From: Clytia hemisphaerica
Taxonomy: Eukaryota; Cnidaria; Hydrozoa; Leptothecata; Clytiidae
Length of the DNA stretch: 64,000 bases
Reading direction: 5' to 3'
Assembly: GCA_902728285.1 (NCBI GenBank)
Contig: CACVBU010000393.1
Location: 124,001-188,000, forward strand
The notes beneath the pieces are model-generated. The model did no database searches and was not told where the DNA came from. It saw only the letters and a list, made by a program, of their open reading frames with translations. Position numbers and translations under genes: made by a program. Every line of letters starts with the position of its first letter. Position 1 is the stretch's first letter. Shown here piece by piece: positions 1 through 64,000 of the stretch.

Positions 1-1227
1 TGTGATGTGTGTAATCTAATTTCACTTGGAAAATACAAAAAATTGTTTACGCTAATTATTAATAGTTATTAATATTATTAATAGCAATGCCCACCATCAA
101 GTGTGTTCCAATTTTCAATGAAATTGATTTTTGAAGCCGGAACTATTCAAAAATCGCCGGAACAACCTATTTTCGCCAGAAAGACAGTATTTGTTGAATT
201 TCTCGAGCTGTACTTTATATTTTTTTATGAAATTTTGCACACTGATGCAAAATGACAATACCTAAAATGAAACGGAGCCAGATTTTCAAAAAACATTTTT
301 TTCCAGCCGCCGGAAAAACTGTTTTTTTAGCATTTTCTCGAGATTTTATCATTAGTATTTTCTGATTTTTTGCAAAAAGATGCGTATTCGCAATGCTCAA
401 AACATGGCTGAGTCCGATTTTTGAGAACAATTTTTTTCTGGCCGAAAATCGCCGTTTTTCTGGATTTTATTGGACTTTTTCTTTACAATTGGTTGTTTTT
501 TTCATTCAAAAAAATTATTATTAGCAATATGCCCACCATCAAGTATGTTCCAATTTTCGATGAAATTGATTTTTGAAGCCGGAACTATTCAAAAATTGCC
601 GGAACAACCTATTTTCGCCGGAAAGACAGTATTTCTTGAATTTCTCGAGCTGTACTTTATATTTTTTAATGAACTTTTGCACACTGATGCAAAATGACAA
701 TACCTAAAATGTGACCGAGCCCGATTTTCGAAAAACATTTTTTTCGGCCCAAAATGCTGGAAATATGCCGGAAAATCCATTTTTTTTTGACATTTTCTCA
801 AATTTTCATCCTTATTTTTCTATGATTTTTTGCAGAATGATGCGTATTCGCAATGCTCAAAACATGACCGAGTTCGATTTTTGAGAAAATGTTTTTTTCC
901 GGCCAAAAAAGCCGGAAATTTCCGTTTTTGCAGATTTTCATTGGATTTTTTTCGTTTAATGTCTTTGTTTTTTTCAAACAAAAACATGATTTATAAGAAT
1001 GTCCACGATTAAGCATGGTTCAATTTTCAATGAAACTGATTTTGGTACAGGAACTTTCTAAAAATTGACAGAACAGCCGAGAATCGCCAGATTCCATGAA
1101 TTTCTCGAGTTGTTCTTGTATTATTCTGCATTTTCATACTATTGTTCTCATTTTTCAATTTTCTTATTACATCAATCTTCAGGTAGGTCCATTCAGCATG
1201 TAGCTTGTTAAATTTGTCATTCTTTTT
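1..1227. repeat. Tandem AT-rich repeat, about 440-470 bp units
   Basis: The phrase CCCACCATCAAG recurs near 90 and 531, with a diverged form near 1001, so units are about 442 and 470 bp long. Each unit contains shorter sub-repeats built on TTTCTCGAG, GATGCAAAATG and GAGCCCGATTTT. Reading frames here are short, low in complexity and unconserved between units. GGTAGGTCC at 1182-1190 looks like the end of one repeat copy. The same family recurs at 23521-25223. No gene is supported. Confidence 0.75.
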
Positions 1228-2363
1228 GGACCTACCGGGAGGTCCTTTAATTTGACCGTTGTCCGTTCGTCTGTTACAAGCTTTTCTCGGGATTGGCTCA
1301 TTAGTTTTTTTTAATTTTTTGCACAATGATACAAAATGGCAATGCCTGAAAAGTGACGGAGCCCGATTTTTGAAAAAAAATTTTGGGGGGCAAATTTGGG
1401 CCAAAAACTACCTAAAAATAAGGTTTTTTGGACTTTGTGAAAAATTGCTTCATTAGTTTTTCCTGATTTTTGGCAGAAAGATAGAGTGCAAGGTACCCTA
1501 AAATGTGGCTGAAGTAATCTTTCTCGGAAAATTTTTTTTCGTCGTCAAATACGGATTTTCGCAAATTTGGGGCCAAAAACTACCTAAAAATAAGGTTTTT
1601 TGGACTTGGTGCAAAATTGCTTCATTAGTTTTTCCTGATTTTTGGCAGAAAGATAGAGTGCAAGGTAGCCTAAAATGTGGCTGAAGTAATTTTTCTCGGA
1701 AAATTTTTTTTCGTCGTCAAATACGGATTTTCGCTTTTTTGGGGAAATTCCCTTTTACCATTTTCCTGTTAGCAGCTTTTCTCGGGATTGGCTCATTAGT
1801 TTTTTTCAATTTTTTGCACAATGATACAAAATAGCAATGCCTGAAAAGTGACTGAGCCCGATTTTTGAAAAAAAAATTTTGGGGGCAAATTTGGGCCAAA
1901 AACTACCTAAAAATAAGGTTTTTTGGACTTTGTGCAAAATTGCTTCATTAGTTTTTCCTGATTTTTGGCAGAAAGATAGAGTGCAAGGTACCCTAAAATG
2001 TGGCTGAAGTAATTTTTCTCGGAAAATTTTTTTTCGTCGTCAAATACGGATTTTCGCAAATTTGGGCCAAAAACTACCTAAAAATAAGGTTTTTTGGACT
2101 TGGTGCAAAATTGCTTCATTAGTTTTTCCTGATTTTTGGCAGAAAAATAGAGTGCAAGGCACCCTAAAATGTGGCTGAAGTAATTTTTCACGGAAAATTT
2201 TTTTTCGTCATAAAATTTTCAAAAAAAGACGACCAGGTTACAATGATAAAAGAAAATAAATCAGACGTTTTTGCATTGTTCTAAAACTTATTGTGTTTGC
2301 TCAATACCAATAGTAAAATGTAGAACACCTACTTTTATCTGATTTTGATTAACAGGTAGGTCC
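1228..2363. repeat. Repeat element bounded by GGACCTACC / GGTAGGTCC, with internal ~170-bp units
   Basis: It starts with the palindrome-like GGACCTACCGGGAGGTCC and ends with GGTAGGTCC at 2355-2363, giving 9-bp inverted ends. The inside holds four copies, near 1392, 1561, 1884 and 2056, of a unit starting GCAAATTTGGG. A block of about 490 bp is duplicated, since 1270 onward resembles 1763 onward. The sequence after each end (ATTCAGCATGT) is also duplicated at 1191 and 2364, so flanks were copied along. No coding capacity was seen, and the superfamily is unknown. Confidence 0.6.
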
Positions 2364-2441
2364 ATTCAGCATGTTGCTTGTTATCTCTTTTAAGTAAATG
2401 CGGGATTCTTATTAAGATTCACTCCCTCTCTACTTTGCATA

Positions 2442-3410
2442 TGTTATCACATGATAACGAGTGCAATTCGAATATAATTGCACGAGTGATTTTTTTGTTA
2501 TTAATTTTCCGAGTCCTAAAGGACGAGGAAAATTCGAAACAAAAAAATCACGAGTGCAATTTTCGAATTGTACGAGTTATTATGTGATTACAAGCTAATC
2601 GCACAATGGCTTTCACTACTTTTTCCCAGTTAGGAAAGTAAATTACAGAAATTACACTGAGAGTTTTATATTTTTCTCTTCTCTCTGTGTCTTTCTTTTA
2701 TTGTTGTTTATTGATTTTCTTTCTCACAAAATAAATTCGAATGCAATCAAAACCTTCGTTGTAAAAAAAATGTAAGCAAAAACATTAAAATCAATTTTGT
2801 AAACATTGGTAAAGAGTGTGATTAACGATTAATTGCTCTCTACAGAATGCTAATAACAATTAATTGCTCTCTTTGAGGGCGCGCCAAATAAGAAAAAATA
2901 ACCCATCGTGCGATTAGTATATGTAATCACATGATAACGAGTGCAATTCGAATATAATTGCACGAGTGATTTTTTTGTTATTAATTTTCTGAGTCCGAAA
3001 GGACGAGGAAAATTCGAAACAAAAAAAGTCACGAGTGCAATTTTCGAATTGTACGAGTTATTATGTGATTACGAGCTAATCGCACAATGGCTTTCACTAC
3101 TTTTATCCCAGCTAGGAAAGTAAATTACGGAAATTACACTGAGAGTTTTATATCTTTATCTTCTCTTTATGTCTTTCTTTTATTGTTGTTTATAGATTTT
3201 CTTTCTCACAAAATAAATTTCGAATGCAATTAAAACGTTCGATGCAAAAAAAATGTAAGAAAAAACATTAAAATCAATTTTGTAAACATTGGCTCGGCAT
3301 TGGAGTGTGATTAACGATTAATTGCTCTCTGCAGGATGCAATTAACGATTAATTGCTCTCTTTGAGGGCGTGCCAAATAAGAAAAAATAACCCATCGTGC
3401 GATTAAGTTG
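2442..3410. repeat. Two-unit tandem array (about 480 bp) of a fold-back element
   Basis: The segment beginning ATGTTATCACATGATAACG at 2442 is repeated at 2921 with few differences, a period of about 480 bp. A third partial boundary (ACCCATCGTGCGATTA) lies near 3391. Each unit holds an imperfect palindrome and about 290 bp of spacer that includes CTTTCTTTTATTGTTGTTTAT. The left edge of the first palindrome is missing. Confidence 0.75.
2903..3090. mobile_element. Fold-back MITE, 188 bp imperfect palindrome
   Basis: Starts CCATCGTGCGATTAG and ends CTAATCGCACAATGG. Between them GTAATCACATGATAACGAG pairs with the later TACGAGTTATTATGTGATTAC, and the arms run nearly to a centre at AAAGGACGAGG. This architecture fits a non-autonomous DNA transposon; there is no coding sequence. 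A copy lacking its left edge lies at 2442-2610. Confidence 0.7.
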
Positions 3411-3420
3411 CAAGCAGAAA

Positions 3421-4235
3421 ATTATAAAAGGACCTCTATTTTGAATGCATTTATGGCTTTTGAGTAACAACATTACTTAATAGAGATACTACTTATTGCC
3501 CTTGTATCATTTGTAATTTGAGACCAAAATAAAGTAAGACATAACTTAGTTAATCACAATCCTTTATTACTCAAGTCTTAAAAATTATTTAAAATCTTTT
3601 TACTTTAATGATAATCTGCTCAGATAAATGCTTAATATTAATGATTTGTCTCTACTTTTTCCATTAGTTACTATTAAAACATATCTAAGTTTGTCCTAAA
3701 ATTCGTTTTAAGGAGCTACTCTATGTTTTATAGTGAGTTGATAGTTTAGAATGAATGAACTCCTCAAACATTAATCAAGGATACTTCAATGTTGTGCATA
3801 TTTCCTATAGTATTCAACCAATGGCGAAACCCTATTCATGATTTTGTACCATTCTAAAATCACTGTTCCAGGTATTGGAGACTCTTATAAGTTAAAAGAT
3901 AGGTCCAGTGGAGGAGGGGTAGGATTTGTAGAAAATCAGCTCGTATACTTGTGTTTATCAAGTCCAAAGATATACATCTCCCGTATTTTTTGTGTGAAGG
4001 ATCAGAGCCTGACTGTTAAACAATACAGTCCTGTATTTCTGAAGGACTGATATTCTTGCCTTTTAGAAACTAAATATTCCAGGAAAGAAAATGGTTTGAG
4101 CTTTAGAACTTTGGAAAATAGAAAATTTCTAATGAGCTTATTTATCAGTCAAAATTTTCTGATATATCGTGCTTGAAATAGAGTTGTTCTATTTCGAAGT
4201 CATGTTTTTTTCATGTTATTTTCTGTGTTTTATAT
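3421..4235. other. Intergenic, upstream of the SLC27 gene
   Basis: No protein-like frame, no tRNA-like fold and no repeat was recognised. The last bases before the start codon (TATATCCACAG, ending 4241) resemble a 3' splice site. The transcript therefore probably has at least one upstream non-coding exon that I could not locate. Confidence 0.4.
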
Positions 4236-4245
4236 CCACAGGTAG

Positions 4246-7200
4246 ATGAGTTCTTGTCATTGCAATTATAATTTACAAACAAAATTCATCCGACACGTGC
4301 GACGAAATTCGAGAATGTATCACTTAGCAAGCTGCTTGGCAGCAGCTGCCATCGGACAAAAATATTTTGATCTTCCATGGTTAACTGCATTAGCCGGCGG
4401 TGCTGCCGCATATATTCTCACTGGAGGTTGGAAATGGGTACGCTTGTTTTATCTGACTATCGGTAGAGATCTGCAACTTGGAAAAGTATTCATTGGTGTA
4501 GAAATGTTTATCCGTAATCTATCCAAGAATAACATGGTCGTAGCTGATGTCTTCTCCGAAACTGCAAAGAAATTTCCCAACAAACCAGCATTCGTTTCAG
4601 TTGATACAGGAGCCTCCATGACCTACCAGGAAGCAGAAGAATTCAGTAACAAGATTGCAAACATTTTCCAAGAAGCTGGCTATAAGAAGGGTGATGTAGT
4701 TGCTTTATTGATGGAGAATTGCATCGAATACATCCCGATTTGGATCGGATTGACTAGAATTGGTGTCACTGTATCTCTTTTGAATTACAACGTCAAAGGG
4801 GAAGGCTTAAAACACTGTATCACAGTGGCTGATTGTAAAGCTGTTATCTATAGCCCAACACTTGAAGGCTCTTTGAAGGACATCGAATCTTCTTTGGGAA
4901 ACATGAAATACTACATGTTTGCAGATAGTGCTGGTGAACTAGATCGAGCACAAAGTTTGAAGAAGTTGATGAATTCTGCATCTTCTTACGCTCCAAGCAG
5001 ACATGCACCACTCTCAATCACCGATAAAATGTTGTTCATTTACACATCGGGTACCACTGGATTACCTAAAGCTGCTGTCATCCGAGGTACAAGATTCACA
5101 TTCATGAGCTATGCGGTCGCCCATGCTATCGGAGCGAAAGCGGACGATGTTCTTTACAATACTTTACCACTTTATCACAGCAATGGCGGTATTGGGCTTG
5201 CTGGACAAATCCTTTACACTGGCAGTACTTTGGTTATCCGTAAGAAGTTTTCAGCAAGTCGATTCTTTGAAGATTGTTATAAACACGATGCGACTATCGT
5301 CAACTACATCGGAGAGACATGCCGGTATCTTCTATCCACGCCACCAGGAGAATTCGACCGCAAACACAAAGTTCGAATTGCTACAGGAAACGGCCTACGA
5401 CCTTCCATTTGGGACGACTTCAAAGATCGCTTCAACATTGGTATGATTGCGGAATTTTATGGTGCCACGGAGGGCAATGCAAACATGATCAATAACACTG
5501 GCAAAAGTGGAGCTGTTGGATATAATTCTGTTCTCTTCCCTTTCGTTTACCCAATCAAGATTGTCCGTATCGATAAAGAAACTGGTATGAAGATTTTTTA
5601 AATTAACGCCGGACTAATTACAGAAATCCAAAACACAATTGCAATGTTGCTTTTGTCACTTAAATCTTTTAGTCTTCAACTTCAACTTTTCAATCAGATT
5701 TTCTTCTCCATTTCGGATACCTGATTATTTTCTTATGACCTTCTTCTTAACTCTTATCAGGTGCTTTACTTCGAGGACCAGACGGTTTGGCCATTCCATG
5801 TGGGCCAGGAGAGATAGGGGAACTAGTGGGTAAAGTAAAAACAGACGCCATACATCAATTCGATGGATATGTTAACCAAACCGCCACTAAGAAAAAGATC
5901 GCGTACGACGTCTTCAAGAAAGGAGATTCAGCTTTCATGACCGGAGATGTTTTGTACCAAGATGAATTGGGATATTATTTCTTCCAGGATCGTATGGGAG
6001 ATACCTTTAGGTTAGTAGCACTCTTCTCTTTTACACTAAAGATCATGTACCTAGCAATCTCTTTATTTATCTTTATCTACATTGAATCAACTATTAACAA
6101 GTCGACTTTAAGCCGAAAATTTCGCCTATTATGTGAAAAATAAGTTGAAGTTAAGTTAAGGTTCATAAAAATGCGAATCGCTTTAATAACGATACAATCC
6201 GTTGAAAATGATAAAAAATGAAGAGCTTTGGTATTTTGACTATATACTTGTATTCTTTTTATTAGAACGATGAGGCTTTAAATTGCCAATTTCACCCTAA
6301 TAATAACATGATCAGAACAATTTGAGGCTCAAAGTGCCAAAAAAATGAGAACAGCCGAGCCTCATCAAAAACTTACTAGTTCTTATTAAAAAAAAGCGTA
6401 TTATAATTAGGATAAGAAGAAGAAAAATTTTACAATCAATATCCATTAGGTTTGTTTCAATTCAATCTTATGTTAACTTTCAACATGCGCGTTATCTTTT
6501 AACAGATGGAAAGGAGAGAACGTGTCCACCAATGAAGTTGAAGGAGTGATCAGTAAAGCATTGGAATTGAGCGATGTTTGCGTTTACGGTGTCGACGTTG
6601 ATGGTGTGGAAGGAAAAGCTGGTATGGTCATCATGTCCGACCCTGAACGAAAGGTAAGATACATTGAGTCTGCTTTCTCCCATCTGATTCTGGCTAGTCC
6701 AAGTTTTATCAGAGAAAATCGTAAAAAATTCGAAAAAAAACAAGGTGTAAAAGAAAAGAGCTTTATGCGTTGCTATAAAGTTTTGGAAAAATAATAAAAT
6801 TACTTTCTAAAGTATTAAAGTATTAAAACATTTTTCCAAAGATAGAAGAAAAAGCAGTGAAAGTGAGATTAATTTTAGATGATCGTTAACGAGGTGTAAT
6901 AAAAAACCCTTTTTTCCACAAAATAAGAGCTCATAAAATACCATTATTCAGATGATAAGGGATGAGCTATACCAGAATCAAAGATAGATTTCACTATCGC
7001 CCCCTTTTATGTTTCAGGTCAAGATCGAAGATGTGTACCGCCTTATAAGTCGTTCATTACCTGCTTACGCATGCCCCATTTTCCTTCGTATCACGACTGG
7101 CGACCTGGAGAAAACGTCAACGTACAAATACAAGAAAGTGAAATTACGCGAGCAATTTTATGATCCCTCGTTGTGTGGAAGCGATGAATTGTTTTATTTC

Positions 7201-7278
7201 AATGGAAAGGAAAAGACATTCTTACCCATCACTTCCGATGCTTTTGCCCAAATTAAAAATCGGGAAATTCGATTTTAG
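4246..7278 (+). CDS. SLC27A: SLC27/FATP very-long-chain acyl-CoA synthetase / fatty acid transport protein (FATP1/4-like)
   Basis: Exons: 4246-5584, 5761-6010, 6506-6653, 7018-7278, joined in frame to 665 aa; vertebrate FATPs are about 620-650 aa. The family activates long and very-long-chain fatty acids to acyl-CoA with ATP, usually at ER or plasma membrane, and so drives uptake. Seen: an N-terminal hydrophobic segment (about residues 28-60); the AMP-binding P-loop [12 protein letters not shown] near 266; [13 protein letters not shown] near 340; EFYGATEGN near 403; and the FATP signature region [18 protein letters not shown], split across the exon 2/3 junction near 530. The C-terminus keeps the YACPIFLR and [10 protein letters not shown] stretches. 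An in-frame TAG directly precedes the first ATG; a second ATG at residue 24 (4315), just before the membrane segment, is an alternative start. The first exon alone encodes 446 residues. Confidence 0.95.
6011..6505 (+). other. Intron 2 of the SLC27 gene
   Basis: It begins GTTAGT after phase-2 AG and ends TTTTAACAG. The introns at 5585-5760 and 6654-7017 follow the same GT-AG rule. No repeat was recognised in any of the three introns. Confidence 0.8.
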
Positions 7279-7569
7279 GTCTTTTTTTATCCGCGATAGT
7301 TTTTTTACATGTTGTGCAGTAAAGGGATTTTTTTATCAATTGCATTTTTGTTAACCTTTGTTATATTTTTTTGTATTTAGTATTTTATATCACCATGTTA
7401 ATCCTGGAAAATTCATGAATATCACCGTTAACTCAAGTTTTGGTTTGAAATACTGTTAATTAAAAAATGTAGTAAATGACCAGTTTGCAATGATTATTTA
7501 ATTCTTTTGAAAGTGGAACATACACAATCGGTGATATTCAAGGATTAAATTTTTTTTTTTTGAATACAT

Positions 7570-7738
7570 CTTTTCGACCGTAGCCGCCGGTTGCCGCGCG
7601 GGCATTTTTTTTTCCACCCTAAAACCGTCCCAGTCTTTTTTCGCACCTATAGACAAAAAAAAAAAGACGGGGACGGTTTTAGGGTGGTAAAACGGACCAA
7701 AAATACCTGCGCGGCAATTGGCGGCTACGCTCGAAAAG
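7570..7738. mobile_element. GC-richer fold-back element downstream of SLC27
   Basis: TTTTCGACCGTAGCCGCCGG on the left pairs with the sequence ending GGCGGCTACGCTCGAAAAG on the right. Inside, CCACCCTAAAACCGTCCC pairs with GGGACGGTTTTAGGGTGG. The A-rich centre follows CGCACCTATAGAC. The whole can form one long hairpin and reads as a MITE remnant. No target duplication was identified. Confidence 0.65.
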
Positions 7739-8046
7739 GTATATTTTATAATGGGAAAAATATAAATGAAAATATAAAGATCCAGCATGAATTAATTGAA
7801 GTCTGTCTCACAATAATTTACAGCAGAGAGAAAGGATAGGGTATTTAATTTGCATCGGTGGTTTACGGTGGTAAAAAAATTTATTAATAAGCAAAAAAAA
7901 GCAATCTGTAAATAAAAGCCCTAAAATAGCACAAATTTGAAGAAAAAAATTAAATGAATCGACTTTTTCGTAATGTACAGTATAACCATGAAGATAATAA
8001 AAAGAGACGTCAACGCCTTTTATTCTATTCTGTCTTAAATGTACTA

Positions 8047-8200
8047 ACACACTTTGTAATACCTGACACAATTTGTATTACACCTTGACGCACTTTGCAA
8101 TAAAAACTGACACACTTTGCAATAATTGATCAGTCATACTTTGTAATAAAAATCAACGCACTTTGTAATACGAAAAACTGACACACTTTGTAATAAAACA
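8047..8200. repeat. Minisatellite, about 22-23 bp x 7
   Basis: Seven diverged copies of a unit resembling GACACACTTTGTAATAAAAAC follow one another. Differences include CGCACTTTG, CACTTTGCAAT and one ACACAATTTGTATT copy. It lies about 1 kb upstream of the SUCLA2 start codon, with no sign of coding. Confidence 0.75.
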
Positions 8201-8825
8201 TACATTCAAATCAGCGAAACCGGATCTTCCGCAAAAAGAAGATTTTTTGTACCTTTAGAAACAAACCCTTCCCAATCTCATTCAGGGTATATCGGGAAAA
8301 ATAGCGGAGAAGTGACTAGATTTTTAGTGCAGAAATGGGAAACTTATAACAAAACTACGGTAGGGTAGGTAAACCACTGCTCGACCCTGCCAGTGCCACC
8401 CACCGGGGGAGGAAGCTCTGAAAAAGAACCCTTTAAGGGCCGCACGTACTGTAGGTCATTTACCTTGAATGCCTCGGGCCCTGGCCCTACCAACTCGTGT
8501 TCGCGATACACAGGGCTGCTAGAGTGTATAGTCAGTCTATATAATAATACTCGTCGTACGACTCGATGGAGCTAATGTTGGTCGGAATCTAGACTAGAGT
8601 CTACTTCTGGCTGAACTTTGCTTTTTGATAATTTTTGATGACGCTGAGTCCAGTGAAGAAGGAGCGTTTGGCGAGGTCGCCATTTTGAAAAAGAATATTT
8701 AAAATCCAAATAACAAAAAAACTACTTGGACTTATATAATCAAAAATGAGAAACAAACATCAATAACAGATTTGCAATCCCTTATTCTCAAATAAAAACA
8801 TTGCACTGTTTTTACCTTCCAAAAA
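8201..8825. other. Unassigned block between SLC27 and SUCLA2
   Basis: 8380-8580 is noticeably more GC-rich than its surroundings (GCCACCCACCGGGGGAGG, CTCGGGCCCTGGCCC) and may be the body of an old dispersed repeat. I could not match it to a known RNA or SINE core. No protein-like frame was seen. Confidence 0.3.
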
Positions 8826-8837
8826 CAACTAAGATCT

Positions 8838-9150
8838 GGCGGACTGTTTTACAGTCCGCCTAAGCAAAAGCATCGGGCCACTTAATCGCGCCATCCAGTA
8901 GTCTATCAAAAAGCTTTAAGTGGACCCTGGGCTAGTCGCAACCAGACAAGTCTTTCTTAGCAATCGTATCATAGAGCCAGCCATACATCTTGTACCAGAA
9001 TACGGTTCTTAGTTAATTCCCCTCACATAGGACACGAAGGTACATTCCACACTTTAGCGAATTATTAGCAGTGAGTGGGAATTGAACCCCGATCTTTCGC
9101 AAGAATGTCAAAGCTGATATGATATATGATAACCGCTCACTAAGATAGAT
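8838..9150 (-). repeat. Probable tRNA-derived SINE (minus strand)
   Basis: Reading the minus strand from 9150, TAGTGAGCGGTTATCAT resembles a tRNA A box and GGGGTTCAATTCCCAC is a good B box. AGTGAG can pair with CTCACT as an acceptor stem. The anticodon arm is not canonical, so this is a tRNA-like head rather than a functional tRNA. The body ends in a perfect 10-bp hairpin, GGCGGACTGT/ACAGTCCGCC, with a TTT loop at 8838-8860. It lies about 80-400 bp upstream of the SUCLA2 start codon. Confidence 0.45.
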
Positions 9151-9231
9151 CTTGTGGTGTAGCAATCCTTTGTAAATCGAGAAGAGGAGCCTTTGTTACA
9201 CGAAGCTATTGGACTTGTCGTTGATTTCAAT

Positions 9232-9321
9232 ATGGCGGCGACTGGGCTGTCTCGTTCGCTGAGATCATGTCTCTGTTTTACTGGAAAGAACCTGGCCAGA
9301 ACAAATTCAAGGGATTATAAT
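9232..9321 (+). CDS. SUCLA2: SUCLA2 exon 1: start codon and mitochondrial presequence
   Basis: The ATG opens 30 codons, [20 protein letters not shown] followed by ten more ending in Asn, then a strong donor GTGAGTG. Phase 0 matches the phase-0 acceptor of the exon at 20504. The peptide is basic and hydroxylated, as matrix-targeting presequences are. No better candidate was found nearer exon 2, where the intervening 11.2 kb is mostly transposon debris. Transcript evidence would settle the link. Confidence 0.75.
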
Positions 9322-12300
9322 GTGAGTGTTTTTATTTCAAAATTATCTTTTACTATTAAAGCATACTTTATGAAGTTTTTGATATGCATCCATACAAGGA
9401 AAGAGCACACTCTACAACAACTTTTGGTTCAGGTTTTCAACAAAAAAGCAGTTTGGCAAAAATCATGTGTTTTGCTTTTGATATTAACCTTTCCACCACA
9501 CTGTTTTGTATATTTTCACGCTGTCCCCACGCAACATTTTTTGACAAAATGGACATGTTTGGTTATTTTGTCATAACTCAAGAACTAGAAATCTTTTGAT
9601 AAAAAATTTGCTATCCCTGAAAAACTAATTAAATTCTGCAGCTTTTAGGTTGGGTACCAATTAGTCTGGAGACCATACTCTGTTACAAAGATATTTCTAT
9701 CCTGTTAAAATCCCAACAACTTCACTGAAATACAGAGTATGGAATTATTGACTCGATTCAAATCACTTCAAATCACAAAAGAAAAAACCGTTATTTTTTC
9801 AAAACAATTCAAAAGCTCGCGCCACTTCTTGAAACAATAGAGCTGTTTGACGTCATACTTTTGTTTATCAAATCATAACAATAAGATATTAGCCAATCAA
9901 ATTCTGCGATTAATTCTTGCATCTTGTATAATTCCCGGCTACTACCAGTCGAGGATTATGCCCTAAATAAGAGAATACCCAAGTTAGAGGATTACCTTAT
10001 TTAGGAGATTTTCAGTCTCTTATTTAAGAGAACGTTACCTAAACTAGGAGAATTCTGCACGTTTCACAAATTTACTTCAGAGCAGACTATTTGCGCAATG
10101 TGAAAATAAGATCACGTGAAAGATCACGTTTCCGTGATTCCGATGACCCAAAAACCAAAATAAAATACCTTTTCATTCTTTTTCAAACTTTGAAAAACCA
10201 TAAATAGCCTCATTTGCATGTGTTGACGTAAATTTTTAATAATGAAGAAACACCCTCGACCTTCAAAACGCGTTTTTTCTCAAACTCCCTTATTTAGGAG
10301 AGACAAGAGCGACTCACTTTCTGTTTGACCCGCGTTTTGACCGCGCTTAAACGCGTTTCTTAAATATGGCCCGATCTATATTATTACTTTTCACGAAATT
10401 CTCATGATGTAGATCGGCCTTTAGATTGATAGACCCTAACCATCCTAGGTCCACGAAACAAAAGCAGAACTCAACCAAATTTTGCCAGAAGGGAGAAAAA
10501 AACGTACTGAGTCGATCTATGAAGTTCAAAACTTGCGCAAAATGATGAGAAGGCCAAAAATTAGCGAAGAAAGAAAAGTCTCCTAGTTAAGAGAAAGAAA
10601 TCTCCTATATAAGAGACCTTCTCTTAAATAGAGTATATCTCTTATTTAGGGCATAATCCTCGACTGACTACTGTCTATACTTTGATATTTTTTTGAAACC
10701 ACATAGACAGAGAAGTCGGGTCTCCCAGCTAGGTACCAATCAAAATAAAATACTCTAACTAAAATGGTAGCTCCACATTTACCAAAGTTTTTTTCCTCAT
10801 TTTTCGGTAATGTCACTTTTTTGGTATTTTTCACTTCCTATGCAAACTCCTGAAGCCATATACCAAAAATTAGCATCCAAAAAACATTCTACTGCTCACA
10901 ATGGCTTTCCAAGCATCAGTCACTTTTCTCAGAAATCAGTGTTTTTCCGTCCGCCATTTTGAATCAGTGTTTTTCTTTGAAAAGTGCTGACTCACCACGT
11001 GATCATAACATTACATCATTATATATCAACGGAAAGCTTAGACTCTCTACTTTCTTTTTCTTTTTTTCTGAATGATTACCAAGCAAGCCAATAAAAGATA
11101 TGGCTTGAGAAAGACGTGTCTATCACTTTGCGTAAATGTACGGCATTCGGAACGTATCAAAGACGTATATGTACGGCATTCAGGGTGGAAAGGTTAAGCG
11201 CTCATGTTCTTTTAATGCCTCCCTGACAGCTGACATAATACAGAAGCAGCCGCCAGTCTGGAAAGAAGAGAATGTGTACGCCAGAGATTTCTTGGCGTAG
11301 CCTTTGAGTAAGTCTATGAAATCCAAAGTCTGCGCCGGAGATATCCGGCGTAAATGCCTTACTTTCCAGATTGGCAGCAAGCCCATTCCCCCCGAAATAT
11401 CTGTTTCCCTTTTCCAGGAGAGAGCTTTTTTTGAAGAATAGAGGGAAACAGATAGGGACACTGCTAGTATGGATTTCACGAAATCTCGCGTCAAAGATAT
11501 TTTTCTGTACAGCAAGCCTCACGCCAAGCAAAATTTCTTTTGTACTACATTCAGTTTTTCAATAAGAGTGCAAGATGGCAAAAGAGGCGCATGCGCTAAC
11601 ATGATTAATAAATTGACGCTAGCGTAAGCGAGCGTAAGCAAATTTAGCCAAATGAAAGCTACAGTAAAAAGCGATGGATTATAGAGTCATTCGCGCCGAG
11701 CTGGAATTATTACTTTACGCCCACTAAAAATCAAACAATCTTTGTAAGTACCCTTACGCCAATGCGCCAAAAACGTTTTAGTTGTACGCCGAAGATCTTC
11801 GGCGTTAGTTACACGAAATCCATAGATCCGATTTTCTAGGAAAGACATTTTCCTTAAAACGATCTGTTTCCTCTCTCCAGCTAATGACATCATCAGAGAG
11901 AAACAGATCAATCTTTCTAGGAGATGAAATAATAACAAATAGATGATACCGTGAAGTCAGGTAATTTGCATTGTGGAGGCTAACATGCATATAATAGGAT
12001 AGCCCTCAAATGAATGACCTGTCTGGTCATTAAAATACAAAGTTAAATCAAAACAAAAATAATAAATTTTGCTGCTTTGATTGGTCAGTCATTTGATGGC
12101 TATGCAAGTTTCCCTCCACTGATGCAAGTTACTGGTTACCCGACTTATGGTATTGCATTGGAAACAGATCGAACTTTCTGGTGGAAAACAGATATCAATC
12201 ACAAAAAGCGAGGGAAACAGATGAAAATTTCCAGGAGAGGGAAACAGATATCCTATTCCTTACCGTTAGATTGGGTAACTTGCATCAGTGGAGGCATAGC

Positions 12301-15300
12301 CCTCAATAGCCTGGATATCCAGGCTGTAAACTATTTCACAGTCTAGTTTTTGATATTTTATGTTCTGGTTTACAGCCTGGTCTCCCTAGAGCGATTTGCA
12401 TTCTCTTTAAGAGAATGCAGTCCGCTTGCTTGCACTCACTTCGCTAAAACCGTAAGGGCCAATCTACACGGCGTTGAGCAATTCTAAAGCAAAAATAGGA
12501 TAGTCCTCCAGTTGCTAGTGAAGATAGGGCTTTCTGTTACATGAAAACATGAAAAAGAAGAAAACAGTGGCAAGTTCATTTTCCAAGAAAACATGGTTGG
12601 TCATGATAATGCATGCAAACTTTTTTATGGACTTTGGTGTAATCTTTGGATGCTTTTAATAGTTTTAGATCTTGTAAAACTGCTTTTTATTAATTTCTGT
12701 TTTGCTGCCCTGGGTTGGCTAGGAAACATGGGTTTTCACTTTCATTCTCTAGGGAGACCAAGCTCTATAATTTTAGAACTTTGTATGTTGAGGTAAATTT
12801 TGTTTTTTCTAAAATTTTGAGCTTGGATATCCAGGCTAAGCCCTCAAATGAAAGACCTGGCTGGTCATTAAAATACAACTACGCAGCTCCGTTCGCAGCT
12901 CTACTCTACTAATTTTGTTTTGATATAACTTTGTTAGCTGTTCCAAAGAGCATAGTTCCCGTCTTTCCCTTTTTCAAGTTAGCGATCAATTCAATGTTGT
13001 CGAAGTATTCAGAATCTTTATTCAAGTCATGATTCAGATCACTTTCGATCTACGTTTTCAACTTTCCGTTGCAATATATTAAGGTGTCGTCTGCGTACAT
13101 GATGACTTCTCTAAACATTCTGGGAAATCGTTGAATAAGATTAAAAATAGCCGGAGGACCTAGTATAGATCCTTGGGGTACGCCAGTGAACAATGGTTGT
13201 TTGTTTGATAACGATTTGCTGATACAGACTAGCTGATTTCTTTTAAATAAGTAACTTTTAAACCATTTCAGTTCTATGTCGGAGATCCCGTATTCTTGAA
13301 GCTTTTGCAGTAGAATAGCATGATCAACGGTGCCAAATGCTTTTGTCAGATCGATGTAGACAGCTCCTACTAGTTTTCCTTTTTCAATCGAAGATCTAAT
13401 GTCATCAAACAGTAGAGCACTAGCAATTTTAGTTGATCAGTTTTTTCTGTATCCAAATTGACGATCGGTCAGTAGGTTGTTATTTTCGAGGAAGTCAGAA
13501 AGTTGGCTTCTAACAGCTTTCTCCAATATTTTTGAAAACGTTGGCAAGATCGATATGAGCCTAAAGTTTTCTGTTTTTTTGTCCCCGGATTTGTGAATAG
13601 CTTGTTTCTAAAGTGTTGGAACTTCTCCTGAAGTGATGGACATGTTGATGACGTAAGCAAGTGGTTTGGATATCTCGGTGGCACAGCCTTTTAACATTGC
13701 AGGAGGTAAATCATCTGCACCTGTTGCTTTGTTGCGCTTTAAATTTTCGGTATGTAGGTGAAATTAAAAAGGCTTGAAGAGTTTGTGGTGGACCAATTCT
13801 AGGTAGTCTCCAAATGTGGTCGGTGAACACTGAGAAGGTTGATTTTAGCTTTTTGATGACTTCGCTAAAATAATTGGAAAAGATGATAATTGCTGTTCGT
13901 TCGTTTTCGATCTTCTGGGTAGAGAAAGGTACATTTGATTTTGACAGTGTCCCAAAATTTCTTTGGGTTTGATTTGTTTTCTTCTAGAATTTCTTTGTAG
14001 TGTTTTCTTTTTGAATCTTTTAATTTTCCGTTGCATTTGTTTCTAAGTTTCTTGTATTTCTCGTAATCGTCTTCGGATTTTATTCGACGTGACTTTCATA
14101 AAGCTAGATCGTGTTGGTTCATGAGCAATGTCAGATCTTTTCGTAGCCATGGAGACGGTTTTCCTTTTATTACTTTAGTAGTATGAGGAGCATGTTTGTC
14201 AAAAACAGTTTTTAAAGTGCTTGTTAGGAAAATCTTTGCCTCATTGGTGTCATGCAGTTGGTACAAAGGATTCCAATCAATCTTTTTCAGGTCATTTAAG
14301 AGTGCCAGAGGGTCATAGTTTTATAATCTCTTGTTTGTTTAAAGATTGGTTCATATTTTGCACAATTTAATTTTCTGTTGCAACCGATTATGTCGTGATC
14401 TCCAATCGATAAGGGATAAACAATTGTGTCTTTGATGTTTGATGAGTTATTTGTGAGAATTAGATCAATCAAAGTTTCTGTTGTCGGAGTGATTCTCGTT
14501 GCAGTTTTAACGATTTGTTCAAAGCCATTGGCATTGATAATTGCTTTCAATCGTTTATTGTTGTTTTTGTCGAGGTAATTTGTATTGAAATCGCCAAGTA
14601 CAGGCCAAATTTTAGAAAGGCAAGGCAGCGTCCATTGGTGGCCAAAAAGGGCACTTTTTCCTGTGTTGTTCAACTAAAAAGGCTATTTTTACCAATATTT
14701 TAGTAATTTCAGGAGGGGAAGCGTCTGATAACCAGACGCTTAACGGGCATGAAAAATGGCCTGAAGTGCTAAAACTTCCTTTTGTTCTTTTTGTGCCGCA
14801 ATTAAAGTGTTATTGAAAGCGTTGTTGAAATCTTTTGTCAAATAATCTGATGTGTTAGGAGGATGATAATATGTTCCTATGAGAAGTGATGTTGTTTTTT
14901 GAAAAAAAGTTCAATCCATATACGCTCCGGTGAACCCTTTTCTAAATCGAATCTCCTTTCATAGTTCAAGCCATTTTTCAAGTAAACACCAACTTCCCCT
15001 CTCTTCCCGACAGTTCTTGGTTTCGATATAAAAGTATAATCATCAATTTCAAATAAATTCTCATTTTGTTCCTTCGGTATAAATGTCTCACTGATGATGA
15101 TGAAAACATTGTGTTTACACAGGTGTGTTTAGGTTTTTACCAATACCTTCACACCCCCTTTTCACAGACCGGGTAAGATTTTTTCAGCCAGTGGGGGTGA
15201 AGATAATGGACCAAACTCGCTGGGGATTCCCCCTGTTTTTTACCAGCAACTACCAGCAACTACTCTAACTTGGGACTATATATCTGACAAAACAAGGGAC

Positions 15301-18300
15301 AGCAATTCAGCCACCATTTCACCGAACATCCAAAGTCATTTAATTTGAGTTAATGAACAGCCTATTAAAAAGTACCCAATTTCTCTTTTGCACCGGCTAG
15401 GCTTTTAAATCAAAATATGAAAAAAATCCGTAGTGGAACACATGCGAGTGTCTGGAGCGAAGAAGAACAAATTAGTGGCAAAATAATGGAGTTTTTGACA
15501 TCACTCGCTCGACGAGTTACACACTCATTATTTGTTCATCCCATTGGGCAATAGGCGGTTAGGCGGCAGGGGTTCTCTAATTCTCCAATCGGCGTCCGGT
15601 CATTTTGAATGAAAATTAAGAAGGGCACGCTATCAGTGACATGTTATGACAGAAAGTATGATTGATAAACTTGGTAGAGTTATCAAAACAAATTTTTTGT
15701 CAAAGAGATTTAACAGTAAGTGAAAATACAGGCCAGATATCAGCAGTCCCGATATCAACAGTCCCAAGTTAGAGCAGCTGGCATTATGGCATGGAATTGC
15801 AAGTATAGTAATCTGGGGTAACAGTCAGGAGTTTTTGCCTAATTAGGAAAGTATTTTATGATTTTCCCGACTTTCCTAATTAGGAAAGGCTTTCCTAATT
15901 AGGAAAACTTGAAACTTTCAAATCCTCTGGAGGAGGTTAGTATCTATCAAATAATGTTGTTGCGTGTTGGAAATATGCGACGTTTTGTATTTTTTACAAA
16001 ATTTATGAAAATAGTTTCATTTTCCTAATTAAAAGTTCAGTAAAATAGTAAAAATCTTTCCTAATTCAGGCAAAAACTCCTGACTGGGAAATTACAAGAC
16101 AATTTTGACTTATTTGGGCATTACTCTGAAAGTATCAATCCTAATCAAAATTGAAAAATTGGTCCCCCCCCCCCTTTATAAAGGGGGAGGACACTATGGC
16201 TGCTTAAAAAACTTTTAATGTGTGGGAGGGGGTGGACCTATTATGACTTTATTAGACTGTTATGATTTCAAACCATAGTATCTTGATGTCAGAATTTAGT
16301 CAAAATATAATCAAAGTGATTGCAGCTCTTCCTGACACTAAAGCTTGAAAAGTTCCTTTAAAACTACGAAAATTGATTTTTATGGTGACATGTGAAACTT
16401 TTGTTGAAACATCAAAAGTATATGTTAGAATAATCTATACATGATATGCACCACTGCAATGTCTTCCATTCCACCCAATAGCTCATTGGTTGTAAGTGAT
16501 GTAAAATCAGTCAATACGTCACTTTCAACCAATTAGCTATTGGGTGGAATGGAAGACATTGCAATGGTGCATATCATGAATATAGACATTTTTCTAGCAG
16601 CTAGCTAGCAGCTCCAAAATCCTCTCCATCTGAATCCAAATTTATAATAATAACACCAATTTTAGGGGTGTCCCGTATTTACCCCTTTATTTTAACTGTC
16701 CCATAAACATTAACCCTATATACATTGTTTTCAAGTCAGAAAATTCAGTGGGGATGGATTTTACAGTAGGATTTATTAAAATTAGAGCTTAGTCTCGACT
16801 GTGGTCATGGAATGATAATGCTGAATATAATTTTTCACTGGGGGACAACTTTTTAATTGAAATTAACATTTTCAAAAACTATGAGAAATTGCCTAAAATT
16901 TGAGCCATAGATGAAAACATTTGAGCCAAGCCAACCTTGAAAACTAATATGAAGATCAACTTCCCAAGAAAAAGATCTACAGGGAGACAGAGCCCACCTA
17001 GATCTGTGCACTGCTGGATAGGCTATTTCCGGGAAATTTTGCCGGACCTCAAACACTTACCCATTTACATGTGCGGAATTATTGTTACTTTAGCGTATAA
17101 ACCAGACCTTAAAAATCAAAGCGCTGTCTCGGATATTGGAATGACAAAATTTGGTTGGTTGATCATTTTGAGTTATCAAGTTTTAATTGTCTTGGGAACT
17201 TGAACTTGATTCAGGTAACTCTCATCCTTGTTGTTGCAAATACACCTTGTAGATGTTTTTTTTCTTCTGAAAACTTGATTTCCTAGTGTGACTAACTGAG
17301 TAATACAATCTTTGTTGTAGAGATCATTTTTGTTTTTGCAGTTTCTGAGTTGATTTTTTTTGCTTATATACTTCTTTACTTGTCAGTACAAGAGACACCT
17401 ACTACAGCCTTTAAGAGTGCACTATATTTATTTTCTGTTAGTTATGGGGGACACCCAAATGGTTATTAGGTTTGCTGTTTTTATTGTTTACATTTACGTA
17501 ATAAAACTTTGCAAAAACTATTACGCTTTCCTTGCAAAGAAATATTTGACTCTTGGTAAAAATCCACTTAGACCTGTTTAGATTGTCTGAAACTCTTATC
17601 AAATCATACTCAACATGCTTATCCTTATTGTTCGTTATTTGTTGGTTAAAGGGGGGGTGTATACTTCTTCAAGCAGTGAATTATCAGCTACTCTACCGTG
17701 GAGTAACTGCAAGGGTGGTGGTGTCAGCAAGAAAGGTCAAAATTTGCAGTTACTCCGCCTAGTGTCGTGGAGTAACTGCAATTTTATAGATTTTTAAGGA
17801 AGTGGTCAGAAAGTATCTACTAGGGCTCCTGGAGGATATTTTAAAAAATCAAAAAAAGATTTCGCACCACCCCTAACCTGGAAAACTTTTTCGAACCCCC
17901 CTCAAAAGGATTAAAAAACTTTTGCAAACCCCCCTCCCTGCTAAATCTTTTTTCCCTACACTCCAACTGACTGATTAATAAGATGAGGGTTATACTTACT
18001 TTTGGAAAAGGTTGACTTGTCACATATAAATCGGGTTTAAATACTGAATTTCCAGATTGGAGGGATCCTATAAGCCTCATTATCAAAATGTTGTACACTC
18101 ATGTGGAGAGAACTACATTATCATATATAAGGCAGCAAGTGGCTTGATTTGAATTTTGCAGGGGCAAAGAATTTAGTGACGACCAAGGAGGTGCAACCAG
18201 GTGCAACCATAGTTTATGCTGACAGGAGAAAATTTTGATTTTGGACTCCTGATTTGCTTTAAACATAGCTCTTTTTCGGACTGATTCTGCCCAGAAATGA

Positions 18301-21300
18301 GGCTTTCAATGTCTGTATCATAGGGAATTTAAAAGTAAAGTTTTTTTTAATTAATATCTCAGCAGTAATATTTTGAGATAAAAACATAAAAATCAAAAAG
18401 TTTATCAACAACAACAGCATTCAAAGGGAATGTGTACGTCATTTTACATATTTAAATTCAAAAAGTTGTGACAATTTAGAATTGTTATTTTTTTTAATCT
18501 GATAAAAACAAAGAGCTGCACTATTCTTTGTTGCATCCCCACTGTTTCCTGAAGAATTGTCATTTCTGCATTTCACTCCTCTACTGGTATGGTATAATTT
18601 TGATAACAATGCTCTTTCTGATAATTTTTGATTTAAACCAAAAATTACGTCACAACAGTATACGATCCAAATATGGTTCAAAGATAAGACACCTGGGGGA
18701 GGGCTAGAGTCAAACTTTGAAGAGATTTTTTTTATTGATTGTGCTTTTAAGCCAACTTCAACATCCAAAGGACTTTTAGTGCGTTCAGCTAGTTTAACCG
18801 GCTAGTTGATAATAATATCCCAATCAATTTCATCATAATAGAAGTTGAATAAAAGCACTGATTAAATATTTTTTATTTTCATAGTTGTTTTTATCAGCCA
18901 GAGAAAAGCCCAAATGGCTTGTAACATCAATGATAAAGTGATCTGAGAGAGCAGTTGGTGTGCCTATGTAGTTGAAGGTTGGATCAGAATTATTGGTTTG
19001 AAAAAATTCTAATATAGAATGAGTAGGTTTATGGATTATCTGATTCAAGTTTGAAATTGAGGTAAAATTGTTTAAACCATCGAGAAGCTGTTTATTGCAC
19101 CTGAGTGATGGTGTGTAAGAGACTTTTTTCATTTTTGTGGTGTGAGATTTGTTGAAATCTACGCATAAATAAATGTCTGGGGTATTTCCTTCGATTGATT
19201 TGTTGATGTCCTGCACTGATGAGATAAAATCCAAGAGTTCTGGAGCTTCTGATTTTTGTAGAATATTTGTCATTGACTCCAATTGAAGATATTGTAATGG
19301 CTCAAACATTGGAGTTATGTCGTTTCATAGATAAAAATCACCTCCACTAGCACTACGTCTGCCATTATTTGGATTCAATGCGTTTCTATCCTTACAAAAA
19401 AGCTCATATCTCTCAATTTCAAGCTCTGCTTTCTTGTGTGAAGATTATAGTCATGTCTGAGTTAGGCATATAAAATCTGGCTCTCAGAATGAAGGATTGT
19501 TACCAAAAGAGGAACTGATGATTGAGTTATTTGAGGACATAAACCTTAAATATTCAAAAAAGAAAAAGTATTCATCTGGTGTATTATCCTTTGTTTGAGG
19601 CGGTGAGAATTGTTTTGGTTGAGTGGATTTTCAGAAAATCCAATGATTGTTGTGTGTTTGTATGGTTCTTTAGTACTCCCCTTTACATGAGTGAAAGTAA
19701 AATTTGTATCAAAACATTCACCTTTTCTGATCGAGAAAAAACACATAGTTAGATAAAACATGTTGCATTTTGTGCCAGCTTTACAGCCTTTTCGGAATAT
19801 ATTACCATGTCTCGATAATTTGGTACCTAATTTTGGAAGCTTGAAACGACAGTTTTTACCTGTGATGCCATATTTACATTTAAAAACTGGAGTTTTATCA
19901 ACGACTTTGTCTTTGGTTTTAGTATTATCGGAGGATAAAGTTGCGTCGTTTTGTGAGTTGCGTTGAAATTTGGATTTTAGGAAATCAGTCCTTCCCAGGT
20001 ATATATAATAATATCTTGAGTGATCGGAATGTGAGGGAGTGTCCTTCTTGGAGTGGATTGGGCTTCATTTGAAAATGATTCAGTGGCTTACTGAATCTAA
20101 AATTAAGGGCTTCCAAAATACACAATAAAAATATTGAGATATATGAAATATTTTGATATTGATATTGATATTTAAAAGTGCCTTAAAAATAATAAAAATA
20201 ATGGGATAAAGTGGGTCAAGTTTAACCAATAATTTTCAAGCAATTTCAAAAGAATGTCTAAGTATATGCGGAAATTTTTTAGATTCCAGTCTGATAAATT
20301 TCAAGTCAAAGTATTGATTTTCCTGCATAAAAACAAAGAAAAGTATAAAGTCTCATAGTTATCATTATTTGAAGAAAGCTGATCTATGCTGGCGGCAGTG
20401 TCGCCAATTTGGGAATCAGTGGAAATCTCAAATCATGAAATTGGTAAAGAATATTCTATAGAGATGGATGATTTTTCATTCTAAACATTTATCTTATTTT
20501 TAGGCCTTGTCGTCTTCACTACCAGCTCTGTCAGCAGCCCACCAACGACACAATCCAACAATCAATCAAAAACGAAATTTAGCCGTTCATGAATATATTG
20601 CATTAGATATCCTTCGAAAAGCTGGAATAACGGTTCCTCGTGGTGGAGTGGCACGAACTCCTGACGAAGCATCCAAGATTGCCAAATCTTTGGGTAAAAA
20701 ATATTTCCAGAGAATTTAAGAAATTTTTATTCGACGGGAACAAATTTAGCCACAGTCTCTTAGTGCGTATAATTGAAATAAGCTCAAATTTTTTTATAAT
20801 CTGGTGTTCTTTATCAATTTTTTGCATGATGTTTATCCACGATGTGTGTTTAATATGTTGCAGTAGTAAATAATGGCTTTATTGAACTACCAAGCCACTG
20901 GATGATAATTTGCACATTTTTTTCTCAGAAACACACGATTTTGTGGTCAAAGCACAAGTACTAGCTGGTGGTCGTGGCAAAGGAACCTTTGACAGCGGCT
21001 TGAAAGGTGGCGTCAAAATCGTCTACTCGTAAGTCCTTCATTGTATTCACATTTTAGCCTGAATTTGATCTCAATGTAAATTACTATGCAACAATTAAGT
21101 TAGTATATATCCTAGACGTCGTATGTTATGTTACTGTCAGTGAAAATTCCAAGCACTTTTATGTGGCCGTTTTTAACTGCCAAAATACTCCATTTTAAAT
21201 TGAGTTTTGAAAATCAATATTGGAGAAATTCTATTTATGTATCACAAAAATGTTGAAAATAAATAATGTAGATGGTGAACAACTATGTCAGAATTATTTT

Positions 21301-24300
21301 CTCTTTATCATTAGAATTCCTTGAAAATAAATGTTCCATGAAAGGTCAAGAGACGTCCCTAACAAGTTTTGAGGGCCTTCGACAGGCATCGACCACTTAT
21401 GGTGGTTACTCAGTCGGTCAATTTCTAATCCAAAAAAACAAAAAAACGGCCAGTGACTAAAATGCTTGGAATTTTGCCTGACTGTTGATGAAAGGCATTG
21501 TGAGAATTATTTGATTGTCTTGTATTGTATACTATAGTTGTATCATCTGTTTTAATGAGACTTTTTCGTTAGTATTTACTCACTAACAGTTGAGGTTGAG
21601 TTAGGTATCCCCAAAGTTTACAAATTTCAATTGACCCCTACAAGCTGGAAAAACGAGCTAACCCAATTGGTGGTAAAAATGGGGAAAAAAGATCTTTTTA
21701 CTGGGATTGTTCCAGAATAATTCCTATCAATTATTTTTAAAATTTTTGACAGAACGATTTACCCCCTGGATAAATTTTGAAAAAAATGTGGTTGTAGTTG
21801 ACCCCTACATAAGCTCTCCCCCCTTGTCATGACTCAGTTATTGACCTTTAAGCCTCCCCCTTAGACCAGGGTGTCTAAGCCGTGCAAATATATTTTGCTA
21901 AAATGGGGGGAGGCAATCATAAATGGAGCGTCGCATTTATAAATGGAAAGATAGAGATACTTCTGTGCACACTATGCATGATACTGCTGGTTCTGTGGAT
22001 CTTTTGATAGCCATCAGTTCGCCATTTTTTATGGATTTGCCTTCTAGACCAGAGGAAGTGGAGGATGTGTCATCAAAAATGTTGGGCAACAAACTCCACA
22101 CAATACAAACTGGTACTGTTGGAAGGCCATGTAACGAGGTTTGTCCATTTGATTCCATTTGTTTAGCTCCCAGTTTTTAACCAACTCAAACATTAGGGTT
22201 ATTTACAAGAATCTTATGTGAATACAGGGCAACTAAAAAAAAATTAAACATTTTATGAAAATAGCTTTGTCAAGGCTTTTTTGGTATCAGTTAATCAGTG
22301 AACATTCATTTCTTTCGGTATATCTAACCAAACTGTTTCTTCAAGGTTTTGATTGTTGAACGATTGTATCCACGTAGAGAATATTATTTCGCTATCACAC
22401 TCGACCGTGCTGCAAAAGTGAGTACTTTCTCTCATCTCTATACTCTACATCAATTCTGAAAACTTGCTTTCGAATAGATAGCGTTCGAATTAACTAGTTA
22501 TAGTAAGGTATTTTTTCGAATGCGGTCAATTGGGCGCGTTAGGAAACCAGATGATGAGAAATTTTTCCAAAATTCATTTAACCTCTGAAAATTGTCTTCT
22601 ATTGGCATTCGTACATATCTTTCCAAAATATCTTTCCCACATAGCAGTGATCCTTACAACTCATTCAGATTTCCCGGACTTTATCTTCTTTTTAATTGAA
22701 GTTATTCTGCTGTACTGACGTCATAAATTACTTTCTTGAGAAACTATTTGGCGGGTATTCAATTCCGTGGATGGCCTTTCTTCTACCTAGCGTAATCATG
22801 TAATTGGGTTATTTAAGTCTTGAATGGACATTCACTTTCTTATTGCAGGGTCCACTGCTAATTGCCAGTTCACAAGGTGGTATGAGTATTGAGGATGTGG
22901 CAAGAGAAAACCCTGATGCTATAATCAGACAACCTGTCGATATCTACAAAGGTTAGTCCTTTTAGTTTGCTTTTCGCTGTGAATCTCCCCAATATGGATG
23001 TATCTTTTTGTAATGGGCTATTTAAGAAAAAATGTACCCCAAGGGGGAACCCATAGGAAATTTCGAAATCCAGGGGGTTTTCAAAAGAGGCAAAAATCCA
23101 GAGAGGCCTCTAAATTTTCGCCGGGAATCCAAGGGGATTTCTCGAGATTCGGCTGAAAGTACGGGGAGGAGGTCTTTTAATTAAAGAAAAAAATCCAAAG
23201 CCGCAGAGGGGTTCGACCTCAATTTATTCAACATAACACAGTGAATTTTTTTTTCTGGAAAAGCTTATTACGTTGAACTGGTTCTGAATGTTGTCTGGGC
23301 GTATGATTGATATATTTTACCACTAATGATTTTCTTCAGGTCTTGACCGCGAAACAGCCATCAACTTTGCAGAACGTGTCGGCTTCCCTGGCAGTAACAA
23401 AGAAGCCGCTGCAGATTTGTTCCTTAAATTATACGATGTCTTTTTACAAAACGACTGCACACTTCTTGAAATCAATCCATTTACTGAACTAAATGATGGA
23501 GGAGGTAATTTTCCCTTTTTGGACCTACCTCGGAGGTCCTTAGATTAACCTGTGTTCTACCGTCCGTCCGTCCACGTCCGATGCAAGCTTTTTTCAGGAT
23601 TGGCTCGTTCGATTTTTAAGATTGTTTTGCACTATGATGCAAAATGGTAATCCCCAAAATGTAACGGAGCCCGATTTTCGAAAAATAATATGCCGGAAAT
23701 CGCCGTTTTTGCAGATTTTCAATGGATTTTTTCCTTATATATCTTTGTTTTTTCACACAAAAACATTATTAATAACAATACCCACCATCAAGCATGATTC
23801 AATTGTTAATGAAAATGATTTTTGAGGCTGGAACTTTCTACGAATTGCCGGAACAGCCGATTTTCGCCGGAAAAGCGATTTTTTTTTTATTTCTCGAGCT
23901 GTACTTTATATTTTTTGTATGAAACTTTGCGTACTAATGCAAAATAGCAATACCTTAAATGTGACAGAGCCCGATTTTCGAAAAAAACATATTTTTTCCG
24001 CCCGAAAATGCCGGAAATATACCGGAAAAACCGGTTTTTTGGTATTTTCTCGAGATTTCATCATAAGTTGTTTCTGATTTTTTTTGCTCAAAGATTAGCA
24101 ATGCCCAAAACATGGCAGAGTCCGACTTTGGGGAAGAATGTTTTTTCCGGCCGAAAGTGCGGGAAATATGCCTGAAATCTTCATTTGGCGACTGAAATAT
24201 GTACCGCATTGTCTTTTCAGTTAATTGCTGTTCTATCTCTGTCTCCGAGCTTTATAAAAACATCAAGATTGTCACTTTATTATTTGTAGATAGTTTTTGA

Positions 24301-27300
24301 AATAATTCTCTTATTTTCCTTCACAAAAGGTTTTTTACTGCTAGATATCTTTGAATCTGTACCCAATAGAACACTAATAGAACTAATTTTGGACATATTT
24401 TAGCTGATTTTAGGGGTATTTTGAGGAAACAATAGTTTTTTGTCAAAATTAAAATTATAAGAACTATATTCAAGATGACAACTTTCCTGTCAGTTTGAAT
24501 GATAAATTCTCACAGTATTATCTTCATGTACTTTTTCATTGATTTCTAAAGAGATTTCACTGAAATATTGGGAAGGCATTCGAGACACTTTATTAATTTT
24601 TGAGTTCTTTCAACCCAGCCAGTTTGTGCTTGTTTAAATTTCTTATTGTTGATCTTTCCTTTACAATGATTTTATGATGCAAGTGTATTAACAAGGGCAT
24701 ATCATTAATTTCTAAAACGCACTGAGAAGTATGTATTAACGAAAAAACCAATAAAATTTACCATTAAAGATGCCACATTGATGATTTATGATCAACAAAT
24801 AGTCATCAAATACGACAGAGATAGAACAGCAGAAATTCAGATGTTATCATTCCAGCCGCGGCTTTCTCGTACTATGGTTGTACTCAATATTCCATTCATG
24901 AAGTTTTGCTACATTCGTTCTTTCGCTCGCTCGTTCATTCGTTCTCTCGCTCGTTTGTTTGTTCGTTCGTTTGTAAAATTATTAAACTAATTGAAACAAT
25001 GGATCATTGCAACTCAAAATATCATACATTTCTTTTAGAAATCTTTGTTTGGATTTTGCCTACCTTGCCTGAAAAATAAGTCTCAAGAATTGCTAATAAA
25101 CTATTTCTCGTATTTTTGTCGAATTTTGATGACTATTTGTTTTTGTTTTTTTTTCAGTCCCTATACGTTTCTTGTTTTACTTCCTTTTCCATTTCCATTT
25201 TCTATTTATCATTAGGTAGGTCCAATATGTATTTTGGTTGCTGTTGTTAAATCCATCTTTTTATGGGGGGGGGGGGGGGGGTGGCAGCTTTTCAACGGTT
25301 TTTTTTTCTTTTTTCTATTGTATATGTAACACGAACAAATAGTACTAAAGGTTCCTAACATCCCGCAAAAGGACCACCAGATCATGCCGCCAGGAAGAAG
25401 GAACCCAAACTAAAGCTAACAATAAATTAATGAATAAATTGATAAAAGGAGAAAAAAAAAACTAACTACAGAGGATAAATACTAACAGAAATAAAAAACA
25501 AAAAGAGCTAGGAGAGCAGTTAGAGTAAAAGACTAAAATAACGGTCCCCCAAAACGGCTTGTATCACTGATAAATTTTATTGTTATACTCAATATATCAT
25601 GATTTTGGACAATGCTAAAATCGGGGTCGCCATAAAGAAGTATTCTACACAATGTTTTGGGATTAAATGGAAACAAGGTTATGTCAAGTTGAAGAAGGCT
25701 GTCAAATATCACAAGTCTGTCGTTAGAGTAATCAGAGCAATGCATCAAAAAATGCTGTGTTGTTTCTACTGAATTTTGTCGACAGTTGCAGAAGGGGTCA
25801 ACTGTGTCTACGAAATTATGCCTGAACTTATGCTCACAAAGATGACTGAAACCAACCCTTAATCGGTTAAGGAGAACAACACCATCGTTGTCACTGAAAA
25901 CTGAGTTAGCACTTGGTTTGAGAAATTGGAAAATTGCTTGCTTGAAAGAATTAATAGTGGGAAGATTTCGTATATGATCTCCGAGGTTATTCCATTCATT
26001 TATGCAAAAAGGAAAGAAAGAGGCACGATAACGCTCGGTTCTACAGAAAGGTGCCTCGAGTGGTGGTTTTATCCTTCGCCCTGCATTTTGCGCTCTTCCT
26101 CTCCTCTCTGGGGAGGAAGAATATTCGTAAGAATATTCAACGGGTGAACCCTGACCACTTATTTCGATCGTTATTTTTTTTTTAACACCATTGTATTTAA
26201 GTAAAGTGCCGCATTTCAGACGACAAATTCAATCCAGCACTTTCTTTGTTTTCGCGTTGCGTTTTAAGAACATTGTATTTAAGTAAAGTGCCGCATTTCA
26301 GACGACAAATTCAATCCAGCTCTTTCTTTGTTTTCGCGTTGCATATATCATACCCCTTTTTTACACTTTCCGTAAAGTGAATTTTGACTTTAAAAGCTCA
26401 TAATCATAAGCAGAGAACAAGCTGGTCAAATTTAAAAAGTGATAGCTCAAATTTTAAGTTAGGATATCTACTTTCTCCAAAAAACTCCAAGCACTTTGGG
26501 ACATTTGTTCGGCCTCAAGACGTCGGGAAACGTCTGAACTTTTTCGTGGGTCACCCGGTATAATTTTAACATAATATTTATGTGAAAATCACTTTCGGCG
26601 CAACTTATGTAGGTTTCCCCTAGTCTTTTGGAAAAATTACCCGAACAATTCGTCAAGTTATAACGCTACTAGTATAGGTCTAGAAGCTTTTTAAGTTGAC
26701 CCTTTGAAACGCAAAGTTTGTCAAACATGTCGCGGTTTACTCCTCTCTTGTCTCCCATTCTATGCACTGTCAGATGGGGAAGCTTGATTGTACTCTTCTA
26801 TTTTTATTTTCCATTTTACTTTCTAAAATCCTTTTAGTTCTTTGCATGGATGCAAAACTGAATTTTGATGACAATTCGTTGTATCGCCACAAAGAGATTG
26901 CAGAACTAAAAGATTGGTCACAAGAAGACCCTCGAGAAGTGGAAGCCACTCAACATGATCTCAATTACATTGGTCTTGATGGATCCATCGGCTGTCTTGG
27001 TATGTCCTCTTTCCCTTGACCGATATTCTTGTTACCTTCAAATTTGATGAGGGCCCGAACCCATGATTTCCTGAGGGATTGAAATCCACACTTTTTTATA
27101 GAACCACCCTAATTCTGTAATCAAATAACCGAATATTAGAATACTGTAACCTTGCTTCGAGTTAGAAAGAGCTGACAGCATTTACAAACCTCGATCTGAC
27201 ATTTTTAAGAGCTGCTCATAAGTATGGTTGTGTATGAAGTCTGAGACGATGATTCTCTTTTTTCCAGTGAACGGGGCAGGCTTAGCCATGGCAACAATGG

Positions 27301-30300
27301 ACATCATCAAATTGCACGGTGGATCGCCGGCCAACTTTTTGGATGTGGGTGGTGGTGCTACTGCAGAAGCTGTTACTTCTGCTTTCCGATTGATCAGCTC
27401 TGATCATAATGTAAGTTCACTGTAAAGTTTGAATTTCAAGAGTGTGGTTGGTGGTATACAATAAGGACACCCCCTGTCTCATCTACCCGTAGGAAACGTT
27501 TTAGTCAGTGAAAGAGATGAATCCAGTAGGAATTCTCAAAATCAAAGGTTTTCCAGCAACAGCTCAGAGTATTTTTGTGCGCGCAACCCCTTTTATATTG
27601 ATTTTTCTACGGTATTTTTTTTTTAATCCTTCGGGTTTGTGATACTGTGTGTAAAAGGCGTGCGTCACCGTTTAAGGGAGATCATTATAATTGAATTTTG
27701 ATGCAATTTATCTTGGAGTTTGTGTACACTATTACAAGAATATCTCAGGACCAAGTTAGGGTGTATGATAAAAACAGGGTGGTCACGCATGCTGGAAAAC
27801 CTATGGAAAAACTGGGAAAATGGCCTTTTTCTGAAAACTAGCTGGAAAAACTGGAAATCGGTACATTTTCCAAACAGGAAAGCTGGAAAAACTGGAAATT
27901 GAAATTGAAATTTTAATTTTAACTTTATCTCAGGGATTGGTTAGAATTATTATTAAGATGTTATCTAGTACAGTAGAATGAGTTTAGCCATTTTCAGTTT
28001 AGTCCATCAGACATTCTTTTGTCAAAGCATAGCTCTCTATGATGAAATGTCTTTTGAAAATCTAGAAGTACCAGTGGATACCCCTTAAAACCTACAAAGA
28101 TGCACTATGGGCTCTCTTAGCCACCAAACTTAATTTGATATTGTTTAGTTCACTTTTTTACAACCTCTTATAAATGTTCTTTCATATAATACCTAATTTC
28201 GAGAATTTCAATTATCGCAAAGTGTTATAAAATTCAAAGTTATCTAAATTTTATCAAGAATCACTACAAAAAATTAAGTTTTTCGGTCCTAGAAATTACA
28301 CAATCGTTTTGTAAAAAGTTTTCGGAAATTTAACAAAGTTCTACAAAGCCTCTTCTTCACGGCGTTGAACCATCATCTATTCGCACCCCATGTAGATTTC
28401 CTACCACTAGACTAACTTTGAGACGCCAGGATACTATTTTCTATACAGGAAGATTGGAGCTAGATGGGTTAAAATCAACCTTTCTTCCCAAATATAATTT
28501 TTCATTTTGAAGAATTCTTATTCAGATGCTCTTTAAAACCTTCTGTTTACAATAGCGGCTGCTTACTAAACTTTTCAAAGTCACTCTCGAATGTCCAGCC
28601 ACGATGGCTAAAAAGATCTAAAATGTCATTCTTCTAAGCCATTTACTTAATTGTGGTTAAAAATTGCAATGCGTTGTTATCTTTTTTCTCCTTTCTTTCA
28701 TAAAATGAAAATTTAAGGTCATAAAACTGCATAAAACCCATACTTTTTGGTATATAGTAGTATACTTATACTTATAGTAGGTATGAAAAAATAATTTTCT
28801 TCTTCATAGTTAGACCCCAAACAAATCTTAAGGCCCTCAAAGTTCTAATTTAGGTTTTAAGGTGTATTTTAATTTTAACGTTTTTTGAAATTATTTAGGT
28901 CCCAATAATCTAATTGCAACATTAGTTACTTTGCAGTGAATCACTGCTCAAAATTGGAGACCAAAAGGACTAATATATAAAAATTTATTGAAAAACCATT
29001 TTATAGGAACCACAGACAGCGTACTTCCAACACAAAAAGTTTCAGCCTAAAACTCCACCTACATTTTCAGATAGAGGGTACCTCTATTTTTTGTAGGTTT
29101 TGAGGGGTATTCGTCTCGGAAAAATCGTCAATGTTTTACCAATGATAATGTATATAGACAAACGAGCTTTCTGTTTGACGCTTAAAGGTGTCTGCATAAG
29201 CTGATAAAGCTGCTAATATATTGTATTTCCTACTTTTTGATCGCCTTTGATATAAATAGATGGGTGTTACATTCAAGCGAACAATAGATTTTAAGATGTG
29301 TTTCCTCGAAGCTACTTTTTGAAATGGTAAAGCGTACACATTAGGAAGCAAATAAGATGAATGGCAGGATACAACAAATAGAACTTAGAGTACTTTGTTG
29401 ATAATTTAATAATTACGACCACTTTAATCGACCATTTGTAAGAGACTTTGAGTCTTAGAGAAGAACGTTCGTTGGCCCGATCAGTACATTTATGGGCTGT
29501 CACATTTAGTCATCGTCCTATGTTGAAATCAATGACGTCTCTCGCGTAAACTGAAGGCTATCTTTTTCGACGTCATTCCACGTTTTGTTTCGTCATTTCA
29601 TCACAAATTTCTAAACATTTAGTTACGAAGTCAGTGGTAAACGGGTTGAGAAATTCAAAAAGTCAATAAACTTTTCTATTATCCAATTATTTTAGCGCTG
29701 CTATGGAAATATAGAGTAAAAAATGTTCATCCAGCTAATTTTGTTAAAGAGGCTTAAATAATTGTTTAATTGCTATCATTGACAAATTGTTTACATATTT
29801 AACTGAGTAATGAAATAATTCTAATCATTTAAATGACTTTGGATTAACTTGCCAATTCACACATGGGCTTAACTTCTTAAACCCTCGGGAATTGTTTAAC
29901 AGATGCTGACTTTTCAAATTTCATTATGTCATCTTGGAAGAAAAAATATGTACCTACACGCTCAAACCATTTTCCCTTTACGGAGAATCTCCTTTACTTA
30001 ATAGCCATTTTATGTCTTTAGTCGTTGTAGTGCAAAATTGCGAATAAAAATCTATTTGTTCACTACCAGTTCACCTACCTTCTGTAGTTAAAAATTATCG
30101 TACTAAAACCTTCTGCACTTCATCAAAATGACTTTGTGAAATATTATTATTTCCTCATACTACTAATATCTTATAGACAGTTCCGTTCAACAAGACCTAG
30201 TCTGCATAAGTCATGTGTTCTCTATTAATCAACAAGGGACGCCAATTCTTTTTGGTTGAGGGATGCTAGGGGTTAGAATTCTATGATTGGCAAGTTAAAG

Positions 30301-31983
30301 AGATGAATTTGATATGAAAAAGAGAAATATAAATCGTAGTAGGAACCCCTCTATAGCACTATATGGTCTGATTCTTCTACAGTAGAACCTCCAATTAGCG
30401 GACACTCTAATAGGCGGACAACTCTGATTAACGGACAAAATATTTTTCCCCGGCCTAGTCAAATCCTTATAAAAAAGTCTCCAAAAGGCGGACACCTCTA
30501 ATAAGTGGACACTAATCCGACTCCCCGATGGTGTCCGCTAATTAGAGATTCCACTGTATTTTTAACAACAAGATTGAACTTTTTTTTACGGAAATTTAAT
30601 TTCACGAGTTGAGTAAGAATTTTAAAGGCCAAAAATACCACCAAAATATATTTTGTTGTTTTTCATCATCTGAAGGTGAAAGCGATCCTTGTCAACATCT
30701 TCGGTGGCATTATGAAGTGTGACGTCATTGCTGAGGGAATCATTGAAGCAGCCAAAACGTTGAACTTGAACATACCACTTGTTGTTCGTCTCCAAGGTAA
30801 CTGATATTTAATTTTATCACGACCACGTCCTTATTGAAAATGAAAGCACAAATTTACCTTTGACCAAAGGTATATAGACATTCCCTCTTCCACTCAACAT
30901 GTTTCAATATCTGGTCTATGATGATCCCTCTTGTTCAATATTGTTTTTGTTTTTGATGTTTTGTTTGTTTTAAAGCGAACGACGTCAACCATTAAGTACT
31001 TCATATCTCATCCCGCCTTCCTGATTTTACCGCGACCCATATTCATATTTTTGCAATGACAAACATGTTTTATCTGTAGAACTTCATGAAAATGTAGTTT
31101 CTTATTTTGAATAAGTCAAAAAATTTCGGTTAATAGCGAGCGATCTCTTTATGTTGGAAGGATTTTGGCGCCAACAGTTATGTTTGGTGAGATAACAAAC
31201 AAAACAACTTTCGAGTTTTCTTTGATAAATATTCAATAAGGATTGGTCCTATTTTAGTCCAAAAACAATAAAAAGGAGCTTGTTATTAGACAATTGAACA
31301 AGTTATACATAAACATACGGCCAGTCACTTAGTTCCGAGTGGCTAAATTTGATATTACGTAGAAGACAAGTTTTTTTATACTGCTACCTGATTCCTCTAC
31401 ACTTCGGATGTTCTTAATTTTTTAAGTTTTAAGCCTAAAAGTGTTCTTAACGTATTCTTATTTTCATCATTTTTTGAGAATTGTTGTCTATTTTCTAAGA
31501 AATTGGGTGTTTTAGAGTCTGCAAAGCCTTGAAATGTTCTTAACTTGTTCCCCTTAACATTTTGGCCGTCGAAGCCTTATGTTCTTAAATATAGTTTGCT
31601 CTTATAAAAAAACGTGTATTAGCCCTTGTAGTCCTAATCGCTCTCCTCCCTCTTTTCCACAGGAACGAACGTGGAAGATGCAAAGGCTTTGATCGCAAAC
31701 AGTGGAATGAGAATCCTACCATGTGATGATTTAGAAGATGCTGCTAAAATGGTAAAAATGCGAATTCTTTATCGTATCGACGCTAATTCCCTAGTTAATT
31801 TGATAAAAAGGAAGCTTTGAATTGGAATCGTGGTGTTATGGAATATATTTATGCCTATATCCATCTTGTATGATTTATGCGATTATCAATTTCAATTTCT
31901 CGTTTCAGGTCGTTAAGTTGGCGGACATCGTTAGTCTGGCCCATGAAGCAAGTTTGAACGTCAGCTTTAAACTTCCAATCTAG
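9232..31983 (+). CDS. SUCLA2: Succinyl-CoA ligase [ADP-forming] subunit beta, mitochondrial
   Basis: Exons: 9232-9321, 20504-20693, 20929-21028, 22048-22138, 22346-22417, 22849-22951, 23340-23504, 26838-26999, 27268-27410, 30676-30796, 31663-31751, 31909-31983. They total 1401 nt and join in frame to 466 aa, against 463 aa in the human protein. The enzyme makes ATP from succinyl-CoA in the matrix, paired with the alpha subunit (SUCLG1). Seen: a Ser/Arg/Thr-rich presequence with no acidic residue until position 28; [13 protein letters not shown] at the mature N-terminus; the ATP-grasp [12 protein letters not shown]; the metal-binding EINP; and the ligase domain with [21 protein letters not shown] and [13 protein letters not shown]. 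The match is to the ADP-forming (SUCLA2) rather than the GDP-forming (SUCLG2) type. All junctions are GT-AG. Exon 1 is the least certain exon; exons 2-12 are secure. Confidence 0.95.
9946..10666. mobile_element. MITE with ~30-bp TIRs and 5-bp TSD ACTAC
   Basis: The ends start CAGTCGAGGATTATGCCC and mirror GGGCATAATCCTCGACTG. ACTAC flanks both sides (9941-9945 and 10667-10671). Inside, about ten copies, in both orientations, of a word like TCTCCTAAATAAGAGA cluster in the terminal thirds. There is no coding capacity. It sits in SUCLA2 intron 1 and resembles the element at 15822-16086. Confidence 0.85.
10672..12297. repeat. Composite non-coding repeats in SUCLA2 intron 1
   Basis: The words CTGTTTCCC/GGGAAACAG recur in both orientations at 11400-11450, 11865-11910 and 12160-12250, often beside CTCTCCAGGAGA-like sequence. 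AGCCCTCAAATGAATGACC near 12002 pairs loosely with GGTCAGTCATTTGATGGCT near 12083 and recurs at 12839. These look like pieces of one or two non-autonomous elements. Their boundaries are unclear, and the frames present are short shadows of repeats. Confidence 0.45.
12307..12838. mobile_element. MITE with 19-bp TIRs and 9-bp TSD AGCCCTCAA
   Basis: It starts TAGCCTGGATATCCAGGCT and ends AGCTTGGATATCCAGGCTA, inverted with one mismatch. AGCCCTCAA flanks both sides (12298-12306 and 12839-12847). A 9-bp duplication fits the Mutator-like superfamily. It is inserted in a second repeat whose intact counterpart is near 12000. No ORF was recognised. Confidence 0.8.
12913..15120 (-). pseudogene. Degenerate LINE: endonuclease and reverse transcriptase remnants
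   Basis: Minus-strand translation gives endonuclease pieces from 15110 down to about 14300 ([41 protein letters not shown]). It then gives reverse transcriptase from about 13750 to 12915, with [30 protein letters not shown] and the catalytic YADDTLIY. Stops and frame changes break it, and the C-terminal third is missing. The RT closely resembles that of the LINE at 59121-60680, so they probably belong to one clade (CR1/Jockey-like order: EN then RT). It lies antisense in SUCLA2 intron 1. Confidence 0.85.
15121..15821. other. SUCLA2 intron 1 stretch without recognised features
   Basis: Both strands were read and no protein-like frame or clear repeat was found. The direct duplication CCAGCAACTACCAGCAACTA near 15242 is a short tandem only. 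Confidence 0.35.
15822..16086. mobile_element. MITE with ~30-bp TIRs, related to 9946-10666
   Basis: It starts CAGTCAGGAGTTTTTGCC and ends with its complement GGCAAAAACTCCTGACTG. The perfect palindrome TTTCCTAATTAGGAAA and partial versions occur several times inside. The flanks GGTAA and GGAAA match at four of five positions, suggesting an eroded 5-bp duplication. It is 265 bp long and non-coding. Confidence 0.8.
16164..16187. other. Oligo-C tract with palindrome CCCCCTTTATAAAGGGGG
   Basis: Eleven C residues run into a short perfect palindrome (16170-16187). It may be a replication-slippage product or a MITE scar. No function is inferred. Confidence 0.5.
16440..16578. mobile_element. Fold-back MITE, copy 1 (139 bp)
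   Basis: CATGATATGCACCACTGC on the left matches the complement of GCAATGGTGCATATCATG on the right. The arms continue inward through CAATGTCTTCCATTCCACCC and leave a loop of about 15 nt near TAAAATCAGTCAATA. A second copy lies at 61376-61513. No coding capacity. Confidence 0.85.
16579..18778. other. SUCLA2 intron 1, no gene recognised
   Basis: Short features only: GTGGAGTAACTGCAA near 17700 and 17770, with an inverted copy near 17745, and C-rich ACCCCCCTC words at 17890-17940. Frames here lack conserved motifs, and none ends in a credible splice site. Confidence 0.35.
18833..19990 (-). pseudogene. Degenerate LINE 5' region: CCCH-type fingers plus endonuclease
   Basis: Minus-strand reading from 19966 shows Cys-rich units ([40 protein letters not shown]) like the CCCH fingers preceding the endonuclease in some invertebrate LINEs. 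Downstream, 19309-18833 carries endonuclease-like residues: LCVDFNKSH in place of [20 protein letters not shown] for the SDH motif. Stops and frame changes separate the blocks, and no reverse transcriptase follows. Several zinc ligands have been lost. It lies antisense in SUCLA2 intron 1. Confidence 0.65.
19991..20503. other. End of SUCLA2 intron 1
   Basis: AT-rich sequence ending in the acceptor TTATTTTTAG at 20494-20503. No repeat or extra exon was recognised. Confidence 0.5.
23521..25223. repeat. Second copy of the GGACCTACC / GGTAGGTCC repeat family, in SUCLA2 intron 7
   Basis: It starts GGACCTACCTCGGAGGTCC and ends GGTAGGTCC (25215-25223). The first 700 bp carry the same words as 1-1230 (CCCACCATCAAG, TTTCTCGAGCTGTACTTTAT, GAGCCCGATTTTCG). 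It begins 16 bp after the exon 7 donor. A TTCG/CTCG/TTTG microsatellite lies at 24913-24973. No coding. Confidence 0.65.
24913..24973. repeat. Microsatellite of TTCG/CTCG/TTTG tetranucleotides
   Basis: Imperfect tetranucleotide run based on TTCG, with CTCG and TTTG variants, inside the intron 7 repeat element. Confidence 0.7.
25265..25281. repeat. Poly-G run (17 G)
   Basis: Uninterrupted G tract just right of the GGTAGGTCC end, followed by TGGCAGC. Its length is subject to sequencing error. Confidence 0.7.
25330..26150 (-). pseudogene. LINE ORF2 C-terminal fragment and 3' end
   Basis: Minus-strand translation from about 26010 gives [15 protein letters not shown], then [35 protein letters not shown] and [10 protein letters not shown], ending near ISDTSRF at 25545. 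This is the post-RT C-terminal region with the CCHC-like CxC...H...C motif of many invertebrate LINE ORF2 proteins. The reading frame is broken upstream. It is antisense in SUCLA2 intron 7. The part below 25533 is probably its 3' untranslated end. Confidence 0.75.
26190..26341. repeat. 82-bp direct tandem duplication
   Basis: ATTGTATTTAAGTAAAGTGC at 26190 recurs at 26272. The two copies differ by very few bases, for example CAGCACTTT against CAGCTCTTT, so the duplication is recent or homogenised. Non-coding. Confidence 0.85.
27411..30379 (+). other. SUCLA2 intron 9, first part
   Basis: It begins with donor GTAAGT. A short tandem of CTGGAAAAACTGGAAA occupies 27788-27912. The remainder is AT-rich with no recognised exon, RNA or TIR element. 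Confidence 0.5.
30380..30556. mobile_element. Tc1/mariner (pogo-like) MITE, TA target duplication
   Basis: The left end CAGTAGAACCTCCAATTAGC and the right end GCTAATTAGAGATTCCACTG are inverted repeats with few mismatches, flanked by TA on both sides. The word GCGGACA recurs inside. This end sequence is a common pogo/mariner-like type in invertebrates. It is 177 bp, non-coding, in SUCLA2 intron 9. Confidence 0.85.
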
Positions 31984-33794
31984 CAAGAGCATCAATTAGT
32001 ATATTTCTCATATGTTTTTGATTATTGTTCCACAGCGTGAAAATTAGGTTTTTAGTTTAGAATTTTGTTAAAAAGTCAACTCACTAATTCTCAATTTATA
32101 TTGTACAATATTTATTTTTCATGCTTTAATAATTTGCTTTAGAAATTATAGCACCTTTTTATTTTTGATGATATGACGTGTTCTTTCATTTTCCTGTCTG
32201 TCTGTCTGTTTGCTTTCCGCTAATTTGCAGTTCTGAATAAACGAAAAAAGTTGGCTTAAATTTATGCAATAGCCTTTGCGTATGCACCTTTCATGAAAGC
32301 AGAAGTCATTGCATAAATAGACACTTCCAATGTTACACCTATGACACATTCCCTTCCCCCTATTGAAATTCTAAATCTGTTCGGCTAAAAAGGGAAAACT
32401 GGAAGGATTTCTTCTTCTCATTCAGATAGATTGAAACGTGTTTTGTTTTACACCTCGACGGGGAGCCATATATACTGGATTGAACATATTTTCATAATTT
32501 TTCTTCTTCATTGTCATAAAAAGATATTTATTGATTGGAATTCTTCTGCCTCTCTTAATCTAATTGAGCCTTTCTAAGGAGCCCTCTATTATTTCGGAAA
32601 CCTGCTTGAAATCTTATCCTTGAGATCTTACTTTTTCTTTTGGGATCTGTCGCAGAATGATCGATGGGGGACAAGGCGTAGGGGCTAAGTTAGTGTACAG
32701 TAGGATCATAACTGAAAACATTAACTTAATAATAGGTTCAGTCATTTCGACGTCGTTCGTAGACGCTTTGTGGAACTCAAAAAAATTTCTATCTTTCCTG
32801 AAACTTCTGACCAATGTGTATGATGATAATCTTTAACCTGTACCACTACTCCTCCAGGGAATCGACACTTTTTTCTTTCATAAAGAACAATTTCACAAGA
32901 AAAATAAGCGTCAAAAGATAGGGGGTACCAGGGCACTGGGGTGTGGACCGGGCCTCCGAAAACTACCCTAGGGAGACGAAAATCTTTTCTGTTGTTTTGG
33001 AAGACTTGGGAAGGTCAAGAAATAAACCAACTCTTACCGTCCGCACATACCCAGCACCTCTTTTTGCCTAAGAACACCTGATCCTAATCCCCACTCTAAG
33101 CTATTTAGAAGACACCCTCTCCTTTCATCAAGTACGCTGAAAAATCGGATATGTTTGTCTTTTGAAAATCGAAAATTTCAGTGCCGGACCCGTACCTCCC
33201 GTTTGAATAGGTGTATCACGCTTCGGGGGTGCTCATTATACATCATACACTTCAACAACAAAAGTATAAAAAGAATGAAAAGTATTGAAAAAGTATTTAC
33301 TTGCGATGTGTGACGCATTGAAATGTAATCATGTAATCAATTCGTCATTTTGATGCTTACCCGGGGCTTTCAAAATTTTCTTGTAAATCTGAGTCAAGTG
33401 TAAATCAGGGGGTCATTTGATGTAAAAAAGAGCATGCAAAGTTTAAATTTTCATTTTTATGGATATTTATTTCAAAATTCGAATCAAGTGTTATAAATTT
33501 CTTTCAAAAGACTTAAACTTTTACTAACAAGTTTTTGAATTCGAGTTAGATTAGATTAGTTTTTATGATTGAATAAACCCCCGGTTTTTTATCAAATGCG
33601 GTTCCATTATTCGGTCCCAATGAGAAAAACACGATCCGAATGAAAGCAAAAATCCATAAAACACTCTGAGAGCTATTCGGTCAAACGATCAAGCAAATAA
33701 AAACTGATATATTTTGGCTTAGGAAAAAAAGAACATGTCAGATATTCTTGGTTTAGTGTAATTGAATTTTGTTGTTTGTTGTTTGCGAGGAAAT
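31984..33794 (+). other. SUCLA2 3' region and SUCLA2-glypican intergenic
   Basis: AATAAA at 32236-32241 could end the SUCLA2 transcript, giving a 3' UTR of about 260 bp. A CTGT microsatellite lies at 32193-32211. Nothing else was recognised up to the glypican start. Confidence 0.4.
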
Positions 33795-36700
33795 ATGAAG
33801 TGGTTTTTCTTCCTTTTTGGGGTATGGAATTTAGTGGTGATTTCACAGCCAAAATCTATGAACCTGACCAGTTCCTGCGAATTTGCTAAGAAAACCTATC
33901 GAGATGCAGGATACAAAGACGAGGATATTTTCACAACCGAGCAAGAAGGTATCAATTAGCTACAACTTTTTCTATAATGGTTTTTGGTTGATTTTTATGA
34001 TGAAAAATTTGTCAAACGTTGATCAATTTAGAACAATACAGTAGCCAGAACAAGCTATTGTAATCACTATACAGTCGGGGACAAAAAAGAATGAAACATT
34101 GTATAAGGGGGAAGGGGGTTTTAGACGCATGTGTTTCTATGTTTATGTCACAGATTGTAGGTAATGCCAATAAAAGAGGCTCCCCCAGCAGTAACGTAAC
34201 TCCGACAGTCTGCTATGGTATCTTGAATTTTTTGTCTTCAATTGTAATTGGGTATTACTGTACGATCACGACACAAAACAGCAAAAAACTTTGATGATCA
34301 CGCATCCCTTTGAAAAAAGTGCAATAACACTTCAAGGCTCAAAAATCTTTCAAATCACGATCACGTTTTGACATTTGATCATGTATATACCATAAGAGTG
34401 GAAAAAATCTTTTGTCTATCAGTGATCCCGACCTACGTATCATTCCTATCTTTAAAGAAGAGTGTTGAAATTGTGTCGATATTAGACCAACTTACAGTAA
34501 TCACAAAGAAGAAATTTCCAAATCACGCAATCACGCCAGAAAAGGTACGGTCAGCTTTGAGGAGACTGGTAATAAAAATACAAGAAAGATTAAAGTGATA
34601 AAGTGACGTCAATATAGAGCTATTCAAATGTTAAATATAGTTTGCACTCCACACAGTGGCTCAGTAAGTCTCTAAAAAGTTTTAGCAGTAATTTGCTTAG
34701 TTTGATTTAGCTGCAGCCTTAAAATACTGTGCGCTGAGAACAAGTTGCTCTTGTTTAATTCTTTACCAGTCCTCTAAAGAGCTGATGGCGCTGCCATTTA
34801 GAGCTGTGTCAACATTAGATCAACTTACAGTTACCAAACCATATCCAACTGTATTATATTGAGAAGTTTCAGTAAATTTGGTTGATGTTTGTTGTGTTTG
34901 ATTTTTGTTTTCCTCATAAAGTAGTGTTAATAGTTTTTTTGTGTCAGGTGGATATCTGTTTTAGTGAAGTGTAAGAACATTTTGTCTCAAAATTTATCAA
35001 AAGTTCAATGTATATGATATTAATGTATACAAGTTCACGGCACACAAGGGCCTCTGAGTACCAGATCTTGATTACAATTGTCATGTCTCGAATCTTTTCA
35101 GATGTTTTTTCCAAGCTTCGTTAAGTCTTTCTTGGAGAACTGAAACTGCCTTGAGATACAAAAAAGAAGAGCTGACTGGAGCTGAAGATTTTCTGGTAAA
35201 TTTATTTGTTTGGTACTGATAGATTGTTGTATGAACTTTTGGGTATGATTTAAGAAATGGTTTCCTAGGCTGAGTCTTCAAACCTTTTTGACTAGTCCAT
35301 AGCGAGATGTGTCATCCTTGAAGAGGTGCCATTAGATTTGACCAGCTTAGTTAACTGGGGTAAAATATGTCATCCCTCTGGTGTATGTGCTTTTATCTGC
35401 GATCCAAAAGATATCTGCAGTCTGATTGGTTAAAAAAGGTACAATACATCTTGTATTTTACATGTAAAAATAGTAAAAAAAAAAGTAAGTATATTCATCT
35501 GGTGGCTGTCGGCGGAGCCGGGAGTGAGGGAGTCTATCCCCTTTTCTATTTGCGCTAGACCTGGGAGATCGAATACTGAGGTGGAGCGCCACACCTACTC
35601 TCAGCTCCCAGTAACTAAAATATAAATTGACAAAAAGAGTTGTGCATTGTAGCGGCAGCAGCAATCTAACGTCACTTTGCTACAAAAGTGCCCTGCTTTT
35701 TTTTCCAAAACAAAAAGTGCATTTTTTGGGTCACCGATAAACCAGTTATCAGACATTTGCTTGTACAATATGGAAATATTTCACTCGTTCCGGATTTTCT
35801 GTATATTTTCCTCGCCTAAAGGCTCGTAAAATATTGTACTCGCAAATGTCGGATAACTATTACGTATGCAACCTTATGAAATACTTGAATGCTCAATGTA
35901 TAATATGTAATCTCGATTATAATAGCATTGAATGGGTCAAGGGAAAGTGTATTCCTTTAGGAGTGATTCCTGATTTAAAATTTGGAAAATTAAGGGTATT
36001 GAGAAGTTGGATTTTAATGTTTTGTTTGGTTGGGTATAGTCTTCTTTTTCTATGAATCATCATTTTTGCTCAGTTGATTATTAGGTTTTTATTAGTTTTA
36101 AAGGATTCAAAGAAACATTCCCAGACGATATTCGATTGAGATTCGATTGCGTTCGACAATCGAATTTAAATCGGTCGATTGCGTTCGATTTGGTTCGACT
36201 GGTTGGATCATCGATTCCGTTCGATTGAGATCGTCTGGACATTCAGAGGCAAAAAGTTGATCTGTGGGTCATTTGGCTACTATACATCTATTCATTACAT
36301 TTATTACTACTACATCTATGTGATTTGGCAAAGAATTTAAAGTGTCATCCATAATTGTAATTTGGGCCATTTTCATTGAAGATATGTGATTGACTATTTT
36401 GATGTTTTCATGGTTGTAAGGAGAACATGAAATTTGACTTGATGGTATGATGAGGGGGTGCCATAGTTTCGACATATCTGGCTTGGCTTAGCAAAGAGAC
36501 TGGAGATCGTAGCTATTTGGCTGAAATGGTTTTGCTGCTAGTTTTTTTTTCTTAAATAACAGAGCGATGAGTTTGCCCTGAAAGATACAACATGTTTTAG
36601 ATGAATTTGCATTTTAATTCCCAATGTATCAATCTTTTTTTTTTGCTTTCTTGTTGCTTTCAATTAAAAAATTACACTCGTACAAATATCAGTTTACACA

Positions 36701-39700
36701 GCTAAGAAACAATTTTAATGACATTTATACCATGTGTCAGCTTGTCTTGAATCCTGAAGGTTTGAAATATACCTTTTGATTGCAATGTCACACTTTAATA
36801 ATTGTTTCAAGTTACTCTGTAGGATTTGAAAACCAATTGTAGAAAACTTTTTAAGTATGAAACTGTTACCTGTCATGAAACTTTAATCTAGAAGTACTTA
36901 ATACCAAACAGCTGTTTTATGATGGAAATCCCTCAAAAATGAACAAAGATATATCATCATATATAATTACAATAGCCTGCAAAATTGAAGGCTTGTACAA
37001 GAAAGAAAAATTCCCGGTTATTTGCTAGCAAGTGTCTGCTTGGATTAAATCCTTTAGAAATAGAATTTATACAATTAATTGTCGCTGACATAATGTCTAC
37101 CGGCTTGCAATTGATAATTGCAGGACTCAAGTGGAGAGTTACCAGCAAGATGCCAATAGATTTAATGGTATCAGCCAGAAGAATTTTTATGTAGTTAAAA
37201 TCATTAGGCGATTCTCAAATGTATTTTGGCTTAGAACCTTAGCTAGGTACTAATTTTTTTATGCTTTTAGTTTGGACGGTTTGAAAAATGTAACTACCAT
37301 TTAAAAATGGTGAAGAGGTTCTTACTTTGAAAACTCTAAATAATTTTGTTACAATATCTTTGTTTATGTTACAGGAAGCCTTCTGGAATGCGGCTTGAAG
37401 AGAACTTGCTGCATGAAGAAAGCAGAGGAAAACTTGTTATCTTCAAGTGAAAAAGCCCGCATTGGCTTGTCTAACCCACTTCACAAATTGAAAGATATGT
37501 TTCAAGGGAAAAGAGTGGAGTTTAAAGGTATGTCATATTGTTTATTCAAAAGATATTCCCACTCAGCGATACAATATGAAGATATTGAGTTGCATTTGCA
37601 TAAGGCTGTTCAAATTAACAATGGCATAAATTAAAAGCAGGAAGGACGAGAGTTGAAATGACTATATTAAATGACAAGAGGAAGAGACCTTTGATTTGAT
37701 GGCTTCCCCTTTAAAAGGTTGTACCAACCTCTCATTAATTCTCATGTCATTGAATACCAAAGAAAGTATAGAAAAGTGCTTCTTGCGTAATTTCCGCGTA
37801 TTTTCCGCGGTAAAGAGTGCAGGAAAAGTGAGCACGCTATTCTATTTTGAACCCTTTGTCTATTGATATTGCTCAATCATTTTGTTTGACATTTTGAAGT
37901 TAAAAAAAAAGGCTGAAGCCCTTGCAAAGTACAAGAGTATTTTTTCATGATGAAGCTAATCCCGAATTTAATCCTTTGTCACTTCTTTACCGAAAGATAC
38001 AAACTTTTCAACCATTTAAAATATACCCTTATGGCTAACAAGAATAAATACCCTTTTTACTTTTTTGTGTCATTTTCAAGGTTCTCATCTTTCCCTTTCC
38101 ATATGTTCTACTTTTATTAAAAATGACACGGACCAATAATTGGTTTGTCATGGGGAGATTTTGTACTCGAACACTTTTCTTTTATGAGAAGGGATCGTCA
38201 TTTGCTAAGCTGATTATTGATGAATCAAATTTCCTTCGCTTTTATTCTCCTCTTTATTTTCGTCGCCTTGGTGTGACGCGTCATTTGTACAAAGAGAAAT
38301 CGATGACAATTTGGGTTATTTGTGATCTTATGTTACTTCACATTTTTTAAACAAGCTTCTAATTTTTTATTTTCATTTTCATAATGGGCATTAAAAAAGT
38401 TAGCACATCCAAAGATCTTCCAGTTCACAAACTTTGTCATTGCTCACGGACGAAGTATAAGAATTTTTTGCTTTTTTAATCACTCACTAATCTTTATGGC
38501 TCCATTAAAGACCTTTCCCTTGGTTTCAAATCCTTTTGTTAATGTTTTACTAATTGGATTCTGGTTTCATTGCTGATCATTAAGTTTGAAATTATTTTTC
38601 GTGGTTTTTTTATCACTAAAACTCGTCGTGGTTTTTTCCTAATGTTGATTATCCCCCTCTTTTTTAAGACAACTATCAAATTATGATGAACGTGTCACAG
38701 AGTAACCTCCATTCCATGTTCGAAAACACGTACAAATCACACTACACGAACAATGCTTATATTATCGATGATTTATACAAATCCCTTCGACAATACATTA
38801 ATGGTGGAGAACTTGACTTGAGAGTGAAATTCAACACTTTCTTCGGAAATCTCCACGAAAAAGTTTACGTCATGGTTAACCCTGGCAAAACTTTCGATGC
38901 AAAATACAGAAATTGTATCCGAGACAACACGAACTCTGTCAAACCTTTTGGCGACAAACAAAACACAATTTCCACACAAATGACCCGAGCTTTTGAAGCG
39001 TCGAGGGTATTTTTACAAGGCCTCAAAGAAGGCATGGACGTTAGTTTGAAATTACTGGATTCACCAGTTCATGAAAAGTGTAAATTAGCTTTCATGAAAA
39101 TGTCAAAATGCTCGATATGTTATGGACTCAATCCTAACGGGAAACCCTGCGCCAATTATTGTTTGAATGTAATGAAAGGCTGTTACGCTTACACTATGAT
39201 GTTTCAACCGCGATGGAATACTTATATTCACGCTATGACGGAGCTAGTCGCTAAATTAAAAGGTCCCTTTAATATGGAAGTATTCGTTGTACCATTGGGC
39301 GTTCAGATTTCTGGAGCTATCATGACCTTCCAAGAGAATATTCAGAATGTCACACGCAAGGTAAATCAATCATGATACGTTAGAAATATTATATTAAAGA
39401 TGCCATTTATTTTAAATACGATTTCTGTCTAGGTTGTTGAATTAAACATGCTTATTGGTAGGAGCATAATGCGGAATTTTTAATCAATCAAAATATGAGA
39501 TAAGGTTATTTCTGCCTCCAAAAGAATTTTATCTTCTATTTAAATCGTCTGTTTGGTCGAAATATTTTAATATCGTTTTCTCTTTTCTTTCCGATAACAA
39601 TCTTTCTCGATATTCTACTAATCGGATTTTATTTATGCTTAGACGAGATGAGTAGAAGATTTTGGTTTTTGAATATTTTAGGTTGAAGCTGTGTGTGGCC

Positions 39701-42036
39701 AACCAGCCGCAAACAAGAACTTCCTGAATGGCGATGCAAATTCGAGAAGTCGCCGTGACACAGCAGCGGCCGACCAAGCCAAGAAGTCATTAGACCGGTT
39801 GAAAGTCTCTTCGGAACAAGTGGTTAGCTCTGGCACCGATTTCCAGAAACAGACACAGGCCATAATTGATAGTTTGAAAAACGACCGCTTCATCCCAAGG
39901 TTCATGATGGGAAAAGAGGAAGATATCAAGGCCACAGCTTATGAAAAGTGAGTTGTTGTTTTTTTGTTTATTTTGGGCTTCTTTTAGAAAGAAAGTCTGG
40001 TTGACTTCCGTCAACACTTTGGTTTTGTCTGTCTTTGGAAAGATGACCCCCTTCTTTTTGACGATCTGTTATATAACTGACATAAAGATATCACAACAAG
40101 TAGAGATCGATAAAGAACACATTTCTTTTGATTATTACACCATGAATTGAGTAACGCCCTCTTATTTCCTCCAAAGCCAAAAGGCGTTCTTTAGTCAATT
40201 GAGTAAAAAGAAGGGTTGATAAAATCAACCTTTCCAATTTCCGACGTAATTATAACGAAATTTGTTTTTTGTTGTGTTTTTCGACTACACTACGTTATAA
40301 CTTCACGAGAGTTTTATTGAAAAGGCTTTTACATTTTTTCACGCCTTTTTGACACGCTCTTTTTGCTGACTGACGCTAGGTAGGTTTGTTGGTTTTAGCA
40401 TGCTTGGACACTGCTAGTAACTTTTGTCTCCCCTTTCATTCAGACTTCTCGCAGAAACGAAGAAAAAGTTGAGGGATTTGGAGGATTATTGGTATCTTTT
40501 ACCAAATCAAATATGTTCGGCTGGAATTGCTTCACAAAATAACACTAATTGTTGGAACGGCCAAAACACTAATGGGTAAGTGGAAAATACGAATTATCCT
40601 TTTCATGGGACTTTTTGACGAGGGCAGACGAGGGCCTTTGAATTTTATTGAATTGTACTGATAACAAATGAATACATACTCTTAGGTTCCAAATAAACGC
40701 CCCCCCCCCGCTTGTTAATTTTTCGAAAATTTTCCAACCCCCCCGGATCTTATAAGGACCCCCCCCCCCGTTTATTAATCTCTAAGAATATTTCCAGCTG
40801 TCAAATAGAAGGCCCCTTATTTTGCTCTAAATAGCCTGATTTTAGCCTATTTTTACCTTATTTTTGGGTTTCAGAAGTTCAATTTCCAACCCCCCGGCAA
40901 TTAGCCCCCCCCCCCCCCCCCGTTTATTGAAATTAGAAAAATTTTCCAACCCCCCCCCGTTTATTTGGAACCTAAGAGTATATTACAATAGCGCTACGCG
41001 TCGCATACGTCACTATTATCTTAGCTAAAATTGTACGACTTTAAATCCCACAGTTTATTTGGAAATGGTTGGAAAACTGAGAAAGATTACCTTTTTTGCT
41101 ATTGTAAGCATTAACGTGCAAGATCAATTAACGTAAAGAAGGACGGGACTGAAAGTCGTACAAACAAGAAAATTTATGTAGATTTGAGACTAATTTTAGA
41201 GTCAAAGCAGTGTGCTTTTTTGCCGCTTGGTAACTTGACTGTTATTTGTGAATCTAGATTTAAGTATTAAGTTTAATTATAAAAGTAAGTAGAATTGGGT
41301 GTCATTGATTAAAGTCGTGACGGAGATTTAAAAAAAGTTTTATTCGTGCGAAATACCATCACTTGAAATTAATGTGACCCCTGATCGAATTCGGTGAATG
41401 AAAAAAAATGATTGCGCTTTCTTTTCCAGTTACACGAAACCAGTGGTAAAAGGAAATCTCAAAGACCTTTTCAACTCTAACCCAGAAATGGATTTGACAT
41501 CAAAATCTAAAGAGTACGATAGTGGCGTGTTGACACTGGATGCCAAACTTCAAGACATTATCAAACAAATCGATTCGGTGATGGGAGGCAACGGTATCGT
41601 GCAGCCAGATACTGAAGCCTCAGGTTCTGGCAGTGGTGACGACAGTTCTGGCGATAATGACAATGAAGGGAGTGGTGAACGACCTGCCACTACTGAGGAA
41701 CCAGAGGAAGGTTCTGCGACAGGCAGCGGTGACGGGAAGAATGGTGGTGGTGAGAATAAGACGAAGCCTCCAGTTCGCGTCACTACTGAATCCAACAGCG
41801 TGGTCACGGATGCACCTACCATCCCTACGTGTCATCCCAATGATGCTAACTGCTTACCCGACGAAAATAATATTGGGCCAAACGGCGTTAACGCTGCTGC
41901 TCCACCCGAAATTCCACCATGGCAATCTCGTAATAAACAAACTCAAGAAAACCCTAGTAATGCCAGTACCACCTTAACAACGAACTTTTCTTTCATATCT
42001 ACACTGGTCGTATTAATAGTTTACTGGATCTGGTAA
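33795..42036 (+). CDS. GPC: Glypican (GPC1/2/4/6-type heparan sulfate proteoglycan core protein)
   Basis: Exons: 33795-33948, 37375-37527, 38669-39360, 39682-39947, 40444-40575, 41430-42036, joined in frame to 667 aa; vertebrate glypicans are about 550-580 aa. GPI-anchored heparan sulfate carrier that modulates Wnt, Hedgehog, BMP and FGF at the cell surface. Seen: a signal peptide (MKWFFFLFGVWNLVVIS); 14 cysteines in exons 1-5 at glypican-like spacing; the signature CSICYGL...PCANYCLNVMKGC; GPFNMEVF and AIMTFQENIQNVT, like GPC4/6; a furin-type site RSRR after the cysteine domain; Ser-Gly clusters SGSGDD, EGSG and TGSGDG near the C-terminus; NVT, NNT and NAS sequons; and a final hydrophobic FISTLVVLIVYWIW for the GPI signal. 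In-frame upstream ATG at 33762 is possible, but 33795 gives the cleaner signal peptide. Exon 6 adds an acidic, Thr-rich stalk. Confidence 0.93.
35744..35858. mobile_element. Fold-back element in glypican intron 1
   Basis: 28-bp arms (AGTTATCAGACATTTGCTTG... against its complement) enclose about 60 bp that include CCTCGCCTAAAGGCTCG. The arms differ at three positions. Non-coding MITE-like remnant. Confidence 0.65.
36121..36238. mobile_element. 118-bp MITE, CCAGACGAT ends, 6-bp TSD ACATTC
   Basis: It begins CCAGACGAT and ends ATCGTCTGG, with ACATTC on both sides (36115-36120 and 36239-36244). The inside is almost only TCGATTG/TTCGATT-type words, giving long self-complementarity. It is the smallest of three members here; the larger ones are at 54712-55206 and 55480-57223. 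It lies in glypican intron 1. Confidence 0.88.
40679..40978. mobile_element. Mariner-type MITE with long C tracts, glypican intron 5
   Basis: Perfect inverted ends, CTCTTAGGTTCCAAATAAAC and its complement, flanked by TA on both sides. The inside holds five oligo-C runs of about 7-17 C, each followed by GTTTATT or related sequence, so it looks like a duplicated C-rich module. It is 300 bp and non-coding. Confidence 0.85.
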
Positions 42037-44140
42037 TAAGTTTAACATGATTATATTTGCTGCACTCTCGACGGTGTTGCTCGAGGTATAATACTTTTAA
42101 AAGAAGGTTGATATGAGTGCCCAATCGAAGGGAATGCTCCTCGTGTTTGTATTTTGTTATGACGCGTGTATGCCGAACAATGGATATGTTACGGTATTGG
42201 TCAGAAATAAATATGTTAATATTAATCCATGAATGGAAGACTTTTCTTTGGGATAAATCTTCCTTACTAAGTTAAGAAAAATGAACGTTTTTATTATTAT
42301 ATTAATATGAAGTTCTTATTAGCCCCAAATATCTAGATTTTAAGAGTACAGTAACTTCATTCTCCATTCATTAAACCTCTAAATTGTAAATAACAAGAAA
42401 TCACCAATTTCAAAAATATTTTAGGTCGATCGCCAAAACTTTTCCAAGTTCGGCATTTTGTTACCTTACTGACTATTTCTCAAGCGATAGGTAAAATACT
42501 ATTTAACGGTGTTGATGTGAAATTCAATGGATTTGATTTTGCATCGTGAACACAATAAACATGTCATTTTTGTATATAGGTGAAAATTTTTTATATATTA
42601 TTGATCATGATGTTCTTGGCTTTCGCTGTTCATAGCCATCAACCTCAAAGATTTGTTTCGATTATAAAGTACTGGTTGAAGAGGCTGTTTTCTTTTGTCG
42701 CAGTTTGCAGGAACCTTCTATGGCTGTTTTGTTTCCAAAACTATCAAAAACCCTATCAGGTGGTGCAGCGATACAAGGTTCGTGCAAACACACTGTCTCT
42801 TTTGTTCTATAGTGTTCCTTATTATATTATTATTATTTTTTGTTACTTACTTTATATTCTTTGTTACTAATTTGAAATAATTTTATAAAATCGTTTTTAT
42901 TTATCTAAGTACATGAATGAATGTCTAACAAATTGTAAAATGTGGACAGTTTTTGGTATTCTGAAAGCTGTGCCAAAAGTCCATCTTCTCTCCGTTAAGT
43001 GTAACTTTTCTTTTTTATTGTGAAAGTTTGTTTTATTTTTATTGATTGTTTTTACGCATAAAAATGTAAAACATTTTATAATATGCGTCGCACTGCCTCT
43101 TGAATATCAAGCCATTTGTATCTTTTTTCGCGAACTTCCAGTCATTGTCGTTCGCTCAAATTCTTGTCATATTCGAAAAAAGTGCTTACAGTTACAACTC
43201 AATACGAAGTTTGAATGGTGTTTTCTGCTTATCTATGTTTGAGGTTTTTAGCTTGATTTGATGAAGATGTTTGAGAAATGTCAGTGGAAAATGGAAAAGT
43301 TTCAGCGTGAGCGAGCAATGCTTATATTTTTTATATCATGTTATTGTGAACACTATACTTTTTTAAATAAATAAAAACTAAGTGATATCTACTCCCGAAT
43401 TGTCGTGGATTTGACTTTTCTTACCTTACACATAACTAGGTTTAAATTAAATTACTTTCATAATTTAACGCGTACCTTGGACGGAGCTGTTTTATTTAAA
43501 TATCGTAATTCATTTACTCCAATAATTACTGTCGTTTTGCAATAGATTTCACTTCCCGCACTAAGATTCCACTGCCACTTTCTTAGCGGAAAAAAAGACA
43601 CCAGGACCAGGAAAGTTACTTTTGAATTGAAACTTTTGAATTAATAAAAATGACGCGTTCTCGAGACCTCGAAAGTTAACAAACAATACCAATTTTGGAT
43701 ACTACTAAATCAGGGCTATCCAGCTGCAAGCTGTGATAATGATTTTTCCTAATATATTTTGAGATGCCTTATAGTTTTTAAAAGATACTTCACTAATTGG
43801 TCATTTAAAGTGATAGAGATGACGCGTTCTTTAGAAAAAGTAATAAGATTCCTTTATTACATCTTAACGACCAACCAAATCAAATAAGAGCTTGTAAAAA
43901 CTCCAGCTTGTCCCTATATTTTTTATTCTTTGAGACAAATCAAATTTGTCTGAATGAAATATTAGAACACCAAAATCAGATAAGAAAATTGCAAATAACT
44001 CACTCTAGCTCCAATATTCGAAATATGAGTTACAGTAAAAAATCTTTGTATTCCGTTCCTACAAGTTTGACTTGATATAATAGTTTGTAACAAAAAATTA
44101 ACATTACAGTATATGGCCCCCAAAACGGAGCTGTTTCAGA
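42037..44140 (+). other. Glypican 3' flank, no further gene
   Basis: AATAAA occurs at 42206-42211, near 42549, and as AATAAATAAA near 43366, so the glypican 3' UTR could be about 200 or 1350 nt. A hydrophobic frame near 42580-42870 has no homology I recognise and lies in probable 3' UTR. Confidence 0.4.
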
Positions 44141-44618
44141 AGCAGCCGGCAGAGAGATTTTTTAGAAATATGTGTTCTTATCTTCTAGAGACCAAATGTT
44201 ATGACCTTTCCATTTTTTATACAAATGATGTGTTCTGATTTCTAGGAAACCTTTATCGCACTACTTTTCTTCCTAAACTTATCACTACTTTATGGTTTGA
44301 TGTGTTCTAAAATCTAGTAAAAACAGTTTGCCAAGATGAACTTGTAAGATATTTGTTTTTCTCCACGAAAGATGTGTTCTGAAAACTTCTTCCTCTTCAA
44401 CAAGATTACAACAATTTTCTCTTGGTTATACCCCTGTCTCCTTAAAAATGTGTTCTGAATGCTTTCTACGGTTACCTAGACAACAAGAACACGTTAGATG
44501 ACCTTGATTATACCNNNNNNNTGATTAATTTTCGAAGATTTGATCAAAACAAATCAAAATTTCTAGCTGAAATATCCTCTCAGAACACATCGGAAAAAAG
44601 GTCGCCTCGCCGGCTGCT
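44141..44618. mobile_element. TIR element with ATGTGTTCT subterminal repeats (contains assembly gap)
   Basis: The ends AGCAGCCGGC and GCCGGCTGCT are inverted. ATGTGTTCT follows the left end and is repeated about five times to 44460, often as GATGTGTTCTGA; one inverted copy, AGAACACAT, lies by the right end. Seven Ns interrupt it at 44515-44521. No clear target duplication or coding region. Confidence 0.6.
44515..44521. other. Assembly gap (7 N)
   Basis: The only ambiguous bases in the window. They lie inside a repeat element, where assembly is expected to fail. Confidence 0.95.
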
Positions 44619-46210
44619 TTCGATATTTGTACTTTAAAACTTGGGAAAGCTTCACATTCAATCCTAACACATTTTTTTTGAGAACATTGCTAATTTTCTT
44701 CTTCCTTGTTTTTTCAAACTTTTTTCAAACATTAGTTTCGAAAATCCCTTGTTTTGGACTGAAACCGTCAAAAGGCAAACTAAAATTGGAAATTACCCCT
44801 AAAAACCTAAAAACTGGGTAACTCTGGAAAGTATAATCATACCAACTCAGTAATTCAAAGTTTTTCAGAAAATTCGAAATATTTCACGATAAAATTAACA
44901 TTAAAGACTGCTATAGTATTTTGCACGGGATTTTGCACTCAGCCAGGCCTGAAACACTTATTGTTTTGGTATGAATTTTTTTGCAAAATTAATTAATTCA
45001 AGACATGTTTAAAGATTTTGTTTTTAAGTAAGAGTCATATCGTTTGCTTACTTATCAATTTTAATTCACAAGCTTTCTTACATTGGATTGACATGGATGC
45101 GAAGCAAGATTGAAGTCAAAAACAATCATACAAAAACCTTTATTCTAAGAAAATTATCTTTTGGGAAAGAAATTAGACATGTTGGAGCTTAATCTTGAGA
45201 TATATTATAAAAATCATAAATTTTACTTCCATAAATTTAAAGTTGTAAATTTAAGGGAAAACAAAAATGTGTTCATAGTTTCCCTATTACCACCGGGCTT
45301 GATAAATAATTTGATTTTAACTACACGTACATCTACGTTTTAGGGGCCCCAAACCTGCGGCGTTTTAACAACCAAGGGTATACTAACTACCGTGAAAAAC
45401 ACAGGTCAAAATCATATATCGACGCTGTGTCGACCAATCCAGATTCTATTCAGCGCGCAATCAACGCAGAGAAAAGTAACCATGACGACCAAACAAGATC
45501 TTGGATGAAGTTCAAAGTTGATATTTTTATTCCCGTCGTTGAAAACACAACTCAAAAATATCATCAATGCTTTTTAAAAAGAGTATAGTGATAGAGAATC
45601 ATAACATAAAGTTTGTCTATTATTTCGATTCAATCAAAGTGACATTTCCATAATTAAAAGTTTAGTAATTACTGTTATACATTTGGGGATCATGCAAAAG
45701 ATTTCTTTTGAAAGAAACTCATTTCAATTACACTTGGAGGTTTCTGGGGAATTCGTAAATAGTAAACTGCATATTGATACAGTTTGCTAGACATTAATAA
45801 GACAAATAAGGTAATATTTGCTCTTCATCTTTGATTTTTTCTACAGTGATTATATTGACACATGCGCGATAAAATTTCTATTGTTGGTCTTCAGAGGTTG
45901 AAATATTCTCAACCTCTGATACTCAGGGTAGGGGTATACTGTAAAAGTTTTATCAAACAAATTTATGCCCAAAACCATTTTTAGATTTTTTAGTTTAGGA
46001 ATATGAACTGCCTTCTCTCCGGAATACCGTATATATGTACAATAGATTCTGGCTGTTTGAACCTGCACTTAGTCGAATATTTCGCTTATTCACAGTGAGT
46101 TGGTGTTCCCCTTGGATCTGCTTACCTAATTCAGCCAAAAACGCTTTCGGTTATTTAACTTTGATGACCTTATTTTCGGCGAAAAAAAATATTTTGAAAA
46201 ATCTTTTGCA
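44619..46210. other. Gene-free stretch
   Basis: AT-rich on both strands. Frames up to about 70 codons are present but have no recognisable domain. Confidence 0.4.
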
Positions 46211-46878
46211 CTAAAGTCTATTCACGATAAGTGTGCACTCTTTTTTCTTTTACCTATAACTTTTGAAGGAGTTCTTTAATCTTCATAAATTTAGTATCAT
46301 TGGGAAGATATTAGTGAGTGGAACAATTTGAAATAAAAAATCTTTAGAAAAGTTCTAAAAATGAAGATGAAAATGAAGAAGAAAAAAATGAAAATCTTGA
46401 GGTAAATCCCTAATCATCGAACGTCATCACTGTGAAAAAATTTCTCAAAAATAATCATTCAGTCAAAAGATATCAAACAAAGTTATAAGCTGATTGGCGT
46501 CTAAAAACACTGTTTTCTGCTGTTTTTTGGGGTCAATCACTTATCAACTTTGTATCATAACTTTATATTATATATAATTGAATAAATATATTGAATAAAT
46601 ATTTTAGTGAAATTTTTTCACAGTGATGACTTCCTAAGATCAAACAAAGAATCTCTCCAGTGAAAATGAAAATTATAGCACTTTTCTGCAAGATATTCAT
46701 TTTTTTCTTCTTTAATTTCATCTTCGTTTTTAGAATTTTTTTAAAGACTTTTTTATTTCAAATTGTTCCACTCACAAATATCTCTCCAACGATACCAAAT
46801 TTAAAAAAATTGAAGATTTCCTTCAAAAGTTATAGGCAAAAGAAAAAAAAGTGCACACTTATCGTGAACAGACTTTAG
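46211..46878. mobile_element. 668-bp fold-back element
   Basis: CTAAAGTCTATTCACGATAA begins an arm that reappears inverted, ending ATCGTGAACAGACTTTAG. The arms continue inward through GTGCAC...ACCTATAACTTTTGAAG and GAACAATTTGAAATAAAAA to the paired words CATCACTGTGAAAAAATTTC / GAAATTTTTTCACAGTGATG near 46431 and 46612. Each arm is more than 200 bp with scattered mismatches. Non-coding. Confidence 0.8.
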
Positions 46879-49448
46879 ATGGTGTATCTTCAACCAAATT
46901 AAAACAGATTTTCGGAAAATTTTTGTAAAACCTTTTTTCTCTCTTGAAAATAGTGGCTTTTGATCAGTTTTTCATCCCAATTTTTAAAAAAGAGTAAAAA
47001 AAAGAGTCATAACTCTTGATACACTAATTTAGAAAATTTTTCCAAAATTTTTAAGATAGTTCAATCTTTTGCAGCCTTTGCAGTTATGATAATTCTAAAA
47101 AGATTTGAAACAAAAAGGTTAATTACCAATTTAAAACTAAGCACTTTTTATAAGAGAGGGTAAAATAACATTTCAATTACGTCTTTTTCATGTTCATACA
47201 AAGGGGATACAAAGCCAATAGAAAATGATGCTATGATCATTTTTGTAATTTGCTAATCACTCTTGATAAAATAAATTCTCAACAACTTATAAAATAAAGA
47301 CAGTCTTTTGTTAGAAGTGGAAAGAAACTCAAAACACAAGTTTTATCTTCAAGTCTCATAAATAATCTTTTGACTATGGTCAGAGTCCTTAACCACAAAC
47401 TTTCAATTACTTCAAAAAAGTCCATCCCACTATCCCATGAAAAAACTTTGTAATCTGGTGGGAAAACGTATTTTTCAGTTTTTGGAACTTCCGGTTATTC
47501 AAAGTAAATTCCCGAGTGTTCGAAAAGCAGACAAATGCCAGGGTATTATCTAGGCGCTATCAACAGTAAGCATTAATGAATAAGCTAATAATACGACACG
47601 GAACGAGGTTGTACACAGTTCTACAGTTACAGAAATACGTTATTATGCTAACGCCCACTGCCACCCCCACACTTATCTGGCATCTTTTGGCGGCCGCCAA
47701 TCCAGCAAGCCAATTAGAGAACACTTGAAGAATACTTTAAGAATAGTCATCGGTGGGGGGGATAATGATCTGACCTGGTTGATCAAAGCCAAAAACAATC
47801 AAAACATGATTCGGTTCGAGGTGGGGGCTTGGGGGGAAGAGGAGGATGACGAGGAGGATGAGATCATTCGGTGATCATTCTGACCAATATGTAAGCAACA
47901 TGAAGAACCAGCCTCGTATCCGTATATCCCAGGCTTAACTTACGTTTTACGTACGAGAGATAGATGCACGAGAGATTATATCGATTATATCACAGTAACA
48001 TCAAAAAGAAAGCAGATAATAAATACGACCTGGGGGACGACGAGGTTGACATATTCTTATAAAAAAAGCATTATCCCCACTTCTGCTTGTCTCTTCAATT
48101 AGGGTATGTTAATCTCACAAGAGCAGCCAACCACGGATATTTCTCAAATTTACTATTTCTCAAAGGTACTATTTTTCCAGGAGAGAAAACTTTAGGGAGA
48201 AATCCCAGGAACATTTTTCTTAGCGAACAGACATGAAAATCTAGGAGGATGTGAATTTTATCAAAAGGACAGGCTGGACAGGCACACCAATCTCATTAAA
48301 ATATCTGTTCGGAAAATCCAGGAGCGTTTGAAAAAAAGAACACATCAATTTTTCCAGCAGAACTCTGTTGCGTTAGCAAAATCCAGGAGCAATCATGAAA
48401 AAGAACACATATACATGTTTTTTTTATAAGCATACAAAAATCCGAAAACAGGCTCAGAGATGCTTAGGTCGAAAGCTTAATAAGGCTGAAAGATGCTTAG
48501 GGAATATAGCCTGAAAGTCTGCCAACCCCTCCCAAATTGAAATATTCGATCAAATTAAAGAAATAGCCCAAAATCGACTTTCTCGCCAGAACTTTAAATC
48601 TTGAAAAACGTTAAAATAACCGGAATTCTCATTCTATTTCGACCATGATTGTATTACTTATTGAGTCTTCATTGGATTGGTAATCATCGATAGAATTTAT
48701 CGGATCAATTAGAAATCGATTTCATTTCAGTAAAGTTAAAAATTTATCACCCTTTCGGTGACGACATTTAGGGCCAAAATGACGTCCTCATGTCACAAGA
48801 TTCACAGTATTTTGAGTTTTGATCCGTTTTAAGTTGTAATTTTTAGATTTATGGAATTTTGGATTTTCGGAATTTCTTTGGGGTTTTGGATTTTCGGAAA
48901 CAGAGTACGATATACTTTTGAGCAGCGGATTGATAGCCTTCACCTCTTAATACATAACTAGTGTGGGCTTGAGGTGTCTATAGAATCCTTTCGCTTTGCG
49001 AACACGAGACTCGTTCTCCGTGCGTAACCCCTTTTACGATTGATATTTCTTTAGTCTGGAAATATGACCGCGTTGACTTTGGGAGACTGGGTAAGCGGCG
49101 GGAGAAAAATCAAAACAAAACAGGACTTGGCTGGGAATCAAAGGGAAAAACGCAACAAAAATATGTCCAGATTAACTTTTACTTTGGAGTTCTTCCATAA
49201 AAGACACTAAAATCAAATCTGATGAACAAAGAATTAATTATAAAACTGCTTGACACGACAAAATATTTTCAACTTTTGGCAAATCTCACTTTAATAAAAC
49301 ACTGTCAAAAACCTGTTTTTTTAACGCAGGGTCGGCTTTTTATTGCATTTGCTTGGGTCGCGAGCGAGGCGGGTCGGCTTTTTTCCAAGGGTCGAGGGTC
49401 GGCCTTTTTCCAGGGTCAGGGTCGAGGTCGAGGGAAAGATGATATGTG
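46879..49448. other. Gene-free stretch left of the DIRS element
   Basis: No gene was recognised. 49330-49432 carries a short GGGTCGGC/TTTTTCC tandem directly beside the DIRS left end. The poly-purine word GAGGAGGATGAC lies near 47840. Confidence 0.4.
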
Positions 49449-49546
49449 ATTTTATATCGCTTAAAATCAGACGAATTCATTATGCCGAGCGGACGCAGTC
49501 TAGAGTGAGTCTTCACAAAAGGCTGCGGAACGCCGGCTAAGTCCTC
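49449..49546 (+). repeat. DIRS left terminal repeat
   Basis: 98 bp matched exactly, inverted, at 53708-53805. Its distal 11 bp (ATTTTATATCG) are absent from the right terminal repeat. Confidence 0.9.
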
Positions 49547-49571
49547 TTCTCACTTTCGTTTTCGGATCAAG

Positions 49572-52500
49572 ATGGCGTCGCCAACGACCGAAAAAACTAA
49601 AGTGAGATATGATGTGACTAAATCTAATAAATCTAATGAGAACAACACAATCAGTGAGGAAAATCAATTAAATGATGCAGATTTAACAAAAACAAACGTT
49701 GAAGGAACTGATAGGAACGGTAGTTTAAAGGAAAGAGGAAGAGACAAGAAGAAAAAGAGGAAAAGAACACCCTCTCCCTCATCCTCCTCCAGCAGAAGTT
49801 CCAGTTCATCATCAAGCAGCTCAAGTAGCTCCGATTCCTCTGAGGAGAGACGGAAAAAGGAGAAAAAGAAGAAGAAGCAAAAGAAGAAAAAGCAAGTCAA
49901 AAAGAAACGAAAATCCAGAAAAAGAAGCAGAAGTTCCTCTACCTCATCATCTAATTCGAGTGACGACAAACCAGAATTATTCCAGATGGACGTCAATGAA
50001 CATGACTGGAAACTTGATCCCAGACTTGTGAAGTATCTGGAGAAGCACATCAGGAATTACATACCTGATAAAGAGCTTGAAAAGGACATACTGGAAGAAA
50101 CACCAGTCCCAAGCAACGTCTCACCTGAGTTAAAAATGGATTCATTATTCGATTGCTTACTCAGAGAAAAAGGGTCAATGGGAACTAAAACCCTGGCCGT
50201 GGACAAATCGATATCCCGGATATCGAATAAAGTCAGAGATATCTTGGCTCCGCTTGCCAAAATCTGGCAGAGCGTTGAGAGAGCAAGATCAGGAGACGAG
50301 AATGAAAAACTCGATCTCGAAGAGGTGGCCACTCATTTCCAACAGTCGATACTGCTGTTAGGACAGGCCCTCAATGCCAGCAATTTCTTCCGAAGGAAAA
50401 ATGCTTTGATGGGACTTGGCATTCGTGAAAGCCATATCAGTGTGTGGCTCAGAGAGACCCTATTAGAGGAGTTACAAGAAAGTGATGGAAAACTTTTTGG
50501 AGAGGAGACAATAAAATCCCTCACAAAACAGGCAAAAGTGAACAACCAGTCACTCAAACAATTCCTCTTTTCAAGAAGAGTTCAAACAGCTAATCGCACT
50601 CCCTTTTCATGGAGCTCCTCCCAATCAACAAGCCACGGAGAGGGGCACGAACAATACACCGATGAACAACAGGCTGGCTTGCACCACAGAATTCAAAACC
50701 GAAGAGGCAAAGGTAAGAAAAATTCTGTCAAACTTCACAGAACCTCTCTCCAGTCAAGCAAAACCTCTGCTGACAAACGAGGAGTCACAAAAATTTGGGA
50801 AAATACACCCAAGTATAAAAACCTCATAGAGGATTTATCAAATCCCCAGTTGACACAGACTGGAAGGACAGGATTTTTTCAAAACAATTGGTCAAAACTG
50901 ACTCAGGACAAATTCATCTTGGAAACAGTTTCAGGCTTAGTGATCCCAATAATAGGGAAGCCGATTCAAAAAACAAGACCACAACAAATAAATTCAAATT
51001 CCAAAATGAAAGCCTTGATAAGAGCAGAGATAAGAACCTTACTGGAGAAAGGGGCTGTGAAGAGAGTTCTAAACACAGAAGGTCAATTTTTGTCCACTCT
51101 ATTTTTAAAAGAGAAAAAGGAACCAGGAAAATACAGGCCAGTTATAAATCTAAAGGAACTGAACTCATACATTCCATATCAAAAATTCAAAATGGAAACT
51201 TTAAAGGATGTGAAAAACATCCTCCAGAAGGGGGACTTCATGGTCAAAATCGACCTGAAGGACGCTTATTTTGCAATACCGTTGCATCCCCAATCAAAGA
51301 AGTATGTGAGATTCAGCTGGGAAGGAAGCCTATACGAATTCCAATGCCTGATGTTCGGATTGGGACCAGCTCCCAGGTTCTTCACAAAACTACTCAAAGT
51401 ACCCATTTCACTGTTGAGAAGGTTACAAATAAGAGTCCTCATATACATAGACGACCTATTGATAGTAGCAGGGTCGAAAGGAGAAGCAATCTTCTCAAGG
51501 GACACAACAATCTTTCTTCTGGAGAATCTAGGGTTTACAATAAATCTACAGAAGTCTGTACTGGTACCAAACCAACAGATGGAGTATCTGGGAGTCTTAA
51601 TAAACAGTTGCGATATGACCTTCAAAGTCCCACTAGAGAAAGTGCGAAAACTGAGGAAATTATGCATTCAAATGTTGAGTCTGAAAACTTTTCCCATAAG
51701 GAAACTAGCGAGCCTAATAGGGAATCTTATGGCAATCGCCCCAGCCTTCACCCTAGCACCACTCCAAATAAGGTTCCTTCAAAAATGCATGAACACGCAA
51801 TTAGCGAGATGCGAACAGAGATACGAGTCTGCAATGAGCTTGAACAACAAAGCAACGGAGGAGCTAAAGTGGTGGGTAGAAAACCTTTCGACAGGAAATG
51901 GGAAAAACATAAACATCTTACCCCCAGATTTAATTATAAGCTCAGACGCGGCAAAGGGAAGAGAAGGAGGATGGGGTGCCCACTGTGGTCAGATCTCGTC
52001 AGGAGGACTATGGCAAAGTTGGGAAAAAGAGGAACATATAAATGTCCTAGAGATGAAAGCAGCTCTCATAGCTCTGAAAACCTTTGTGAAGGGAAATCAT
52101 CTGAAGTCAATACATCTATTGATAGACAATCAGGTAGCTCTAGCTCACATTGTGAAAATGGGTCGACCAACAAATTTGACTCTAGTAAACATAGCCAAGG
52201 AAATATGGTCTTTCTTGACCCAGAAAGGGATCACTCTTACTGCAGAATACATCCCATCGAGCTTGAACAAGGAAGCCGACTTCGAGTCCAGGAACTCGAC
52301 AGACTGGAGCGATTGGAAGCTAAAAAGGAGGGTTTTCATACAGATAGTGAAAACTTTGGGAACTCCAGAAATCGACCTATTTGCTTCCAGAACAGCCCAC
52401 CAACTGGAAACCTATTTCAGTTGGAGACCAGACCCGGATTGTCAAGCAATAGATGCATTAACTCAGACCTGGGACCAAACTCTAGCATATGCATTTCCCC

Positions 52501-52886
52501 CATTTTCTCTGATAGGGAGGTGCCTGGAGAAAGCGCAAAGGTCTCGAGCTACAGTAATTTTGATAGCCCCAATCTGGACAACCCAACCCTGGTATCCAGT
52601 TTTACTGGGGATGTTAATCTCAAACCCAAGGAAGATAGAAATGGAAAGGGACACTCTAACCCACCCATTGGAGGAAACGCACCCTCTCATTCGAAACAAA
52701 ACACTGCACTTGGCAGTGTGGGAGATATCAGGGAACATGAGTCTTCAGAGGGCATATCACAAACTGCTGCTACCCTTATCCAACAATCCAAAGCAAAGGG
52801 AACTAGGAGACATTACATGTCAGCCTGGAAAAACTTCAGTAGCTGGTGTCGTAAAAGGGAAATTGATCCCATTTCAAGTACTATAG
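49572..52886 (+). CDS. DIRS ORF1: gag-like region, reverse transcriptase, RNase H, methyltransferase-like domain
   Basis: 1104 codons, uninterrupted. Residues about 55-130 are a Lys/Arg and Ser-rich tract (KKKRKRTPSPSSS, KKKQKKKKQVKKKRKS, KRSRSSSTSSS), probably nucleic-acid binding or SR-like. A gag-like helical part follows to about 330. Reverse transcriptase spans roughly 450-700: KYRPVINLKELN, MVKIDLKDAYFAIPLHP, MFGLGPAPRFF and the catalytic YIDDLLIVAG near 625. RNase H follows with ISSDAAKG near 790, VLEMKAALIAL, LLIDNQVALAHI and YIPSSLNKEAD. The last part (EIDLFASRTAHQLE, YAFPPFSLIGRCL, LIAPIWTTQPWYP) matches the DAM/methyltransferase-like region of DIRS elements. The initiating ATG sits in GATCAAGATGGCG, 25 nt after the left repeat. 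An intact frame suggests recent activity. Confidence 0.92.
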   Translation: MASPTTEKTKVRYDVTKSNKSNENNTISEENQLNDADLTKTNVEGTDRNGSLKERGRDKKKKRKRTPSPSSSSSRSSSSSSSSSSSSDSSEERRKKEKKKKKQKKKKQVKKKRKSRKRSRSSSTSSSNSSDDKPELFQMDVNEHDWKLDPRLVKYLEKHIRNYIPDKELEKDILEETPVPSNVSPELKMDSLFDCLLREKGSMGTKTLAVDKSISRISNKVRDILAPLAKIWQSVERARSGDENEKLDLEEVATHFQQSILLLGQALNASNFFRRKNALMGLGIRESHISVWLRETLLEELQESDGKLFGEETIKSLTKQAKVNNQSLKQFLFSRRVQTANRTPFSWSSSQSTSHGEGHEQYTDEQQAGLHHRIQNRRGKGKKNSVKLHRTSLQSSKTSADKRGVTKIWENTPKYKNLIEDLSNPQLTQTGRTGFFQNNWSKLTQDKFILETVSGLVIPIIGKPIQKTRPQQINSNSKMKALIRAEIRTLLEKGAVKRVLNTEGQFLSTLFLKEKKEPGKYRPVINLKELNSYIPYQKFKMETLKDVKNILQKGDFMVKIDLKDAYFAIPLHPQSKKYVRFSWEGSLYEFQCLMFGLGPAPRFFTKLLKVPISLLRRLQIRVLIYIDDLLIVAGSKGEAIFSRDTTIFLLENLGFTINLQKSVLVPNQQMEYLGVLINSCDMTFKVPLEKVRKLRKLCIQMLSLKTFPIRKLASLIGNLMAIAPAFTLAPLQIRFLQKCMNTQLARCEQRYESAMSLNNKATEELKWWVENLSTGNGKNINILPPDLIISSDAAKGREGGWGAHCGQISSGGLWQSWEKEEHINVLEMKAALIALKTFVKGNHLKSIHLLIDNQVALAHIVKMGRPTNLTLVNIAKEIWSFLTQKGITLTAEYIPSSLNKEADFESRNSTDWSDWKLKRRVFIQIVKTLGTPEIDLFASRTAHQLETYFSWRPDPDCQAIDALTQTWDQTLAYAFPPFSLIGRCLEKAQRSRATVILIAPIWTTQPWYPVLLGMLISNPRKIEMERDTLTHPLEETHPLIRNKTLHLAVWEISGNMSLQRAYHKLLLPLSNNPKQRELGDITCQPGKTSVAGVVKGKLIPFQVL

Positions 52887-53998
52887 AGACCGTAGTCAAC
52901 TACTTGACAACCTTATTCGAAGAGGGTAAAGAATATAACACCATAAATGGGCATAGATCAGCCATATCCTTTTACCATAGAATTGTTGAAGGGCTACCAG
53001 TGGGGCAACATCCACTGGTCACTTCCTTACTAAAAGGAGTTTCAAGACAGAGACCCCCGATGCCTAAATATACGGAAATATGGGACATCGACACAGTGTT
53101 GAATTGTATGAGGGAATTACCAGAAAACGAACATTTACAACTAAAGGAACTTACTTTTAAAACTGTAACACTTTTGGGAATCCTGGCGCCAAATAGAGGC
53201 TCGGAACTTACGGACCTGGATATTGATCTCATGGGGAAATCAGAAACGACTTTCATTTTTCATTTAAGTACACCACCCAAGCATTTCAAACAAGGAAAGA
53301 AAAATGAACCAATAGAATTTAGGAAATTTGAGGGAAATAGGAAGCTTTGTCCATATCAAGCCCTTACCGAATACATCAAAGTTACAAAGGTGTTTAGGAA
53401 AAAACAGCAAACCTCTAAATTATTTTTGAGCTATGTCGAACCACACAAGCCCGTAGGAAAGGATACAACAGCTAGATGGGTAAAAGAGATGTTAAAAATG
53501 GCGGGCATTGACATCAACATTTTTCAGGCTCACTCCAAGAGGTCAGCCTCTTCTTCAAAGGCATACAAAAAAGGGGCAAATCTTAAAGACATTTTAAAAA
53601 TGGGGAACTGGTCTAATGCATCAGTATGGCAAAAATTTACAACAAAGAATTCAGTTCGGCAGAAAAGTACCAAAATATACTCCTACAGGACTGAAGTTGC
53701 TTTAAACGAGGACTTAGCCGGCGTTCCGCAGCCTTTTGTGAAGACTCACTCTAGACTGCGTCCGCTCGGCATAATGAATTCGTCTGATTTTAAGCGATAT
53801 AAAATTTTAAAATTTTCTAAGGCCGAAGGCCGAAAAGGAAATTTGAATTTTATGAGCTTAAAATCAGACGAATTCATTCCCATCCCTCCTCCCTACTTTT
53901 CTTTTAAACTGCTTACACTGTATTCTATCTTTTATGCAGAGAACCACAATCGAGGGAAAAGACGTGGTCGTGGCGGCAGACGAGGAAGGAGATCTTAA
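52688..53998 (+). CDS. DIRS tyrosine recombinase, overlapping ORF1 in another frame
   Basis: The recombinase-like sequence begins near 52688, overlaps the end of ORF1 by about 200 nt, and replaces integrase in this order. Core-binding part: SKAKGTRRHYMSAWKNFSSW. Catalytic part: Arg in NRGSELTD (near 53194), His-x-x-Arg in AHSKRSAS (53530-53541), and MGNWSNASVWQKFT. Where the nucleophilic Tyr is expected after Phe, this copy has Thr (53639-53641). The frame runs open through the whole internal complementary region and ends in a basic tail (GKRRGRGGRRGRRS). The first ATG in the core is at 52817; the frame is also open upstream without homology, so the true start is unknown. Confidence 0.85.
   Translation, partial: HSKQNTALGSVGDIREHESSEGISQTAATLIQQSKAKGTRRHYMSAWKNFSSWCRKREIDPISSTIETVVNYLTTLFEEGKEYNTINGHRSAISFYHRIVEGLPVGQHPLVTSLLKGVSRQRPPMPKYTEIWDIDTVLNCMRELPENEHLQLKELTFKTVTLLGILAPNRGSELTDLDIDLMGKSETTFIFHLSTPPKHFKQGKKNEPIEFRKFEGNRKLCPYQALTEYIKVTKVFRKKQQTSKLFLSYVEPHKPVGKDTTARWVKEMLKMAGIDINIFQAHSKRSASSSKAYKKGANLKDILKMGNWSNASVWQKFTTKNSVRQKSTKIYSYRTEVALNEDLAGVPQPFVKTHSRLRPLGIMNSSDFKRYKILKFSKAEGRKGNLNFMSLKSDEFIPIPPPYFSFKLLTLYSIFYAENHNRGKRRGRGGRRGRRS
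53708..53878 (+). repeat. DIRS internal complementary region
   Basis: 171 bp. 53708-53805 complements the left end and 53801-53878 complements 54187-54264 at the right end. The 5-bp overlap AAAAT marks the junction of the two termini. It is read as protein by the recombinase frame. Confidence 0.92.
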
Positions 53999-54157
53999 AC
54001 TTTATATCTATATAGTTTATATTTTATTTAGTTATTAATATTAGCATTTCATTCAAGGAAAGATATATTAATATATACGTCACATGCGACGTCTACACAT
54101 TTCTATTTGTCACATCATATAGGACGCATCTACGATGCTTTTCTTAGCCTTCGTTCC

Positions 54158-54264
54158 ACTCACTCTAGACTGCGTCCGCTCGGCATAATGAATTCGTCTG
54201 ATTTTAAGCTCATAAAATTCAAATTTCCTTTTCGGCCTTCGGCCTTAGAAAATTTTAAAATTTT
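54158..54264 (+). repeat. DIRS right terminal repeat
   Basis: 54158-54209 is the inverted match to the left repeat. The outer 55 bp (TTTTCGGCCTTCGGCC and the AAAATTTTAAAATTTT end) are present only here and, inverted, in the internal complementary region. Confidence 0.88.
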
Positions 54265-54613
54265 CCGTAATTCGAGCGAGGCACAGTTTTACAGTCAGGC
54301 ACGCCATTAAGTCGAGGGCCGTTGGAGAGGGTGTTACTGGATCGACTCACAATTTTTCGGGAATCTCTTGATCAAAAAACCGTTCTCCATCCATGCGAAA
54401 CGACTCAACTGTGACTGACAAGGGGACAAAGTTTTTCAATGTAGGTAATACTGGTAATACTTTACAAAACAAAGAAGGAAATAATCTTGTGTTTAGCTTA
54501 TATAAGGTAAAGTTTTTCTTGTATTATCAGAACATATTGGAATTGACTTTAGAAGCTTTATCTCTTTTAGTGTGGGATTTTGTGGGTATAGCTATTCAAA
54601 AACACTGTATATA
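54265..54613. other. Unassigned spacer between DIRS and hAT-like MITE
   Basis: No similarity was recognised. It should be the flank into which the neighbouring MITE inserted, possibly the far side of the copia remnant, but translation of the minus strand gives no integrase-like sequence. Confidence 0.35.
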
Positions 54614-54621
54614 CATACACT

Positions 54622-55468
54622 AGGACCCTGCCGACGCACCGGACTGTCCAGTGTATTTGTCCGGTGGCAAAAAGTATCCTTTTGCTACATCGGACGCAAT
54701 AAATCCGATGTCCAGACGATCTCAATCGAACAGAATCGACAATTGAACCAGTCGAACCAAATCGAACGCAATCGACCGATTGAAATTCGATTGTCGAACG
54801 CAATCGAATCTCAATCGAACGTCAAAATCCTGGGTAATATTCGATTGGTTCGATTGTTGTTCGACTGGTTCGATCGTCGATTCTGTTCGATTGAGATCGT
54901 CTGGCTTTATTCTTGCAGCTTCCCAATATCCAAGCTCTCAAACATCACAAGCCGAATGAAATTACTTTCGATTTCCCGTAGAAATTATACGATGAACAAT
55001 CTGGGGGTCAATGAATCGACGATCGAACGCAATCGAACGTAATCGAACATCAATCGAACGCAATCGAATATAAATCGAATCTGAAAATTGCGGTAATATT
55101 CGATTGAGATTCGATTGCGTTCGACAATCGAATTTAAATCGGTCGATTGCGTTCGATTTGGTTCGACTGGTTCGATCGTCGATTCCGTTCGATTGAGATC
55201 GTCTGGCGATGTCCAGTCCGGTGTTGCATACAGGGAATTTTGGACGCCGGACATTTATGAAACAAAAAATTAAGAAACACCGGATGCACCGGACTTGTCA
55301 TGTCCGGTGTTTTGATTGTCCGGTGGGAAAAAATATCCTTCTCCGACACCGGACATCCGACTTCCTTAAGTCCGGTGCAGAAATTGTCCGGTGGTAAAAA
55401 AAATTCTCTTTTACACCGGATTTTCGCGTGTCCGGTGTTCGTTAAGTCCGGTGCGTCGGCACGGTCCT
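54622..55468. mobile_element. hAT-like MITE, 8-bp TSD CATACACT
   Basis: It starts AGGACCCTGCCGACGCACCG and ends with the near-perfect complement CGGTGCGTCGGCACGGTCCT. CATACACT flanks both sides (54614-54621 and 55469-55476). TCCGGTG or its complement CACCGGA occurs more than ten times as subterminal repeats. The 8-bp duplication and clustered subterminal motifs fit hAT. It is split by another element at 54712-55206; without it the MITE is about 350 bp. Confidence 0.88.
54712..55206. mobile_element. CCAGACG-family element, 495 bp, TSD CGATGT, nested in the hAT-like MITE
   Basis: It begins CCAGACGATCTCAATCGAAC and ends with its near complement ending ATCGTCTGG. CGATGT flanks both sides (54706-54711 and 55207-55212), so it interrupts the hAT-like MITE. 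The terminal parts are dense AATCGAACG/TCGATTG arrays. An internal ATCGTCTGG at 54896-54904 suggests one arm was duplicated around a unique centre (54905-55010). Confidence 0.85.
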
Positions 55469-56021
55469 CATACACTTAGCCAGACGGTGTCAACGGTGTT
55501 AATCGAACAACTTCAAACAAAAATCGCAATCGAACCAATCGAACGTATAATCAAACACGATCGAATAATTGCGATTCGATTGTCGAACGTAATCGAATCT
55601 CAATCGAACGGCCGATTTCTGGGTAATATCCGATTGTGTTCGATTGAGTTCGAGTAAGGTTCGATTGGTTTGATTGATAATTGACATTGGATTAATCTTT
55701 GATTTCGTTCGATTAGGATTATGTTTGATGAGTTTGATTGCGATTAGATTAAATTGGATCACTCTGTTAGAGCTTTTTAGCGTGGGAGGCCGAGCACTTA
55801 ATTACCATACCAAAGCGAATAAAATCTAATACCATTGAATCAATCGAACGTAATCGAATGCAATCGAACGTTATCGAAGGTCGTGGCTTCTTCGTAAAGA
55901 CGAAAGACAGATCTGGACTTATTTCGTACTTTCCAGTCTCTTGTTCGTAGTTTTTCTGACTTTCTGGTTCTGTGTGAGTTATTTACTATGTTTTCTAACT
56001 TACTGAATGACTTACCGACAG

Positions 56022-56104
56022 ATCGCCACCGGTGGGATTCAACCCACTAAATGCAAAGTTCCGATGTTTTGAAACCCAATGCCTTATCCACTGCGCCATG
56101 GATT
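56022..56104 (-). repeat. tRNA-like sequence (SINE head or tRNA pseudogene)
   Basis: On the minus strand TGGCGCAGTGGATAAGG is a good A box. GGGTTGAATCCCACC resembles a B box lacking one C of GGTTCGAATCC. Spacing is tRNA-like, but the arms are imperfect, so a functional tRNA is unlikely. Confidence 0.45.
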
Positions 56105-56168
56105 CATGCCGAAAAAAAGTTTCTGATGGCTGTTTATATTGTACAAACTACAGACCAGACTGTATTAA

Positions 56169-56832
56169 CCCTTTCCGGACGCATGATTTCACGGCTATAT
56201 GACGCAAACAAAAATTCGATTTTTGACTGGCTTCACTAAAATTGCAATAGAAAGTGATTGATAAAAGATATCACGATAAGTAATACCTCATTTTTTTCAC
56301 ATGTAATAGGGGTTTTGAAATACCAAAAAAAATTTTTTAAATATGGCTGACACCTGGTCACGTGACCGAAAAATCGACAGATTTTTTTTCGGAAAGACAA
56401 AATTTTTGACTTTGAATAAAGAAATAGAGTAAAAGGCATTTGCTTTACGCCTTGAACTTTGAATATGATTTAGAGAATTGAATTACTGACCGGGTAAAAA
56501 AAATTTCATGTCATAAGCTTTCCAAGAATCTGAGTAAAGTGATTTTTTGTCCAAATTTTTGAGCAATTTTTCCCTTACAGATTTAGCCTGAGTAAATTTG
56601 CAACAAACATTGAAAATTTATAATTCTTGTTGTATATAAACAAGATATCGAAAAGCGGTTTTTTGCAGGTTACGGGAAATTTATCTCAAAATCATTATTC
56701 AAAACCATGTTATTGTATTTTGGCGCGAAAACTGTTAAAATCTTTTACAAAACTATGGGCCACCCGGTGGCCCGTGCGTCATATAGGAACACGATTCATG
56801 GGCCACCCAGTGGCCCGTGCGTCCGGAAAGGG
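56169..56832. mobile_element. piggyBac-like MITE flanked by TTAA
   Basis: It starts CCCTTTCCGGACGCA and ends TGCGTCCGGAAAGGG, with TTAA immediately outside both ends (56165-56168 and 56833-56836). TTAA targeting and CCC-starting ends are piggyBac hallmarks. A module GGCCAC-CNGTGGCCCGTGCGT occurs twice near the right end. It is 664 bp, non-coding, nested in the 55480-57223 element. Confidence 0.88.
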
Positions 56833-57223
56833 TTAAGAGAAAATCACAAAAGAGTGGCACTTTTTTCGAGCTCCAACCCTAACCCTAACTGATAATAACC
56901 AAATTCCTAGCCAATCTGATACGTAACCACACCCAAACCACACCCATACCCAACCCTACCAGGTCACCTGCAGGTCCTGACACTATTCCCGCATGCCGGA
57001 TCCGAAAAATAGGTACATGTCTTTCGCTCTTACAAAGAAGCCTTCGCCGTTATCGAAGCAATTGAACGTAATCGAAGCAATCGAACAGCAAATCCTGGGT
57101 AATATTCAATTGCAATTTGATTGCGTTCGACAATCGAATTGCAATTATTCGATTGCGCTCAATTGCGTTCGATTGATTCGGCGATTGATTCGGCGTTCGA
57201 TTCGTTCGATTGACACCGTCTGG

Positions 57224-58767
57224 ACTTAGACTCGCACACCTTTTTCAGAATGTCAATATTTTCTTGATCAGCATCTTTCAAAAGACTTTTGATTCGGTGT
57301 TAGGGCGCATGACTAAACTGTCTATGTAGTTTTTGCATCATTCCTTTCTTCTCTTCTACTGAGTTTGCAGAACCAAATAGAGCCAAACTATCGCATTCAG
57401 ATTTTCTGTTGCTGTTGAGATCATTTGTGCAATATCCAAGTGGGATGCAATAGTGACCAGAGGAAGTGAACATAAGCTTTGAGTTTGTCCAAAAATTGTG
57501 AAATTGTCATGAATGAAATCAATATTCATTTCAGCCTTTTTCGTGGCATCTTTGCTTGGTTTACTCAAAAGTAAGGGTAGGTCTCCATCGATGACATCAG
57601 TTTCGATAAATACATTCTTTCCTCCAATGTATGCTGGTACCTTTACTTTCTTCAAGGATTTCACACTATCTCCATTGCCAAACTTGAAGCTTGTGCTGCT
57701 TTTGAATTCCTTCACTGTTGATAGTTGATTTTTGTCCAGTGTCTCTAGATAGCATCCAAGCCATGTTTTTCCACATACATTCTTTGTACATCCAGAGTCC
57801 AACACTGCTGTGCCAAGGGTTTCTCCCACAAAATGCTTTAAAGTGTCACTAAATAAGGCTATCTCGTCATCTTCTTTGCTCTTGTTCTTGTGCTTCATTA
57901 AATTGTCATATGAATCAGGATAATCCCTGGCCCAATGAAACACTGATCCACAAACCATACAAGTTGAAGGGGCACCGTCTGGTCCAGCTGGGTTTTGTCT
58001 TGGTTTTCCATCTTGATGTCTTCTTTCCGCACCACCATGCTATCCACGACCTCCTATACCTCTAAAATTGAATCGTCCACGATTAGGTCGAGATCTTCCA
58101 CCACGATTTGATCTATCACGGTAATTTCCATAGTAAACTTCTTCTGCTTCCTCGTCTCTGCTTGGTGTCTCAAATGTCATCTCATTTCGTGACTCAAACT
58201 TCACCTGATTGTTTACAGCACCTACATCTTTGCTCTTGTTTGAAGATACCGAGAGGCTCAAATCTCCAAAAACCTTGCAAAGTTGGTCTTTCATTGAATT
58301 GTAAGATAGCTCAGTCATTGTTGCTCTAATTAACTTTTCGTGTGAATCTGAGATGTTTGCATTATTGAGGAACTTGTACACTAAGATACCATCAGGGAGA
58401 ATCATTTCGTAAGCTTTGGCTTTGTTGTACAGATGTTCAAACTCGACAACAAAATCTGCAATTGGCATATCATTGGGTCGTTTAAACTTCCGAAAACTGT
58501 CATATGCTTGAAACGAGAGTTGCAGCTTATCTTTGAGATACAGTTTATCTAGTTGTGCAAGCACCTTGCTCACACCATCATCTTTACTTACTTTTGCTAC
58601 TACTACCTCTAACTCCAGCGCAGCTTCCCTTGCTTTGGCTTCAAAGGATAATAAAATTGCCAAGCCTTGCTTCTTCTTCTCCAACGAAGTGAAGAGCTTC
58701 CAAATGGTTATTTCCTTCTTCCAGTTTTCGTAAGGAACATCCTCCCTCAATGCCGACGGGGCTTTGA
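57224..58767 (-). pseudogene. Copia-order LTR retrotransposon remnant: gag, zinc knuckle, protease, start of integrase
   Basis: Minus strand. 58750-58040 encodes a gag of the UBN2/Retrotran_gag kind (YENWKKEITIWKLF, AYDSFRKFKRPND, VVEFEHLYNKAKAYEM), with an RGG-like tail stopped by an in-frame TAG at 58037-58039. The same frame continues with a zinc knuckle CMVCGSVFHWARDY whose last Cys is Tyr, and a retropepsin-like VLDSGCTKNVCG, to a stop at about 57356. After a frame change come LHRQFSHAP and DILKKVCESK, the H-H-C start of an integrase zinc finger, with a stop in between. Protease followed directly by integrase is the Ty1/copia order. Integrase is cut at 57224 by the CCAGACG element. Gag is interrupted near its start by the LINE at 58768-60690. 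Confidence 0.8.
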
Positions 58768-60690
58768 TATCATTATTATTTTTATTATTATTAACGAATA
58801 TTTATTCAGGATAATTACTTTTCAGTTCTAAAAATGTACAATATTTACATAAATATATACAATAAAACTGTTTTCCGTTGCAGTCCTGATAAAATATAAA
58901 AACCTAAAAATCAAAAAATATAATTAATAAATGAGCTAAAATATTGAAAAAATCTAAAAGGCTAAAGGCACTGGAGAAAAAAGGAAAGAGAAAATTAAAC
59001 GTAGGGCTAAATGCATAGACCAGAAGTAAATCAAATAGTAATTAACTTTGAAGACTACGGAAAAATAGTAATGGAGTTAGAAAAAATTTGATCAGACTAC
59101 ACAGTGCCAGGGTAAAATAGTTAATCTGAACCTAAAAATTCTCTGTTTGATATACCTAAACTATTGACAATTTTTGCAGCACCAAAGTAAAAACTTGGCC
59201 TCGATGCTTGCAGTTTGATACTAGGTAGTTGTAATAATTTGTTATTGTTCCTTGTACCACGATCATGTTTTATAACTTTAAAATAATTATCAAAAATATC
59301 ATGTTGGTACACTTTCTTTACACAATTTTTCACCATTGTGCAAAGTTCTTTCTCCATCAAAGATTCAGTCTTTTTAACTGAAGGGATACCAATGATCTTA
59401 GCTGCACGACGTTCTAGAGAAGCAAGCTTTGATTTTTGCCCCTCGTTGAAGGTGGTTTTGATCGAGCAACTATAAGTCAACAGTGGGACAATCATCAGTT
59501 CATAAATTGATTGTGCAGCACTGGCTGTCAAAAATTTTCGAACACCAAATAACAAACGTAATCGACCTGAGGCAGTTTTGTAGGATTTGTCAAAATTAGT
59601 GGAAAGGTTGAGGTGGTGATCAATGACATTTCCAAGATAACAATATTGGGTCACAGAGTTAACGATGGTGTTGTTGTACTTTATCGTAACTGTTTTTCCA
59701 TACCTTGCCATTCGTTGAGCAGTACCCAGCAACATTACCTCAGTTTTACCTTTCTTAAAATTTAGTAAAAGTTCATTCTCCTCACAATATTTGACAATGG
59801 TTGATTGATCTTTATTGAGGGCAGTTTCGATTTCATTTGTTGTTTTGGCACCAAAATAGATAACAGTGTCATCGGCATATTGAATGATTGAAGAGTGTTG
59901 GATAGAATCACAAAGGTTGTTAAAAAAGACAATGAAGAGGAGTGGCCCAAGAATTGACCCCTGTGGGACTCCTGATGTGATAGCCTCTTTTTCCGAAAAG
60001 ATGCTGTTGATTTCAACACATTGGGTACGATTAAATAGATAGTCGGTGATCCAGGCTAGTTCTGGCCCAGAAACACCATGTAATAAAAGTTTTTCAATGA
60101 TCAAACTGTGCCCCATTGTATCAAAGGCTTTAGAAAGATCTAAAAACAGACATCCAAGAAGTCCATCTTCAAAGCCTCTCCGCACAGAATCACACAGGAG
60201 GGTAGCAGCAAGTTTGGTGGATCGTCTTTTTCGAAAGCCAAACTGACAGTCTGAAAGAAGTTTATTATCTTCCAAGAATGAATATAGCTGGTCATGTACT
60301 GTTCTTTCAAGCAGTTTTGACAAAATCGGTAATATTGAAATAGGTCTATAGTTTTCGACAAGATCTACGTTTCCGGACTTGAAGACTGGGTTAACTTTTG
60401 CAGTTTTCCAAATGGTGGGCACTGTGCTGGTCATTAACGATAGGTTGATGATGTGAGATATCGGATCAGCAATCTGCTCAGCGCAGTCTTTTAACATATT
60501 CGGCGGGAGTGAATCCATACCAGTTGCTTTGTTACGTTTTAATTTGTTTAAATGTTTTAAGATATAGCCAGGAGTGATGAACGAGAACTTGAAGATACTT
60601 TTAGTTCGCAAGGGACGTTTCTGGCCGTAGCTCCACGTACAGTTTCTGAGTGGAAAGCTAATCGACTTCATCTTTTTCACGATTGTAGAA
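58768..60690 (-). mobile_element. 5'-truncated LINE inserted in the copia-like gag
   Basis: The minus-strand 3' end is an A/T-rich TAATAATAATAAAAATAATAATG tail type (written here only as its repeat, TAA/AAT) at 58768-58796, directly followed by gag sequence ATCAAAGCCCCG. At the 5' side the element meets the copia gag start (ATGGCAAACAAGAA) near 60690. The insert contains one long RT frame. Confidence 0.75.
59121..60680 (-). CDS. LINE reverse transcriptase (ORF2 RT and C-terminal part)
   Basis: 519 codons without a stop. RT motifs in order: [79 protein letters not shown], the catalytic IIQYADDTVIYF and LLLNFKKGKTEVMLLG. The thumb and C-terminal region follow, ending GISNREFLGSD. No endonuclease precedes it, so the copy is 5'-truncated and cannot move alone, yet its RT frame is intact. 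Clade is CR1/Jockey-like by motif style; a tree would decide. The first Met is simply the first in the frame; no native start is implied. Confidence 0.85.
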   Translation of the reverse strand: MKKMKSISFPLRNCTWSYGQKRPLRTKSIFKFSFITPGYILKHLNKLKRNKATGMDSLPPNMLKDCAEQIADPISHIINLSLMTSTVPTIWKTAKVNPVFKSGNVDLVENYRPISILPILSKLLERTVHDQLYSFLEDNKLLSDCQFGFRKRRSTKLAATLLCDSVRRGFEDGLLGCLFLDLSKAFDTMGHSLIIEKLLLHGVSGPELAWITDYLFNRTQCVEINSIFSEKEAITSGVPQGSILGPLLFIVFFNNLCDSIQHSSIIQYADDTVIYFGAKTTNEIETALNKDQSTIVKYCEENELLLNFKKGKTEVMLLGTAQRMARYGKTVTIKYNNTIVNSVTQYCYLGNVIDHHLNLSTNFDKSYKTASGRLRLLFGVRKFLTASAAQSIYELMIVPLLTYSCSIKTTFNEGQKSKLASLERRAAKIIGIPSVKKTESLMEKELCTMVKNCVKKVYQHDIFDNYFKVIKHDRGTRNNNKLLQLPSIKLQASRPSFYFGAAKIVNSLGISNREFLGSD

Positions 60691-60702
60691 TTTCTTGTTT
60701 GC

Positions 60703-60723
60703 CATCAAATTCTTGTTTGCCAT
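60703..60723 (-). other. Start of the copia-like gag frame
   Basis: Minus-strand ATGGCAAACAAGAATTTG followed by a second ATGGCAAACAAGAA, 16 nt downstream of the primer-binding site. The frame is then broken by the LINE insertion and resumes at 58767. Confidence 0.55.
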
Positions 60724-60738
60724 AGTGGATCGTTGTTT

Positions 60739-60750
60739 CCTCTGCTACCA
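60739..60750 (-). promoter_or_regulatory. Retrotransposon primer-binding site
   Basis: Minus-strand TGGTAGCAGAGG lies 2 nt after the LTR. It resembles TGGTATCAGAGC, the site complementary to initiator tRNA-Met used by many copia elements, with two differences. Confidence 0.7.
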
Positions 60751-60752
60751 AA

Positions 60753-61154
60753 TGTTAAATAAGTATTTACCAGCCTAGTGATTGCTGATCCTTGCTTGAC
60801 CGGATGCAATATAAACCAATATAATGAGTCTTCACCAACAAAAGACTTGATGAACACAATCCAACTTGAACCAACACAAGAATCAATATGAACGATGATC
60901 AATATCAATTGATCCAAATACCATTTACAGAATTCACATAAAGCCTCACTGGCTATCATATATTATTCTTTACCACTTCTTTGTATTATTCATTTATAAG
61001 GTAGAGATTGACAAACTGCTCTACGATTGGTTGAAACATGACTTTCTTGAAGCGGTTCCAAAGTTAACCAATCAGGTTATGTATCAGAATTCTTATTGGA
61101 GTTCCTTTCCGAGATTTGTAGAATAGCTAAGTCGACAAAAAACTTAAAATAACA
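60753..61154 (-). repeat. LTR (5' LTR) of the copia-like element, 402 bp
   Basis: On the minus strand it opens TGTTATTTTAAG and closes CTTATTTAACA, so TGTTA...TAACA ends are inverted as in LTRs, and a primer-binding site follows at once. The partner LTR is not in the window, because the element is truncated at 57224. Bases GAACT (61155-61159) would be the target duplication. Confidence 0.7.
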
Positions 61155-61168
61155 GAACTGCCATCATT

Positions 61169-61779
61169 TGTGTCATCACAAGCAACTTTAAATGCAAATA
61201 AAATGGAACGTTCTAGTAAAACGAACGATATGGAACGTTCTTCAACGTTTAGGAACGTTCTTAGAACGCTAGAGGACGTTCTTGAACGTTCCTGAAACGT
61301 TCCTGATCGCTCCCTGGTATTTGCTAGTTTACAAACGTTCCTATTCGTTCCAAATCATTCCCAAACGTTCTTATTCATGATATGCACCATTGCAATGTCT
61401 TCTGACATTACATCATGGACCCAACAGGTGATTGGTTGTAAGTGATGTAAAATCATTCAATGCGTCACTTTTAACCAATCAGATGTTGGGTCCGTGCGAT
61501 GGTGCATATCATGAATTGAATAATCTTAATATTAACTTTTGGACGCGAAGGATCGTTCGCAAGCGTTCTGGATGGCGTTCTTGAACATTCTCAAGTGTTC
61601 TGGAACATTCGTGAACGTTTTGAAACGTTCCTGAACGTTCTGGAATGATCTAGAACGTTCTGGAATGTTCCAGGAACACTATGGAATGTTCCAGGAACGC
61701 TATGGAACGTTTTCAAATGTACGAGAACGCTTGAGAACGTTCCATCTCATTTGTACTTTAAATCGCTTGTGATGACACA
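61169..61779. mobile_element. TIR element with GAACGTTC arrays (611 bp including insert)
   Basis: The ends TGTGTCATCACAAGC and GCTTGTGATGACACA are inverted, and similarity continues inward to TGGAACGTTCT / AGAACGTTCCA. Between them are seven exact GAACGTTC words and many one-step variants in both halves. A fold-back MITE (61376-61513) is inserted in the middle; without it the element is about 470 bp. No coding. Confidence 0.8.
61376..61513. mobile_element. Fold-back MITE, copy 2 (138 bp)
   Basis: Same ends (CATGATATGCACCATTGC and its complement) and same inner words (GGTTGTAAGTGATGTAAAAT) as 16440-16578. The arm middles differ, ATCATGGACCCAACAG here against ATTCCACCCAATAG there. Nested in the GAACGTTC element. 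Confidence 0.85.
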
Positions 61780-61803
61780 TTTTGCTTTTTATTTAGCCAT
61801 ATA

Positions 61804-62003
61804 CCTTATTACACGGAAATAAGTAGACATGTAATTAACACCAATTAAGAAATTTTGTGTTAATTAAAACCCCTGTGCTGAAAACACCTTTAGTTAAAAC
61901 CAGTTGTGGTGTCCTTGAAAAAACAAATAAAATTCTTGTTAATTTTTTGGGTGTTAATTTCAAGGCTGTTGAATACTTGCCTAGTAATATTCGTGTAATA
62001 AGG
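61804..62003. mobile_element. 200-bp MITE with TA target duplication
   Basis: The ends CCTTATTACACG and CGTGTAATAAGG are flanked by TA on both sides. The words GTTAATT and GGTGTTAATT recur inside. Tc1/mariner-type non-autonomous element; the reading frame across it is a by-product. Confidence 0.75.
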
Positions 62004-64000
62004 TATTTAAAAAATTTCTCTAAAACTACAGAAGCCACATCCAAAGAACCAGGTGGGTGGGTTAGTAGAAATTTTGTTGCCTTCATTTTTGGATATTTTG
62101 GTACAAGTGAAAACTCAGATCCCAAACCTGAAAGTACGAAATAGCAAGCCAGCCTAAAACCTGAACAATATTCTCATAGTAGGATCTGAATATTGGCTTA
62201 GATGCTAGGACTTATCTTTATCGGGCTCTTTCTTCATAGAGTTAAGTTCAATTTGGATGAGTCCCTGTGAGCTGATTAGAGTGATTCTGACCCATTGTCA
62301 TTTTTTTCTAAAGTTTCCATGGTATACTGACATATATGACAATCAGATATTACTGAACCCCAAAATTTCCATTTTGCCATCTACAAATACTAAGAAAAAC
62401 CTCATGTAGCCAAAAATCTACAAAATCTCAAGTTTAAAACAACCTTCAGTTACCCAGGAAACAGATACTGGTTTGTAAGACTTGTTACATTTAAGAGAAA
62501 TCTTGAGAGATATTGGTGAGGTTCCTCAGAAAATCATTTCCAGCTATTCCTTTTGTTCAAATATTTGATTAAAGTCCCTGAAAATTTGCTATATCAACAA
62601 CAGACCGAAAATCCAGTTACTTTACAAGGGATTTACAGAGGCTACTGACAATTCTTCCTGGTGTAACAAGGGCCTTATTTTTGTGTCTCCGCCAGCCTAG
62701 AAAAATCACACTTAAAAAATTTCTTGGCTTAATTTTTCTCAAATCTGCTTATAGATCACATGGGTATTATTTTTGTTCCTGAAACTAGGCAACTTTCTCT
62801 ACCAGGAACAATTAACAGTTTTTCCCAACATTAGTCGCAACTCTTGAATAATCGAGGCAAATATAGCACTTTTTGAGATTTGCACCTTCTTGTAGAGCCT
62901 GTAGAGCCCAGCCAGGTTGAGTGAAATACTTCAAATTTTCAACATTTGATCTTTGTTAGTTGTGAACACTTTTTGCCAAAAATAAAATTCCTAGAATTGC
63001 TCCAAGGCTGAATAATTGAGGCTTAATTTGTTAAAAAGTGAGTTTTTTTCCATATCTAGGCCGCCATTATGAAAAATGCGATTAAGGTCACATGGGTTTT
63101 TTTGGACTTTTTGACACTTTACTGTGAGTACTTTCAGAAAATCAAAAGAAACCCATGTGACCTTAGTTGCAACTTGAAATATTTCCTCTCAAAATCAAAC
63201 TTTTACACTTGGCAAAAAAAGTCCAAAATTTTAACTAGCCCTCAAGCCGCCATTATGGATTTTTGGGACCCAAAATTTTGGGATTCTGAGTTTTTCACTA
63301 TTGTCTACCAAATATCCAAAAATGAAGGCAAACAAAATTTCATACTAACAAAATTGTCCAAAACCACCTGGTTCTTAGAGAATGTGGCTCTTAAATGAAT
63401 AAGTTTTAATGATATTCAATATAATATTTTTATCTGTAAGAAAATAAACACTTACAAAATGAGATAATTTATCATTTGTAACACCCCCGTATTTGGATCA
63501 TTCTATCGTGGGCGCAAAATAAGGCGGAAACTAAGTAGCACCCTCAGCACAAGATTGCCGCCTTATTTTCATCTGCCAGTGCAGGAAAACGAGCTAATCA
63601 TATATTTCTTGCGCTCTCAAGGGGAAAACGAAAGTGATTGACTTTGAAGAAGAATGTCAGTTAAAAACCTATTGACCAAAAGATGTATTTTGTGGTTGAG
63701 AATCGATCCTGTGAAGATGAAAAAACTTTCTGCAGTGCATTTTTTTCGGAACGCTGAAAAACTCTAATATCGATCTTCCTTAAGATAAAGCTTAGAGGTT
63801 GCAAGATTTTGGTTAGCGCAGCAAAAATTGCTAAAAGGCTGGTAAAATCATAATCCTGGAATATCGAAGTTCCACCTACACTGAGTTTGATTAGTTCGAT
63901 TAAAAATATGGTTCAATATATTCAAATGTTTGTTTTTTAGATACTTTAAGTTGGTCTAATGTAGACACCCCTCTTTTAATTTTGACACTTTTCTTTACTG
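62004..64000. other. Gene-free right end of the window
   Basis: Two small inverted repeats are visible: AAGGTCACATGGGTTT / AAACCCATGTGACCTT (63086-63165) and AAAATAAGGCGG / CCGCCTTATTTT (63515-63570). CCGCCATTATG occurs twice, at 63061 and 63247. No protein domain or RNA was recognised. Confidence 0.4.

What the first reader, a model, noticed from the sequence alone, without database searches (positions are those of the whole stretch)
49449..54264. Near-intact DIRS element with a base-perfect internal complementary region
The junction copy at 53708-53878 matches 98 bp of the left end and 78 bp of the right end without a visible mismatch, with a 5-bp overlap AAAAT. ORF1 is open over 1104 codons. 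Perfect complementarity in sequence that drifts freely once dead implies very recent insertion or continuing activity. Such intact copies are useful for studying integrase-free retrotransposition.
Basis: partly seen in the sequence, partly recalled or inferred. Interest (0 to 1): 0.75.

Follow-up and report, generated by a model that had tools for sequence, protein, structure and literature searches.

The report
Broken DIRS element with hidden exon
The stretch is one disabled copy of a DIRS jumping gene whose relatives in the same animal genome appear to use RNA splicing to add an RNA-binding tail, encoded beyond the copy-restoring region, to their shell protein.

Summary
The repeats are as described: 98 and 78 bp, without a mismatch. 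The element is DIRS1-like. Copies elsewhere in its genome put its right end at 54262; the shared core is ATT, the published 3-bp junction.

It is not intact. Two one-base length changes, absent from the close copies (7 of 7 and 6 of 6 covering the sites), break it. One throws gag into the pol frame and creates the "1104-codon ORF1". The other cuts off the recombinase just before its catalytic tyrosine. Copy L010 has equally perfect repeats but eight indels of its own, so perfect complementarity does not show activity.

The relatives revealed more. Gag and recombinase share one long frame, with pol nested out of frame and stops excluded from the shared frame (0 seen, 23-41 expected, in 6 of 7 families). 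A phase-1 splice donor ends gag in 7 of 7 families. An acceptor lies 51-74 nt past the internal complementary region in 7 of 7 and opens an Arg/Gly-rich exon in 6. I infer that spliced RNA makes Gag with an RNA-binding tail and unspliced RNA makes Gag-recombinase. No transcript was available.

The parts
49449..54262 (+). whole DIRS1-like element (4814 bp), ATT at both ends
   Evidence: repeats; both ends read in 11 insertions, this one included, single ends of others
49449..49546 (+). left terminus, complementary to the left ICR (first 10 bp divergent, 49459-49510 shared with the right ITR)
   Evidence: I1, I3, D1
49572..50712 (+). gag, from the ATG to the predicted splice donor (predicted exon 1, ends in phase 1)
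   Evidence: open frame; donor
50713..53939 (+). predicted intron (3227 nt) holding pol, recombinase and ICR
   Evidence: donor ranks 1st of 158 GTs, acceptor 3rd of 389 AGs in the element; conserved in other families
50816..50821 (+). frame break 1: one-base length change private to this copy; gag runs into the pol frame
   Evidence: 7 of 7 close copies differ
51114..51596 (+). reverse transcriptase domain (PF00078) in the pol frame
   Evidence: E 1.1e-19
52311..52598 (+). Dam-like methyltransferase region of pol (weak)
   Evidence: L009 E 0.038, L019 E 6.5e-4, both below the curated cut-off; placed in the window by counting from L009
52778..53650 (+). tyrosine recombinase: N-terminal SAM-like domain (PF13495) and catalytic domain (PF00589)
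   Evidence: alignment
53635..53694 (+). frame break 2: one-base length change private to this copy; the tyrosine codon and native C-terminus lie in another frame
   Evidence: (6 of 6 covering copies differ)
53708..53805 (+). left ICR, exact complement of the left terminus
53803..53878 (+). right ICR, exact complement of the right terminus (reported as 53801-53878)
53879..53899 (+). C-rich tract directly 3' of the ICR; a similar tract stands there in the other six families
   Evidence: ICR ends re-measured
53940..53998 (+). predicted exon 2: Arg/Gly-rich Gag tail ENHNRGKRRGRGGRRGRRS and stop
54158..54209 (+). right inverted terminal repeat, conserved part
   Evidence: D1, I3
54210..54262 (+). 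right extension, matched only by the right ICR
   Evidence: I2

Best explanation
The element is one copy of a multi-copy DIRS1-like retrotransposon of an animal genome. It came in recently, most likely by tyrosine-recombinase integration of a circle whose joined ends carry an ATT core, into a genomic ATT, without target duplication. As assembled, this copy cannot be autonomous: one single-base change puts gag into the pol frame, another removes the recombinase's catalytic tyrosine. In the family and its relatives, gag and recombinase are read as one frame (1374 codons in L009), and RT/RNase H/MT (about 780 codons) is nested in the +1 frame. The gag end carries a phase-1 splice donor. An acceptor about 60 nt past the ICR starts a short exon that gives Gag an Arg/Gly-rich, presumably RNA-binding, tail. 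Inferred working: spliced RNA (pol, recombinase and ICR removed) makes structural Gag. Unspliced RNA makes Gag-recombinase, makes pol by +1 shifting or another route, and is the template from which the ICR restores both ends. Shown: sequence, boundaries, breaks, excluded stops, conserved splice signals and exon. Inferred: splicing, the fusion protein, how pol is expressed, and end restoration (published model, PMC5633606).
For: Repeats. Domains: RVT_1 1.1e-19, Phage_integrase 2.9e-8, SAM-like 2.2e-7. Seven close copies, 0.29-0.91% substitutions from the window copy. Private breaks. Tyrosine present at that place in the reading of L009, L010, L014, L015, L016, L017, L019, L020, L025 and L029-L032; L011, L012, L013, L018, L022-L024 and L026 are cut, shifted or not shown there. 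One gag-YR frame with nested pol in L009, L019, L029, L031, L032, and in L020 and L025 with an insertion or a local shift inside gag. Stops in that frame across pol: 0 seen against means of 30.9 (L009), 27.9 (L019), 27.0 (L020), 23.3 (L025), 27.4 (L029), 36.0 (L031), 40.9 (L032); no synonymous shuffle reached 0 (2000 or 500 each). The peptide there is weakly conserved between L009 and L019 (46% against 73% for pol overall and 80% for the YR end), so the frame seems kept open for passage. The donor sequence stands in 19 of 19 copies of the first three families that reach it and in 4 of 4 further families; it ranks 1st among all GTs of the element in 6 of 7 families and 2nd in one. Exon: exactly one Arg/Gly hit past the ICR in 6 of 7 families, always in the required phase; 0 such hits in 117,400 strand-bases of control. 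Acceptors 51-74 nt past the ICR in 7 of 7. Seven families differ: pol 44-73% identical. Empty paralogous sites without duplication for L009, L010 and L017.
Against: No transcript, protein or circle was seen. L032 has a strong acceptor but a stop right after it, so no Arg/Gly tail. In L030 gag lies in the pol frame, its recombinase is split, and its stop test gave 24 seen against 67 expected over a frame that includes gag; its donor is in phase with the recombinase frame, not the gag frame. The donor stretch also codes in pol and gag, which could keep it by itself in close families, though its last base varies (GTAAGA or GTAAGT) in distant ones. Acceptors are uneven: 30th of 377 AGs in family 2, not among the best six of its 3' region, and sixth in L029. 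One of 400 shuffles of the window's 3' region also gave an exon hit. In both empty sites of L017 the core reads TTT, not ATT. How pol is expressed is not explained.
Confidence: 0.78

Rival explanations
1. One reading: a near-intact, possibly active DIRS copy with ORF1 of 1104 codons.
For: Perfect repeats; RT domain open; young.
Against: Gag is in the pol frame and the recombinase lacks its tyrosine in frame, both through changes private to this copy.
Confidence: 0.05
2. The two one-base length changes are assembly errors in short runs of one base, and the real copy is intact.
For: Both lie in runs of one base; L010 also has several one-base deletions in runs.
Against: The copy also has 11 private substitutions, a usual ratio to 2 indels in a dead copy (general knowledge). 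Close copies L009, L011, L013 and L014 show no one-base indel of their own in the gag-pol-recombinase frames as far as they reach.
Confidence: 0.12
3. No splicing: the Arg/Gly stretch past the ICR and the donor are sequence features kept for reverse transcription or packaging, and gag-YR is simply one long polyprotein.
For: The donor lies inside two coding frames; no RNA evidence; L032 has no Arg/Gly tail.
Against: Phase agreement in 6 of 6 families with an exon and 0 control hits in the required phase; spacing of 51-74 nt from the ICR; the same donor core with a different last base in distant families.
Confidence: 0.13
4. The gag-YR frame is open over pol only because of pol's own composition, and the recombinase starts internally.
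For: The peptide in the overlap is poorly conserved (46%) and has no Pfam match at E 1 (protein 7).
Against: Synonymous shuffles of pol give 23-41 stops on average and never 0 in 7 copies of 6 families.
Confidence: 0.05

Closest known systems
DIRS1-like retrotransposons of animals (Piednoel 2011, PMC3266345, e.g. molluscan AcaDIRS1, LgDIRS1; abstract, passages and section 10 read)
   Same: ATT ends, AAT junction, right extension of about 50 bp, inverted termini, ICR, RT and recombinase, size 4-6 kb (Table 3).
   Different: The left ICR here (98 bp) covers the whole left ITR and runs past it; the two ICR parts sum to 174 bp, against 85-130 bp stated in the paper's text (its own Table 3 row for AmDIRS1 sums to 149). 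Gag and YR share one frame; predicted spliced exon past the ICR. The words intron, splic-, RGG and fusion do not occur in that paper's main text.
DIRS-1 of Dictyostelium (PMC5006619, PMC5633606; passages read)
   Same: RT ORF overlaps the recombinase ORF in another frame; +1 frameshift proposed there; ICR; circle seen in an agnA deletion strain.
   Different: There gag (ORF1) is a separate ORF. Intron or splicing is not mentioned in PMC5006619, and in PMC5633606 only for a retrotransposition assay cassette.
Pat1-like, Ngaro and other YR retroelements (PMC4157794, PMC6681497; passages)
   Same: Recombinase in place of integrase.
   Different: Split direct repeats. In PMC4157794 a Gag zinc finger marks Pat1 among PAT elements; the Arg/Gly tail proposed here could serve as the RNA-binding part in Gags without one (inference).
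Retroviral gene expression (recalled, no call)
   Same: Works like it: one promoter, unspliced and spliced RNAs make different proteins.
   Different: Here splicing would complete Gag rather than make an envelope or regulatory protein. It is not a member of that family.

Membership tests
DIRS1-like | Inverted terminal repeats plus internal complementary region matching both ends | tested here: met
   also in L009-L011 and L019, L026, L029, L031, L032
DIRS1-like | ICR halves overlap in a 3-bp junction; NTT ends | tested here: met
   ATT ends; AAT junction
DIRS1-like | Tyrosine recombinase domain | tested here: met
   PF00589 34.1 bits, cut-off 27.1; L019 26.1, just below; in this copy the catalytic tyrosine is out of frame
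DIRS1-like | Gypsy-like reverse transcriptase and RNase H | tested here: inconclusive
   RVT_1 met, not compared with Gypsy; RNase H seen only as a motif read by eye (recalled), no Pfam hit
DIRS1-like | Dam-like methyltransferase after RNase H | tested here: inconclusive
   Dam 0.038 (L009) and 6.5e-4 (L019), below cut-off; no Dam hit for the window frame itself
DIRS1-like | No target site duplication | tested here: met
   paralogous empty sites for L009 (1), L010 (3), L017 (2); none found for the window copy (right flank; left flank search, never answered)
DIRS1-like (usual layout, not a defining feature) | gag as a separate ORF | tested here: not met
   gag and YR in one frame in 6 of 7 families; L030 is unclear
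PAT-like / Ngaro | Split direct repeats | tested here: not met
   The end repeats are inverted; the direct repeats (D1, D2) are the ICR halves against the termini, as an ITR-plus-ICR layout gives

The most novel reading that the evidence does not exclude
These animal DIRS elements sort their RNAs by one conserved intron. Splicing removes pol, the recombinase and the ICR, and completes Gag with an Arg/Gly RNA-binding tail placed between ICR and right end. Only unspliced RNA makes Gag-recombinase (in place of a Gag-Pol fusion as the main fusion) and can restore the element's ends. The arrangement predates the split of families with pol 44-73% identical.
Probability: 0.62. Interest if true: 0.75.

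Novelty: new variant of a known kind. Interest (0 to 1): 0.6.

Why it matters
How DIRS elements express gag, pol and recombinase from one RNA, and what serves as their nucleocapsid, is left open in the passages I read. A conserved intron with a gag tail past the ICR gives a testable answer. It would also explain why the region between the ICR and the right end is kept, and why the gag-recombinase frame stays open across pol. For the finding itself, it shows that perfect ICR complementarity and a long ORF are not evidence that a DIRS copy works.

Tried and rejected
Tried without result: relatives in viral contigs (one search was run in the wrong frame) and genome contigs: none. Protein searches: plasmids gave only distant recombinases for the YR and two weak matches for the gag-pol frame; phages one weak match. 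Rfam and tRNA scans: nothing. Right flank of the window copy: its first 324 bases occur once in the assembly, the last 64 are a repeat, so no empty allele or paralog. NCBIfam: only Xer-type hits, far below cut-off. Structure prediction was not run.

Considered and rejected: a 41-nt mini-intron joining gag to pol (read by eye: phase does not fit); the readthrough of the recombinase frame across the ICR to 53998 as a real product (L009, L010, L014 and L015 stop at the native end); a 5-bp junction core (other copies show 3 bp).

Dropped rows: the junction query used 11 of the insertions. L012 (right end lost), L015 (left end lost), L013, L014, L020, L021, L023, L027, L028 and also L024 (right end seen, but left out) were not used. 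L025's right core was read as TTT. In one search spanning hits that I did not count as empty sites: L019 (72.5%, gapped), L022 (its own end) and L026 (39 nt). L021 was left out of the donor scan and L028 does not reach the donor; in L012 and L023 local indels disturb the reading upstream of the donor. The stop test was run on 8 copies (L009, L019, L020, L025, L029-L032), chosen for an open or nearly open pol; L030 gave 24 stops. Splice ranks: 9 sequences, with donor and acceptor weights recalled and approximate. In one search the acceptor cut-off of 2.0 was chosen after family 2's score of 2.3 was known. One search used ICR ends set by hand; for L031 and L032 they were too short, and one search corrects the spacing (L031 51 nt, L032 about 65 nt). 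For L026, whose right end has decayed, the ICR end is taken from its match to the window ICR.
Full report
WHAT WAS CLAIMED. A near-intact DIRS element at 49449-54264 with a base-perfect internal complementary region (ICR) and an ORF1 of 1104 codons.

CHECK. The repeats are exact: 49449-49546 against 53708-53805 (98 nt) and 53801-53878 against 54187-54264 (78 nt). The 1104-codon frame 49572-52886 exists. Pfam finds a reverse transcriptase in it, and a tyrosine recombinase in a second frame downstream. So it is a DIRS-type element.

BOUNDARIES. The genome of the window is held (417 Mb, 951 contigs; window at C277:124001-188000). Both ends were read in 11 insertions, single ends of others. Every left end found reads ATT. 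After the right ...ATT the bases vary between copies. Paralogous empty sites were found for three other insertions: L009 (1 site), L010 (3) and L017 (2). They show one core and no target duplication; in L017's two sites the core reads TTT. No empty site was found for the window insertion: its right flank has no second copy, and the left flank search did not complete.

NOT INTACT. Seven close copies (L009-L015) differ from the window copy by 0.29-0.91% in substitutions. Against them the window copy has 11 private substitutions and two private one-base length changes. The first, near 50820, differs from 7 of 7 covering copies; the second, near 53635, from 6 of 6 (L013 ends before it). In copies L009, L011 and L013 the gag frame runs on into the recombinase frame, and RT/RNase H/MT sits in another frame of 778-781 codons; L014 is the same with one stop. 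In the window and in L012 gag is thrown into the pol frame, which makes a chance ORF of 1104 codons in the window. The second change removes the recombinase C-terminus: the alignment is unbroken up to ...NWSNASVWQKF and then fails, while L009 and L019 carry the tyrosine next. L010 has the same perfect repeats and ten indel differences from the window copy, eight of them its own. With 11 private changes in 4469 other sites, 0.85 are expected in the 345 repeat sites, so zero is unremarkable (P 0.43). At least one other copy has both long frames open; I do not go further into that.

A HIDDEN ARCHITECTURE. I compared seven families from the same genome, pol 44-73% identical between families: the window family, those of L019 and L025, and L029, L030, L031 and L032. 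In six, gag and recombinase share one frame (L009, L019, L029, L031, L032 directly; L020 with an insertion in gag; L025 with a local shift inside gag), and pol is nested at the same offset. Synonymous-codon shuffles of pol give on average 23-41 stops in the gag-YR frame; the real sequences have 0 in 7 copies of 6 families (L009, L019, L020, L025, L029, L031, L032), and no shuffle reached 0. L030 does not fit (24 seen, 67 expected, its gag being in the pol frame). Between L009 and L019 the overlap peptide is 46% identical in the gag-YR frame, against 73% for pol overall and 80% for the recombinase end; third positions of pol differ at 42%, first and second at 16% and 13%. So the frame is kept open but its peptide is loosely held. 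That is expected if ribosomes coming from the gag start must reach the recombinase.

THE INTRON. At the end of gag stands G|GTAAGA or G|GTAAGT. The sequence is in 19 of 19 copies that reach it in the first three families (8, 9 and 2), in phase 1 of the gag frame where that frame is undisturbed, and in 4 of 4 further families (in L030 in phase with the YR frame). In an alignment of five copies from three families the 8 bases AGGTAAGA are the longest run without change. Scored with generic, recalled weights it is the best GT of the whole element in six families and second in one. Past the ICR, 51-74 nt on, an acceptor opens a short frame that fits only a phase-1 donor: ENHNRGKRRGRGGRRGRRS (window), GNLNGPPRRGYYRGRGRRGK, GHNFNRRGGRGRGK, GNNHSRGRRSHRGG, GYGPPGVKPRGRGRGRGRGGYRGWR and GRYFRGRRGRGGYRGN. 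A rule for such exons gave exactly one hit in the roughly 600-nt 3' region of these six families, always in the needed phase, none in L032, and 0 in that phase in 117,400 strand-bases of control from the window (2 in other phases); shuffled 3' regions gave a hit in 1 of 400 for the window and 0 of 400 for each of the other six. The rule's acceptor threshold was set after the family 2 score was known. L032 has a strong acceptor about 65 nt past its ICR, followed at once by a stop.

HOW IT MOST LIKELY WORKS. Spliced RNA: Gag with an Arg/Gly tail, which would be the RNA-binding part. Unspliced RNA: Gag-recombinase, pol through +1 shifting or another route, and the template whose ICR restores the ends. 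Joining of the ends gives an ATT core; recombination with a genomic ATT inserts the element. The last two steps follow the published model (PMC3266345, passages and section 10; PMC5633606, passages). Splicing, fusion protein and pol expression are inferences; no RNA was available.

AGAINST THE LITERATURE. DIRS1-like elements are described with three ORFs, gag separate (PMC3266345; PMC9210276, passages), and with pol/recombinase overlap in many. I found no mention of a spliced gag or an exon past the ICR. Paper searches: (listings). The words intron and splic- were looked for in the main text of PMC3266345, PMC9210276, PMC3783388, PMC2685390 and PMC5006619 (no occurrence), PMC5633606 (assay cassette only), PMC6681497, PMC8547959, PMC9004415 and PMC4157794 (nothing on DIRS introns in the passages shown); of PMC12477816 only the DIRS passages were seen. 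The library holds open papers only, so older subscription papers may say more. The left ICR, 88-110 nt in the six families where it was measured, lies at the long end of the 24-110 nt listed in Table 3, where only AmDIRS1 (110) is as long, and in the window copy it covers the whole left ITR.

VERDICT. The copy is ordinary and disabled; the family's layout is a new variant of a known kind and worth an RNA test.

Noticed in passing
53879-53899; L019, L026, L029-L032 just past the ICR: A C-rich tract (polypurine on the other strand) starts directly at the ICR end in all seven families looked at, nearly identical in four of them (with ICR ends). It may be a priming site.
   Followed up: partly
G000, whole genome: The pol search had 1029 first-look candidates, 65 scored, 74 matches listed, many with open pol frames at 36-49% identity: a large, diverse DIRS population.
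   Followed up: partly
L031, position 972 on the strand of the element: A strong splice donor lies upstream of gag (7.1, best of that element), perhaps a 5' leader intron.
   Followed up: no
59121-60704 (-): Open 527-aa frame with a reverse transcriptase (RVT_1 1.4e-30), LINE-like by eye.
   Followed up: no
57356-58801 (-): Two adjoining open frames resembling, by eye, gag and the start of pol of a copia-type element; only weak Pfam hits.
   Followed up: no
4246-5601 (+) and 38668-39375 (+): Host genes: an AMP-binding enzyme that looks like a fatty acid transport protein, and a glypican.
   Followed up: no
1390-2216: Tandem array, 171-bp unit, 4.9 copies.
   Followed up: no
L017 and L010 flanks: Two DIRS families inserted into members of one repeat family, which supplied the empty sites.
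   Followed up: yes
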